A stretch of 53,950 bases of DNA from Phycisphaerales bacterium (GCA_020853095.1 JADYZN010000054.1:1-53950), one strand, 5' to 3'; positions 1-53,950 are shown, numbered from the stretch's first letter. A program made the numbers and translations. The notes: a model not told the origin generated them from the letters alone.

Positions 1-90
1 ACTCCGGGGGAGGGTTGGGGAGGGGGCTCGCGCGGGTGATGCTCTGGGAAAACCCCCACCCTACCCTCCCCCGGAGTACCGGGGGAGGGG
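1..90. repeat. GC-rich palindromic intergenic repeat (left window edge)
   Basis: Bases 1-26 and 53-77 are inverted copies: the first 15 bases match exactly and the rest is a similar G-rich tract. The right arm (64-74) also forms a perfect 11-bp stem with 79-89 around the loop AGTA. Such CTCCGGGGGAGGG-type palindromes are typical of dispersed intergenic repeats in planctomycete-like genomes and often give spurious proline/arginine-rich translations. The element may continue beyond the window edge. Confidence 0.75.
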
Positions 91-325
91 AAAGGAGGGC
101 TTCACCGATCCACATGCGATTGCCCTGGGCGAATGCTTCGACGGTTTTGTGATGATACGATTTTCCCAACCACTTCCGATTATATGTGAACGTGTGGACA
201 AACCGGACTCGGTTGTATTTGGCAGGTGCGCGAATGCCGAGTTTTAGCGTGTGTTGCACCTCTGCAAGGGTACATCCCCGTTCTTTCATTCGAGATAAGG
301 CATGAGGATGGATTTGAACTGGCAT
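1..325 (-). CDS. DUF4258 domain protein, 3' end running into a repeat (partial)
   Basis: Reading the minus strand from the ATG at 325 gives a frame that stays open to the window edge (108 codons). The first ~70 residues look like DUF4258: an early His-Ala pair, then SRMKERGCTLAEVQHTLKLG, a family found in small toxin-like or plasmid-addiction-associated proteins of unknown activity. An AGGG lies about 10 bases before the start. After the segment ending GNRMWIGEALLS the frame enters the palindromic repeat and becomes proline/arginine-rich, replacing the beta-strand ending in VTVY that the family usually has. I infer the original C-terminus was lost by repeat insertion. Function not claimed. 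Confidence 0.6.
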   Translation of the reverse strand, partial: MPVQIHPHALSRMKERGCTLAEVQHTLKLGIRAPAKYNRVRFVHTFTYNRKWLGKSYHHKTVEAFAQGNRMWIGEALLSPPPVLRGRVGWGFSQSITRASPLPNPPPE

Positions 326-387
326 CAAGCACCCTGGTCCGCAGTTACATCATGCCATTTACGTCGTGGTGAGGGCATGAATTGAGA

Positions 388-1815
388 TCATCCATTAACA
401 GGCCCGCGTATGCCCAACTCCTCTGCCGTGGTTCGATTTGTGGTGGATTCATCGGTCTCCAGTTCCTCCTGTTCCCTGGCGGTTGGAGCGTGAAAGCCGC
501 CTCGGATGACGAAGACGCCGCCGGTCAGGTTCCAGAGGATTTGCACGATGCGGATGGACATCGTCAGCGCGAACGCCTGGCTGATGGTCGCCCCCTGTGC
601 GCGGGTCAGGATGATGGCGAAGTATTCCATCACGCCCGCCCCCTGCGGCGAGATCGGGATCGCCGCCACCAGCACGATCACCGGAACCGCGACCCAGTAA
701 TACAGCGGATGCAGCGGCAGCCCGAAGGCCATCCCCGCGAACATCGCCGACAGGACCACCGTGATGTGGACCGGAAACGTCAGCAGCAGCGCCGTGAAGA
801 CCAGCAGCGGCTTGCGTCGATAGATGTGCATCGCCTCGACCGCCTTGGTCACCTGTTTCTGCATTGGAAGCCGGCGCAAGATGAAATCCAGCCCGCTGTA
901 TTTGCGCAAAAACGGATTGTAAAAAATGCCCAATCCCACCACGGCCGCCAGTAAGATCGCCCCGCACGCGCCGGCCACCTTCAAACAGGCCCGCGCCACC
1001 GGATCGTGTGGCGGATGGGGCAACAACACCTGGTAGGTCGCCATCACCCCCCCGAGGATCACCAGCGCCAACAGTCCGATCACCCGGTCTACGATCACCG
1101 AAAAGACCGCGCGGGTGCGGTGGGGCGTGAACTTGGCGACATAGATCGCCTTCAACAGATCGCCGCCGGTCGAGCCGGGCATGAAGGTGTTGTAAAAACC
1201 GCCCACCATCGTCAGCACCAGCGCCTTGGCCGGGCCGATGCGGATTTCCAGTGCCTTGAGCAACTCATGCCAGCGAACGCTGGTCAATAAAAAGGTGATC
1301 GGAAAGATGAAGACCGACAACAACAGCAGCGAGGGTTGCCGCCATGCCTCGCGCACCATCGTCGCCACGCCGATCTCCACCAGCGGGTGCGGCACTTTCA
1401 ACTGGTAATTCACCGTCTGCGCCTGTGCGATCCATCGCCCATGCCCATCGGGTGCATCCGCCACCAACAGCTTCTGAACCGATTTCAGATCAGGGCTTAG
1501 GTCCAATGCCAGCAGATAAACTTTTTTTGTCCCCCGCCCATCCTGGATCAGGATCGGCTGATGCTGCTGGTCCGGCTGGTTGACCAGCTCATCTTGGCCG
1601 ACCATCCGATACTTTCCATCCCGTGGATCGACCACGCGATAGGTCTTGTCAGCTTCATTGCGACTCGCCACCGCCGCCTGCACCGGCCGCATTCGATCGT
1701 CCAGAAACGTCACTCGGTCGCGGAAATACATGTTCCGCACCACCAGCGTGATCCCCACGATGGCGATTCCCCACCGCAAGGTAAATTTGGCCCACTTGGT
1801 CAGACGCTGATTCAT
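388..1815 (-). CDS. Flippase-like integral membrane protein (lysylphosphatidylglycerol synthase TM family)
   Basis: 475 residues from the ATG at 1815; a longer frame to 1914 exists but its extra N-terminus has no recognisable feature. An N-terminal membrane segment (about 10-28) is followed by a ~110-residue soluble stretch not usual for the family, then six to eight hydrophobic segments. The stretch RAVFSVIVDRVIGLLALVIL is a hallmark of the UPF0104/LPG_synthase_TM family, as are the preceding PGSTGGDLLKA residues. Family members move or modify lipids or lipid-linked sugars in the inner membrane; the substrate here cannot be told. It is divergent from sat. Confidence 0.8.
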   Translation of the reverse strand: MNQRLTKWAKFTLRWGIAIVGITLVVRNMYFRDRVTFLDDRMRPVQAAVASRNEADKTYRVVDPRDGKYRMVGQDELVNQPDQQHQPILIQDGRGTKKVYLLALDLSPDLKSVQKLLVADAPDGHGRWIAQAQTVNYQLKVPHPLVEIGVATMVREAWRQPSLLLLSVFIFPITFLLTSVRWHELLKALEIRIGPAKALVLTMVGGFYNTFMPGSTGGDLLKAIYVAKFTPHRTRAVFSVIVDRVIGLLALVILGGVMATYQVLLPHPPHDPVARACLKVAGACGAILLAAVVGLGIFYNPFLRKYSGLDFILRRLPMQKQVTKAVEAMHIYRRKPLLVFTALLLTFPVHITVVLSAMFAGMAFGLPLHPLYYWVAVPVIVLVAAIPISPQGAGVMEYFAIILTRAQGATISQAFALTMSIRIVQILWNLTGGVFVIRGGFHAPTAREQEELETDESTTNRTTAEELGIRGPVNG

Positions 1816-1901
1816 TGGGTCGCTGATTCTGGCGATGCCGTGCCGGTGTGCAACATTTGACTGCCCCTGACCCATCATATCGGTCGTTGGGCCTGAGATT
1901 C

Positions 1902-1918
1902 GAATTTGAATCAAATTC
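1902..1918. promoter_or_regulatory. 17-bp perfect palindrome between divergent genes
   Basis: GAATTTGA-A-TCAAATTC lies in the 170-bp space between the flippase-like gene and sat, 68 bases before the sat start. A perfect AT-rich palindrome in a GC-rich, divergent intergenic region is a reasonable operator candidate. No regulator is identified. Confidence 0.4.
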
Positions 1919-1985
1919 CCCTTGTTCCTATCGGAAAAGTCGTTATTGTAACCGCCTCAAAAATTTTGACACCAAAGGAGCTACC

Positions 1986-3149
1986 ATGGCACTGATCGCC
2001 CCACATGGCGGAACGTTAGTCAATCGCATCTTAACCCCCGACCGCGCCAAAGCCGCCGAGGCCGAAGCTAAGTCGTTGCCAAGCATCACCTTATCAACGC
2101 GCGAAAGTTTTGATCTTGAGATGATTGCCATCGGTGCATTTTCGCCATTGACCGGCTTCATGGGCAAGGCGGATTTTGAAGGGGTTTGCAAAAACATGCG
2201 GCTGGCCAACGGTGTGGTCTGGCCGATTCCGGTCACGCTTTGCCCGCCGGATGATGTCAGTGCCAAAGTCTCGGTGGGACAAAAGGTTGCGCTCAAGGAT
2301 GACAAAGGCCGCCTGCTTGGCATATTGACGATCCAGGAAAAGTACGCCCACGACAAGAACCTGGAAATCCCCAACGTTTATAAAACCGAAGAAGAAGCCC
2401 ACCCTGGGGTGAAAATCATTAAAAATCAGGGAAACACCTGCCTGGCCGGGCCGATCGACGTGATCACGCCCACCCACGAGCCGGAGTTTTCCGATTATCG
2501 TCTTCCGCCGGCCAAAACCCGCGAGGCGTTTGAGGACAAAGGGTGGTCCACGGTGGCGGCCTTCCAGACCCGCAATCCCATTCACCGCTCGCACGAATAT
2601 CTGACCAAGTGCGCCCTGGAAATGACCGATGGTTTGCTGATTCATCCGCTGGTGGGGGAGACCAAAGCCGATGACATCCCCGCCCAGGCCCGCATGGATT
2701 GCTATAAAACGCTGGTGGACAAGTATTACAACAAAGACCGCACGATGCTGTCGGTCATGCCGCTGGCGATGCGATACGCCGGCCCGCGCGAGGCGGTTTT
2801 GCACTCGCTGATCCGTAAAAACTACGGCGTGACGCACTTCATCGTCGGCCGCGACCATGCCGGCGTGGGGAATTATTACGGAACCTACGACGCCCAGAAG
2901 ATTTTCGATCAATTTGACCTGCCCAAAGAGATCGGCGTGACGATTTTGAAATTTGAGCACACCGCCTGGTGCAAAAAATGCGAGGCAATCGTGTCGGCCA
3001 AGACCTGCCCGCATGGCCCGGAAGACAAGATCGCACCCAGCGGGACCAAGGTTCGCGAAACCCTCAAGGCCGGACAGCGCCCGCCGGCGGAATTTTCACG
3101 ACCTGAAATCGCCGACATCCTGATTCGCTGGGCACAATCGGCGAAATAA
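1986..3149 (+). CDS. sat: Sulfate adenylyltransferase (ATP sulfurylase)
   Basis: 387 residues. Makes adenylyl sulfate and pyrophosphate from ATP and sulfate, the first step of sulfate activation in the cytoplasm. The start at 1986 is set by AAAGGAG (1974-1980). Seen in the sequence: a PUA-like N-terminal part, then QTRNPIHRSHEYL holding the QxRN and HxxH nucleotide-binding motifs, and GRDHAGVGNYYGTYDAQ of the homo-oligomeric Sat family. A C-terminal Cys pair (WCKKCE) plus Cys-Pro-His is compatible with the zinc site of some Sat enzymes. There is no fused APS kinase and no cysC/H/N/D neighbour, so whether it feeds assimilation or sulfation cannot be decided here. Confidence 0.95.
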   Translation: MALIAPHGGTLVNRILTPDRAKAAEAEAKSLPSITLSTRESFDLEMIAIGAFSPLTGFMGKADFEGVCKNMRLANGVVWPIPVTLCPPDDVSAKVSVGQKVALKDDKGRLLGILTIQEKYAHDKNLEIPNVYKTEEEAHPGVKIIKNQGNTCLAGPIDVITPTHEPEFSDYRLPPAKTREAFEDKGWSTVAAFQTRNPIHRSHEYLTKCALEMTDGLLIHPLVGETKADDIPAQARMDCYKTLVDKYYNKDRTMLSVMPLAMRYAGPREAVLHSLIRKNYGVTHFIVGRDHAGVGNYYGTYDAQKIFDQFDLPKEIGVTILKFEHTAWCKKCEAIVSAKTCPHGPEDKIAPSGTKVRETLKAGQRPPAEFSRPEIADILIRWAQSAK

Positions 3150-3171
3150 TCATCTTCTGGCCGGCATGGGG

Positions 3172-3188
3172 CCGATAAAGATTATCGG
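3172..3188. promoter_or_regulatory. Palindrome directly before a start codon
   Basis: CCGATAA-AGA-TTATCGG is a perfect 7-bp inverted repeat ending three bases before the ATG at 3192. In RNA it would form a hairpin where the ribosome binding site should be, and no clear Shine-Dalgarno sequence is otherwise visible. It could be an operator, a translational control hairpin, or part of a sat terminator lacking a T-run. Confidence 0.4.
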
Positions 3189-3191
3189 ACC

Positions 3192-5834
3192 ATGCGGCCG
3201 GTTTGGTGTTTCATTTTGATGCTGATGGCAGCCGTGACGGCCTTCGCACAGCCGGCGGAGGTCAGCCGTATTCTGCGCAACATCGATTTTGAGGAGCGCA
3301 GCCTCGGCAACGCCGAAGACCTGCCTATGCACTGGGCCAAGATCGCCGGCGTGAATTTCCCCCACTATATCAATGCGAAATTATCGACCGACCGCTGCCA
3401 TGGGGGCAGATATTCCTTTCGTTTTGACTTAAACGGCGGGTCGCTGGCATATCGGTACGATCCAGGCCAGATTCGCGTCATCACCGGCGCCCATTACCGC
3501 GTGGAAGGGTGGGTTCAAACCACCGTGCTGCCCCATGCGCGGGCAAGACTCACGGCCTATTTCACGGACCTGGATGGCCATCCGCTGACGGAAACCATTC
3601 ACCATTCGGAATTGTACGCCGCCAAGGCCGGACAGACCGGCTGGCATCAGTTGTCGGTGGAATTAACGCCGCAAACCACCGAGGCGGCCTACCTGGTGCT
3701 GGAGATCGGCCTGCTTCAACCGCAACAATGGGAAAGCACAACCCTTGGCCAACGGGCACTTTATGAGCAGGACATTTACGGCTCAGCCTGGTTTGATGAC
3801 ATCACCGTTTCACAGGTGCCACAGGTCACGCTCAGCACGGATCGGCCGGGAAACATCTTTCGACTAAGCGATCTGCTTCGTTTGCAAGTGCTGGTCAATG
3901 ATCGATTTACGGATGATCTTTCCGCGCAACTGCTGATTCAGGATGCCGTTGGGAACAACGTTTATCAGCGAAGCGGGGCGCTGGACATGAGCGCCGCCCA
4001 GACGCTTGGGCCGGGTCAGAAACGTATGTCCTTGTTGTTGCCGGACTTAAAACCAGGTTGGTACGAGGCGATGCTGGTCATGTCCAGTCAGGGACAATTG
4101 GTGGGTCAGCAGACATTGGATTTGGTTCGATTGGCCGATGAAGCGCCGTTTTCCGTGCCGGATGACCGATTCGGGATTATCGCAACCGATTTGCCAATTG
4201 AAGGGTGGGCCGAGCTGCCGAAGATATTGCCTTATCTTGGGACCGGCCGGGTGAAACTCGCGGTCTGGAGCAAACAAGGGGACATCCAGCAGACGGACTC
4301 GGCGGCGTTTGATGAGTTGCTGGAGCAACTTTCATCGCTGGGGATCACGCCGACCGCGTGCTTGGTTGATTTGCCGCCGAGGATTGCCGCCAAGGTGGGA
4401 GGAAACGACTGGACGAATTTATTAAGGGTGAATTCGGAACTCTGGCAGCCGCAACTCGCCTATCTGCTGGCCCGCCACGCCAACCATCTGGAACGTTGGC
4501 AACTGGGGGATGATGGAACCGATGCGTTTGTGAACGATCCGAAGATGCGGGAGGTCTATTCCCGTGTGTATGAGGAATTTGCGAAGTTGATTCAATCGCC
4601 CGATCTGGCGATGCCCTGGCCGGCGTGGTTTGAACTGGAAGGGCAGCTTCCGGCGACGGTGGCGCTTTCGGTGCCTCCATCGGTTCTGCCATCGCAGTTG
4701 CCGTTGTACATGCAGGATCTGAAAGGTCATGAGGGGCACAATCTGTCGATCAGCCTGCAACTGCTGGATCGGGGGCAATATGGTCGGGAAATGCAGATTC
4801 GCGACCTGGCGCAACGGGTGATCTATGCGTTGGCGGCCGACGCCCGAAGGATCGACCTGCCGCTGCCCTTTGCCGTTCGTCGTGAAAACGAGCAGGTGGT
4901 TCGCCAGCCCAAGGAACTGCTGATGGTGATGCGGACCTTGATCACCACGCTGGGAGACAGCCAGTATCACGGAAAATTGCCGCTGGCGGACGGGGTGGAG
5001 GCATTTTTATTCGAAAAAAACGGCCAGGGCATTCTCGCCCTGTGGGACCGGGGCAACGAGCCGTCCGTGCGGCAACTGGCGATCAATCTTGGGAAACATC
5101 CCTACGCGCTGGATCTGTGGGGCAATATCACGCCGCTGGCCCGCCCGACCGGGGATTCCAGGGTGGGTACGGTTTCGGTGACGGTTGGGCCGACGCCGAT
5201 CTTTCTGATGGATGTCGATGCCCAACTGGCGCAATTGCGGGCGAGCATCACGCTGGACCGGCCGTTGATCGAATCCAGTTTTCAGCCGCACACCCGCCAT
5301 ATTCGGTTCATCAACCCGTATCGGCAGGCGATCGGCGGCACGTTCAAACTCAAGGCCCCGCCCGGATGGACGGTCAACCCGCCGACCAACGTCTTCACGC
5401 TCAATCCCGGGGAAACGTTTGACCGGGAGATCACCATCGAGTTCCCGTACAACAGCTTTGCTGGCCCGAAGGTGATCGAGGCGGAATTCCTGGTGCAGGC
5501 CGACCGCAACTCGACGTTCACCGCGCCGATCGTGTTGAATCTGGGGTTGTCGGATGTGGGGATGCAATCGCTGGCGCTGCGGGATGGGAATGATGTGCTG
5601 ATTCAGCAGATCATCAGCAATTATGGGGACAAGCCCATCGACTACATTTCGTTTGCCATCTTCCCCGGACAGGCGAGACAGGAACGACTGGTGACCAATC
5701 TCGGCCCCGGCCGCACCACGATCAAACGGTACAAATTCTCCAACGTCCAGCTTTCGCCGGGCGCGACGGTGCGGGTGGGCGTCAAGGAACTGGAAGGAAC
5801 GCGCATCCTCAACGAGGAAGTACCCGTGCAGTAG
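3192..5834 (+). CDS. Large secreted protein with carbohydrate-binding-like N-terminus and NEW3-like C-terminus
   Basis: 880 residues. Signal peptide at 1-19 (hydrophobic FILMLMAAVTAFA then Q). Residues ~25-205 (NIDFEERSLGNAEDLPMHW ... SAWFDDITV) look like a CBM4/9-type beta-sandwich. A second beta-rich segment follows (~210-310), then a TIM-barrel-like middle region (~320-620) without an identifiable catalytic pair. Residues ~700-790 (APPGWTVNPPTNVFTLNPGE) resemble the NPCBM-associated NEW3 beta-sandwich of secreted glycosidases. I infer an exported polysaccharide-related protein. It follows sat by 42 bases, but shared function is unproven. Confidence 0.7.
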   Translation: MRPVWCFILMLMAAVTAFAQPAEVSRILRNIDFEERSLGNAEDLPMHWAKIAGVNFPHYINAKLSTDRCHGGRYSFRFDLNGGSLAYRYDPGQIRVITGAHYRVEGWVQTTVLPHARARLTAYFTDLDGHPLTETIHHSELYAAKAGQTGWHQLSVELTPQTTEAAYLVLEIGLLQPQQWESTTLGQRALYEQDIYGSAWFDDITVSQVPQVTLSTDRPGNIFRLSDLLRLQVLVNDRFTDDLSAQLLIQDAVGNNVYQRSGALDMSAAQTLGPGQKRMSLLLPDLKPGWYEAMLVMSSQGQLVGQQTLDLVRLADEAPFSVPDDRFGIIATDLPIEGWAELPKILPYLGTGRVKLAVWSKQGDIQQTDSAAFDELLEQLSSLGITPTACLVDLPPRIAAKVGGNDWTNLLRVNSELWQPQLAYLLARHANHLERWQLGDDGTDAFVNDPKMREVYSRVYEEFAKLIQSPDLAMPWPAWFELEGQLPATVALSVPPSVLPSQLPLYMQDLKGHEGHNLSISLQLLDRGQYGREMQIRDLAQRVIYALAADARRIDLPLPFAVRRENEQVVRQPKELLMVMRTLITTLGDSQYHGKLPLADGVEAFLFEKNGQGILALWDRGNEPSVRQLAINLGKHPYALDLWGNITPLARPTGDSRVGTVSVTVGPTPIFLMDVDAQLAQLRASITLDRPLIESSFQPHTRHIRFINPYRQAIGGTFKLKAPPGWTVNPPTNVFTLNPGETFDREITIEFPYNSFAGPKVIEAEFLVQADRNSTFTAPIVLNLGLSDVGMQSLALRDGNDVLIQQIISNYGDKPIDYISFAIFPGQARQERLVTNLGPGRTTIKRYKFSNVQLSPGATVRVGVKELEGTRILNEEVPVQ

Positions 5835-5851
5835 GGCCTTGTTCGCTGACG

Positions 5852-5863
5852 GCCGCATGCGGC
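5852..5863. terminator. Possible bidirectional terminator hairpin between convergent genes
   Basis: GCCGCATGCGGC, a 12-bp palindrome, sits in the 46-bp gap between two converging genes. There is no T-run on either side, so this is only a weak candidate. Confidence 0.25.
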
Positions 5864-5880
5864 TGGTCCGTGTCCGCGTT

Positions 5881-7086
5881 TTATCCCAGTTTCTTCAAAA
5901 ACTCCCCGATCCGGTCGATTCCCTTGTCAATCTGTTGCTGGCTGGTCGCGAAACTGAGACGGACGTGGGTGTCAAAGCCGCTGTCGTTGCCGGGGACGAC
6001 CGCGACGTGGTTTTGTTCGAGCAACGCGGCCGAGAAGCTGACCGCATCGGTGATTTTCACGCCGCCGGCTGATTTGCCGAAGTAGGCGCTGACGTTGGGG
6101 AAGCAATAAAACGCCCCCTGTGGGCGGACGCAGGTGACCTGTGGCAGGTCGGACAGGCGCTGCCACATGTGCCGGCCCCGTTTTTCGAACTGTTGCCGCA
6201 TGGATTCAACGCTCTGTGCCCCGCGCGGATCGGTCAACGCGGTGGCGGCGGGGTGTTGCGTGAAGCTGGTGATGTGGCTGGTCATCTGCGATTGCAGCTT
6301 GTTGATCGCGTCGATGGCCACCTGCGGGCCGCCGATGTATCCGATGCGCCAACCGGTCATGGCGAAGCTCTTGGAATGGCAGTTGAACGTCAGCGTGCGT
6401 TCGATCAGCGAAGGGTGAAGCGTGGCGAAGCTGACGAATTTCAGGCCGTCGTACACCAGCTTTTCGTAAATTTCGTCGCTGAAGACGATCAGGTTGGGAT
6501 GCCGTGCAACGACCTCGGCCAATGCTTTAAGCTCATCGGGCGTATAGGCGTGGCCGCCGGGGTTGGAAGGGGAGTTGATCAGGAAAATCCGGGTTTTCGG
6601 CGTGATCGCCTTTTCCAGTTGGTCCGGCGTGATCTTGAACCCGTTGGATTCTTCGCCGCGAATGAAGCGTGGCGTCCCGCCGGCCAGTTTGACCTGTTCG
6701 GGATAGGAGACCCAGTAGGGGGATGGGATCAGACATTCATCGCCGGGATTCAACAGGGCCATGAAGGCCATGTAGAGGCAATGCTTGCCGCCGGCGCCGG
6801 TGGTGATCTGCTGGGGTTTGTAGGGAAGATTGTTGTCCCGGTTGAATTTTTCGGCGATGGCCGCCTTCAGTTCGGGATAGCAGGGGGTCGGGGTGTATTT
6901 GGTCTGCCCTTTGTCCAGGGCGGTTTTGGCGGCCTCCTTGATGAAGTCCGGCGTGTCAAAATCCGGTTCGCCCGCCCCGAACCCGACCACGTCCACGCCC
7001 GCTTTTTTGAGCGCGTTGGCCTTGGCGCTGACGGCCAGGGTGATCGACTCGGAAACCAGTTTCATCCGCTCGGCCAGGGGGAACAT
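5881..7086 (-). CDS. Pyridoxal-phosphate aminotransferase, aspartate aminotransferase-like (class I, subgroup Ib)
   Basis: 401 residues from the ATG at 7086, chosen because GGAG lies nine bases upstream; an in-frame ATG at 7101 would add five residues. Transfers an amino group between an amino acid (probably aspartate) and 2-oxoglutarate in the cytoplasm. Visible family marks: GFGAGEPDFDTPDFI near the N-terminus, NSPSNPGG (substrate and PLP phosphate region), FSDEIYEKLVYDG with the PLP-contacting Asp and Tyr, and SKSFAMTGWRIGY with the Schiff-base lysine. VRLSFATS near the C-terminus carries the carboxylate-binding Arg. Exact substrate is inferred from the subgroup. Confidence 0.9.
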   Translation of the reverse strand: MFPLAERMKLVSESITLAVSAKANALKKAGVDVVGFGAGEPDFDTPDFIKEAAKTALDKGQTKYTPTPCYPELKAAIAEKFNRDNNLPYKPQQITTGAGGKHCLYMAFMALLNPGDECLIPSPYWVSYPEQVKLAGGTPRFIRGEESNGFKITPDQLEKAITPKTRIFLINSPSNPGGHAYTPDELKALAEVVARHPNLIVFSDEIYEKLVYDGLKFVSFATLHPSLIERTLTFNCHSKSFAMTGWRIGYIGGPQVAIDAINKLQSQMTSHITSFTQHPAATALTDPRGAQSVESMRQQFEKRGRHMWQRLSDLPQVTCVRPQGAFYCFPNVSAYFGKSAGGVKITDAVSFSAALLEQNHVAVVPGNDSGFDTHVRLSFATSQQQIDKGIDRIGEFLKKLG

Positions 7087-7261
7087 TGTTCGTTTCTCCA
7101 TTAAAAAACAAGGGTTAATGCTGGATCAACGCTATAGGAACAAGCCGACGTTTGCAAATGCCGGTCGGCGCTTGCGAATCGGATGGGGCGATTTTACCAT
7201 TCGCACGCCATTTCGGTTGGCCGTGATCAAAATCAAGGGTTCGGAGATCGGGACGAAATCG

Positions 7262-10024
7262 ATGCGGAAAATCATTCATCTGTCGCTGGGACTGGTTCTG
7301 GTGGTTTGTGCGATCGCGATGGCCCAGGAGCCGGCGGCCACGGCCGGCCGGCCGGCGTTGCAAATCGAAAAGTACGTTCTACCCAACGGACTGCAGGTGC
7401 TGTTGCACGTGGATCGCAAGCTGCCGATCGTGCAGGTGAACCAGTGGTTTCACGTCGGCTCGAAAAACGAACAACCCGGGCGGACGGGATTCGCGCATCT
7501 GTTTGAGCACCTGATGTTCCAGGGTTCGCTCAACGCTTCGGGGGAATATTTTCAATACGTCGAGAAAGCGGGCGGGTCGGGGGCCAACGGCTCGACGTGG
7601 TATGACCGCACCAATTACGTCTGCTCGGTTCCATCGGCCAACCTGGAATATCTGCTGTGGGTCGAATCGGACCGGCTGGCCACGCTGATGGAGGCGATGA
7701 CCCAGGAAAAGCTCGACAATCAGCGCGAGGTGGTGAAAAACGAACGGCGGCAGAATTATGAAAACACCCCCTACGGGATGGCCACCATCCTCATGACCGA
7801 AAACCTGTTTCCCAAGGGTCATCCCTATTCGTGGGACACCATCGGCTCGGCGGCCGATCTGAACGCGGCCACCCTGGAGGATGTCAAGGCGTTCTTCAAG
7901 ACCTATTACACCCCCAACAACCTGTCGATCTGCATCGCGGGGGATTTCGATCCCGCCGTGGCGAAAAAACTGGTCGAAAAGTATTTCGGTCCCATCCCGC
8001 CGGGGCCGAACCTGGAACGGCCCAAACGGTGGATTCCGCAACTGTCGGGCGAAAAAATCGTTGAAATCACCGACCGCGTGGCGCTGGAACGGACGTACAT
8101 CGCCTGGCCGACGCCACCATGGTTTGGCGCGGACAACGCCGAATTGGACCTGGCGGCTCGAATCCTGGGGGATGGATTGTCCTCCCGGTTGAACAAGGCG
8201 CTGGTCTATGACCGGCAGGTGTGCACGGATGTCTCGGCAGACCAATGGCCGATGGAGCTGTCGTGCATTTTCATGGTCGATGCGACCGCCCGGCCGGGGG
8301 TTTCGCTGGAACAGACCGAGCGGATCATCACCGGGGAGATTTCCCGGCTGGCCCGCGAAGGCCCGACCGAACAGGAGCTTTCCCGTGCCAAAGCCGCCCG
8401 CGAGACGATGATGATCTCCCTGCTGGAACGGATCGGCGGGTTTGATTCCAAGGCCGACCTGATCAACCAGTACAACACCTACCTGGGCGATCCCAACAAG
8501 TTTGACGAGGACATGGACCGGTTCGCACGGGTCACGACGGCGGACGTTCAACGGGCCGCCGCCCGATGGCTGGACACGCCCAACCGTCTGCTGGTGCGCG
8601 TCCGATCTCGCACGGCTGAAACACCGGCCACGACAACGACACTGGATCGATCCCATGCCCCCGCGTTTGGCGAGGATCAGCTCTTCACCGCGCCGGCCGT
8701 GCAGTCGGCGATGTTGGACAACGGCCTTCAGGTGCTGGTCTGCACCAGGGCGGATCTTCCCAAGGTGTCGGTGCAGGTGGTCAACAAGGGGGGAACATCG
8801 CTGGACCCGGCCGACAAGGCGGGGTTGGCGCATCTGCTGACGACGACGATCCTTCGCGGCACGACGACGCGGGATGCCCTGACAATTTCGCAGCAGATGG
8901 GCAACCTCGGCGTGACGATCTCCACCCGCGCCAACACGGAGGATTTGCGATTTGGCATCGATTCGCTCAAACATCATCTGCCCGAGGCGATGGCGCTGCT
9001 GACGGATGTGCTTCGCAACCCGACCTTCCCGCAGGCCGAGGTGGATCGGGAAAAGAAGAACACCGTCGATGCGCTGGCCCAGGAGATGGCCGATCCGGAC
9101 ACGCTCAAATGGATCATCGGCCCGCAGTTGGAATTCGGATTGAACCACCCTTACGGATTGCGGGAATTGCCGGCCACCATCGAGTCGATCACGCGGCAGG
9201 ACCTGGTGAATTTTTACCAGACCCACCTGACGCCCGACCGCACCGCGTTGATCTTCGCCGGCGACATGACGCTGGAAGAGGCGGTGGCGCTGGCGAAAAA
9301 GCATTTCGGTGACTGGGCCGGCAAAGCGGCGTCGCTGCCCCCGATTCCTCCCGCGCAACCGGCGGGATACGGCCGGATTTACCTGGTGGACCGGCCGGGA
9401 TCGGCCCAGACGCAGGTGGCGGTCCTGTTGCCCAATCCACCCCGCGACAACGAGGATTATTACGCACTGAGGATGGTCAATTCGGTCTACGGCGGTTCGT
9501 TCATGTCGCGTTTGAACCTGAACATCCGCGAAGACAAGGGGTATGCCTACAACGCATGGTCCCACCAGCAGATCAACGTCGGGCCGGGGTTGTGGTGGGC
9601 CTATGGGGGCGTCCAGACCGACAAGACCCGGGAAGCCCTGGTGGAGTTTGTCAAAGAGGTCCGGGGAATGGCCGGTGAAAGGCCCATCACGCAGTCGGAA
9701 CTGGAGACCGCCCAGCAGCGATGGAAACGGGGTTATCCGCAGCAATTTTCCACGCTTTCGCAGGTGGTGTCGCAGATCGCCGATCTGTGGTCGCAGAACC
9801 TGCCCATGAGCGAGATGCAGCGACAGATCGAACGGCCGGCCGAGGTTTCGCTTCAGGCCGTCAATGCCGCCGCCCACCGGTACATCGTGCCCGACCAGAT
9901 GATGATCCTGCTGATCGGCGATCGGGCGAAGATCGAGCCGGGGATCAGGGAATTGAACCTCGGCCCGATCGTGCCGCTGGATGTTGAAGGAAGGGTGATC
10001 AAATCGCCATCAACCGGTGACTGA
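7262..10024 (+). CDS. Secreted M16 family zinc metallopeptidase, two-domain
   Basis: 920 residues from the ATG at 7262, placed before a clear signal peptide (MRKIIHLSLGLVLVVCAIAMA). The N-terminal M16 domain has the inverted zinc motif HLFEH (about 79-83) in FAHLFEHLMFQG and the downstream glutamate region NQREVVKNERRQN. The second copy (from about residue 480, LDNGLQVLVCTRADLP) has HLLTT where HxxEH would be, so it lacks the catalytic set; this active/inactive pairing is usual for bacterial M16B and processing-peptidase-like proteins. It probably degrades or processes peptides in the periplasm. Its last 15 bases overlap the end of the convergent methyltransferase gene. Confidence 0.9.
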   Translation: MRKIIHLSLGLVLVVCAIAMAQEPAATAGRPALQIEKYVLPNGLQVLLHVDRKLPIVQVNQWFHVGSKNEQPGRTGFAHLFEHLMFQGSLNASGEYFQYVEKAGGSGANGSTWYDRTNYVCSVPSANLEYLLWVESDRLATLMEAMTQEKLDNQREVVKNERRQNYENTPYGMATILMTENLFPKGHPYSWDTIGSAADLNAATLEDVKAFFKTYYTPNNLSICIAGDFDPAVAKKLVEKYFGPIPPGPNLERPKRWIPQLSGEKIVEITDRVALERTYIAWPTPPWFGADNAELDLAARILGDGLSSRLNKALVYDRQVCTDVSADQWPMELSCIFMVDATARPGVSLEQTERIITGEISRLAREGPTEQELSRAKAARETMMISLLERIGGFDSKADLINQYNTYLGDPNKFDEDMDRFARVTTADVQRAAARWLDTPNRLLVRVRSRTAETPATTTTLDRSHAPAFGEDQLFTAPAVQSAMLDNGLQVLVCTRADLPKVSVQVVNKGGTSLDPADKAGLAHLLTTTILRGTTTRDALTISQQMGNLGVTISTRANTEDLRFGIDSLKHHLPEAMALLTDVLRNPTFPQAEVDREKKNTVDALAQEMADPDTLKWIIGPQLEFGLNHPYGLRELPATIESITRQDLVNFYQTHLTPDRTALIFAGDMTLEEAVALAKKHFGDWAGKAASLPPIPPAQPAGYGRIYLVDRPGSAQTQVAVLLPNPPRDNEDYYALRMVNSVYGGSFMSRLNLNIREDKGYAYNAWSHQQINVGPGLWWAYGGVQTDKTREALVEFVKEVRGMAGERPITQSELETAQQRWKRGYPQQFSTLSQVVSQIADLWSQNLPMSEMQRQIERPAEVSLQAVNAAAHRYIVPDQMMILLIGDRAKIEPGIRELNLGPIVPLDVEGRVIKSPSTGD

Positions 10025-10738
10025 TGGGCGTCGCAGCATCAACAGGCGAATGCGTTTGGGAGGCGTTGTCAGGTCGATGGATTGTTCCTCCAATTGCCAG
10101 CCAGCACTGCGGATCCATGGGATGAACAATTCGCCGGTCTGCCTTCCTGGTTCCCCCAGCACGATTTTGCCATCGTCGGCCAGGTGGGCCTTCCAGAAGG
10201 GGTTCAGATAATCCCATTGTTTGCGTTCGTAGAGAATGTCCGCGCCCAGGATCAGGTCAAAGGTTTCATCCAGCCGATCCCGCCGCCAGTCGAGCCGACG
10301 GGTGCGGATGGTTGTCTTGTCTGTCGCGCTGTTGAGGCGGGCGAACAGCAGGGCATCCGGTTCCAGGTCCGCAAAGAGAACCGATGCGCCGAGCGCGGCC
10401 GCGACCATCCCGCTTAAACCCATGCCGCACCCCAGATCGAGCACGCGAACCCCGCGCAACGTGGGTTGTTGGATCAACCAGTGGGCAATGGCATGGGCGC
10501 TGTCCCAGAGTTCCGCCCAGTAGGGCAGGTGCAGCTCATCGCCGCAGGTGCGAACCCCCGCGAGCCGTTCACGGCGATCCTCGGCCTCGGCGACCTCATC
10601 CAGCACGCGGTTGGGGTCGGCGATGCGCGTGAAAGGGAGGCTCAACGGGCCGAAACGCAGTGTTTCCGTCACGGTCTGGTATCGTCGGCCGATGCGGTGG
10701 AGGCATTTGGCCCGCAGTCGCCGGGCGTGGGGGTCCAT
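10010..10738 (-). CDS. Class I SAM-dependent methyltransferase, protein-lysine methyltransferase-like
   Basis: 242 residues. GVRVLDLGCGMGLSGMVAA is the SAM-binding motif I, followed by the acidic residue of motif II (FADLEPDAL) and DLILGADILYE as motif IV. The arrangement (YWAELWDSAHAIAHWL before motif I, then GADILYE) resembles the METTL21/nicotinamide N-methyltransferase-like group, many of which methylate protein lysines. The target here is unknown. It converges on the M16 peptidase with a 15-bp overlap and is divergent from uvrA (147 bp). Confidence 0.75.
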   Translation of the reverse strand: MDPHARRLRAKCLHRIGRRYQTVTETLRFGPLSLPFTRIADPNRVLDEVAEAEDRRERLAGVRTCGDELHLPYWAELWDSAHAIAHWLIQQPTLRGVRVLDLGCGMGLSGMVAAALGASVLFADLEPDALLFARLNSATDKTTIRTRRLDWRRDRLDETFDLILGADILYERKQWDYLNPFWKAHLADDGKIVLGEPGRQTGELFIPWIRSAGWQLEEQSIDLTTPPKRIRLLMLRRPSVTG

Positions 10739-10885
10739 CGTCCGGATGATAGTCGGGTATTCATCGTGGCGATAGCATCGCGGGAATCAGGACCGATCCG
10801 GGGTCTTTATCATCCCGTACATATTCCGTACAATGGATGCCTGCAACGGGGGGCGATGGGGGTGGTTTTTAGTCAGGTTTCCGCG

Positions 10886-13864
10886 ATGAGTTTGAAGTCG
10901 ATCCGCATCCGGGGGGCGCGTGAGCACAACCTCAAGAACATCTCAATCGAGATTCCGCGCGACCAGGTGGTGGTCATCACCGGCCTGTCCGGCAGCGGCA
11001 AATCGACGCTGGCGTTCGACACGGTCTACGCCGAGGGTCAGCGCAAATACGTGGAGTCGTTGTCCGCCTACGCGCGGCAGTTCCTGGAACAGCTTCAAAA
11101 GCCGGACATCGACGAGATCGAGGGGTTGCCGCCGACGATCGCCATCGAGCAGCGATCGGCCAGTTCCAATCCCCGTTCCACGGTGGCGACGACGACCGAG
11201 ATTTACGATTACCTGCGGGTGCTGTTCGCGCGGGCCGGCACGCCGCACTGCTGGGTGTGCGGGCATCCGATCAGCAGCCAGAGCGCCGCGCAGATCGTCG
11301 ATGCGGTGATGGCCTATCCGGCCGGCGCCAAGGTGATGATCCTCTCCCCGCTGGTGCGTTCGCAGAAGGGGGAACACAAGGACGTCTTCGCCGCCATCCA
11401 CAAACAGGGGTTCGTGCGGGCGAGGGTGGATGGAGAGGTGATGGAACTGGCCGCACCGCCGGCTGGGTCGGGGGGCCGGGTCGGGCCGACGTTGAAAAAG
11501 ACCTTCAGCCACAGCATCGAGGCGGTGGTGGACCGGATCGTCCTGAAACCGGAGGTCCGATCCCGCCTGGCCGATTCGATCGAGACGGCCTTGAAACTCG
11601 CACGGGGGGTGGTGATCGTCTCCATCGCACAGGGTGATGGATCGTGGAAAGACCAGGTCTACAGCGAGAAATTCGCCTGCCCGGAACATCCCGAAGCATC
11701 GTTGGGAGAGCTGGAGCCGAGGTTGTTCAGTTTCAATTCACCCCACGGGGCGTGCGCCACCTGTGTCGGCCTGGGGACGACGTTTGAATTCGATCCGGAG
11801 ATGCTGGTTCCCGATGATTCGCTGTCGCTGGAGACCGGCGCGGTGGAGGCCTGGCGCAAAAACGGCAAGCGGATGAACATCTATTACAGCCGGATTCTCC
11901 GGCAGTTCTGCCGTGACTTTGATGTCTCCTATACCCAGCCGATCCGGGAGTTTCCAAAAAAAGTTCGCGAGGTCCTGATGTACGGGACGGCCGCCAAGGG
12001 TGATCTGGGCACCTGCACGGAGTTTGAAGGGGTCATCCCCAACCTTCAACGTCGTTTTGAGCACACCGAAAGCGAATGGACCAAACAACGCCTGCACCAG
12101 TACATGTCCGAATCACCCTGCCCGGAATGCCACGGGGCGCGGCTGAAAAAAGAGGCGATGGCGGTGCGGCTGAGGACCGACGACCCGGCCGAACCCCCGG
12201 CCGCCGGAAAGTCCCGAAAAGCCGGCGGCAATGGCTCGCTCCCGCCGTCGTTGCCGGGATGTTCCATCGTGGACATCACCGGCTTCACCGTCCTGGCCGC
12301 GCGGCATTTTTTCGACCATCTGCGACTCGGGGCCGAGGGTCAGAAGATCGCCGAGCCGATCGTCCGCGAGATCACCGCCCGGCTGGGGTTCATGATCGAC
12401 GTGGGGCTGGGATATCTGACGCTGGACCGGCGGACCGGCACGCTTTCCGGCGGCGAAGCCCAGCGCATCCGGCTGGCGACGCAGGTGGGATCGGGGCTGG
12501 TGGGGGTTTGCTACGTCCTTGATGAACCGACGATCGGACTGCACCAGCGCGACAACCTTCGGCTGGTCCGCACGCTCCGGCGGTTGCAGGGGATCGGCAA
12601 CACGGTCCTGATCGTCGAACACGATGAGGACTGCATCCGCAGCGCCGACCACCTGATCGACATCGGTCCGGGGGCCGGCGCGCACGGGGGGGAGGTGGTG
12701 GCGGCCGGGCCGGTCGCCGAGCTTCTCGATCCGCGCCGGCGAGGATCGATGGCCGCCCGTTCGGTGACGATTCCCTATCTGACCGGCGAGCGCTCGATCC
12801 CCATCCCCGCGCACCGGCGGCCGGTCGATCCGAACCGCGAATGCATCGAACTGCGCGGATGCCGGGAGAACAACCTCAAGGATTTGGACGTCCGCATCCC
12901 GCTGGGAGGGGTGGTCTGCATCACCGGGGTCTCCGGTTCGGGCAAATCGACCCTGATCAACCAGACCCTTCTGCCGGCGCTGAAGCGAAAAATTTACGGT
13001 TCGCGTCTCAAGGCGGCGGCACACAAGCAGCTCCTGGGGGCCAACCGGATCGACAAGGTCATCGAGATCGACCAATCCCCCATCGGCCGAACGCCCCGTT
13101 CCAACCCGGCGACCTACACCGGGGTGTTCGACGAGATCCGCAAAGTTTTCTCCAAAACCCGCGAGTCGCGCATCCGCGGATACGAGGCCGGTCGATTCAG
13201 CTTCAACGTCAAGGGAGGGCGATGCGAGGCGTGCCAGGGGCAGGGGACCAAGTGCATCGAGATGCACTTCCTGCCGGATGTGTACGTGGATTGCGAGGTC
13301 TGCCGGGGGTTGCGATACAACGCCCAGACGCTGGAGATCCACTACCGGGGCAAGTCAATCGCGGACGTGCTGGCGATGACGGTGGAGGAGGCGATGGCCT
13401 TTTTTGAAAGCCACCCGGCCATCCACAGGATGCTCAAGGCCGTCAACGATGTGGGATTGTCCTACGTCCAACTGGGCCAGCCCAGCACGCAGCTTTCCGG
13501 CGGCGAGGCCCAGCGCATCAAGCTGGCGGCCGAGCTGGGCAAAAACCCCACCGGCCACACCCTCTACATCCTGGATGAACCGACGACCGGCCTGCATTTT
13601 GCCGACATTCAAAACCTGCTCAACGTGCTCAACCGCCTGGCCGACATGAGCAATACGATCCTGGTCATCGAACACAACCTGGATGTCGTCAAGTGCGCCG
13701 ACTGGATCATCGACCTCGGCCCGGAAGGGGGCGATGAAGGGGGCCGGATCATCGCGGCCGGACCGCCCGAACGGATCATCGAATGTCCCGCCAGCCACAC
13801 GGCCGAATACCTTCGTCCCAAGCTGCTCGGCCAGCCGGCCAAAACGCTGGTCGCCGCCGGATGA
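10886..13864 (+). CDS. uvrA: Excinuclease ABC subunit A
   Basis: 992 residues from the ATG at 10886 ([18 protein letters not shown], the usual UvrA beginning). DNA-damage-sensing ATPase of nucleotide excision repair, working with UvrB. Two ABC halves are visible: Walker [10 protein letters not shown] and GVSGSGKST, signatures [14 protein letters not shown] and [14 protein letters not shown], and Walker [12 protein letters not shown] and [11 protein letters not shown]. Cysteine pairs form zinc modules: CWVC (~122), CPEH/CATC, CPEC (~412) and CEAC/CEVC (~780). A ~30-residue Ala/Pro/Gly/Lys-rich insert after [18 protein letters not shown] makes it slightly longer than the usual ~940-950. No uvrB or LexA box was seen nearby. 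Confidence 0.97.
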
Positions 13865-13913
13865 TGAATCGGTCGTTGGCGGGATGCCCGATCCGCTGTA
13901 CGCTGCGAACCTC

Positions 13914-14651
13914 ATGAATGACCGACGCATCAACGTATTGGCCGACCCGGCCGCCGTGGCCCGCGCGGCAGCGGAACTGTTTGTTCAATCCGCCGATGAG
14001 GCGATCGCCAGGCAGGGGCGGTTTTCCGTGGCACTTTCGGGCGGTTCCACCCCGCAGGCGCTTTATGCGCTGCTGGCGGGCGAACCGTTTATAAACAAAG
14101 TGGACTGGTCAAAAGTGCATTTTTATTTCGCCGATGAACGGTGCGTGGGGCCTGCCGATCCGCAAAGCAATTACGGGATGGTGCGGGAGATTCTGTTGAA
14201 CCACCTGCCGATCCCCTCAACCAACGTGAACCGGATGAAAGGGGAAATCGACCCGCACGAGGCCGCGATCGAGTATGGACAGATGCTTAAATCCACCTTC
14301 GGCGATGGGGGGTTGGACCTGGTGTTGCTGGGGATGGGTGAGGATGGGCACACCGCCTCGCTTTTTCCGCACACCGCCGCCCTGGCCGAGGCCCGCCACC
14401 GCTGCGTGGCCAATTTCGTGGAAAAATTAAACGCCTGGCGATTGACCCTGTCGGCCCCATTCATCAACCGCGCCGGCGCGGTGGCGCTGCTGGTGTGCGG
14501 CCAAAGCAAGGCCCCGGCCATCCAGCGCGTGCTGGAAGAATCCCCCGACCCGCAACAATACCCCGTGCTGTTGATCCACCCCGCAAGCGGCAACCTCCTC
14601 TGGCTGCTCGACGCGGCGGCGGCGGGTATGGATCCGGAACATGCAACCTGA
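13914..14651 (+). CDS. pgl: 6-phosphogluconolactonase
   Basis: 245 residues from the ATG at 13914; an in-frame ATG at 13884 would add ten residues, and neither has a convincing ribosome site. Hydrolyses 6-phosphogluconolactone in the oxidative pentose phosphate pathway. Characteristic blocks: ALSGGSTPQALYALLA (phosphate binding), FYFADERCVGPADPQSNYGM, and LLGMGEDGHTASLFPHT with the catalytic His. Length fits the DevB/Pgl type. It starts 49 bases after uvrA on the same strand; zwf and gnd are not in the window. Confidence 0.92.
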   Translation: MNDRRINVLADPAAVARAAAELFVQSADEAIARQGRFSVALSGGSTPQALYALLAGEPFINKVDWSKVHFYFADERCVGPADPQSNYGMVREILLNHLPIPSTNVNRMKGEIDPHEAAIEYGQMLKSTFGDGGLDLVLLGMGEDGHTASLFPHTAALAEARHRCVANFVEKLNAWRLTLSAPFINRAGAVALLVCGQSKAPAIQRVLEESPDPQQYPVLLIHPASGNLLWLLDAAAAGMDPEHAT

Positions 14652-14745
14652 TGAGGCGACAACGTGATGAGACGGCGTTCCCGCCGATCCATCGTGACCC
14701 GATCAACTCCTTGCCCCGGTACGGCAATTACCTACTCTGTCGACG

Positions 14746-16098
14746 ATGTCCGATCCCGATCCATCGCAGTCCTCCCATCTGGCGTATGAGCTTCCGGACG
14801 ATGAGCGGCCCAGCACGGCCAGCCCGGTCGAGGGGGTGTTGGAGTCGCAGACCCCCGGCACGTCGGCCGCGCGGGAACACGATCCGTATGCGGCGTGGCG
14901 GCATCGGGGGTATCGGTGGTATTCGGCCGGGTGGATGGTGGCGGTGATCGGCTACCAGATGCAGGCGGTGGCGATCGGGTGGGAGGTGTACGACCGGACA
15001 CGGGATGAGATGGCGCTGGGGTGGCTGGCGCTGATTCAGGCGATTCCGGTGCTGTTGCTGGCGTTGCCGGCCGGACATCTGGCCGACCGGTTTGACCGGC
15101 GGAAGATCGTCTTTTACACGGCCATTTTACAGGGGTTGTGCGGGCTGGGGCTGGCGTGGTTGTCCTATCGGCCCGGATCGCTGCCGTGGATGTTCGCCCT
15201 GATGGGGCTGACCGGCATGGTGATGGCGGTGGGCCGGCCGGCCCGGTCGGCGCTGCTGCCGCAGGTGGTGCCGATGTCGGTCTTCAACAACGCCGTCACC
15301 TGGAACAGCAGCATCTTCGAGGTCTCATCAATGGTCGGCCCGGCATTGGGCGGGGCGGTCATCGCATGGAGCGTCCGATCGGCCTACCTGCTCGATGGCG
15401 TGTGCGCCCTGATCTTCGGCATCTTCGTCCTGTTCATCACCGCCCGGCCAGTGGATTCCAAAAGCAACACCGGCTCGATCTGGAGCAACCTCATGGCGGG
15501 GATCCGGTTCGTTTGGAAAAAAGAGATCATCCTGGCGACGATCACGCTGGATTTGTTCGCGGTGCTGTTCGGCGGGGCGACCTACCTGTTGCCGGTCTAC
15601 GCCAAGGACATCCTGCACGTGGATGAGTTCGGATTCGGATTGTTGCGGGCGGCCCCGGCGATCGGGGCGTTCGCGATGGCGCTGCTGCTGGCCCATTTGC
15701 CGCCGATGCGCAGGGCCGGGCGGAACCTGCTGGTGGCGGTGGCGTTGTTCGGCGTCGCCACGATCGTCTTCGGGTGGTCGCGATGGTTCTGGCTGTCGAT
15801 GGGGGCGTTGGTGGCGGCCGGGGCGTTCGACAACGTCAGCGTCGTCATTCGTCACACGCTGGTGCAGGTGCTGACGCCCGATGAGATGCGCGGGCGGGTG
15901 TCGGCGGTCAACCAGGTATTCATCGGGGCGAGCAACGAATTGGGCGGTCTGGAATCGGGCCTGACGGCCAAATGGTTCGGGCCGGTCGCCTCGGTGGTGG
16001 GTGGGGGGATCGGCACGCTGGCGGTCGTGGCGGCGGCGGCCTTGTGCTGGCCGAAATTACGCCGGTTCGGATCGTTGCACGATGCCACGCCCCATTGA
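14746..16098 (+). CDS. MFS transporter, EntS/MFS_3-type exporter
   Basis: 450 residues. A ~60-residue hydrophilic N-terminal tail precedes about eleven to twelve membrane helices. GHLADRFDRRKIVF between helices 2 and 3 is the MFS loop motif, and GRPARSALLPQVVP followed by NNAVTWNSSIFEVSSMVGPALGG is typical of the enterobactin-exporter-like MFS_3 group. Proton-driven export across the inner membrane is likely; the substrate is unknown and no siderophore genes are close. It converges on the aldo/keto reductase with a 38-bp gap. Confidence 0.88.
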   Translation: MSDPDPSQSSHLAYELPDDERPSTASPVEGVLESQTPGTSAAREHDPYAAWRHRGYRWYSAGWMVAVIGYQMQAVAIGWEVYDRTRDEMALGWLALIQAIPVLLLALPAGHLADRFDRRKIVFYTAILQGLCGLGLAWLSYRPGSLPWMFALMGLTGMVMAVGRPARSALLPQVVPMSVFNNAVTWNSSIFEVSSMVGPALGGAVIAWSVRSAYLLDGVCALIFGIFVLFITARPVDSKSNTGSIWSNLMAGIRFVWKKEIILATITLDLFAVLFGGATYLLPVYAKDILHVDEFGFGLLRAAPAIGAFAMALLLAHLPPMRRAGRNLLVAVALFGVATIVFGWSRWFWLSMGALVAAGAFDNVSVVIRHTLVQVLTPDEMRGRVSAVNQVFIGASNELGGLESGLTAKWFGPVASVVGGGIGTLAVVAAAALCWPKLRRFGSLHDATPH

Positions 16099-16136
16099 TG
16101 GGATGATGGGCGCATCGGCCGGCATCTCCGGCGGGA

Positions 16137-17132
16137 TTATCCAATCGGCGCAAGCTGTTCGATGCGCTGTAGTTGCTCATCCGTAAAGGTGAGATTTTTC
16201 AACGCCGCCACGTTCTCCTCAACCTGTTTGGCGCTGGAAGCGCCGATCAGCGCGCTGGTGATGCCGGGCAGTCGAAGCACCCACGCCAGCGCCATCTGCG
16301 CCAGCGTCTGGCCGCGCGACCGGGCGATTTCATTCAGTTCGATGAGGGTTTGCCGACGTTGGGCGGTCAGATTCTCCGCCAGCCACTGTTTTCCCCATTT
16401 GCGGGCTACCCGGCTTTCATCCGGGATCGCATCCCCCAGGTATTTGTCCGTCAACAACCCAGACGCCAGCGGGCAGAAGGCGATGACTCCCGTTCCAAAC
16501 CGCTCGGTCAGCGGCAGCAAGTCCGATTCCAGCTTCCGATTCAGCAGGTTGTAGTAAGGTTGATGGATCGTGATCGGCGACCAGTCATGTTGCCGGACCA
16601 CGCCCACGGCGTCGGCGTATTGGGCGCCGTTGTAATTGCTGATGCCGGCGTAAAGGGCCTTGCCCTGCTTCACCAGCGAATCCAGCGCCCCGATCGTCTC
16701 ATCCAGCGGCGTCTGCGGGTCGGGGCGGTGGGAATAGAAGATGTCAAAATAGTCCAACCCCATGCGTTTCAGCGAGTGATCGCAACTGGTGATCAGGTTT
16801 TTCCGAGATCCCCATTCACCATACGGCCCCGGCCACATGAGAAAGCCGGCCTTGGAGGAGATGACCAGCTCATCTCGCGGCATCTCGCGGATGATTTTTC
16901 CGCAGACAACCTCCGCGTTCCCCGGCGGCGTGCCGTAATTGTTGGCGAAGTCAAAATGCGTGATCCCCAGGTCGAACGCGCGAAAAAGACATTCCCTGGC
17001 CACCTCGCCGCCGCGATATCCGCCGAAGGTTTCCCACGCCCCCAGTGAAATCGCCGGCAACAGCAGCCCGCTGCGGCCGCAACGCCGATAAATCATCGAA
17101 TCGTAACGGCCGGCCGCGAAAGTCGTCGTCAT
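16137..17132 (-). CDS. Aldo/keto reductase, YghZ (glyceraldehyde 3-phosphate reductase)-like
   Basis: 331 residues; TIM-barrel NADPH-dependent carbonyl reductase acting in the cytoplasm. The early block YRRCGRSGLLLPAISLGAWE, FDFANNYG with the catalytic Asp and Tyr, SSKAGFLMWPGPYGEWGSRK with the catalytic Lys, and YFDIFYSHRPDPQTPLDET with the catalytic His all match the AKR14/YghZ group. Those enzymes reduce L-glyceraldehyde 3-phosphate and methylglyoxal. AGGAG precedes the ATG by about ten bases. Divergent from purU with 52 bp between starts. Confidence 0.88.
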   Translation of the reverse strand: MTTTFAAGRYDSMIYRRCGRSGLLLPAISLGAWETFGGYRGGEVARECLFRAFDLGITHFDFANNYGTPPGNAEVVCGKIIREMPRDELVISSKAGFLMWPGPYGEWGSRKNLITSCDHSLKRMGLDYFDIFYSHRPDPQTPLDETIGALDSLVKQGKALYAGISNYNGAQYADAVGVVRQHDWSPITIHQPYYNLLNRKLESDLLPLTERFGTGVIAFCPLASGLLTDKYLGDAIPDESRVARKWGKQWLAENLTAQRRQTLIELNEIARSRGQTLAQMALAWVLRLPGITSALIGASSAKQVEENVAALKNLTFTDEQLQRIEQLAPIG

Positions 17133-17184
17133 GGTCCTTGTCTCCTCGCTTCAGGGATTCCATAGCTTATAATCGTCCCCGCCG

Positions 17185-18042
17185 ATGGGCCAGCACCGTT
17201 ACACCCTCAGCCTCTCCTGCCCCGACCGCGTGGGGATCGTCGCCGCCGTCAGCGGGTTGATTGCCTCGTGCAGGGGTTGGATTCTCGAAGCCAGCTATCA
17301 CGCCGATGCCCAGACTCGGTGGTTTTTCATGAGACAGGAGATTCTGGCCGAGTCGTTGTCGATCGACATCAATGATTTCCGGGGCCGGATCGCCGCGCTG
17401 GCCAAAGAGTTCGACATGGACTGGCGGCTGTCCGATTCGGCCGTCAAAAAGCGCATCGCCCTGTTCGTCAGCCGGCAGGACCATTGCCTTTCCGATCTGC
17501 TGTACCGCTGGCGCAACCAGGAGTTCGACTTCGACATTGTCTGCGTCATCTCCAACCACCCGGACCTGCGCGGCTTCGTGGAATTTCATCAGATTCCCTA
17601 CCACCACGTGCCGGTCACCCCCGAAAACAAGGATCGCTCCTTCGGCCGGATGGAAGACCTCGTCAACGAACACCGCGCCGACGCCATCGTACTGGCCCGT
17701 TACATGCAGGTTCTGCCGGGCGGTTTCTGTGAACGATTTGAAGGCCGGATCATCAACATCCACCACAGCTTTCTGCCTTCGTTTGTCGGCGGCCGACCCT
17801 ATCACCAGGCCTATGAACGCGGCGTCAAACTGATCGGCGCCACCTGCCACTACGTCACCAGCGATCTCGACGCCGGCCCGATCATCGACCAAGATGTCAT
17901 CCGCGTCGATCACAGCGATGCGGTTGAAGACATGATGCGGCTGGGCCGCGACGTCGAAAAAACCGTCCTCGCCAGGGGCCTGCGCTATCACGTCCAGGAG
18001 CGCGTGCTGATTCATCAGAACAAGACGATCGTGTTCGATTGA
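17185..18042 (+). CDS. purU: Formyltetrahydrofolate deformylase
   Basis: 285 residues. Hydrolyses 10-formyltetrahydrofolate to formate and tetrahydrofolate, balancing one-carbon pools and supplying formate for PurT. An N-terminal ACT domain (YTLSLSCPDRVGIVAAVSGL) is followed by a formyltransferase fold with the catalytic set visible as NIHHSFLPSFVGG (Asn, His) and DLDAGPIIDQDV (Asp). Length is the family norm. Its stop overlaps the left arm of a 9-bp inverted repeat. Confidence 0.95.
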   Translation: MGQHRYTLSLSCPDRVGIVAAVSGLIASCRGWILEASYHADAQTRWFFMRQEILAESLSIDINDFRGRIAALAKEFDMDWRLSDSAVKKRIALFVSRQDHCLSDLLYRWRNQEFDFDIVCVISNHPDLRGFVEFHQIPYHHVPVTPENKDRSFGRMEDLVNEHRADAIVLARYMQVLPGGFCERFEGRIINIHHSFLPSFVGGRPYHQAYERGVKLIGATCHYVTSDLDAGPIIDQDVIRVDHSDAVEDMMRLGRDVEKTVLARGLRYHVQERVLIHQNKTIVFD

Positions 18043-18104
18043 AACAGGGTGTGCCCGCACGGACGGTATATTCTCACAGGCTCTGTCTAACGTTCCCCTG
18101 TTTC
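18041..18104. repeat. Inverted repeat arms enclosing a TTAGACAGAGCC 12-mer
   Basis: GAAACAGGG (18041-18049) and CCCTGTTTC (18096-18104) are perfect inverted arms 46 bases apart. Between them, on the minus strand, lies TTAGACAGAGCC (18079-18090), one of four copies of this 12-mer in the window. A terminator for purU is possible, but there is no T-run. Confidence 0.4.
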
Positions 18105-18122
18105 CCGGTCGATAGAGCATAA

Positions 18123-18725
18123 GTGACGGCCGTTGTGATGATGCCTCCGCCGATCCCCGCCAAGTTGGGTGGTGAACAACTCCAGCAGTTGGCCGATGCC
18201 CAGCGCGCCGGTAAAAAAATCCGCCGGGCCGTCGCCGTGGCGAGATCCGATGCCTGGGCCATCGCCCTGTTCGCGATTTTGACCTTTTTGGGCGGCCTGT
18301 TCAGTCCATCGGGCCTGATTCTGGGCTTGGGAATGGGGATCGTCGCCACGGTTGAATTCAAAGGGGCCGGCCGGCTTCGTCGTCTCGATGAACATTCCGC
18401 CCGGGCGCTGGGGTGGAACCAGCTTGCCCTGGCCGCCATGCTGATCCTCTACGCCCTCTGGAGCATCCACGCCACCCTGACGACCGATAACACGTGGGAA
18501 ATGATCAACTCCGCCGGCCCGGAGGTGCGCGAGATGCTCCGTCCATTGGCCGGCGTGGTGCGAAAATTGACGGTGATGGTGTACGTCTGCCTGATCGTCG
18601 TCGCCATCGCCGCCCAGGGGGGCATGGCCTGGTATTATTTCTCCCGCATCAAGCACATCCGCGCCTATCTGTCTAAAACCCCGCCTTGGATCCTCCAGAT
18701 GCAACGGACGGGCGTCGCGATCTAA
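18123..18725 (+). CDS. Small integral membrane protein, unknown function
   Basis: 200 residues from a GTG at 18123; ATGs at 18138 and 18141 are equally possible because no ribosome site is visible. A polar ~45-residue N-terminus is followed by hydrophobic segments near residues 45-80, 100-120 and 155-180, giving three or four membrane helices with short charged ends. I recognise no family. It lies 80 bases after purU, with the 12-mer repeat between them, and its 3' end is about 100 bases before the amidohydrolase. Confidence 0.65.
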   Translation: MTAVVMMPPPIPAKLGGEQLQQLADAQRAGKKIRRAVAVARSDAWAIALFAILTFLGGLFSPSGLILGLGMGIVATVEFKGAGRLRRLDEHSARALGWNQLALAAMLILYALWSIHATLTTDNTWEMINSAGPEVREMLRPLAGVVRKLTVMVYVCLIVVAIAAQGGMAWYYFSRIKHIRAYLSKTPPWILQMQRTGVAI

Positions 18726-18829
18726 GCTCTCTCTCCGCCGAATATAACCATCCATCTCCTGGATCGGTGTTTGGACGTTCATCCATCATCCGGATAGAAT
18801 CCCACGTCAATCTGACAGGGAGGAGATTT

Positions 18830-20431
18830 ATGGCCACCGATTGGAAATTCTTTGATGCGCGTTGCAAAGTCGGTCTGAACGTTAAACAGGCTCCCGGCAA
18901 GAACAGCCCCTGGTCGGTTCAGGAGCTTCTGGGGGACATGGACCAGTGCGGCGTACACGAGGCGCTGGTGCTGGATTGTCTGAGCGCTGAAGCCAGCCCA
19001 AAAGATGGCAACCCGCGCATCTTAAAACAACTTGAAGGCCACCCGCGGGTGCATCCGGTATGGGTGGGGCTGCCGGCGGGGACCGATGAGACCCCCGATC
19101 CGGCCGGGATGCTTCGGCAGATGCGCCAACACAAGGTGGCGGCGTTGTATCTGCTGCCCAACCAGTATCGATATACGCTCGACGACTGGTGCGTGGATGA
19201 TCTGCTGGAACCGATGAACGAGGCGGGCGTACCGGTTTTCATCAGTTACGATGAAGTCGGGCCGTCAAGTTACGGCACCGATCAGACCCACTGGGATTCG
19301 GTGGTGGAACTTTGCCGGCGCTGGCCGAAATTGCCGGTGATCGTCAGCGAATATCGGATTCGCCGGACCCAGCGGATTTTGTACAAGGCGTTCGATGCCT
19401 GTCCCAACCTGAAGCTGGAGGTCAGCGCTTATTGGCTGCACCGCGGGATCGAATACATCACCCGGCGGTGGGGGGCGCAACGGCTGATCTTCGGGTCCAA
19501 CTGGCCGACGCATGGGATCGGTTTGACGCTGCCGACGGTGGCGTGCGCGGAGATCGACGAACAGGACAAACGCAGGATCGCCGGCGACAATCTTCGGGAA
19601 TTGATCCGCTGGTGCGATCCGCCAAAACCACAAGTTGACCTCAAACCCCCGGCCGATGAGCTGGTGCAATGGGGCCGGACCGGCCTCAAGCCGCCGGGGA
19701 TCAAATTGTACGACAACCACGGCCATGCCGGCGGCACCAGCGGCCATTATCACGTACCCGATGGCGATGCCGACTCCCTGATCCATGAAATGGACCGATT
19801 CGGTGTCGAGCAGGTTTGTGTCTTCAGCCTGTCGGGCGTCTTTTCCGACGAGATGTACGGCAACGACCGCACGCTGGAATACATCCGCAAATATCCCGGC
19901 CGATTTGTCGGGTTCACAATGCTCAACCTTCATCGCGGGCCAGATTTCATCCGCCGGGAGCTGGACCGTACTCAGAAACTGGGCATGCGCGGCATCAAGC
20001 TGATTCCCAGCTATCAGGGTTATCCCGAGGAAGGACCCAACGTGGATGTGGCGTGCCAATGGGCGCACGATCACAAGCAACTGATCCTGAACCACAACTG
20101 GGGCGGCGCCCAGCAGATGCGCCGGCTGGTTGACACCTATCCCAATGCGTGCTTTTTCACCGGCCACACCACGCTGGCGTATGCGGACGTGATCAGACAA
20201 TACAAAAACCTGTTCGTCTGTTCGTGCCCCGTGTTGGAACCGCGCATCGTGGAGACGGTGGTCGCGTCGATCGGCGCCGATCGGTTTCTTTTCGGTTCGG
20301 ACCTGACGGACCTGCCGATTTCGTGGGGCATCGGGCCGATTCTCATGGCGCGGATTTCCGAACCGGACAAGCGAAAAATTCTCGGGGACAACCTCAGGGA
20401 GCTTCTGACACGTTACAGCCTGCCTTCGTGA
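18830..20431 (+). CDS. Tandem-duplicated amidohydrolase (amidohydrolase_2 family)
   Basis: 533 residues; start set by AGGAG at 18821-18825. Two amidohydrolase_2-like halves in one chain: ~1-265 and ~285-533, each ending with the same signature (IFGSNWP ... DKRRIAGDNLREL and LFGSDLTD ... DKRKILGDNLREL). The second half keeps a plausible metal set: NHGH in LYDNHGHAGG, the His in LNHNWGG, the His in TGHTT and the Asp of FGSD. In the first half these are FDAR instead of HxH and FGSN instead of FGSD, so it is probably non-catalytic. The family hydrolyses or decarboxylates ring and lactone substrates; the substrate here is unknown. It abuts the GH4 gene, suggesting sugar or uronate metabolism. Confidence 0.85.
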   Translation: MATDWKFFDARCKVGLNVKQAPGKNSPWSVQELLGDMDQCGVHEALVLDCLSAEASPKDGNPRILKQLEGHPRVHPVWVGLPAGTDETPDPAGMLRQMRQHKVAALYLLPNQYRYTLDDWCVDDLLEPMNEAGVPVFISYDEVGPSSYGTDQTHWDSVVELCRRWPKLPVIVSEYRIRRTQRILYKAFDACPNLKLEVSAYWLHRGIEYITRRWGAQRLIFGSNWPTHGIGLTLPTVACAEIDEQDKRRIAGDNLRELIRWCDPPKPQVDLKPPADELVQWGRTGLKPPGIKLYDNHGHAGGTSGHYHVPDGDADSLIHEMDRFGVEQVCVFSLSGVFSDEMYGNDRTLEYIRKYPGRFVGFTMLNLHRGPDFIRRELDRTQKLGMRGIKLIPSYQGYPEEGPNVDVACQWAHDHKQLILNHNWGGAQQMRRLVDTYPNACFFTGHTTLAYADVIRQYKNLFVCSCPVLEPRIVETVVASIGADRFLFGSDLTDLPISWGIGPILMARISEPDKRKILGDNLRELLTRYSLPS

Positions 20432-20484
20432 TGGAGCGGGCATCGTGTGGACATGGCCACGGTAATCAATATAACAAAATCAAC

Positions 20485-21834
20485 ATGCCAAAATCTTCAC
20501 AACTAAGGATCGTCATCATCGGCGGCGGCAGCGTCTCATGGTCGCCGTACCTTCTACGCGACATGCTCACCAAGCCGGCGCTTTCCGGCGCCCACTTTGT
20601 CATTTATGACATCAATCGAAAGGCCGCCGACAAGGTACATGCCTTTATCACCAAACTCGCCCGGCAGGCTGGTTTCACCAAGGCCACCTTCGAATCGACC
20701 GACCAGCGGGAAAAAGCCTTCCGCGGCGCCGATTACTTCATCATCGCCATCTCCACCGGCGGCCTCGATGCCATGGCCCATGACCTGGCCATCCCCGAAA
20801 AATTCGGCGTCTATCACACCGTCGGCGACACCTCCGGCCCCGGCGGCTGGGCACGGCTGATCCGCAACTTCGACGTGTTCACCGGTTTTGCGCGCGACTT
20901 CAACCGCCTCGCCCCCCGCGCCGTGATCCTCAATTACACCAATCCGATGAACACCCTCACCGACCTGCTGAGCCGACTGTGCAAGGCGCCGGTGGTGGGG
21001 TTGTGCCACGGATTGTTTGAAAACCTCGAATTCATCAAACGCCTGTACAAACTGAAGGATGAAAACGAACTGTCGATCAACTACGGCGGCATCAATCACT
21101 TTTTCTGGGCCGACCAGATTCGCGCCGGCTCCATCGACGTGCTGGCCGACCTGCAGCGCCGGATAAAGCGCAAATCCATCACCGATCTTCTGCGCGACAG
21201 CGCCCCCGATCGCATGGGCTTCAAATCCAACCGCGAAGTCGCCGATGAACTGTTCCGTCTGACCGGACTGATGCCCTATCTGGGCGACCGTCACACCTGC
21301 GAGTTTTTCTCCTGCTACATCACCAGCCATCAGAACATCCGCAAATACAAGCTGGAGCGCACCACCATCGCCTGGCGGCGGCGATTGTTCCGATCCAGGG
21401 ACGCCGTCCTGGATCGAGAGCTGGCCGCCAAAAATCTCAACGAACGCTGGCTGAAGCGCAGCCGCGAAACCGCCGCCGACATCATCGAGGCCCACTCGCA
21501 GAACAAGGTCTTCATCGACGTCGGCAACGTCCCCAACCGCGGCCAGATCGCCAACCTTCCCCCCGGCCTGATCGTCGAAACCGCCGTCCGGATCGATGGC
21601 AACGGCATCACCCCCATCTCCTTTGGCTCACTGCCGCCGATCGTCAGGGGATTCATCGAGCCATATGCCCTGGTCTATCCCATGACGGTCGATGCCTGCC
21701 TGAAAAAGGACCGCCAACTCGCCCTGCGCGCCCTCCGGCTCGACCCGGTCTGCGCCCACCTGACCACCCAGCAAGTCAACCAACTCGGCGACAAACTCCT
21801 CGCCGCACACCGCCGGTTCATCACGTCCTTTTAG
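20485..21834 (+). CDS. Glycoside hydrolase family 4 (alpha-galactosidase/6-phospho-glycosidase-like)
   Basis: 449 residues from the ATG at 20485. GH4 enzymes cleave glycosides by an NAD+- and Mn2+-dependent redox-elimination route. Visible: the dinucleotide-binding start IVIIGGGSVSWSPYLLRDML, YDIN after the second strand, NYTNPMN, the metal-binding Cys-His pair in GLCHG, and GGINHFFW with the second metal His. It lies 53 bases after the amidohydrolase and just before the GntR-type regulator, which is likely to control this cluster. It could act on galactosides, glucuronides or phospho-sugars; the sequence does not settle which. Confidence 0.9.
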   Translation: MPKSSQLRIVIIGGGSVSWSPYLLRDMLTKPALSGAHFVIYDINRKAADKVHAFITKLARQAGFTKATFESTDQREKAFRGADYFIIAISTGGLDAMAHDLAIPEKFGVYHTVGDTSGPGGWARLIRNFDVFTGFARDFNRLAPRAVILNYTNPMNTLTDLLSRLCKAPVVGLCHGLFENLEFIKRLYKLKDENELSINYGGINHFFWADQIRAGSIDVLADLQRRIKRKSITDLLRDSAPDRMGFKSNREVADELFRLTGLMPYLGDRHTCEFFSCYITSHQNIRKYKLERTTIAWRRRLFRSRDAVLDRELAAKNLNERWLKRSRETAADIIEAHSQNKVFIDVGNVPNRGQIANLPPGLIVETAVRIDGNGITPISFGSLPPIVRGFIEPYALVYPMTVDACLKKDRQLALRALRLDPVCAHLTTQQVNQLGDKLLAAHRRFITSF

Positions 21835-22005
21835 GGAAATCCGCGACCACATTGCGCCTGAGACAGACCCCAATTCCATCGTTCTTGTGTCTGTGAAGAG
21901 CGGATAACAGGCAGGGATTGAGATTGCGCAACCCTTGCGCTTGCTTGGATTTATCTCGTTATTTCCATGATTTCTCAATAATTTTCCCATAGGCGCAGAA
22001 AAAAA

Positions 22006-22033
22006 TTGACAATTGTGATAACTGTGCTATCAT
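22006..22033 (+). promoter_or_regulatory. Strong sigma-70-type promoter of the GntR-type regulator
   Basis: TTGACA (22006-22011), a 16-base spacer and TATCAT (22028-22033) match the consensus at 11 of 12 positions. Transcription would start near 22040, essentially at the ATG at 22041, and no Shine-Dalgarno sequence is present, so the message is probably leaderless. Confidence 0.7.
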
Positions 22034-22038
22034 AGTTG
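22010..22038. promoter_or_regulatory. Operator-like palindrome over the promoter
   Basis: CAATTGTGATA and TATCATAGTTG are inverted arms (9 of 11 matching) around a 7-base centre. The site covers the spacer and the -10 box of the regulator's own promoter, the position expected for autorepression by the GntR-type protein encoded immediately downstream. Confidence 0.6.
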
Positions 22039-22040
22039 AC

Positions 22041-23147
22041 ATGGAATTGGACCTTGCCATCAATCCCAAGGATGACAAACCATTTTTGGCCCAGATCCGC
22101 GATGGGTTGCGGTCTCGCATCCGACAACGCGACCTGATGCCCGGCCAGCAGCTTCCAAGTTATCGTGAATTGAGCGACCGGTGGGGGGTGAGCATGGGGG
22201 TCATCCGCCAGGCGTTCACCACCCTGATGGAGGAAGGGTACGTTCGCATCTATCGCGGCCGCGGCGCTTTTGTCTCCAATCCGCTGGAAGAAAAACAGAA
22301 CCTGACTCTCGTGCTGCCGCGGATCGGGGCGGAACACGTCACGCGGATCATGATGGGCGTGAAGGAAGTCCTGTCCCAGGCCAATACCGGGTTGCTCGTT
22401 CAGGCGGCCAATCTCGATTTTGATGAGGAGGCGGACATCATCGAGCGGCTGGATCGCTCGGCCATCGCCGGCGCCATCATCTATCCGCCATCGCTGAACA
22501 AATACGTCCGGCCGCTTCGCAAATTGAGGGATCGGGATGTTCCCTATGTTCTGGTTGACACTCTTCTGGACGGCCTGAAGGACGTCAACTCCGTCACCTC
22601 CGACAGCACCCTGATGGGCCGGCTGGCGCTGGAACATCTGGTTCAAAACGGCCACCGCCGGATCGGGGTGGTCGATATTGACGGCGATGCCGTGACGCTG
22701 ATCAACATTCGCAAGGGAATCGACCAGGTCCGTGCCGCCGCCGGGGATGGCGTGTCCGTAACAAGCATCATGGGATCGGCCGGCCATCTCGATGCCCAAC
22801 GTCCCTGGGCGGGCGGTTACGAATTGACCCGCCAGTTGCTGGAAAAAGAACCGCGGATCACCGCCATCCTCGCCATGCACGAAAACCTGGCGCTGGGCGC
22901 GTTCCGTTTCCTGAAGGATGCGGGGAAACGCATTCCGGATGAAGTTTCGCTGATCGGCCTGGGCGACCTGCACGGTTTCACGATCTGCGAACCCGAGATC
23001 ACGGTCGTCGATCAGCCGTACGAGCAGATGGGCGCCACGGCGGCCAGTCGACTTTTATTCATATTGAATCACCCTCGTGAAATCTCGCAGGCGATCCAGC
23101 TTGCACCTGAAATTAAAGTGCGCCGCAGCGTGCGGACACTGGTTTAA
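22041..23147 (+). CDS. GntR-type transcriptional regulator with LacI-like sugar-binding domain
   Basis: 368 residues. N-terminal GntR winged helix (~1-75): PFLAQIRDGLRSRI, then PGQQLPSYRELSDRWGVS with the recognition helix and GYVRIYRGRGAFV. Residues ~85-365 form a periplasmic-binding-protein-like sensor as in LacI and AraR (LALEHLVQNGHRRIGVVDID; AILAMHENLALGAFRFLKDAG). Such GntR/LacI hybrids respond to sugars and usually repress adjacent catabolic or secreted-enzyme genes. The start is immediately downstream of its own promoter and operator. Probable targets are the GH4 gene upstream and the PEP-CTERM, pseudopilin and modular protein genes downstream. Confidence 0.9.
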   Translation: MELDLAINPKDDKPFLAQIRDGLRSRIRQRDLMPGQQLPSYRELSDRWGVSMGVIRQAFTTLMEEGYVRIYRGRGAFVSNPLEEKQNLTLVLPRIGAEHVTRIMMGVKEVLSQANTGLLVQAANLDFDEEADIIERLDRSAIAGAIIYPPSLNKYVRPLRKLRDRDVPYVLVDTLLDGLKDVNSVTSDSTLMGRLALEHLVQNGHRRIGVVDIDGDAVTLINIRKGIDQVRAAAGDGVSVTSIMGSAGHLDAQRPWAGGYELTRQLLEKEPRITAILAMHENLALGAFRFLKDAGKRIPDEVSLIGLGDLHGFTICEPEITVVDQPYEQMGATAASRLLFILNHPREISQAIQLAPEIKVRRSVRTLV

Positions 23148-23190
23148 CACGGTTGTGGGAACAATGTTCCTCCAAGAAAGGATGGCGAGT

Positions 23191-24018
23191 ATGCGACGAT
23201 ATCAATTGGCGGCCCTTGCGGCCGGGTTGTTTGCTGTTTCGGCGGCACAGGCAGCGGTGGTTGTCAGCCAGGATTTTGAAGGGGTGGTGACCCCGGATTA
23301 TGGAGCAGGCGTTTTCACTGCCCCCAATCAGATCATAGACGGGTATTACGGAACAGGAACTGAGGGTTCGTGGTATGGCTGGAGTGATGGTCCATCCACT
23401 TCCAACACCAGGGCTTATTCCGGTACGCAGTCGGTGGTGTTTACCCCACAGGTCGACCAGAACAATGCATTCGTGAGCGACCGCCAACTTTTGGGATACA
23501 ATAATGTCGATGGCGGGCCAACCACCGGCGCGTTCGAATTGTCGTTGTGGCTGTATCAAGAGACAAACGGTCATCCCAATGACGGGTATGTCTATTACGA
23601 AGCAACCAACAAAGCCGCGCGCGGATCGCAAGAGGTGGGCGTGAAAATCAAGGATGGCGTCCTGTCCATCGGGTTTTTCAATACGCCCAATCAGGGCGCG
23701 GTCACGCTGCCGGATGACAAGTGGGTTGGGATTAAACTGCTGGGCAACCTGACGACTCAGTTGTTCAGCACGTATGTCGATACGGGCAGCGGCTGGACGG
23801 CGGTTGATCTGAACCGCACCTTCACCGCCTCCACCGTGCTGGGAAGCGGCTCGCTGGACACCTTCTTCTTCAACTCCAATGGCGGCTTAGACGGCCCCAA
23901 CACGTCGGTTTACATCGACAAGCTCTATCTGGGTTCACCCCAGCCGGTTCCGGAACCCACCGCTCTTGCGAGCGTATTGTTGGGTGGTGTTGCCTTGCTG
24001 CGACGCCGACGCCATTAA
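23191..24018 (+). CDS. PEP-CTERM anchored secreted protein, LamG-like
   Basis: 275 residues from the ATG at 23191, preceded by AAAGGA; an ATG nine bases earlier is possible. Signal peptide YQLAALAAGLFAVSAAQA, then a beta-sandwich-like domain (FEGVVTPDYGAGVF ... YIDKLYLGS) resembling LamG/concanavalin folds. The C-terminus is a PEP-CTERM sorting signal: VPEP, a hydrophobic helix (ALASVLLGGVALL), then RRRRH. Such proteins are processed by exosortase and fixed to the surface or extracellular polymer. A GGAACAATGTTCC palindrome (23158-23170) lies just upstream. It is 43 bases from the regulator. Confidence 0.85.
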   Translation: MRRYQLAALAAGLFAVSAAQAAVVVSQDFEGVVTPDYGAGVFTAPNQIIDGYYGTGTEGSWYGWSDGPSTSNTRAYSGTQSVVFTPQVDQNNAFVSDRQLLGYNNVDGGPTTGAFELSLWLYQETNGHPNDGYVYYEATNKAARGSQEVGVKIKDGVLSIGFFNTPNQGAVTLPDDKWVGIKLLGNLTTQLFSTYVDTGSGWTAVDLNRTFTASTVLGSGSLDTFFFNSNGGLDGPNTSVYIDKLYLGSPQPVPEPTALASVLLGGVALLRRRRH

Positions 24019-24101
24019 GCGGGCCTGGATGGGAGCCGGGTGTGTAAGATTCGCGTAGTCCATTGCCGTGAGGAGTCGTCGGCAAGCATTCCGAGGCGGA
24101 C

Positions 24102-24737
24102 ATGAAACGAGTAAAAGCGTTTACGTTGGTCGAGTTGCTGGTGGTCATAGGAATCATCGCCCTTTTGATCTCGATTCTTCTGCCCGCCCTGAACAAGGCC
24201 CGGCAGGCCGCCGTTTCGGTGCAGTGCATGAGCGGCCTGAGGCAGATCGGAATGGGATATCTTGCCTATACAAACGACTACCGCGGATTTTACATGCCCG
24301 GTTTCAACAATTATCCACCACCCAACCCCCCGTGGTGGCCATTCTGGATCATGAAATATCTTGGCAAGGGTCAGTATCAGGACATGAACGGCTACTGGTT
24401 TCGCAACCTGCCGCAGGTATATCTGTGTCCCGGGCATGATGCGGGAACGGCCAATTTCAACTGGGCGGGCAGCGGTGAAGGGTGCTTTGGCAGTTACATG
24501 ATGAACGCCTACGTCAGCAACTTCACCCATCCGCTGAGCTGGTATCGCAGGTCCAGCGAACAGGTTTTCCTGTTCGACAGCATCTCCACCGGCCATGCCT
24601 TTCCCGAAGGGCTTTCCGGCGTATACGAACGCCATGGCGATCACCGGGCCAATTATCTGTTCATGGACTGGCACGTTGAAAATAAAGCCAATTTCGCTTC
24701 CAGCGCATTTCCCGGCTGGCAGGTGTTTGGCAACTGA
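24102..24737 (+). CDS. Pseudopilin-like protein with prepilin cleavage/methylation head
   Basis: 211 residues. The head [19 protein letters not shown] is a type IV prepilin/type II pseudopilin N-terminus, cut by prepilin peptidase before Phe and followed by a hydrophobic helix. The rest carries the H-X9-DG-like block [16 protein letters not shown] near the end; the usual Asp-Gly is Asp-Trp here. Such stand-alone pseudopilins are greatly expanded in planctomycetes and Lentisphaerae, often next to secreted glycosidases, but their role is not well defined. It is the third gene of this regulator module. Confidence 0.85.
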
Positions 24738-24835
24738 CCATTGAGCGGGGGCGGAATCTGCGCGGACGTGGCGGCGGCTTGCCGCGCGGTCCGATCTTTT
24801 TACCATTTTTTCTTGGATTTACCGGAGCCTGCCTC

Positions 24836-27622
24836 ATGCGAATTCTTGTCGCGCTGATGCTGCTGGTGGCGGCGACGGCCGCCAACGCGGTCACTTTGCC
24901 CTTCGTAGACGATTTCGGCGATTCTTCAAAATCCGGCAAGTCCTGGACCACCACCTATGGCACGGCCGAATATCACGATGGACAGTTGCTGGCCGGCGAT
25001 GCCGACCTCAATAATGCCGGGCGGATCGTATTGAATGACAGCGAGGGGCTGACGGATTATTCGGTTGAATTGACGATGCGAATCGTCAAGTATCGCGAAA
25101 AACGCGGCCACGCCGGCATTCGCGTACGGGACGACGGCAAGCAGTCTTTGTATATCCACGTTGATGCCGATGGGAGAAATCTGTATTGGCAGGGTCATGG
25201 CCCACTGGCTTATAACCGTATCGATGTCAATCCTTCCGATACGATGCGGCTGGTGATTGAATGCCAGGGGACAACGGTCAAGATTTATTTCAACGGGAAA
25301 CTTGAAAAAGTATTGACCAACGTGACTCAGCGCCAAGGGGGCATCGTGCTGTTCGCCTATCAATGCCAGGCCGCTTTTGACGATGTAAAGGTGACGGCGC
25401 TGGAAGGCGAGCCGACGACGCTTCCGGACGATGCGGATCGCAACCTCATCAGCAACAGCGGGTTTGAAAACGCCACCGCGCCGAATCTGCCGGACTACTG
25501 GGGAACGCAGGCGTGGGGGCTGGCCGATGACCAGTGGGTCGATCGGCGACAGGAATTGTGGAACCGGTGGAAACGAGACGAGGTCAACCCGTATGAAGGC
25601 CGCTATTCCATGCGGGTGGATGCGATCAAGTATCTGGCCTCCACGTTGATCTACCCGCGCGAAGGAACCGGCTACACCCTGTCGGCCTATCTCCGCAGCG
25701 ACGTTCCGCAGCCGATTCAACTGATCTATTACAACTACCGCGATGGCACGACCGTGGAACAAACCGTGCAGGTGGAAGCCGGAGGATGGAAACGCTATGA
25801 ACTTCCCGTGCCGACGATCGATCGTGATCGGGGCTTTATTTCCATCCAGAGTCAGACGGGTGAGCATCCTTTCTGGGTGGACGCCGTGCAATTTGAGCAA
25901 GGCCCGCGGGCCACAACCTACGTCGATGGCGGGATGCCCTTGAGCCGGGAATCGGCCAATCGGCCCACGTACACCGCCACGCGCGCCGATGCCGCCATCG
26001 CCCTGGACGGCAGGATCGACGATGCCGCGTGGAAGTCGGCCAATTGGGTGAATTTATCCCTCATCAACGGCAGCCGGCCTGTCCAGCCGACGCAGGCCGC
26101 CATGTTGTTCGACAACGACAATCTCTACATCGCCATGCGCTGTCACGAGAAGCAGCCTGACCAGGCCCTTGCCAACGTTCACCAGCGGGATGGGCAGGTC
26201 TGGAAGGATGACTGCGTCGAGATATTTCTCGACACCGCCGGCACCAGCGAGCGTTATTTCCATCTGGGCGTGAGCCTCAGCGGGGCTCAATACGATGCAC
26301 TGAAGAACGATCCGGCCTTTAACATGGATTGGGATGCCGTGGTCTGGCGCGGGAGTGATGAATGGACCGTGGATATCAAGATACCCTTCAAGAGCCTCAA
26401 TCTCGCGGTGCAAGATCAGGGGGGCTGGCGATTCAACCTGTGCCGGGAGAATCCGCGCAGCGGGGAGGTTTCCGCCTGGTCACCCACGTTCGGCACGTTT
26501 CACAACATGGATCGCTTTGGACAACTGGCGCCGCTGCCGGCGGATATTTTGTCCGCCTGGCTGATCAAGCCCAAGCTTTCGGCAGCTTCAACTTATTCCG
26601 GCGTCGGCTTTCCCGTGGATGGCAAGCCCTCGCTGCTTTATGGATTGGCTTGGCAATCAGGAACACTTCCCGGCCCCAATGCCTTTGCCGCGATGCGGAA
26701 GGCCGGTTTCAACGCGGCCGTGATTTTCCTGAATGCCTCGAGCCACTCGGCCCAGGAGATCCGCAAGGTGCTGGACCTGGCCGAATCGGATCACATTGGC
26801 GTGATTTACTGGGTGGGCGCCTATGGCGAGCCTGGCGCTGAACATCTGGACAAGATTCGTTACGCCATCACGACCTTCAAAGATCATCCGGCCGTCAAGG
26901 GATGGATGATCCTCGACGAGCCGCACGCCAACGCCGAGATCGTTCAGCAGGCGTATGATCTGGCCAAACAACTGGACCCCACCCGTCCGGCGCTGATCAA
27001 CCTGACTTCGCACGGCCTGGCGATGAAGCTGGCCGGCCTGCCGGGGGATGTGATCGCGGTGGACAGCTATGGAATCAACTTTGACAGCACCACGATCGCC
27101 GACATCGGCCCGCTGCTTCGTCGTGCCGGCGAGGTTGCATCCGTCGGCCATCGACCCGTGCTGGTGTTTATTCAGGGGATGGCCAATTGCCTGCAGGTGT
27201 GGCGCGGGCCTACGCCGGCGGAACAAACCGCCCAGACGTATATTTCCATGGTGAACGGGGCCACGGTCATTGTCTATTTCACCGCGTTCCCGCTGGCACA
27301 GGATACGTGGTCGCGCACGATCAGTCTTGCCGCGGAAATTCGTGAACTGACGCCGGTTCTGCTTCAGGGCGTACCCGTCGAGGTGTCGGCGTCATCATCC
27401 GCGGTTGAATACACCTGTCGGCGCAGCGGCGATGAGCTGTATCTCATCGCGGTCAATCCAGGTGGGCAGAAGCTGAATGTTCAGTTTTCCTTCAAGGAGC
27501 TGAATGCAGGCCAAGGCATCGTGCTGTTTGAAGATCGCAGCATTGCTGTTGATCGTGGTATGCTGGCGGATCAGTTCGAGCCGTACAGTCGCCATGTTTA
27601 TCGTCTGAAAATGGCGCCATGA
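24836..27622 (+). CDS. Large modular secreted protein: LamG-like, CBM-like, CBM9-like and TIM-barrel-like regions
   Basis: 928 residues from the ATG at 24836, chosen for the signal peptide MRILVALMLLVAATAANA. Regions in order: ~20-195 a concanavalin-like domain (VDDFGDSSKSGKSW ... LFAYQCQAAFDDVKV); ~205-375 a CBM4/22-like sandwich (NLISNSGFENA ... HPFWVDAVQFEQGP); ~385-575 a CBM9-like module (ALDGRIDDAAWKSANWV ... CVEIFLDT); ~595-850 a barrel-like region with GWMILDEPHANAEI, in which the glutamate could be catalytic; then a short beta C-terminus. The composition indicates binding and perhaps cleavage of extracellular polysaccharide. No PEP-CTERM tail. The GH family assignment is uncertain. 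Confidence 0.75.
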   Translation: MRILVALMLLVAATAANAVTLPFVDDFGDSSKSGKSWTTTYGTAEYHDGQLLAGDADLNNAGRIVLNDSEGLTDYSVELTMRIVKYREKRGHAGIRVRDDGKQSLYIHVDADGRNLYWQGHGPLAYNRIDVNPSDTMRLVIECQGTTVKIYFNGKLEKVLTNVTQRQGGIVLFAYQCQAAFDDVKVTALEGEPTTLPDDADRNLISNSGFENATAPNLPDYWGTQAWGLADDQWVDRRQELWNRWKRDEVNPYEGRYSMRVDAIKYLASTLIYPREGTGYTLSAYLRSDVPQPIQLIYYNYRDGTTVEQTVQVEAGGWKRYELPVPTIDRDRGFISIQSQTGEHPFWVDAVQFEQGPRATTYVDGGMPLSRESANRPTYTATRADAAIALDGRIDDAAWKSANWVNLSLINGSRPVQPTQAAMLFDNDNLYIAMRCHEKQPDQALANVHQRDGQVWKDDCVEIFLDTAGTSERYFHLGVSLSGAQYDALKNDPAFNMDWDAVVWRGSDEWTVDIKIPFKSLNLAVQDQGGWRFNLCRENPRSGEVSAWSPTFGTFHNMDRFGQLAPLPADILSAWLIKPKLSAASTYSGVGFPVDGKPSLLYGLAWQSGTLPGPNAFAAMRKAGFNAAVIFLNASSHSAQEIRKVLDLAESDHIGVIYWVGAYGEPGAEHLDKIRYAITTFKDHPAVKGWMILDEPHANAEIVQQAYDLAKQLDPTRPALINLTSHGLAMKLAGLPGDVIAVDSYGINFDSTTIADIGPLLRRAGEVASVGHRPVLVFIQGMANCLQVWRGPTPAEQTAQTYISMVNGATVIVYFTAFPLAQDTWSRTISLAAEIRELTPVLLQGVPVEVSASSSAVEYTCRRSGDELYLIAVNPGGQKLNVQFSFKELNAGQGIVLFEDRSIAVDRGMLADQFEPYSRHVYRLKMAP

Positions 27623-27690
27623 ATCAGAAGCTGCGGGATTCGCCAATTTTGCCGAGCATGGCCTGAGCGCATTGCGATGCAGCGGGGTTT

Positions 27691-27702
27691 TTAGACAGAG
27701 CC
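27691..27702 (+). repeat. TTAGACAGAGCC 12-mer, copy 2
   Basis: One of four TTAGRCAGAGCC copies in the window, here about 70 bases after the modular secreted gene and 11 bases before an orphan reading frame. Its TAG closes the frame in which that orphan reads, so the orphan cannot extend upstream. Confidence 0.55.
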
Positions 27703-27712
27703 TAACACGACA

Positions 27713-27934
27713 ATGGGCCAGCGCTACGCGCTGGTCGCTCGTGCCGATGGGTTATTATTGAGCGGAGAAATCCTGGATCCGGCTGGCGATGTAATCGCCA
27801 GATCAATCGCGCCAGATGATCGTGGTTCGTTGCTTGCATTTACCGGCAGCGGCGCGGCGGTGCAGGTGAAATTGCGCGAGCATACCGGCCGGTCAGGAAA
27901 GTTATACTCGCTTCGATTAGCTGCCGTTGTCTGA
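27713..27934 (+). pseudogene. Orphan 73-codon fragment, possibly a remnant beta-domain
   Basis: 73 residues starting RYALVARADGLLLSGEILDP. It looks like the tail of a beta-sandwich domain, and the pattern ending KLYSLRLAAVV faintly resembles pre-peptidase C-terminal domains. There is no signal peptide and no ribosome site, and the frame begins immediately after a 12-mer repeat whose TAG blocks it upstream. It ends 8 bases before the next gene. I read it as the 3' remnant of a larger gene; a genuine small protein cannot be excluded. Confidence 0.4.
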
Positions 27935-27942
27935 GGCATACC

Positions 27943-29034
27943 ATGGAATTTGTGGATTTTTCATATTGCTCCTCGTTTGACGGAACCAGTCCGCTGCGTG
28001 CAATTGCAGCCTGTCCGCGTCAAGGCGACAAATTACCACTGGTGATTTGCATGCATTCGTACGGCGGAGATCGTCGCGGGATGATTGCATGCCTGGCGGG
28101 TCGGGCACAACGGGGGATGCTCGCGGTGGCGCCGGATATGCGCGGCCGGGCGGATTCCGCCGGTAGAGGTGATGATGGCGGATTGGAAATTGCCGATATC
28201 TACGATGCCGTTATCGCAGCCGGTCGATTGTTTGCTGATCGCATTGATCCCAACAGCATCCATATGGTCGGTTGGAGCGGTGGCGGGGGGAGTGTCTATC
28301 AGGCGTTTGTGCGCATGCCGGAATTGTTCAACAGCGCCCAGGCTTTTTACGGTATTGCGGATTACGGATATCTCGCCAATTCCAGCCCGGATTGGCGACA
28401 GAAGGTAACTCAACGTGTTGGCCAAACGCCCGAACAAGCGCCGGTGCGATATCGGATCAGGAATGCGGTTGAGGCGGTCGGGAACAACCCCATGACTCCG
28501 ATGCATCTTTTCTGGGATGAACAAGAGACGCTCTGCCCGCCGGAGATGAACCGACGCTTTTTACAGCGGGCGCAATTGCTTGGGCTTAAGGATATCCACG
28601 CGTTCGAGAGCAAGGAAGGTGATACGGGTCGCTGGGTGCATGGGGCGGAGATTCACGGCGAACTGGCTGAGGCAGTTTATGAGCCGCGCATCGTGTCAGG
28701 AGAATTTCCGCGACCCAGCCTGCCATCAACCGGCACGTTGCTGATTCCCGGGTTTTTGATTACGCGCCGCTTTACATTCTGCCTGGGTAGCGGCGAAGAC
28801 ACGGTGGCAATGCTTGACTACACATGGAACCCAAACAGTGCGATATTGAAGCTGTCACAGGCGGAGGGGCAGCCGGGCGCATGCGGATGGGCGCGGTTTG
28901 CGAGTTTTAACAAAGTGGTTCAGGTGCGTGTCAATGGTCAGCCGCATCCTGGTCTGGTTCGGAAGATCGACGATCCCGAACATGACTACCTTTATAACAT
29001 AGGTTTAACAGATCATATTCAGATTGAGTGGTGA
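27943..29034 (+). CDS. Alpha/beta hydrolase, prolyl-oligopeptidase/dienelactone-type
   Basis: 363 residues, no signal peptide. MHSYGG marks the oxyanion region, GWSGGGGS the nucleophile elbow (Ser in GxSxG), DEQE the likely catalytic Asp region, and GRWVHGAEI the likely catalytic His. A ~90-residue C-terminal extension (from ~PRPSLPSTGTLLIPG) forms a beta-rich domain. The family hydrolyses esters or peptides; with carbohydrate neighbours, a deacetylase-type esterase is an inference. Codon use looks somewhat less GC-biased than neighbouring genes. The next gene's most upstream start overlaps its end by 11 bases. Confidence 0.75.
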   Translation: MEFVDFSYCSSFDGTSPLRAIAACPRQGDKLPLVICMHSYGGDRRGMIACLAGRAQRGMLAVAPDMRGRADSAGRGDDGGLEIADIYDAVIAAGRLFADRIDPNSIHMVGWSGGGGSVYQAFVRMPELFNSAQAFYGIADYGYLANSSPDWRQKVTQRVGQTPEQAPVRYRIRNAVEAVGNNPMTPMHLFWDEQETLCPPEMNRRFLQRAQLLGLKDIHAFESKEGDTGRWVHGAEIHGELAEAVYEPRIVSGEFPRPSLPSTGTLLIPGFLITRRFTFCLGSGEDTVAMLDYTWNPNSAILKLSQAEGQPGACGWARFASFNKVVQVRVNGQPHPGLVRKIDDPEHDYLYNIGLTDHIQIEW

Positions 29035-30400
29035 GCGCTTGAGCAACAGTAAAATCCAATCCCTGCGCGGTGCAATGCCATTGCGCGAAAAGATCGACCT
29101 GATCCAATCCGACATGGAGATCAGCTACTTCGCGGATCGTCCCATTCCCTGCTGCATGCCTTTTAATGGCGGCGCGGTGGATACGTCCCGTCCGTGGAAG
29201 CTCGCGGATTTCTCCGGGCAATCGACCCCCCGGTTTCGCGCCAACAAGCCGGGCCGACCCGTGCAAGTCACCGCCGCCGACTGGTTGAACAATGAAAACA
29301 GCTCCTCCCTGACGGGTGAATACCTGCTGTCCCAGGCTCTGCGTTACGAATGTACAAAAGAGGAAGCAGCGCTCGAACAGTGCCACAAGGCAATCAACGC
29401 ATTGCAAACGATCGCTCAGCTTCCGGGGCCGGATCGTTTTGGCTGGGTTTGCAAACCATTTGGAGCCAGGGCCTCGCTCGAATCAAGCCCGGATCAGAAT
29501 ATCTGCGTGCTGGCCGGGTTGCAGGCGTATCTTCCCCATGCGGATGCGAAGCAGTCAAAGTGGATCGGCGAGCTGGTGCGGGCGATTCCACGATACTGGG
29601 ACAAAATTCAATACCGCATTGATTTTGGCGATCATGAGTGGGACCTGCGCGAAGATGTGGCGCACATGCGCATCTTCCATGCCGCGGCCGTCTTTTCGCA
29701 TCACCTGAGCCGATCAAGGGATGATGCCGCACTGGCCAGGCGATTGTTCAACCGATATCAAACCTTCGGCCCCCGATCGGCCAGCTTGTTCGACACCTTC
29801 ACCGCCATGAAGAGCGACTATTTCGCCCAATGGTGTCACGGTGGAGAATTTGCCGGGGCGACGTTGCTTTTTGTGCCGCTGGTGGTGCACCTGCTCTCCA
29901 CGGTTGGCTTTGCGGATCGCAAATGGTCCTCGCAAACGCTCCGTCGCTGCCTGGATCATGGGGTGATCGGTTTGGATCCCACCTGGTTCGGCCACTACTA
30001 CCATCACGAAGTTCGTCGGTCCGATGCTCTGGCGGAATATGTCTGGCGCCCCCTGACCCCGGCACAACCCGATGCCCTCTCCCATTATCGTTCCGCCGCC
30101 GGTGGTTGGATGCTCTTTGAATATCCCAGCCGATTGTTCTGGTTCGATGCGACCGCCCGGCTGCCACTGGCCTACATGATCTATCTGCACGCCGGCGGAT
30201 CGGCACTCCCACGGATCGATCGAATCGTTCGTGAAATCATGGGCCGGCTCGATTACGCCCGCCTGCATTGGATGGTCGATCTTCACAACGACCAAACGCC
30301 GCCTGAGCTTCAATTCCTGCTTCACGCCCAAACCAGCGAAGCCCCCATGTACCTTGCCGCCTACTGGATGGGTTGCAAAATGAATTTCTGGAAGCAATAG
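29024..30400 (+). CDS. Unrecognised protein, possibly alpha/alpha-toroid fold
   Basis: 458 residues from a TTG at 29024; a TTG at 29039 or the ATG at 29075 (MPLREKIDL) could be the true start, and no ribosome site decides between them. Repeating helix pairs (GEYLLSQALRYECTKEEA, ALEQCHKAINALQTI) suggest an alpha/alpha toroid as in unsaturated glucuronyl hydrolases or heparinase-type lyases. I see no catalytic signature that I can name. Clusters of aromatic and His residues (WFGHYYHHE, DYFAQWCHGGEF) could line a sugar-binding groove. It follows the hydrolase with overlap, implying co-expression. No family assigned. Confidence 0.7.
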   Translation: MSGERLSNSKIQSLRGAMPLREKIDLIQSDMEISYFADRPIPCCMPFNGGAVDTSRPWKLADFSGQSTPRFRANKPGRPVQVTAADWLNNENSSSLTGEYLLSQALRYECTKEEAALEQCHKAINALQTIAQLPGPDRFGWVCKPFGARASLESSPDQNICVLAGLQAYLPHADAKQSKWIGELVRAIPRYWDKIQYRIDFGDHEWDLREDVAHMRIFHAAAVFSHHLSRSRDDAALARRLFNRYQTFGPRSASLFDTFTAMKSDYFAQWCHGGEFAGATLLFVPLVVHLLSTVGFADRKWSSQTLRRCLDHGVIGLDPTWFGHYYHHEVRRSDALAEYVWRPLTPAQPDALSHYRSAAGGWMLFEYPSRLFWFDATARLPLAYMIYLHAGGSALPRIDRIVREIMGRLDYARLHWMVDLHNDQTPPELQFLLHAQTSEAPMYLAAYWMGCKMNFWKQ

Positions 30401-30470
30401 CATTTCAACGACATGAATCGCGGGGATTTCCTTCTTGCCCCGGCGTTCCATCAGCGATAACCTCGCGCCC

Positions 30471-31889
30471 ATGCACATTCAATTCTGCGGCGCCAATCGC
30501 ACCGTCACCGGATCGTGTCATCTTCTGCACGTCAACGGCCTGCGCATCTTCCTCGACATGGGTCTTTATCAAGGCCCGCGCGATGAGGCCCGCCGGCTTA
30601 ATCAGTATTTGCCCGATCATGCCCGCACGGCCGATGCCATCGTTCTGTCCCACGGCCATCTCGATCATTGCGGCAAGCTGCCAGTCGTCGTTCGCGAAGG
30701 TTATGCCGGCCCGATCTATTGCACGCCCGCCACCGCCGAGGTCGCCCGCATCGTCCTGGAAGATTCGGCCGAGATTCAGCTCGAAGACGCCGACTACATC
30801 AACCGCCGCTCCCGACAGCCCGGCCAGGCTCCCGTTCAGCCCCTCTATCGCCCATCCGACATCCCCCATGTCCTGAAATTATTCAAACGGGTGGAATACA
30901 ACCGAACCATCGACTTGGGCAAAGGCGTCCGTTTCACCTTCCACGACGCCGGCCATATCCTTGGCTCGGCCTATGTCCTCCTGCAATGGGATGTCCCCGC
31001 CGCCAATCCGGGCCAACCCACCACCCGCTCCCTTTTGTTCACCGCCGATGTCGGCCGATACAACACCCCCATCCTCAACGATCCGGCCCCCATCCCCGTC
31101 CTGCCCGACCTGGTCCTCACCGAAAGCACCTACGGCGACAAAACCCACGCCCCCATGGATGGCGTCGAACAGCAATTCCTCGATGCCGTCCAATTCTGCG
31201 TGAAAAACCGCAGCAGGCTTCTCATCCCCGCCTTCGCCGTCGGACGTACCCAAACCGTCCTCTGGTACATCCAGAAATTCATCCACGAAAATAAAATCCC
31301 GACGATTCCCGTCTTCGTCGACAGCCCCATGGGCGTGCAGGTCAGCCGCATTCACGAAGATTTTCCGCAATATTTCGACAAGCAGACCACCGCCATGATC
31401 GCCGGCAAAGACCTCTTTGGCCTGACCCGCATCACCTTCGCCACCAGCATGGAGCAGAGCAAGGCGATCAACACCGTCACCGGCCCCTGCGTCATCATCG
31501 CCTCCAGCCCCACCTGCGAGTTCGGCCGCATCCTTCATCACCTCAAATTCAGCATGGAACGCCCCAACGACCTGCTGATCTTCGTCGGCTGGACCCCGCC
31601 CAACACCCTTGGTCGTCGCCTGCAGGATGGCCAGAACCGCGCCCGCATCTTCGACCGCTGGTACGATGTCCGTTGCCAGATCCGCACCATCCACGGCCTG
31701 AGCGCCCACGCAGATGGAGACGAGCTGATCCGTTTCCTCACCCCCACCCTGCGCCCTCAAACCACATTTTTTGTCGTTCATGGCGAGGCCGGTGTCGCCG
31801 ACACCTTTGCCCAACGTCTGTCGAAATCCGGCGTTCATCGGATCGGCGTGCCGGCCATGGAGACGGTCACGTTTCAAACCCCGCATTAG
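30471..31889 (+). CDS. MBL-fold beta-CASP ribonuclease-like protein
   Basis: 472 residues from the ATG at 30471. Metallo-beta-lactamase fold with beta-CASP and RMMBL parts, as in CPSF-73/RNase J-like RNA-processing enzymes. Zinc ligands visible: SHGHLDHCGKLP (HxHxDH), DAGHILGS, TADVGR, and the C-terminal GLSAHADGDEL and VHGE. The usual SSGMC-T/E-GGRI motif is SSPTCEFGRILHHL, a small deviation near the active site. It probably cleaves RNA in the cytoplasm. Its TAG stop is part of a TTAGGCAGAGCC 12-mer. Confidence 0.9.
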   Translation: MHIQFCGANRTVTGSCHLLHVNGLRIFLDMGLYQGPRDEARRLNQYLPDHARTADAIVLSHGHLDHCGKLPVVVREGYAGPIYCTPATAEVARIVLEDSAEIQLEDADYINRRSRQPGQAPVQPLYRPSDIPHVLKLFKRVEYNRTIDLGKGVRFTFHDAGHILGSAYVLLQWDVPAANPGQPTTRSLLFTADVGRYNTPILNDPAPIPVLPDLVLTESTYGDKTHAPMDGVEQQFLDAVQFCVKNRSRLLIPAFAVGRTQTVLWYIQKFIHENKIPTIPVFVDSPMGVQVSRIHEDFPQYFDKQTTAMIAGKDLFGLTRITFATSMEQSKAINTVTGPCVIIASSPTCEFGRILHHLKFSMERPNDLLIFVGWTPPNTLGRRLQDGQNRARIFDRWYDVRCQIRTIHGLSAHADGDELIRFLTPTLRPQTTFFVVHGEAGVADTFAQRLSKSGVHRIGVPAMETVTFQTPH

Positions 31890-31897
31890 GCAGAGCC
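31886..31897 (+). repeat. TTAGGCAGAGCC 12-mer, copy 3
   Basis: Overlaps the stop codon of the beta-CASP gene (TAG at 31887-31889). Same orientation as copy 2, so the two flank a 4.2-kb block (27691-31897) as direct repeats. Confidence 0.55.
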
Positions 31898-31983
31898 TGG
31901 AATCAGCAAATTATTGAAAGAAAAATGCTCAGCTCGCATGGGATTTGCTACTCCTCTCAGGTGGATAACCCAAAGGAGTTCAC

Positions 31984-32361
31984 ATGGTTCATTTCGCCCA
32001 TCGACGTGATCAGGTTTTTACCGCCAGCCTCGGCAGTTTGTTGTGCGGCATCTGGATTTTCTTCGCGCCCGTGGCCTTTCATTACCAGCGTGTCTCGGCC
32101 TTGGTGATCGGGTTGGTTTTCGGCCTCCTGATCGGCCTGGTCTCGGCCATTCGATTCTTCGGCGCGTTTCGGGCCAGTTGGCTGAGCTGGCTGGGGTTGC
32201 TCTTTTCCCTGCTGGTCATGGCCAGCCCGTTTGTATTGGGCTTCTGGAACCGCGCCACCTATGCCATGTGGACCAACGTGGTGATCGGTGCCACGGCCGC
32301 CGGGTGCTTCCTCTGGGCAGCCTTGGCTACCGACTTGCCGCCGGATGACACACCGGCCTGA
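31984..32361 (+). CDS. Small membrane protein with SPW-type repeats
   Basis: 125 residues; AAAGGAG at 31973-31979 sets the start. Four predicted membrane segments. Two related halves each pass from Trp-rich helix starts to a SP/AP turn (GIWIFFAPVAFHY; LVMASPFVLGFW), the pattern of the SPW repeat family (PF03779) of unknown function. It stands alone, downstream of the beta-CASP gene. Confidence 0.7.
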   Translation: MVHFAHRRDQVFTASLGSLLCGIWIFFAPVAFHYQRVSALVIGLVFGLLIGLVSAIRFFGAFRASWLSWLGLLFSLLVMASPFVLGFWNRATYAMWTNVVIGATAAGCFLWAALATDLPPDDTPA

Positions 32362-32559
32362 GCCATTGGCCACGACCCTTCTGCCACTCTGGCAGCTTCG
32401 ACCGGCCATTGGCCGCCTTTGGCAGGAAACGCTGAAATTCCGGTCGAAATCAGTCGCATGGCGTTATGCTGTAAGATTATATAAATAAACAACTTACATC
32501 AATTTTAGGATTGTCGATCACGCCTTCGTTTCCGGCACGCTTCTCGCTTAATGCGCTGG

Positions 32560-32578
32560 TGCGGACACGGTGTCCGCA
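32560..32578. promoter_or_regulatory. 19-bp perfect palindrome before the receiver-groESL cluster
   Basis: TGCGGACAC-G-GTGTCCGCA has perfect 9-base arms and ends nine bases before the ATG at 32588. The ~225 bp upstream of this gene also hold a TATATAAAT-type AT box (near 32475) but no CIRCE element. The palindrome may be an operator or leader hairpin controlling the receiver protein and the chaperonin genes. Confidence 0.5.
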
Positions 32579-32587
32579 GGGTGGCGC

Positions 32588-33001
32588 ATGGTTGGTGAAC
32601 TGCACAAAAACCGCCTGACAGTGCTGCTGGCTGACGAGCAGGAGGAATGGCACCACACGGTCCGCCAATTGCTTGAACCCCAGGGCGTGCAGACGGTGAG
32701 CGCCCGCTCAGGCCGCGAGGCCTTGCATCTGATCGAATCCACCCCCATTCACGTGGCGGTGCTGGACGCTCAGATGCCACAGTTGGGTGGCTTGCAGGTC
32801 ATCAAGCTCATGCGCGAGTTGAAGGCGGCCCCGCCGGCGATTTTGCTGGCCAACCACCTGACCAACCACCTGTTGCACGAGGCCCTTGGAGTACACGTTT
32901 TCAGCGTGCTCTCCAAGCCGGTGGATTTGAACATGCTGCTGGATGCCCTGGCACGGGTGATGAGAAGGTTTTACGAAAGCCGCTGGCCCAGCGAAGGGTA
33001 A
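32588..33001 (+). CDS. Stand-alone response regulator receiver protein
   Basis: 137 residues from the ATG at 32588 (AGGGTGG upstream); a GTG at 32570 would put the palindrome inside the gene. CheY-like: acidic pocket LLADEQEEW, phospho-acceptor Asp in VAVLDAQMPQLGGL, and the conserved Lys in LSKPVD. There is no output domain, so it probably acts by protein contact or belongs to a phosphorelay. It ends 119 bases before groES on the same strand, an unusual neighbour that may link signalling to chaperonin expression. Confidence 0.85.
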   Translation: MVGELHKNRLTVLLADEQEEWHHTVRQLLEPQGVQTVSARSGREALHLIESTPIHVAVLDAQMPQLGGLQVIKLMRELKAAPPAILLANHLTNHLLHEALGVHVFSVLSKPVDLNMLLDALARVMRRFYESRWPSEG

Positions 33002-33120
33002 AACAGATTTGTGAATGTGTGCCGCCCGTTCGGTGTCGGTTGGAGGCGTTGGCGGCCATGGAACTTTGTTTTCAACCGACGAATAGGTAATCGCAAGAAC
33101 CTGCAAAAGGAGCAGTTGCA

Positions 33121-33411
33121 ATGGCTAAGTTGCGTCCTCTGGGCGACAAGATTCTCGTCAAGCGTCTCGAAGCGGAATCCAAGACCAAATCCGGCATTGT
33201 CCTTCCCGACAGCGCCAAGGAAAAACCCAAGCGTGGCACGATCCTGGCGATCGGCGATGGCAAGCGTCTGGACAACGGCGAACGCGCCCCGTTTTCCGTG
33301 AAAAAGGGTGACCAGGTCATTTTCACCAGCTACGCCGGCACCGAGATCAAGGTCGATGGCGAAGAGCTGATGATCATGTCCGAGGAAGATGTTCTGGCGA
33401 TCGTGGATTAA
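33121..33411 (+). CDS. groES: Co-chaperonin GroES
   Basis: 96 residues, preceded by AAAGGAG. Heptameric lid of the GroEL folding chamber. LRPLGDKILVKRLEAESKT at the start, the mobile loop with GIVLPDSAKEKP, and GTEIKVDGEELMIMSEEDVLAI at the end fit the family. Forms an operon with groEL (42-bp gap). No CIRCE (TTAGCACTC-N9-GAGTGCTAA) was found in the 120 bp upstream. Confidence 0.97.
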   Translation: MAKLRPLGDKILVKRLEAESKTKSGIVLPDSAKEKPKRGTILAIGDGKRLDNGERAPFSVKKGDQVIFTSYAGTEIKVDGEELMIMSEEDVLAIVD

Positions 33412-33453
33412 GTCGCAAACCAACAAGACACGAAATTTTGAGGAGTATTTGAA

Positions 33454-35097
<1,644 letters not shown>

Positions 35098-35128
35098 CCG
35101 AAATCGGTTCATCCTTGAAACATCACGC

Positions 35129-35165
35129 GGGCCGGCTGACCATTCGTTCAGCCGGCCCGTTTGTG
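35129..35165 (+). terminator. Rho-independent-type terminator after groEL
   Basis: GGGCCGGCTGA (35129-35139) pairs perfectly with TCAGCCGGCCC (35148-35158) around an 8-base loop, followed by GTTTGTGTT. It lies 32 bases after the groEL stop and is the clearest terminator in the window. Confidence 0.85.
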
Positions 35166-35282
35166 TTGAATGATATGGAAAGTGCCGTTCCGGAAAATCG
35201 AATGGACCCATTGCGGGAAAGCGTGGGGATGTCTACGATTTTACGCCATTGAAGATTTTATTGACTTACAAGGAGCTGGCAG

Positions 35283-35819
35283 ATGCGGATTTCACGTTCA
35301 CTGTGGGTTGCGGGTCTGGCGCTGGTGTTGGGATTGGGCATCGCGCGGGCGGAAGATCAGGCGACGTTGATGGACAATCCCCTGTTCGAGGTCTGGTCCG
35401 CCCATAATATCGGTTCCAGTGAAACGCTTGAAGGCAAGATCACCGGTCCGGGTGGCCAGCAGATGGTCATGGAATCAACCTATACCCTGAAAGAAAAGAC
35501 TGACGATTACGTGACGGTCGAGACGTCCGCATCCATGGAGATGATGGGACAAAAGCACAACTTGCCGCCGCAGCAAAAGCAGATCAAAGCCCAGGTTGAA
35601 AAGGTGGATGTTGTGCGGGTTGGCAGCGAGGAGGTATCCGCGATGGGCCAAACCTTCGAGTGCGATGTCTACGAAATTCACAGCGATAATTCAAAGCCCA
35701 CCGAGGTCAACGCGAAGCTCTGGGCGAATAAGGATGTGCCCGGCGGCGTGGTGAAAATGGAAGCCAATTCCCCCCATGGCACAGTCACTTTGTTATTAAA
35801 GAATTACGTGTCCAAATGA
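35283..35819 (+). CDS. Secreted protein of unknown function
   Basis: 178 residues; AAGGAG at 35270-35275. Signal peptide SRSLWVAGLALVLGLGIARA, then a ~155-residue soluble beta-rich domain with many Glu, Lys and Met (ASMEMMGQKHNLPPQQKQ). A single Cys. No recognised domain. It stands alone after the groEL terminator and converges on a small membrane protein gene. Confidence 0.7.
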   Translation: MRISRSLWVAGLALVLGLGIARAEDQATLMDNPLFEVWSAHNIGSSETLEGKITGPGGQQMVMESTYTLKEKTDDYVTVETSASMEMMGQKHNLPPQQKQIKAQVEKVDVVRVGSEEVSAMGQTFECDVYEIHSDNSKPTEVNAKLWANKDVPGGVVKMEANSPHGTVTLLLKNYVSK

Positions 35820-35828
35820 CCCGAAGGG

Positions 35829-36035
35829 TCAATTGCCGTGTATGAACAGCGGCAGGATCGTCAGCACGCAGCAGACGATCAGCAGGACGATCATGTTGGC
35901 GATGAAGTACGGCACGGCCATGAGCGCCGCCCCGCTGATCAGCGGGATCGGGCGGCCGGCTTTTTTGCCATACATGCACATGGCCATGCCGACCATGCCA
36001 AAGACAAACGACACCATCAGCAGATTCATGTCCAT
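35829..36035 (-). CDS. Small two-helix membrane protein
   Basis: 68 residues from the ATG at 36035, which has GGAG five bases upstream; an ATG at 36047 would add four residues. Two hydrophobic segments: LLMVSFVFGMVGMAMCMYG and then ALMAVPYFIANMIVLLIVCC running on to LFIHG. Similar ~65-residue proteins with YGKK after the first helix and PYF in the second occur widely in bacteria without known function. Confidence 0.65.
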   Translation of the reverse strand: MDMNLLMVSFVFGMVGMAMCMYGKKAGRPIPLISGAALMAVPYFIANMIVLLIVCCVLTILPLFIHGN

Positions 36036-36172
36036 CGTGACTCCCATGCGGGGGGCTGTAAGATGGATCGAACGGCGGGGCGTCGAACTGAAGCGGATTC
36101 GACTTTCGGGCGAACAAATGGCCGGCCGATTGCGCGAATCGTGATGTTTATCCGGCCTTCAAGGGAGCACTC

Positions 36173-36631
36173 ATGCAACGGATCGATTTTGCCAGCGTCT
36201 GCCCGGCGGGTTACAAGGCGATGATCGCCCTGGAACAATACGTCTCATCAAGCTCGATAGAGAAGCCGCTGTTTCATCTTGTGAAGCTGCGGGCGTCGCA
36301 ACTGAACGGCTGCGCCTTCTGCATCGACATGCACTGGAAAGACCTGCGGGTCCTGGGAGAATCCGAGCAGCGGTTGTATGGCCTGGATGCGTGGGAGGAA
36401 TCCCCTTATTACACCCAGCGCGAACGCGCCGCCCTGGCGTGGACGGAGTCCGTCACCCATTTGCACGAAGGGCACGTCCCCGATGCGGTGTATGAGGTCG
36501 TCCGGCGGCAATTTTCCGAAAAGGAGCTGGCTGACCTGACGCTGATCATCACCACCATCAATGCGTGGAATCGACTGGCGATCGCGATGCGAAAAGACCC
36601 CGGAACGTATCAACCGGCGGCTCATCATTAG
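36173..36631 (+). CDS. AhpD-like carboxymuconolactone decarboxylase family protein
   Basis: 152 residues. All-helical CMD fold with the redox pair CAFC in [16 protein letters not shown], where the two Cys and downstream His form the peroxidase-type site. Such proteins reduce peroxides or act as alkylhydroperoxidase-like disulfide reductases. GGGAG precedes the ATG. The next gene starts 44 bases downstream. Confidence 0.88.
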
Positions 36632-36675
36632 AAAATCACCGATCGTCGATCAACAATCTTCAAAGGAGCTTTCCG

Positions 36676-37716
36676 ATGGCCCGTCCCGTCACCCTGTTTA
36701 CCGGCCAGTGGGCCGATGTCCCCTTCGAGCAGATGTGCGCCAAGGCACAAGAATTCGGTTATGACGGCCTGGAACTGGCCTGCTGGGGCGACCATTTCGA
36801 CGTTGAGCGGGCGTTAAAAGACAAGGGATATTGCAAACGCCGCTGGCAGATTCTGCTGGGTCACGATCTCGATTGCCACAGCATTTCCAGCCACCTGGTC
36901 GGGCAGGCCATCTGCGATAACATCGACTCGCGGCACAAGGCGATTTTGCCGCCCGAAGTCTGGGGCGATGGCCAACCCGAAGGGGTCCGCAAACGCGCCG
37001 CCCGCAGGATGATCGACACCGCCAAGGTCTGCCGAAAATTCATGGATGCCCGCCCGGAGACCGTCAAACGACAGCTTCCCGCCTTCACGCCGACGGTCAA
37101 CGGCTTTACCGGTTCCAGCATCTGGCACGCGATCTATGCGTTCCCGCCGACCGATCAGAAATACTGGCAGCGTGGCTTCGATGACTTCGCCCGCCGATTC
37201 ACCCCGATTCTCAATGAATTTGAAAAGGTGGACGTCAATTTCGGACTCGAAGTTCACCCGACCGAGATCGCCTTCGACATCGAAACCTCCCGCCGGGCCA
37301 TCGACGCCATCAAAGGGCACAGGCGTTTTGGTTTCAATTACGATCCATCCCATCTGGCCTACCAGGGGGTCGATTACGTCAAATTCATCCGCACCTTCGC
37401 CGACCGCATTTATCACGTCCACATGAAGGATGTCTGGTGGGGCCACGGCGACGGCACGGTAGGGGTGTTTGGCGGATTCACCTCCTGGGCCGACCCGAAA
37501 CGTTACTGGGATTTCCGCTCGCTGGGCCATGGCGATGTCAATTTTGAGGAGATCATCGTCGCCCTCAATGACATCGGCTACGCCGGCCCCCTGAGTGTTG
37601 AATGGGAAGATGCCCGCATGGACCGTGAATATGGCGCCGCCGAAGCGGCCGCCTTTGTCCGCGAGGTGGATTTCCCGCGATCGAACATCTCGTTCGACAG
37701 CCAGTTTGATCGGTAA
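36676..37716 (+). CDS. Sugar phosphate isomerase/epimerase (xylose isomerase-like TIM barrel)
   Basis: 346 residues; AAAGGAG at 36662-36668 sets the start. TIM barrel of the AP-endonuclease-2/xylose isomerase-like family. Metal or substrate residues visible: [11 protein letters not shown] near the start, [39 protein letters not shown] and [12 protein letters not shown]. Likely interconverts sugars or inositol derivatives in the cytoplasm. The dehydrogenases that often accompany such enzymes are absent. Confidence 0.85.
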
Positions 37717-37721
37717 GTCTT

Positions 37722-37733
37722 GGCTCTGCCTAA
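37722..37733 (-). repeat. TTAGGCAGAGCC 12-mer, copy 4
   Basis: Minus-strand copy just after the isomerase gene. Its TAG is the stop codon of a 55-codon minus-strand frame. Confidence 0.55.
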
Positions 37734-37897
37734 AGTTGTAAATATTCAAAGACCACCTGTTCGCGTCGGATGATGCCGATGTTGATGTTGTGGCGGTGAA
37801 GAACTGCCAAATCCGCCTCGGCATCGTTGCGGATCAGGATGGTGGGGGATGTGGTATGGGTGAGAGTCTCGGCCGGCCGGAAAAGCAACAAAAGCAC
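37730..37897 (-). other. Possible small gene or gene remnant, 55 codons
   Basis: Minus-strand frame from a GTG at 37897, ending at the 12-mer TAG. It opens with a hydrophobic stretch (VLLLLF) and then reads ILIRNDAEADLAVLHRHN and NIGIIRREQVVFEYLQL, which looks protein-like. There is no ribosome site. It may be the 3' remnant of a lost gene. The rest of the 37717-38187 gap holds a promoter, a GC hairpin and no other gene I can support. Confidence 0.25.
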
Positions 37898-38012
37898 GAA
37901 TAACGATCGTTTATGGGTTTATCATCCGTCCGCACGATGCCACCGGTTGCGGGGGTGTAAAACGGACAAGTTTGGCGGGACAAAACCGCATTGTGTCGAG
38001 GCTGGTGATTTC

Positions 38013-38041
38013 TTGACACTGATGGGGCCTGTACTTATGCT
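38013..38041 (+). promoter_or_regulatory. Sigma-70-type promoter for the secreted HEAT-repeat protein
   Basis: TTGACA (38013-38018), a 17-base spacer and TATGCT (38036-38041). Transcription from about 38048 gives a ~140-base leader. Confidence 0.6.
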
Positions 38042-38071
38042 CGCTTGACGAGGTGTTTTTAACGCCTTTGG

Positions 38072-38090
38072 GCCGGGGTTTGGCCCCGGC
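38072..38090 (+). promoter_or_regulatory. GC-rich hairpin in the leader
   Basis: GCCGGGG-TTTGG-CCCCGGC, a 7-bp stem followed by ATTTG, about 25 bases after the inferred transcription start and 98 bases before the start codon. It could be an attenuator-like or stabilising hairpin. Confidence 0.4.
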
Positions 38091-38187
38091 ATTTGCCTGT
38101 TGCCGCTGATGGCGGGATGTGGGTCGTGTGGATCGCATCCGGCCGGTTTGACATCCTCGCGTCTCTCACCATTTGGAGGCCAGCCTC

Positions 38188-40401
38188 ATGCTGCGACTGC
38201 CTCGGTTCATGCCCGCATTGACGATTGCCTGCTCGATGGCGCTTCCGGTTGTTTACGGATCGCCCCTGCTGGCCCAGGATACACCACCTGCCAACAACGC
38301 CGACCAGGGCGCGCCCGTTGACGCGGCGTTGCGCACCGACGTCGATAATTATTGGCATTATGGCAAGATCGCCCGATACGACCTTGCGGCCGCTGAGGGG
38401 CAGAAGATCGTTGCCCGCAAGGATCAACCGCAGGCGGTGTTGGCCGCATTCGAGGCGGTTTCCGCTGCGCATCAGGACAACCTTGACCAGTGGCTGCTGC
38501 GCTGGCAGGGGGTTGATGCGATGCGGGATGTCACCACGCAGATCATCAATGTGTTGGCCGAGGGGTATCGTCAGCGGCGAGCCGACCTGACCTTTATCGA
38601 ACAGAACATTCAACGGTTGTCGGTCAATCAACGCGCCTACGCGCTGGCGTTGGGCCGGCTTCGCGAAAGCGGCGAGCTGGCCGTGCCGTTGATGGTGGAT
38701 TATCTGAGGGATTCATCCAAGCGAGAATATCAGCCGGCCATCCGCCGGGCGTTGCGCGATTTCGGCAGGTTGGCATTGAACCCGCTGACGGCCGCCACAT
38801 ACATGAAAGACGACCAGACCCTGACGACGGTCGTCGCGATTCTGGGTGACATCGGCTACGACTCGGCGGTGCCGTACCTGGCCCGGTTGGCCAATGGCAA
38901 GGATGTGCCCGAAGGGGTTCGATCCGCCGCCGCGCAGGCGCTCATCCAGATGGGCGCGGGCGAGGCGAACAAACTCGACGCCGCCCAGTTGTTTTACGGG
39001 CTGGCGGAAAAATTCTATTACAACACCTCGACGATCACCCCTGATTCCCGCAATCCTTCCTCGTTCGTCTGGTACTGGGATGATCAAAAGGGACTGTTCA
39101 AGAAGGATGTTCCACCCCAGATTTTCAATGACATCATGGCGATGCGAAGCTGTGAGGAATCGCTGCGGCTGGACAATTCCAACAAGCCGGCCGTCAGTCT
39201 CTGGCTCGCCTCCGATTACAAGCGAGAGGCCGATCTGCCACAGGGCGCCACCGACCCGACGCGAGGCGACAATTCGCCGTCGGCCCATTATTACGGTGTC
39301 GCCGCCGGCACGCGGTATCTGGGCGATGTGCTGTCGCGGGCGATGAAAGATCGCAACTCGGCCGTCGCATTGCGATCATTGAAGTCTTTGGAAGAGATCG
39401 CCGGAGCGAGCAATCTGCTCAGTGAAGAGGGCAGCCCGGTGATCGGCGCCCTGGAATATCCCGATCGGCTGGTGCGTTTTGAGGCCGCTTTCACGGTGGC
39501 ATCGGCGTTGCCGCAACAGGGATTCAATGGTCAAAACCGCGTGGTGCCGATCCTGGCCGAGGCGGTTTCGCAGACCGGCCGGCCGCAGGTGCTGCTGGTG
39601 CTTCCTTCGCAGGATGAATTAAATCAATACACCGATGCGTTGAAGGGTGATTATGGCGTGGCCGGCGCCACCAGCGCGCAGGCCGCCGTCAACCAGGCCA
39701 ATGCGTTGCCTTCGGTGGATGTGGTGGTCGTTTCCGAAGACCTCGGCGGGCAGATCGACCAGTTGAGGGCGTTGATGGGCCAGGACCAGAAGCTCCAGTC
39801 GGCTCCGCTGGTGGTCATCACCAAGACCGGCGCTTCGCCGTTCGTCTCCATGGCCGCCACCAACAAGATGATTGTCGTCACGCAGGCGAACGATGCGGCC
39901 GCATTGAAGCCGGTCATCAACGAAGCGCGCGGGCGAAGCATGTCGTTGCCGATGGATGAGGCGCTGGCCACCGCCTATGCCAAACGCGCCGCCGAATTGC
40001 TGGGCCGGTTGGCGATCAGCCGCGGCCAGGTGCTGGACGTTTCAGTTGCCCAGCCGACGTTGCTGGCTTCATTGAACGACAGCCGGGCCGACCTTGTTAA
40101 ATCGGTCGCGGATGTGCTGGCGTTGATCCATTCCAAAGAAGCCCAGGTCGGTCTGTTCACCAAGGCCGCCGACGAAAAGACCGCCAATAACGTGAAAGTC
40201 GCCTGCTATAAGAGCCTGGCCACCAATGCCAAGTTCTTCGGCAATCAGTTGGATGAGGTGCACATCGCTGAATTGCAAAAAGTGGTCACGAGCGCGGCCG
40301 ATCTGAACGTTCGATCTGCCGCCGCCGAGGCCCGTGGCGCGTTGAATCTTCCGGCCGATCAGGCGGCTGAACTGATTTTGTCCCAGGCCAACGGCGGCTA
40401 A
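38188..40401 (+). CDS. Secreted HEAT-repeat protein with a degenerate receiver-like domain
   Basis: 737 residues from the ATG at 38188 (GGAGG at 38175-38179). A signal peptide (MPALTIACSMALPVVYGSPLLA region) leads to helical, HEAT-like repeats in the N-terminal half, for example LNPLTAATYMKDDQTLTTVV and YDSAVPYLARLANGKDVP. Around residues 470-580 a CheY-like alternation appears: VLLVLPSQDELNQYTDAL, then DVVVVSEDLGGQ, then PLVVITKTG, with Ser where the phospho-acceptor Asp would sit. Helical repeats follow to the C-terminus. The protein is probably periplasmic or surface-located, so a receiver fold would be structural. Function unknown. Confidence 0.75.
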   Translation: MLRLPRFMPALTIACSMALPVVYGSPLLAQDTPPANNADQGAPVDAALRTDVDNYWHYGKIARYDLAAAEGQKIVARKDQPQAVLAAFEAVSAAHQDNLDQWLLRWQGVDAMRDVTTQIINVLAEGYRQRRADLTFIEQNIQRLSVNQRAYALALGRLRESGELAVPLMVDYLRDSSKREYQPAIRRALRDFGRLALNPLTAATYMKDDQTLTTVVAILGDIGYDSAVPYLARLANGKDVPEGVRSAAAQALIQMGAGEANKLDAAQLFYGLAEKFYYNTSTITPDSRNPSSFVWYWDDQKGLFKKDVPPQIFNDIMAMRSCEESLRLDNSNKPAVSLWLASDYKREADLPQGATDPTRGDNSPSAHYYGVAAGTRYLGDVLSRAMKDRNSAVALRSLKSLEEIAGASNLLSEEGSPVIGALEYPDRLVRFEAAFTVASALPQQGFNGQNRVVPILAEAVSQTGRPQVLLVLPSQDELNQYTDALKGDYGVAGATSAQAAVNQANALPSVDVVVVSEDLGGQIDQLRALMGQDQKLQSAPLVVITKTGASPFVSMAATNKMIVVTQANDAAALKPVINEARGRSMSLPMDEALATAYAKRAAELLGRLAISRGQVLDVSVAQPTLLASLNDSRADLVKSVADVLALIHSKEAQVGLFTKAADEKTANNVKVACYKSLATNAKFFGNQLDEVHIAELQKVVTSAADLNVRSAAAEARGALNLPADQAAELILSQANGG

Positions 40402-40418
40402 ATCACCGGTCGGCCCTC

Positions 40419-41627
40419 TCAACGGGCCGGCCGATGCAGCCGGACCACGTTTGCCGCCGCACTTGTCAGCAGGGTCGATGCGTTGGCCATCGCCTCATCC
40501 AGCGACATCGGCCCGTCACAGATTGAAAAATAGGCGTCGATTCCCTCATCATACACCGCTTCCGCCCCGGCCCCGATCGAACCGGCGATGGCGATGCAGG
40601 GAATTTGCATCTGTTTGCACAATCTTGCCACGCCAACGGCCGTCTTGCCGGCGGCGGATTGGCCGTCCAGTCGGCCTTCGCCCGTCAGGCACAGGTCCGC
40701 ACCGTCCAGCCGCTGACGCAATCGGGTCGCCTCCATGACAATTTCGATGCCGCTGCGCAGCGTCGCCCCGAAGAACGCCATCATTCCAAACCCCAATCCT
40801 CCGGCCGCGCCCGCCCCGGGCGCCATGGCCAGGTCCGGCCGGCCGCTGCGTTGGGCCAGTTTATGCAATGCCGAATCCAGATATTCGACCTGTTCGGGGG
40901 TTGCCCCTTTTTGTGGCCCGAAGATCGGCGCCGCCCCATCGGGTCCGTACAGCGGATTGCCCACATCGCACGCGACGATGAATTCAACGTGGGCGAATTC
41001 AGACGGTGGAGCGATCGCCGCGGCCGCTCTCCGGCGAACCATCCCCTTGCCATCGGCCGGTTTTTCGGCCGGCGACTTGACCGGACTCACCTTCAACACG
41101 TTGGCCACATCCGCGCCGGTCAATCGACGCCCGCCCGATGAGTAGGGGGTTCCATTTTCAAACGTGATCGTCGCCCCGCACGCCTGCGCGCAACCGATGC
41201 CCCCATCCACCGTGGCGCTGCCGCCGATCCCCAGGATGACTCGTCCGGCCCCCATCTGCACGGCGTGGCGGATCAATTCCCCCGTCCCATAGGTCGTTGT
41301 TCGCAACGGATTGCGCTGATCGGCCGGCAACAGGGCCAATCCGCTGGCGGCCGACATCTCGATGACGGCCGTCGATCCATCGTCGATCATCCCGATGGGC
41401 GCTTCCACCTTCATCCCCACCAGCGGCCCGGTCACCAACCGTTTGACGGTCCTGCCTCCGGTGGCGCGCACCATCGCGCTGACCAATCCCTCGCCTCCGT
41501 CGGCCATCGGACAAAGGTCCAGCCGCGCATCGGGATGGACCCGCCGAACCCCCCGCGCCATCGCCTCGGCCACGTCGTCGGCGCTCAAACACCCTTTGAA
41601 TTTATCCGGCGCGATGACGATGTGCAT
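40419..41627 (-). CDS. Glycerate kinase (GarK/GlxK family)
   Basis: 402 residues from the ATG at 41627. Phosphorylates D-glycerate. MHIVIAPDKFKGCLSADDVA at the start, CPMADGGEG, GTGELIRHA, ILGIGGSATVDGGIGCAQA, and LTGEGRLDGQSAAGKTAVGVA are standard for the family. A ~30-residue Lys/Pro/Ala/Arg-rich insert (after VLKVSPVKS) is not usual. Cytoplasmic; the genes for glyoxylate or glucarate use are not in the window. It lies 29 bases downstream of the DUF4870 gene on the same strand. Confidence 0.92.
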   Translation of the reverse strand: MHIVIAPDKFKGCLSADDVAEAMARGVRRVHPDARLDLCPMADGGEGLVSAMVRATGGRTVKRLVTGPLVGMKVEAPIGMIDDGSTAVIEMSAASGLALLPADQRNPLRTTTYGTGELIRHAVQMGAGRVILGIGGSATVDGGIGCAQACGATITFENGTPYSSGGRRLTGADVANVLKVSPVKSPAEKPADGKGMVRRRAAAAIAPPSEFAHVEFIVACDVGNPLYGPDGAAPIFGPQKGATPEQVEYLDSALHKLAQRSGRPDLAMAPGAGAAGGLGFGMMAFFGATLRSGIEIVMEATRLRQRLDGADLCLTGEGRLDGQSAAGKTAVGVARLCKQMQIPCIAIAGSIGAGAEAVYDEGIDAYFSICDGPMSLDEAMANASTLLTSAAANVVRLHRPAR

Positions 41628-41656
41628 GCCCGTTCCCGCTGAAACCATCCGGCGAC

Positions 41657-42052
41657 TTACTTGATCAGCCGGATCGCCACCGGATACCGATACGCCACCC
41701 CTTCGTTGGCCTTCATCGCGCCCATGATCGAGAAGATCAGGCTCACGATCCACACCGCCGATCCGATGAACGGCCCGATGCAGAAAAACGTGGTCGCCCC
41801 CGCGACGATGTACCCGATCAACACCGTCAACTGGAAGTTCAGCGCCTCTTTTCCCTGGTCGTCCACGAACGGCAGGGTGTCTTTCTTGATCAGCCAGATG
41901 ATCAGCGGGCCGACGAATCCGGTCAGAATCCCCAGCAGATGGCACAACATCCCCATCGTGCGCGCCTCGGGGTTGGGGCCATCACCTCCCGCCGGCGGGG
42001 GGGGATTGGAGGATGGAGTCGATGACGATTGGGGTGGATTTTCCTGTGTCAT
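41657..42052 (-). CDS. DUF4870 membrane protein
   Basis: 131 residues. A ~30-residue Pro/Ser-rich N-terminal tail precedes three membrane segments. MLCHLLGILTGFVGPLIIWL followed by LPFVDDQGKEALNFQ is the DUF4870 signature. Family function is unknown. Its start overlaps the upstream nuclease stop by four bases (ATGA), so translation is probably coupled. Confidence 0.88.
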   Translation of the reverse strand: MTQENPPQSSSTPSSNPPPPAGGDGPNPEARTMGMLCHLLGILTGFVGPLIIWLIKKDTLPFVDDQGKEALNFQLTVLIGYIVAGATTFFCIGPFIGSAVWIVSLIFSIMGAMKANEGVAYRYPVAIRLIK

Positions 42053-42717
42053 GGCTCTGTGTTACCTTTTTTTCGTTCTTCCAGCCAGTCTTTTCTCCAT
42101 TGTGGCATCTGCTGGACGGTGACGTTTGGCCACAATCCCCGCCGTCGCTGGCGGGCATCGGCCTCGGCCGACTCGAATTGCGACTCCAGTGTATGCTTTT
42201 CCCGCCGGTCGGCATACGCATAACCATCCCGAATCATCGCCAGGTTCACGTTGTCGGTGTCCGACAGATACGCATACACCAGCAACCGGCCAAACCGATC
42301 CCTCATCCGCTGCGGGTCCAGCTTCAACAGGATGGTCTTTTTTCCGATCCGTTCCAGCAGATAATCGCGGGCCTGCGTGGACCAGTATTGTTCGGTCTGT
42401 TGATCCCCGAAATTCATCTCCGGCGCATCAACCCCCAGCAGTTGAATCAGCACCTCGTGCGAATCCACCGACACAACCGCCGAATCCCCATCAATCACCC
42501 GGAGCACCACCCCGGATTTGCGATCATACCGGCCCTGGTCGTCGCCATGGTCCCCGAAAACCCCCAGATGATCCACCAGCGCCGCCACCCCGATCAACAG
42601 CAACGCCGCGGTGAGGATCCGCCGAATCTTCCGGCGCCGCAGCCAGCGTCGATGGGCGCCTGAACTTGATCTTCGTCTTCGTGCCGCCAATTCGCCGGCA
42701 TTGTAACGGATGCCCAA
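42049..42717 (-). CDS. Staphylococcal-nuclease-like (thermonuclease) protein, membrane-anchored
   Basis: About 222 residues if it starts at the TTG at 42717; a TTG at 42690 is as likely, and no ATG or ribosome site fits. An Arg-rich start and one hydrophobic segment (ILTAALLLIGVAALV) suggest membrane anchoring or export. SNase fold: SGVVLRVIDGDSAVV, LLGVDAPE, RDRFGRLLVYAYL and NLAMIRDGYAYADRR. Where most members have Arg before the LIG(I/V)DAPE motif (Arg35 of the S. aureus enzyme), this has Gln; the Glu of DAPE and the Arg of FGR are kept. Activity may be reduced. Divergent from lpdA and coupled to DUF4870. Confidence 0.75.
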   Translation of the reverse strand: MGIRYNAGELAARRRRSSSGAHRRWLRRRKIRRILTAALLLIGVAALVDHLGVFGDHGDDQGRYDRKSGVVLRVIDGDSAVVSVDSHEVLIQLLGVDAPEMNFGDQQTEQYWSTQARDYLLERIGKKTILLKLDPQRMRDRFGRLLVYAYLSDTDNVNLAMIRDGYAYADRREKHTLESQFESAEADARQRRRGLWPNVTVQQMPQWRKDWLEERKKGNTEP

Positions 42718-42789
42718 CCGATAATGACAATCCCGCCCCCATTCCCTATGATCCAACCCGATACGCTGGACGTGAACCGGAGAACCCAA

Positions 42790-44628
42790 ATGCCCTCAGA
42801 AATCACCATGCCCCAACTGTCCGACACCATGAGCGAAGGGACGCTTGTGAAATGGCACAAAAAAGAAGGGGACAAGATCAAAGCCGGCGATGAGATCGCC
42901 GACGTCGAGACCGACAAGGCCATCATGCCCATGGAAGCCTTTGAATCGGGCATCCTGGCCCACATCGCCGTCAAGGAAGGGCAGAAGGTCAAGGTGGGAG
43001 AGCTTCTGGCCGTGATCGCCGCCGCCGGCGAAAAGCCCGAACAGGTCAAACAGCACTACTCATCGGCCACCGGGCCGGTGAAAACCGCTCCAGCGCCCAA
43101 TGCCGCTGCTTCACCCAAAACGCCCGCACCCCCGGCGTCCAAACCCACCCCGGCGGCCGCCAAAGGTGGGGCAGGGGGGGCAGGCGGGGAGGCAGGGGGG
43201 GCAGGCGGGGAGGCAGGGGGGGCGAAGGTCAATTACAACTTCGATCTGATCGTCATCGGGGGCGGGCCGGCCGGTTACGCGGCCGCCATCCGCGCCGGCC
43301 AGCTCAAAAAGCGAGTCCTCTGCGTCGAGCGCGACCAGCTCGGCGGAATCTGTCTGAACTGGGGGTGCATCCCCACCAAGGCGCTGCTGGAGAGTGGCGC
43401 CTTCATCCGCCGATTGCGCGATGAAGCCGGCGAATGGGGCGTCCAGTTTGATCATCTGAAGATCGACTTTGCCAAGATCATCTCCCGCAGCAGGGGGATC
43501 GCCGAAAAATTGTCCAAGGGGATCGCCCACCTGTTCCGCAAATACGAAGTCAAACACCAAACCGGCGTCGGCCAGCTTCTGGCCCCCCATCGCGTGAAAC
43601 TGACCGCGCCCGATGGGTCCACGAAGGAATTCACCGCCGACCACGTGATCCTGGCGACCGGCGCGCGGGCCAGATCCCTGCCCGGCATCGAATTTGACGG
43701 CAAAAAAATCATCTCCGCCAGGGAGGCGATGACGCTCCCCAAACAACCCAAAAAGCTCGCCATCATCGGGGCCGGGGCCATCGGGTGCGAATTCGCCGAC
43801 TTCTACAACGCCATCGGCACGCAGGTGGTGATCGTCGAACTGATGGACCATCTTCTTCCTCTTGAAGACACCGATGTCTCGCTGGTCCTCGAACGCCTTT
43901 TCTCCAAACGGGGCATCGCCCTCCACCTGAAGACCAAAACCGACAAGGTGGAAACAAACGCCGACGGCGTCCGGCTGCACTGCACCGGCGGCGATGGGAA
44001 AAAGATCACCATCGACGCCGACCTGGTCCTCATGGCCGTCGGCGTCACCGGCAACGTCGAAAATCTGGCCGACCCGAAGGCCAACCTGGAGCTGTTCAAA
44101 AACCACGTCAAGGTGGACCGCCAATATCGCACCAACCTCCCAAACGTCTGGGCGGTGGGGGATGTCAACGGCCCGCCGTGGCTGGCGCACGTGGCCCATC
44201 ACGAGGCCGTCACCTGCGTCGAGCGCATCTTCGGCGTCGCCGACCACGCCATCGACTACCGCTTCATCCCCGGCTGCACCTACACCCATCCGCAGGTCGC
44301 CAGCATGGGCCTGACCGAACGCAAGGCGCGCGAGGAAAACCGCCCCATCCGCATCGGCAAATTCCCCTTCAGCGCCAGCGGCCGGGCATTGGCCGCCGGC
44401 GAAAGCGATGGGTTCGTCAAGCTGATCTTCGACGCCCAATATGGTGAACTGCTGGGCGCCCACCTGATCGGCGAGAACGTCACCGAACTGCTGGCCGAAC
44501 TTCTGCTGGCCCAGCGACTCGAAGCCACCGAGTCGGAGATATTGGAGACGATGCACCCCCACCCCACCCTCTCCGAGGCGATCATGGAAGCCGCCGGCGT
44601 CGCCGATGGAAGGGCGATCCACCTGTGA
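42790..44628 (+). CDS. lpdA: Dihydrolipoyl dehydrogenase with N-terminal lipoyl domain
   Basis: 612 residues from the ATG at 42790 (GGAG at 42779-42782). FAD enzyme reoxidising dihydrolipoamide in 2-oxoacid dehydrogenase or glycine cleavage complexes. An N-terminal lipoyl domain (~1-80) has the modified Lys in DVETDKAIM, then an Ala/Pro/Gly linker (~95-148) partly encoded by a DNA tandem repeat. Then FAD motif IGGGPAGYAAAIRA, redox pair GGICLNWGCIPTKALL, NAD motif GAGAIGCEFADF, AVGDVNGPPWLAHVA and the catalytic His-Glu region HPHPTLSEAIMEAA. E3 with its own lipoyl arm is known in other bacteria. No E1/E2 genes are nearby. Confidence 0.95.
   Translation: MPSEITMPQLSDTMSEGTLVKWHKKEGDKIKAGDEIADVETDKAIMPMEAFESGILAHIAVKEGQKVKVGELLAVIAAAGEKPEQVKQHYSSATGPVKTAPAPNAAASPKTPAPPASKPTPAAAKGGAGGAGGEAGGAGGEAGGAKVNYNFDLIVIGGGPAGYAAAIRAGQLKKRVLCVERDQLGGICLNWGCIPTKALLESGAFIRRLRDEAGEWGVQFDHLKIDFAKIISRSRGIAEKLSKGIAHLFRKYEVKHQTGVGQLLAPHRVKLTAPDGSTKEFTADHVILATGARARSLPGIEFDGKKIISAREAMTLPKQPKKLAIIGAGAIGCEFADFYNAIGTQVVIVELMDHLLPLEDTDVSLVLERLFSKRGIALHLKTKTDKVETNADGVRLHCTGGDGKKITIDADLVLMAVGVTGNVENLADPKANLELFKNHVKVDRQYRTNLPNVWAVGDVNGPPWLAHVAHHEAVTCVERIFGVADHAIDYRFIPGCTYTHPQVASMGLTERKAREENRPIRIGKFPFSASGRALAAGESDGFVKLIFDAQYGELLGAHLIGENVTELLAELLLAQRLEATESEILETMHPHPTLSEAIMEAAGVADGRAIHL
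43181..43222 (+). repeat. Two exact 21-bp tandem repeats in the lpdA linker
   Basis: A 21-base G-rich unit (43181-43201 and 43202-43222) is repeated exactly, with a partial copy upstream. It encodes two copies of a seven-residue Gly/Ala/Glu linker unit and keeps the frame, so copy-number change would only lengthen or shorten the flexible arm. Confidence 0.8.
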
Positions 44629-44672
44629 TTGGGTCCCCACCGCGACCCGGTTCCCGGTCGACCGGAAATCAA

Positions 44673-44788
44673 TGCGCCACAGAGACACAAAGAGCACGGA
44701 GATCAGAAGGAGAAGGGAGCGAAAAATCAGAACATTCAATTTTTACATTTTGATTTTCTTCTCCGTGTCTCTGTGTCTCTGTGGCACA
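44673..44788. mobile_element. 116-bp terminal-inverted-repeat element (MITE-like)
   Basis: The left arm (44673-44701, beginning TGCGCCACAGAGACACAAAG) and the right arm (44761-44788, reverse complement TGTGCCACAGAGACACAGAG) are near-identical inverted repeats of 28-29 bases around an AT-rich core with no gene. CCACAGAGACACAGAG-type palindromes are recurrent intergenic repeats in several large-genome bacteria. It sits between the converging lpdA and 44858 genes. Confidence 0.65.
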
Positions 44789-44857
44789 TCTCTTCATCCC
44801 CCCGCGGGAGGAGGAATCGGCGGGTGTGGGGCGGGCGATTGGTGATCCGGATGGGCT

Positions 44858-45760
44858 TTATTCTTGCGAACCGGGGTCGTTTGGGGTGCGTGACCTCTCC
44901 ACATCCACCACGACGATCCCGTGCGGGGGGATCGGGAGGGTGAACCGGGAGCCATCCGGTTTGATCGTGGAGACGGGAAACGAAGTTCGCACGGCGATGC
45001 GATGGATCGGGTGGCCGAGGTCGATGGTTGGATGCTCATAGATGTCGCCGTTGCTCTTGATGGCGATGCGGTACGTGTCCGGGGCGCGTTCGCTCATCAA
45101 CAGGCTGAGGCGGGCCTGGTGTCCCGGGGGCTGTTCGCGGGATTTGTGCGACTCAATGGAACACGCGCCGCTCACCTGTTGGATCAATTTCGCGCACGCG
45201 GCCAGGAACGGTTGCGAGGCCGGCTGGAAGTACAAATCCCAGCGAAAGTAAGTGCTGTCCAGGATCTCCATCGGGTCGGATGGGAGGGTCTGATCCATCA
45301 TCGCCGCCGCGACATCCGCGATGAAGGTCACATCGCAGCGGGCGTTGTACAGGCGACATTCCATCGGCCGGGAGCCGTGTACATCGGTCCAGTCCAGATC
45401 GGCCTGGGGCCATTGGGTCAGATCGGGTCCGATCGCGATCAGCGGCCGGCCCGAATCCAACAGCCGCCGGCGCAGCGGTTCATCCAGCAGATGCGGATGA
45501 GGGATCAGCAGCGGGCCATCGGCCTTCTGGAACGCATCGGCATCAACCACCGACTGGATGGGCGCCCCCAGTTGCATCAGTTGCCAGGTCAGCCGGTGGG
45601 CCGACCAGTCGCAATTGACCGGAAATTCGGCCAGATGTCGATGAAGCGCATCATCGGACCAGAGGACCATCGCCGCCGGCTGGAAAACATCGGGACGTAC
45701 AATCGGGAAATTTCCCGGTGCATGCGAAAGCATCTCGTCCGCAACTATCTGCCCGCCCAT
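44858..45760 (-). CDS. Unrecognised protein, possibly 5'-truncated
   Basis: 300 residues from the ATG at 45760. The open frame continues upstream but would run through the tRNA gene, so that part is not coding. Residues ~1-180 alternate strands and helices (FQPAAMVLWSDDALHRHLA; GPLLIPHPHLLDEPLRRRL; GRPLIAIGPD), like the glutamine-amidotransferase-like domain found after the barrel of some glycosidases. The C-terminal ~90 residues are beta-rich (GDIYEHPTIDLGHPIHRIAV ... IPPHGIVVVDVE). The protein lacks a clear beginning for such a domain, so it may be the 3' part of a larger gene. Function not assigned. Confidence 0.6.
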   Translation of the reverse strand: MGGQIVADEMLSHAPGNFPIVRPDVFQPAAMVLWSDDALHRHLAEFPVNCDWSAHRLTWQLMQLGAPIQSVVDADAFQKADGPLLIPHPHLLDEPLRRRLLDSGRPLIAIGPDLTQWPQADLDWTDVHGSRPMECRLYNARCDVTFIADVAAAMMDQTLPSDPMEILDSTYFRWDLYFQPASQPFLAACAKLIQQVSGACSIESHKSREQPPGHQARLSLLMSERAPDTYRIAIKSNGDIYEHPTIDLGHPIHRIAVRTSFPVSTIKPDGSRFTLPIPPHGIVVVDVERSRTPNDPGSQE

Positions 45761-45816
45761 TGCACCTGCAACCTCGGCGCATAATGTTAACTCGATGGGT
45801 CGCGGCGATGGGGTAA

Positions 45817-45905
45817 CGGAGAGGGAGGGATTCGAACCCTCGATGGGGTTTAAGCCCCATACAGCATTTCCAGTGCTGCTCCTTCGGCCACTCGGACACC
45901 TCTCC
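45817..45905 (-). tRNA. tRNA-Ser (anticodon GGA)
   Basis: 89 bases with a full cloverleaf: acceptor GGAGAGG pairing with CCTCTCC and discriminator G at 45817; anticodon arm CAGCA-CTGGAAA-TGCTG, giving GGA; a long variable arm (GGGGCTTAAACCCC-like) typical of serine tRNAs; and T-loop GGTTCGAATCC. The 3' CCA is not encoded. Confidence 0.95.
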
Positions 45906-46049
45906 AAGGCGATTGATCCTTCCAATCCATGAACGGACCTGGAACGGATTTCAAGGGGGGAATTGGTAACAAATTCGCGACAAAATTTCCAGCAGACCGA
46001 GCAGGGCCGCGGGCCGACTTCGCTTTTTTGATGAAACTTGCATTTTTAT

Positions 46050-46077
46050 TTGACACGACAAAAAATTGGGGTATATT
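46050..46077 (+). promoter_or_regulatory. Sigma-70-type promoter of the LacI-type regulator
   Basis: TTGACA (46050-46055), a 16-base spacer and TATATT (46072-46077). The inferred start (~46084) coincides with the first of four phased repeats. Confidence 0.7.
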
Positions 46078-46083
46078 TTGGCA

Positions 46084-46151
46084 ACGATGTCAATATGGCT
46101 ACGATGCCAGATTGACGACGATGCAATTTTGACGACGATGCCGAACATGAG
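46084..46151 (+). repeat. Four 17-bp-phased direct repeats (ACGATG) at the transcription start
   Basis: ACGATG begins at 46084, 46101, 46118 and 46135, exactly 17 bases apart; copies 2 and 3 also share TTGACG at their ends. The array covers the inferred transcription start and the candidate start codons of the regulator gene. An operator array for tandem binding is the most likely reading. Confidence 0.7.
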
Positions 46152-47205
46152 CCAAACCGTCACGCCATCGAAATTGGAACAGATCGCCAGGGAGGCCGGA
46201 GTTTCCGTCCGGACCGTTTATCGTGTCCTTCAGGGGGAGAACAAGGAAAACTGGCCCAGTTCCAGCAAGCGCGGGCAACTGATCCGGAAAATATCGCAGA
46301 AGATCAACTTTGCCCCGGATGCCAACGCCCGAAGCCTGCGCAATGGCAGGAAGATGCAGATCGCGGTGTTGCTGCGGAACACCGAAGGGGGGTCCTATCT
46401 GGAGCACTATCCCGAAGCGTTTGAGATCATCCTGGGGATCAATGAGACGTTGGAGCAGGAGGGGTATTGCACCACGCTGGCGACGCTGGGGGATGTTTTG
46501 CATCCCCGCAACGCCCACTCGCGCATCTTCCGCGAGCGGATGGTGGATGGGCTGATCGTCATCAGCCAGATGCCCGACAACGTTCTGGATGCGGTGGGCA
46601 AACTGGCCCCGACGTGCCTTTGGGTTCACTCCAACGTCTGGCGGGAAAAAAACTGCATTCGGCGGGATGAAATTTATGCCGGCCAAACGACCGCCGGTGC
46701 GCTGGTGGAGTTGGGTTATCAAAAACTCGTCTGGCTGGGCCCGCCGCAGGAGGACAACCGGCACTACAGCGAAATGGAGCGGTTGGAGGGTGTGCGGGAA
46801 GTCGCCGCCCAGAGCGGAATCCCGCTGACGGAATTCACGGCCAATGACGCGGCGGAACTGGCCGCCCAGGGCCGGGAACTGGCCAAATACTTCGATCCGC
46901 GGACGGCGTTTGTCGCCTATTCATCGCGCTATGCCCAGTGGCTGACGGCATGTGCCACCAGGATGAGGCGGATCGCGCCGGAGGATTTCGGGCTGGGGTG
47001 CTGCGACGATTCGCGGCAGGTCGAAAGTTTCTGGCCCGAATTGAGCCGGATGGGGTTCAATCAATTTGAACTGGGCCGACGGGTCGGCGCCATGATGCTG
47101 GAGAATCTGTCCAGCGGCCATGGTTCTGACAGCCAGCGGGTTCGTGAAGCATGGATCGCGGGCAAAACGGCCCGCGCAGGGTCCGCCCCGCGGACCATGA
47201 ATTGA
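46138..47205 (+). CDS. LacI-type transcriptional regulator
   Basis: 355 residues from the ATG at 46138; in-frame ATGs at 46087 (leaderless) and 46147 are alternatives and none has a ribosome site. LacI-like helix-turn-helix LEQIAREAGVSVRTVYRVLQ near the N-terminus, then a hinge (INFAPDANARSLRNGR) and a sugar-sensor domain (QIAVLLRNTEGGSYLEHYPE; MVDGLIVISQMPDNVLDAVG; YQKLVWLGPPQED). The last ~26 residues are encoded within a duplicated leader repeat and may not be ancestral. Likely controls the PEP-CTERM and glycosidase genes downstream, and itself through the phased repeats. Confidence 0.88.
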   Translation: MPNMSQTVTPSKLEQIAREAGVSVRTVYRVLQGENKENWPSSSKRGQLIRKISQKINFAPDANARSLRNGRKMQIAVLLRNTEGGSYLEHYPEAFEIILGINETLEQEGYCTTLATLGDVLHPRNAHSRIFRERMVDGLIVISQMPDNVLDAVGKLAPTCLWVHSNVWREKNCIRRDEIYAGQTTAGALVELGYQKLVWLGPPQEDNRHYSEMERLEGVREVAAQSGIPLTEFTANDAAELAAQGRELAKYFDPRTAFVAYSSRYAQWLTACATRMRRIAPEDFGLGCCDDSRQVESFWPELSRMGFNQFELGRRVGAMMLENLSSGHGSDSQRVREAWIAGKTARAGSAPRTMN

Positions 47206-47319
47206 AACAACGGTCCGCGAGGCGGACCCTGTGAAACAAAACTCAACGCGGCCGGCGGGTGTTCCGCCGGCGATGTTTGGGTGGCACTTCTTTGAAAGGA
47301 AGGCACGTTATGGAGAGGA
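47126..47319 (+). repeat. 194-bp direct repeat, copy 1 (structured leader of PEP-CTERM gene 1)
   Basis: Runs from the 3' end of the regulator gene to the first codons of PEP-CTERM gene 1. It has only two differences from 48102-48295. It contains three RNA hairpins: CGCGGGC/GCCCGCG; a ~20-bp stem (CAGGGTCCGCC-C-CGCGGACC with GGTCCGCG-A-GGCGGACCCTG); and GCCGGCGG/CCGCCGGC. It ends with AAAGGAAGG before the ATG. Confidence 0.9.
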
Positions 47320-47993
47320 ATGTTATATCGGGAATTCGGTCAATCACATTGGGAGCGGCAGCCATCGGGATTATTTCGGTGGTAGCGCAGGCGGCGCCGA
47401 TCACGATCCTCAATCCAAGTTTTGAAGATCGCAATACAAATTATAACCCTTGGGCATTTAGGATGGTGACTGGGACGGACTCCTGGACGGAAGATACCGG
47501 GAACGTTTATGTGGAGTATACGGGGGCATCACTTGGCGGTACGCAGGATGGTCTCAACGATGTCCTCTTCGATCAGGGAGCCTATGGCAAGTTCCATCAA
47601 ACGCTGACCGCCAGCGTGGACACCAGTAAGACATACGAGCTTAAATGGCTGGGCGGAACAATATCCACTGGTACCGTTCAAGGCGGCTATATCGTGAGAT
47701 TATACGCCGGCGCCAATGTGGTTGCATCCCTGGTGCAGAACCCGGGCGATCTTAGCGTGGGAACATTGTCCGAGAAGACTCTGAATTACACGCCACAACC
47801 AGCGGATTCCGGCTTGTTCAAGATCGAAGTGGAGAGATTGGGTCTATCCGGTCCCCAATCTGGCTCCGTCAATGGGTACGTCAATGTGGACAATTTCCGC
47901 ATGAATGAGACTGCCGTTCCCGAACCGGCATCGATGGCGCTGCTGGGTCTGGGAGCCAGCGCTCTGGTGATGCGTCGTCGTCGCATGGCCTGA
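47310..47993 (+). CDS. PEP-CTERM anchored secreted protein (paralogue 1)
   Basis: 227 residues from the ATG at 47310 (AAAGGAAGG upstream). Signal peptide ITLGAAAIGIISVVAQA, then a beta-sandwich beginning APITILNPSFED and including LTASVDTSKTYELKWLGG and TLNYTPQPADSG, like carbohydrate-binding-type domains. The C-terminus is the exosortase sorting signal VPEPASMALLGLGASALV followed by MRRRRMA. Paralogue of the next gene: identical sorting signal, similar core plan, divergent loops. Presumed surface or matrix protein; exosortase is not in the window. Confidence 0.9.
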   Translation: MERNVISGIRSITLGAAAIGIISVVAQAAPITILNPSFEDRNTNYNPWAFRMVTGTDSWTEDTGNVYVEYTGASLGGTQDGLNDVLFDQGAYGKFHQTLTASVDTSKTYELKWLGGTISTGTVQGGYIVRLYAGANVVASLVQNPGDLSVGTLSEKTLNYTPQPADSGLFKIEVERLGLSGPQSGSVNGYVNVDNFRMNETAVPEPASMALLGLGASALVMRRRRMA

Positions 47994-48010
47994 TTGCGAT
48001 GGTTTTATCC

Positions 48011-48041
48011 CGCCGCCTCCGGTTCATCGCCGGAGGCGGCG
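48011..48041 (+). terminator. Hairpin after PEP-CTERM gene 1
   Basis: CGCCGCCTCCGG and CCGGAGGCGGCG form a perfect 12-bp stem around TTCATCG, 18 bases after the stop codon. The same hairpin recurs after PEP-CTERM gene 2. There is no T-run, so partial termination or 3'-end protection is possible. Confidence 0.5.
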
Positions 48042-48044
48042 CTT

Positions 48045-48097
48045 GTAGGGTGGGCAATGCCCACCAGAGCGAAGTGGTGGGCTGAAGCCCACCCTAC
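48045..48097. repeat. GTAGGGTGGGC palindromic intergenic repeat, copy 1
   Basis: GTAGGGTGGGCAATGCCCACC faces GGTGGGCTGAAGCCCACCCTAC across a short AGAGCGAAGT spacer. It belongs to a class of widespread bacterial intergenic palindromes. Confidence 0.75.
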
Positions 48098-48101
48098 GAA
48101 A

Positions 48102-48181
48102 CTGACAGCCAGCGGGTTCGTGAAGCATGGATCGCGGGCAAAACGGCCCGCGCAGGGTCCGCCCCGCGGACTATGAATTGA
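48102..48181 (+). pseudogene. Duplicated 3' end of the LacI-type regulator gene
   Basis: This stretch reproduces the last 26 codons and the stop of the regulator gene (DSQRVREAWIAGKTARAG ... APRTMN) with no upstream gene body. It is a by-product of the segmental duplication that copied the leader, or the original repeat that overprinted the regulator's end. Confidence 0.7.
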
Positions 48182-48295
48182 AACAACGGTCCGCGAGGCG
48201 GACCCTGTGAAACAAAACTCAACGCGGCCGGCGGGTGTTCCGCTGGCGATGTTTGGGTGGCACTTCTTTGAAAGGAAGGCACGTTATGGAGAGGA
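48102..48295 (+). repeat. 194-bp direct repeat, copy 2 (structured leader of PEP-CTERM gene 2)
   Basis: 192 of 194 bases match copy 1; the differences are at 48172 and 48244, both C to T. Both lie in hairpin stems and change a C-G pair to U-G. Spacing between copies is 976 bp. Confidence 0.9.
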
Positions 48296-49005
48296 CTCTC
48301 TTATCGGGACTGCGAACCATCGCTTTGGGCGCGGTCGTTTTAGGAATGGGTGCAGCAGTGAATGCAGCGCCGATCACCATCGCCAATGCCAGTTTTGAAA
48401 CCTCTGTTGGTTTGGGGGCGGCTCCTGCGGTAGGCTACTTGGAGGACGCTGCCGGCCACGCTTGGATAAACAATGGCGAGGGTGATAGAAACGCCCCTAC
48501 ACTCTATGTGCGAAATAATCCAGACAATATTATTTCTAATGTGGACGGCAGCCAGTTTCTTTTGCTACTTCCGGGAGTGCATGGCGAGGCCTATCAAAAC
48601 CTGAGCGCCAGCGTCGACACCAGCAAAACATATACGCTTGAGTTTCTTGCCGGTGGGGCTCAGAGCGCCGGAGCCATCGATGGCGGCTACCTCGTGCAGT
48701 TGCTTGCAGGTAGCACTGTCGTTGCGTCCCATGCACAAACCGCGGCTCAGCTTTCCGTGAACACGATGACCAACCAGACTTTGAACTACACGCCGAGTCT
48801 AACGGATTCCGGCGCGTTCACGATCGAAGTATGGCGCATGGGTAATGATAGCGGTACTGACAAAGTGGATGCCGGGAACATCACCGGCTACCTCGGCCTG
48901 GATAATTTCCGCCTGACGGAAACCGCCGTTCCCGAACCGGCATCGATGGCGCTGCTGGGTTTGGGAGCCAGCGCGCTGGTGATGCGTCGTCGTCGCATGG
49001 CCTGA
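48286..49005 (+). CDS. PEP-CTERM anchored secreted protein (paralogue 2)
   Basis: 239 residues from the ATG at 48286, with the same AAAGGAAGG site as paralogue 1. Signal peptide TIALGAVVLGMGAAVNA, then APITIANASFET and a beta-sandwich (LSASVDTSKTYTLEFLAGG, TLNYTPSLTDSG) and the same sorting signal. The first 60-100 residues after the signal peptide hardly align with paralogue 1, while the last ~30 are identical. It probably shares regulation and location with paralogue 1. Confidence 0.9.
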   Translation: MERTLLSGLRTIALGAVVLGMGAAVNAAPITIANASFETSVGLGAAPAVGYLEDAAGHAWINNGEGDRNAPTLYVRNNPDNIISNVDGSQFLLLLPGVHGEAYQNLSASVDTSKTYTLEFLAGGAQSAGAIDGGYLVQLLAGSTVVASHAQTAAQLSVNTMTNQTLNYTPSLTDSGAFTIEVWRMGNDSGTDKVDAGNITGYLGLDNFRLTETAVPEPASMALLGLGASALVMRRRRMA

Positions 49006-49022
49006 TTGCGATGGATTTTTCC

Positions 49023-49053
49023 CGCCGCCTCCGGTTCATCGCCGGAGGCGGCG
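49023..49053 (+). terminator. Hairpin after PEP-CTERM gene 2
   Basis: Same 12-bp stem and TTCATCG loop as at 48011-48041, 17 bases after the stop codon. Its conservation marks the duplicated unit as including the 3' flank. Confidence 0.5.
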
Positions 49054-49056
49054 CTT

Positions 49057-49108
49057 GTAGGGTGGGCACTGCCCACCACGACGGGTTGGTGGGCATTGCC
49101 CACCCTAC
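49057..49108. repeat. GTAGGGTGGGC palindromic intergenic repeat, copy 2
   Basis: GTAGGGTGGGCACTGCCCACC faces GGTGGGCATTGCCCACCCTAC. It is adjacent to the GGAG that serves the next gene. Confidence 0.75.
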
Positions 49109-49118
49109 GGAGTTCGAC

Positions 49119-50756
49119 ATGAAGATGATGTTGGCCAAACTTCTGACGGCGGTTGCTTCTGTTGCATTATTAAACGGCTTGTCGGGACAGGCGTCGGCCC
49201 AGACGAACGTCAATCTCAACGGCTCGGCGATCGGGATCAACAGCGGCATCCTGGGGACGAATTATTCCACTGGCCGATCCTGGCTGCCGACGCTGGGCGC
49301 CAATGCCTATGCGACGGGCGTGGCCGGTGGACTTTTGGCCGACACGTTCGACTGGCAGACGATGGAGGGCGTCCCCTGGCCGACGCTGGGGGTGCTGCGC
49401 TCCATGCGGGATGGCAACCAGACCCCGATCTTCATCGCCAACATCCGCGGCACGGGGACGCACTCCAACCCCTACAGCGTCGGTGGGTTCACTTTCAACA
49501 ACACCGATGTGAACATGCTCTCGGGTTTGGCGGCCAAGTGGGTGCGCTACACCAATTTCATCCTGCCCAGCCTCTACGCCGGCACGCCGGTGAGTGGATT
49601 GCCTGTCACGGACCAGGGAATCCTCAACCAGATCAACGACTTCGGCGAGGCGAGCAACGTGCTGCCGACGGCGGGGGAGGCGGCCGTCCCCACCGTGAAA
49701 TACTGGGAGATCGGCAATGAGCCGGAAATCAAGGTGGGTGGATGGAAATTCACCAACGACCCTTTTCAACTGCCGCCATTTAACAGCTCCAACCATACGT
49801 CGGCCGATTACGTCAGCCGATACACCCAGATTTCCGCGGCCATGAAAGCGGTGGACCCGACGATCAAGGTCGGGCCGGCCATGCTGGACGCCGTCACCAA
49901 CACCGCCCAGGCGCTTCTGGCAAGCAATGCGACGATCGACTTCTGGGGCTATCACCCGTATGACAACCTGGATTCGGTCTTCAAAGCCAACGGCACCCCC
50001 AGCCAGATCGCGGCCATGGAAAGCGAGTTGCGCAGCGTGCGCACGGATCAGATCGGCAAGTACAACGCCCAGGTGCAGGCGTTCACCAACGCCGGGCGCA
50101 ACCCCAACAACGTGCAGTTCATGGCGACCGAATGGAACGCGATGGGAGGCGGCGCCAACCCCAACAGCTCGCCGACCATGTACGGGGCTTTGGGGTTCGT
50201 GGATTCGATCTTCACCTTCGCCAATTTGAAGATGGCCGGGGCCAACTACTGGGGTTCGGTCTCGCCCGATCCGCCCTATTGGGGCTGGACCTATCCGCTG
50301 GCCCAGGCGTGGCAGAAGCTGGAAACGAGCATGGGCAATTCGCTGGTCAGCAGCATCGTGGATGACGCCAACAACCGGCGCATCTACATCACCCGCGACA
50401 CCGCGACCGGCAAGGTCTACATCTGGGGGCTGAATTTCAGCAACTCCAATGACACCAGCATCGCCCTGTCGCTGGCGGGGATGGATCTCTCGGGCAATGC
50501 GACTTTGTCGATCCTCAACGGCGGACCCAACGGCACGACCCTCTGGACGAGCAACAGCACCGCCGTCGGCGACCTGACGGTGGACTGGCGGGATCAGAAC
50601 CTGACGAATTTCAACGCGGATAATTTCAATTTCAGCATCCCCCACGCCAGCATTGTGATGCTGGAGCTGCAGGCGGTTCCGGAGCCGTCCAGTCTGGCGC
50701 TGCTGGGGGCTGGCATGGCCGCGCTGATGGTGCGGCGGAGAAGTGTTTTAAATTAA
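49119..50756 (+). CDS. Secreted glycoside hydrolase (clan A-like) with PEP-CTERM anchor
   Basis: 545 residues from the ATG at 49119 (GGAG at 49109-49112). Signal peptide to ~28 (LNGLSGQASA), then a TIM barrel with acid/base Glu in KYWEIGNEPEIKVGG (Asn-Glu-Pro) and a likely nucleophile Glu in FMATEWNAMGGG; YHPYDN is also typical of GH39/51/79-like enzymes. A beta-rich C-terminal domain is followed by the sorting signal VPEPSSLALLGAGMAALMV and RRR. It probably cleaves a polysaccharide while fixed to the surface. The exact GH family is uncertain. Confidence 0.85.
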   Translation: MKMMLAKLLTAVASVALLNGLSGQASAQTNVNLNGSAIGINSGILGTNYSTGRSWLPTLGANAYATGVAGGLLADTFDWQTMEGVPWPTLGVLRSMRDGNQTPIFIANIRGTGTHSNPYSVGGFTFNNTDVNMLSGLAAKWVRYTNFILPSLYAGTPVSGLPVTDQGILNQINDFGEASNVLPTAGEAAVPTVKYWEIGNEPEIKVGGWKFTNDPFQLPPFNSSNHTSADYVSRYTQISAAMKAVDPTIKVGPAMLDAVTNTAQALLASNATIDFWGYHPYDNLDSVFKANGTPSQIAAMESELRSVRTDQIGKYNAQVQAFTNAGRNPNNVQFMATEWNAMGGGANPNSSPTMYGALGFVDSIFTFANLKMAGANYWGSVSPDPPYWGWTYPLAQAWQKLETSMGNSLVSSIVDDANNRRIYITRDTATGKVYIWGLNFSNSNDTSIALSLAGMDLSGNATLSILNGGPNGTTLWTSNSTAVGDLTVDWRDQNLTNFNADNFNFSIPHASIVMLELQAVPEPSSLALLGAGMAALMVRRRSVLN

Positions 50757-50767
50757 GGTAAACAAGG

Positions 50768-53700
50768 ATGATGAATCGGCGGCATAAATCGAATGGATTC
50801 AAAGCGGCTCTCTGCGGATTGGCGACGGCGCTTGCGTTGGTGGTGAGTGGCACGGCGTGCATGGCCGCACCGGGCGGCGGGCTGAGCCGCGATTTATCGT
50901 TCTACGCCAGCTTCGACACCTCGGCCCAGCCAACGTATGCGCGCGGGGCCGACACCACCACAGGGATGTATCATGCCGCCAAGGGGGTGGTGGGCCAGGG
51001 GACGGATTTGCAATCCGGGGCGGTAAGCTATCTCCAGCCGGGCAATCTCAACCGGGATGCCGGGACGGTGAGCTTCTGGGTCAAGCCGTCGGTGGATCTG
51101 AAGTCGCTGGTCGGGTCGGGGCCGGGCACGCGCAATATCTTCAGCGTGATTAACTTCAAGCTGGTCGCCTACACGAATCTGCCCAACATCCAGCCGGTGA
51201 TTTATTTCATGACCGGCGCGACGTTGCCGAACAAGGATTTTCAGTGGGATTACTCAGCGGCCGCGCCGATTGATTCATTGCCCGCCGGCAAATGGACGAA
51301 CGTGACCCTGACGTACAGCGCCAAGGCGGGACGAAAAACTGTTTACTTCAACGGCAAGCGCGTGGCGTCGGTCAATACGAAGCTGATTGAGCCGGGCGAC
51401 AGCGGTGATTCGTTTGTCCTGGGCGAAGGATTGCCGGGCGATTATGACGAGCTGGCGGTGTGGGGGCGGGAATTGACGGCGGCGGAGATTGGACTGCTGT
51501 CGCGAAAACCAGCGGAAGTGGCGTCGGAATTGACGGCCTATGGCAAGGAACACGTTCGCCAGAAGATCGAGTGGGCCATTTACCCGGAACTGATTTATCA
51601 GAACTTCGCCGATTCGGTCGTGGCGCCCAATGAAGCGCTGGCGTTGAAGCTGCCGCTGGAAAATCGCACGGACAAGGAGCAGGCGGGTGTTGTCACCGTG
51701 GCGGTGCAGGATGTGTGGGATCAGCAGGTTGGGCCAACGCAGAAGTTTGATGTGAAGCTGGCGGCCAAAGCCAAGCAGGAGCTGCCGTTCAAAGTGAGCG
51801 TGGATCGTTTGGGTTCATTCCGCGTGGCGGTGACGGTGGAGGTGGATGGCAAGACACTGGAACGGGATGTGACGACGTTCGGTTGTCTGCCGAAGGATCC
51901 GCCGCCCAGCCATCCGTTTTTTGGCGGGCACATCAGCCAGATCGGGACGATGCCGCAACTGGGCCGGCGGCTGGGGTTCAGCCGCAACCGCGTCCATAAC
52001 ATGACGCAGTTTACCTGGTGGTTTCATATGGAACCGCAACGCGGCCAGTGGGCGATGAACGGGAACTGGGCATATCAGGCGTACATGGACATGGGGTATA
52101 CGCATTACGGCCAGTGGATCTACGCCCCCAACTGGGCGGTGACGCTGGGTGATGGCAAACATCCGTCCGACGAGGCGTACAATTATCCGCCGACGGACAT
52201 CGAGGCGATGCGGGAGTATGTGCGCGAATCCCTTAAACGCTTCCCGGCCATCAAAGAATGGGAAATGTGGAACGAGCCGTACGTGTCGCTCTTCTGGCGC
52301 GGCTCGCCCAAGGACTATGTGGAGCTGTGCAAGGTGATGTACACCGAAGCCAAGAAGGCGCGGCCGGACATCACCGTCTATGCCCAGCTTTTATATGAAG
52401 GCCCCTGGACGCGCGAGGCGATGAAACTGGGTGTGCTGAATTATTGCGACGCCGTTGCGTACCATTTTTATCATGTGCCCAACAACGATCCACAGTCGGC
52501 CACCGAGCCGGCGCGGAAGTTGCGAAAGTTGCTGGCGGACAACGGCAAGCCGAATATGCCGATTCTCGCTTCCGAAGGTGGAATGGACAGCACGACCTTC
52601 ATGCGCGGATTGGATTTTGCGGACATGCCGCCGCAGGAATTTCGCCCGGCGATGAATTACCGTTCGTCGGCCGAGTCGCTGGTGCAGGCGCACGTGGTGA
52701 TGATCGCCGACAACGTGGGCGCGTGGTATTACTACTTCCATCAGCCGGTTGATCCGACTCTTGAAAATGGCCTGTGGAAATATGTCAACTATTCGACGAT
52801 GGAGGTGACCAATTCGCCCAAGCCAATGGCGATTTCGCGTGCGATCCTGGCGTGGCAACTGGATGGCGGCAAGTTTGTTTCGCAGCCCAAGACGGCGGCG
52901 GATGGATTGCGTGCTTATGCGTTTGACCGCGCCGATGGCAGCGCGGTGGCGGTGCTCTGGGCCGAGGATGGGGCGGTGGCACGATTGCACATTCCGGCGG
53001 ATGGGAAAGTGATCGACCTGATGGGCAATCCGGTGCAGACGGCGTCCGTGGAGATCACGCAGGCGCCAGCCTATTTGCATGCGGCGGACCTGACCCGGTT
53101 GCAGGCGATGCTGTTGGACCCGGCGATTGTCACATCCGTGCGCGGCCCGCGACAGAAGGAATCGTCCACGGGTGGCATCCCCGCTCCTCAGAAGATGTCG
53201 CCATTCCCGATCGCCGCGGAATTGGGCATGGGAAAGATGGATCCGCTGGACCTGTCCGGCGTGGCCAATTCCTCGCTGGCCGATGAATTGGCCGGTGATG
53301 GCAAGGGGTGGATGGATGAGGGTCCATACAATGATTTCCGCAACATGACGCCGGGCAAACACCTATGGCTTGGCGCGCCCTTTGTCATCTGTGGAAAAAC
53401 GAATCAGGACAACAACGTCCTGACGATGAAGGGAAGAACGTTTCCCAATGGCCCGCAGGTGGCCGGGCCGATCAATGTTGGCGATCGCGGCCTGCGGGGA
53501 TTGTTCTTCGTCCATACCGCCAACTGGACGGATCAAGGGCAGACGGTCGGGGAATACATCGTTCAGTACGAGGATGGCCAGGAGGTGAAACTGCCGATCG
53601 TGGTGGGCCAGAACATCGACAACTGGTGGTATGACCATACAGATACGGAAGACAGCCGGACCGTGGCGTTCAAGGCCGCCGATCCGATCGATCTCAACTA

Positions 53701-53833
53701 TCCCTATCGATTCCTACGGGTCTGGTATTGGGAAAACACCCGGCCGGAGGCCAAGGTCAAATCCGTCAGCGTGCGTTCACTGAGCAATAACATGACATTG
53801 ACGGTGGTGGCCATTACGGCCGCACTTCATTGA
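50768..53833 (+). CDS. Large secreted LamG plus glycoside-hydrolase-like protein
   Basis: 1021 residues; starts 11 bases after the previous stop. Signal peptide to ~33 (ALALVVSGTACMA). Residues ~40-240 form a LamG/concanavalin-like domain (FYASFDTSAQP ... PGDYDELAVWGREL). Residues ~385-700 form a TIM barrel with acid/base Glu in WEMWNEPYVSLFW and a possible nucleophile Glu in PILASEGGMDS. The C-terminal ~200 residues (from GMGKMDPLDLSGVAN) form a further beta domain. No PEP-CTERM tail. It is likely a secreted polysaccharide-degrading enzyme acting with the preceding anchored glycosidase. Confidence 0.8.
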   Translation: MMNRRHKSNGFKAALCGLATALALVVSGTACMAAPGGGLSRDLSFYASFDTSAQPTYARGADTTTGMYHAAKGVVGQGTDLQSGAVSYLQPGNLNRDAGTVSFWVKPSVDLKSLVGSGPGTRNIFSVINFKLVAYTNLPNIQPVIYFMTGATLPNKDFQWDYSAAAPIDSLPAGKWTNVTLTYSAKAGRKTVYFNGKRVASVNTKLIEPGDSGDSFVLGEGLPGDYDELAVWGRELTAAEIGLLSRKPAEVASELTAYGKEHVRQKIEWAIYPELIYQNFADSVVAPNEALALKLPLENRTDKEQAGVVTVAVQDVWDQQVGPTQKFDVKLAAKAKQELPFKVSVDRLGSFRVAVTVEVDGKTLERDVTTFGCLPKDPPPSHPFFGGHISQIGTMPQLGRRLGFSRNRVHNMTQFTWWFHMEPQRGQWAMNGNWAYQAYMDMGYTHYGQWIYAPNWAVTLGDGKHPSDEAYNYPPTDIEAMREYVRESLKRFPAIKEWEMWNEPYVSLFWRGSPKDYVELCKVMYTEAKKARPDITVYAQLLYEGPWTREAMKLGVLNYCDAVAYHFYHVPNNDPQSATEPARKLRKLLADNGKPNMPILASEGGMDSTTFMRGLDFADMPPQEFRPAMNYRSSAESLVQAHVVMIADNVGAWYYYFHQPVDPTLENGLWKYVNYSTMEVTNSPKPMAISRAILAWQLDGGKFVSQPKTAADGLRAYAFDRADGSAVAVLWAEDGAVARLHIPADGKVIDLMGNPVQTASVEITQAPAYLHAADLTRLQAMLLDPAIVTSVRGPRQKESSTGGIPAPQKMSPFPIAAELGMGKMDPLDLSGVANSSLADELAGDGKGWMDEGPYNDFRNMTPGKHLWLGAPFVICGKTNQDNNVLTMKGRTFPNGPQVAGPINVGDRGLRGLFFVHTANWTDQGQTVGEYIVQYEDGQEVKLPIVVGQNIDNWWYDHTDTEDSRTVAFKAADPIDLNYPYRFLRVWYWENTRPEAKVKSVSVRSLSNNMTLTVVAITAALH

Positions 53834-53855
53834 ACTCTTTTTTCAAGGAGCAGTT

Positions 53856-53950
53856 ATGAACAGTATCGTGTCCATTCGTAACGGCTCACGCCGGCTGGCC
53901 GCGTTTACCCTCGTGGAATTGCTGGTCGTCATAGGCATTATAGCGCTTCT
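53856..53950 (+). CDS. Pseudopilin-like protein, partial (cut by the window edge)
   Basis: 31 codons visible from the ATG at 53856 (AAGGAG ten bases upstream). [18 protein letters not shown] is the prepilin cleavage/methylation head, as in the gene at 24102. It lies 22 bases after the LamG-glycosidase gene. Confidence 0.85.
   Translation, partial: MNSIVSIRNGSRRLAAFTLVELLVVIGIIAL

Follow-up and report, generated by a model that had tools for sequence, protein, structure and literature searches.

The locus and its genes

The window, i.e., the whole stretch of DNA analysed, comprises 53,950 nucleotides and corresponds to contig C54 (JADYZN010000054.1) of the metagenome-assembled genome GCA_020853095.1 of an uncultured planctomycete from the Phycisphaerales. 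This genome, the one fragmented host genome examined, measures 3.6 Mb in 77 contigs and is 96% complete. Two PEP-CTERM genes (u1 and u2) lie in tandem between a LacI-family regulator and the genes for a GH39-like PEP-CTERM protein and a large Laminin_G_3 protein. The features are as follows (positions are counted from the first letter of the window):

46066–47205, plus strand: ORF of a LacI-family regulator (Peripla_BP_3, 1e-14; LacI HTH, 9e-6)
47126–47319, plus strand: 5' constant segment, copy 1, with the LacI end, a palindrome, the leader and the first codons of gene 1 (192/194 identical to copy 2)
47177–47231 (copy 2, 48153–48207), plus strand: 55-bp palindrome across the LacI stop codon (RNA fold, −46.8 kcal/mol; z −8.3)
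47253–47272 (copy 2, 48229–48248), plus strand: leader hairpin CGGCGGGTGTTCCGCCGGCG
47310–47993, plus strand: gene 1 (u1), PEP-CTERM protein of 227 aa (HpiC1-like, 1.2e-12; PEP-CTERM, 1.3e-6)
47320–47912, plus strand: divergent middle of gene 1 (identity and dS against 48296–48924)
47913–48066, plus strand: 3' constant segment, copy 1, with the sorting tail, stop, hairpin and start of the GTAG element (97%)
48045–48098, no strand assigned: GTAG-type repetitive palindrome after gene 1 (repeat analysis)
48102–48295, plus strand: 5' constant segment, copy 2 (192/194 against copy 1)
48102–48181, plus strand: dead LacI 3' stub heading unit 2 (in frame, DSQRVREAWIAGKTARAGSAPRTMN*, the same as the LacI end)
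48286–49005, plus strand: gene 2 (u2), PEP-CTERM protein of 239 aa (HpiC1-like, 1.2e-14; PEP-CTERM, 1.4e-6)
48296–48924, plus strand: divergent middle of gene 2 (identity and dS against 47320–47912)
48925–49078, plus strand: 3' constant segment, copy 2 (97% against 47913–48066)
49057–49108, no strand assigned: GTAG-type repetitive palindrome after gene 2 (repeat analysis)
49119–50756, plus strand: downstream GH39-like PEP-CTERM protein (PEP-CTERM, 4.4e-7; Glyco_hydro_39, 4.8e-4, under the cut-off)
50768–53833, plus strand: downstream large Laminin_G_3 protein (profile match)

The products of both tandem genes match the PEP-CTERM profiles (PF07589, 28.6 and 28.5 bits, cut-off 20.7; TIGR02595, 26 bits, cut-off 16) and the HpiC1-like profile PF22825 (48.7 and 55.2 bits, cut-off 27). 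At the N-terminus the sequence shows a hydrophobic stretch, which forms a helix in the structure model. The genome holds 73 PEP-CTERM matches along with two exosortase genes (PF09721, 1.3e-51 and 1.9e-49).

A model of the gene 2 product built from 14 sequences (pLDDT 77.5, pTM 0.76) replaced a weaker one built from five (pLDDT 67); its best matches, in structural comparisons including Foldseek, are HpiC1-type cyclases (Z 18) and the carbohydrate-binding modules CBM4/CBM16 (Z about 15). For the middle, an HpiC1/CBM-like beta-sandwich is predicted. Its likeness to the HpiC1/Stig cyclases and to CBM4/CBM16 is one of predicted fold, in line with the Pfam HpiC1-like match, the identity being about 20% or less. 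Judged by its neighbours, the protein would more probably be lectin-like and act at the surface than cyclise indole alkaloids, and the predicted fold together with the GH39-like and LamG neighbours points to putative carbohydrate binding.

Of the genomes in the collections, the closest to that of the window are one from its own genus (G001) and one from a second genus in the same family (G018; JADLCB, Phycisphaerales MAG SJ207). In the former, one PEP-CTERM gene is followed by a GH39-like gene, with LacI after it, and a 1022-aa protein similar to the Laminin_G_3 protein is present. In the latter, the order on contig C7 is an orthologous LacI gene, one PEP-CTERM gene and GH39-like genes. Thus, the orthologous loci of both relatives are single-copy, and in both a GH39-like gene lies 3' of the single PEP-CTERM gene.

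Constant ends and divergent middles of the tandem pair

The unit of about 1 kb, present twice in tandem, falls into three blocks according to alignment and a change-point fit (2dlnL against a single rate, 189), with borders at 47319/47320, i.e., codon 4 of gene 1, and at 47912/47913, i.e., the PEP motif. The 5' block (47126–47319 against 48102–48295) is 99% identical, the two differences being C/T at 47196 and C/T at 47268. The middle shows 57% DNA identity (60% of ungapped columns), 45% amino acid identity, third positions 53% alike and an NG86 dS of about 0.97. The last block (47913–48101 against 48925–49112) is 91% identical overall and 68% identical at its palindrome end, and its main portion, comprising the tail, stop, hairpin and first part of the palindrome (47913–48066 against 48925–49078), is 97% identical, with six differences among the first 155 sites of the block. 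The dS of the sorting tail is about 0.10, so that synonymous divergence, computed along the genes as the preliminary description had proposed, is about 1 in the middle against about 0.1 in the tail; the end alignments are short.

These values bear out that description in its account of a 194-bp leader with two differences and of strongly diverged central coding regions. The sorting-signal end, hairpin and palindrome do recur in order at a period of about 1 kb: the weakly alike middles are flanked by one direct repeat of 233 nt (94% identity, at a spacing of 976) and another of 214 nt (88%, at a spacing of 1012). The 3' ends differ by about 3–4% and the 5' ends by 1%. From about codon 4, u1 and u2 differ as much in their signal peptides as in the middle; in this pair the 5' leader has been homogenised and the signal peptide has not.

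What had been called the leader is repeated as claimed but is not leader throughout: in unit 1 it includes the end of the LacI coding sequence, which in unit 2 is a dead remnant. The repeat begins within the LacI ORF, the last 26 or so codons of which form the start of copy 1; therefore, unit 2 opens with a dead stub of 25 LacI codons and the stop, with an identical translation and DNA still 99% identical. Given the gene order around the G018:C7 member and the comparable C-terminus of its LacI, the LacI end belongs natively to unit 1 and has been copied into unit 2. The simplest explanations of the stub are that the duplication is young or that unit 1 recently converted unit 2. The leader occurs in just two copies in the genome of the window, which rules out a dispersed mobile repeat. 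A hairpin like CGGCGGGTGTTCCGCCGGCG is found in the leaders of G001 and G018:C7, and the leader hairpin and ribosome-site region are partly conserved in the relatives; an Rfam search of the leader returned no match up to E 1.

An ordinary duplication, with the ends kept by purifying selection and a fast-evolving middle, would draw on this partial conservation and on the constraint on PEP-CTERM tails. However, the conserved tract takes in the dead LacI stub, the protection of which is not expected, and the middle is nearly saturated at synonymous positions, a level to which selection on the protein cannot raise dS. Hence, neither flank constraint nor faster protein evolution suffices on its own. 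The tails and signal peptides of G018 also track the genome and not the gene type (see below), so that this explanation appears highly unlikely. Taken together, the near-saturated middle and the 99% identical dead stub show that the ends and middle of the pair have had separate histories.

The 3' hairpin has a stem of 12 bp, identical in both units (copy 1 stem, 48011–48041). In a scan of five genomes with three mismatches, it was found only in the two units of the window and in two G018 members; this confinement to the gene family rules it out as a general terminator of the genome. The GTAGGG palindrome follows both genes, as first described, but is not specific to the unit: it is a dispersed element, with similar GTAG-headed palindromes on at least four other contigs. 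The GTAG-tagged REP superfamily consists of palindromic, dispersed elements downstream of genes and includes Planctomycetes (PMC3733652). The palindromes at 48045–48098 and 49057–49108 likewise start with GTAG, are dispersed and lie 3' of genes, and are assigned at the superfamily level only.

The pair could also be imagined as an assembly artefact, in which two alleles of one gene were joined in tandem, given that the genome is fragmented into 77 contigs and that repeated ends can mislead assemblers. Allelic variation, however, yields parallel paths, whereas this tandem is joined at a unique sequence near 48083–48101. In addition, the edge of the stub is sharp, the copies have private differences and the design recurs in other assemblies, all of which makes an artefact extremely improbable.

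Conflicting histories of ends and middles in relatives

In a search of 26 genomes of the family and 397 of the class, the close relatives found number five, viz. u1, u2, the G001 gene and the two unlinked G018 genes, C7 and C14, which reside on different contigs. A donor nearer to either middle was found neither in the window's own genome, nor in the genome_contigs collection, nor in these 26 and 397 genomes. A 23-residue LacI-like stretch spotted by eye upstream of G018:C14 has no Pfam match.

In AU tests over all 15 topologies of the five members, the middle favours the cross-genus pairing of C7 with G001, and all trees joining C14 with C7 are rejected (p 0.0005 or less). The reverse holds for the ends: every tree joining C7 with G001 is rejected by the signal-peptide codons (p 0.012 or less), by the tail codons (p 0.0011 or less) and by the tail plus terminator (p 0.019 or less), all of which favour C14 with C7. 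The tree of the 80-nt leader agrees with C14 and C7, without decisive support. For the middle, u1 and u2 as closest relatives receive an AU value of 0.23, and u1 with G018:C14 one of 0.84, neither arrangement being rejected. A u1-like gene exists at another locus in G018, whose two genes have middles of different old types. G001 and G018:C7 carry a different type of middle at the locus that corresponds to that of the window pair.

In G018, then, either the ends of two genes on different contigs would have been homogenised or one middle would have been exchanged, as judged from these trees. Here the ends are more alike within a genome than between genomes and the middles are not; the leaders of the C32/C2 arrays, described below, behave in the same way.

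Recurrence of the design in other PEP-CTERM genes

A set of loci of the window's genome, with 74 PEP-CTERM-like genes, was surveyed by BLAST, with start codons set by a simple rule. BLAST was used in place of a random-pair control with end-gap-free global alignment, in which short overlaps inflate identity. One array (C32, L068) holds five PEP-CTERM genes with leaders 83–91%, tails 77–86% and terminators 82–95% identical, and the survey detected no similarity among the middles of the five. The array includes a mini-gene of 92 aa made up of a signal peptide, a short linker and a tail. A related array in G001 (L210) contains an ortholog of gene g4, the middles of the two being 74% identical, and another gene whose tail is that of the mini-gene, in a different order. 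The leaders of the C32/C2 arrays group by genome, and the pairing of g4 with its G001 ortholog is rejected (AU p about 1e-14); the tail tree places g4 with X and g6 over its ortholog, a preference that is not significant (AU 0.10).

Two dispersed pairs (L154/L182 and L165/L166) show strong homology that ends abruptly within a PEP-CTERM gene. In contrast, the tandem GH39-like paralogs of L168, with middles 66% identical at the amino acid level, have no similarity in their leaders. Contigs C42, C20, C48 and C37 end close to PEP-CTERM tails, which suggests that more cases were perhaps split by the assembly. The pair is thus neither evenly diverged nor isolated in its design: its leader does occur only twice in the genome, but the arrangement is found again with other leaders.

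Active antigenic or phase variation, in which an expression site would receive variable middles from a pool by recombination, is brought to mind by the constant ends and variable middle, by the C32 mini-gene almost devoid of a middle and by the module order differing from that in G001. Against it, both genes of the pair are complete, each with its own leader. Moreover, the leader and hairpin occur at two complete genes only and at no silent cassette, in a genome 96% complete in which a copy could be missed. Such a system is accordingly judged highly improbable.

Proposed mechanism

The preliminary description had offered two alternatives, old duplication with homogenised flanks and cassette-like exchange. 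Their common core, separate histories of ends and middles, is upheld by the contrast in dS, the tree conflict in G018 and the further arrays. We favour, with a probability of roughly 0.6, an older pair with old, distinct binding domains, the ends of which would be converted from time to time and would have been homogenised recently by homologous recombination (gene conversion).

The two units represent copies of one module made up of a leader, signal peptide, CBM/HpiC1-like domain, PEP-CTERM tail, hairpin and GTAG element. The ends, serving expression, export and exosortase sorting, would have been equalised recently by gene conversion between the copies, and conversion would halt where the middles are too unlike to pair. 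The outcome would be two surface proteins sorted alike and probably binding different carbohydrate ligands, in the setting of a putative LacI-associated polysaccharide locus with GH39-like and LamG proteins. Gene conversion, its direction, co-expression and ligand specificity are what we infer from these patterns.

A different course of events would be a recent tandem duplication of the unit of about 1 kb, after which one middle was replaced through the shared ends by that of a paralog or a foreign allele. It accounts for the 99% identical LacI stub by a single event and agrees with the single-copy state of both relatives, the u1-like gene elsewhere in G018, the abrupt stops of homology inside L154/L182 and L165/L166, and the different middle type at the same locus in G001 and G018:C7. 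It is opposed by the failure to find a donor copy in the genome, or a closer one in the 397 class genomes, and by the 3' ends, which seem older than the 5' ends in a way that a single duplication alone does not predict. A young duplication with one swapped middle fits the window pair about as well, though overall this course is rated as possible but rather unlikely.

The data lean towards homogenised ends over a swapped middle. The conflicting trees of G018 and the conflicting leaders of the C32/C2 arrays favour repeated homogenisation as a putative general process, and homologous recombination confined to the stretches still alike would be the most economical shared mechanism. Tentatively, and with more doubt, one may extend this to a general modular system of surface diversification formed by the PEP-CTERM arrays of these Phycisphaerales. 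Here the constant ends, leader/signal on one side and sorting/terminator on the other, would serve as handles for recombination, through which binding domains of unrelated kinds would come and go, change order and be exchanged. If so, any domain placed between constant ends would automatically be expressed, exported and sorted.

Comparison with known systems

The products of the window pair, with a C-terminal PEP motif, helix and basic cluster, belong to the PEP-CTERM/exosortase proteins. In the available part of the source paper, these are described as numerous per genome, subject to rapid gain and loss and among the fastest-changing proteins of their genomes, with tails forming a modular domain more alike within than between species (PMC1569441). 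Haft et al. 2006 inferred paralogous expansion of the tail; the upstream motif reported in the same part is of the sigma-54 type and limited to Proteobacteria (PMC1569441). A leader and terminator homogenised at the DNA level around divergent middles are not described there (PMC1569441). Within-species likeness of tails is usually attributed to expansion. In the present case, the likeness extends to the untranslated leader and terminator, and the binding domains have older histories. This points to recombination via shared ends, by which surface proteins would diversify with expression and sorting retained.

The closest parallel is found in Helicobacter pylori, where babA and babB evolve in concert within a strain, which has been attributed to gene conversion (PMC3960876). 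In these genes, as in sabA/sabB and homA/homB, paralogous surface proteins share strongly similar 5' and 3' ends around a variable middle thought to carry the binding function. The H. pylori genes encode outer-membrane proteins, and conversion between their loci has been observed, whereas the window pair encodes PEP-CTERM proteins and is known here from a single strain. In addition, its homogenised tract includes the untranslated leader and the terminator, and its copies lie in tandem. By analogy, the pair would work like the bab genes in another protein class, without being a member of the bab family. In the literature searched, PEP-CTERM proteins, tandem arrangement and gene conversion were not found together; what is new here is the bab-like pattern in a family of PEP-CTERM, i.e., exosortase-sorted, surface proteins.

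Putative Promoter and Palindromes of the Locus

A strong match (11/12) to a sigma-70-like promoter is located at 46050-46077, just 5' of the LacI ORF, whereas neither window unit has a detectable match in its leader; therefore, the locus may constitute a single operon. The stop codon of the LacI ORF is spanned by a 55-bp near-perfect palindrome (47177-47231), whose second copy lies at 48153-48207 and which was found in no place other than the two window units. The locus also harbors repetitive palindromes of the GTAG type (48045-48098 and 49057-49108), carried by several other contigs as well.

Related PEP-CTERM Loci

In the same-family genome G018, the leader of the family gene on contig C14 is directly preceded by a degenerate version of the 3' hairpin typical of this family, after which there may also be a degenerate palindrome (L066:6340-6580). 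The arrangement looks as if an earlier tandem unit had been lost by deletion. On contig C18 of this genome, ~103-bp tandem repeats form two blocks within or beside PEP-CTERM genes (L212:3144-3610 and 5740-6365).

In the window's own genome, G000, contig C32 harbors an array of five PEP-CTERM genes (L068:2617-7005) with conserved leaders and tails and unrelated middles, including a mini-gene of 92 aa comprising only a signal peptide, a linker, and the tail. Elsewhere in G000, two PEP-CTERM genes (L165/L166, contigs C42 and C20) possess middles 36% identical and a common tail (94%), with 84% identity over 1.2 kb downstream, reaching the contig ends. Loci L178 and L184 (C37 and C48) share 131 bp at 92% identity, representing PEP-CTERM tails and downstream DNA, outside which similarity between them was undetectable.

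An array related to that of G000:C32 is present in the sister species G001 (L210, contig C2, minus strand), where an ortholog of the C32 gene g4 and a gene with the tail of the mini-gene (GRNLFGH) are arranged in a different order; both L210 leaders contain a common insertion that was not seen in G000.
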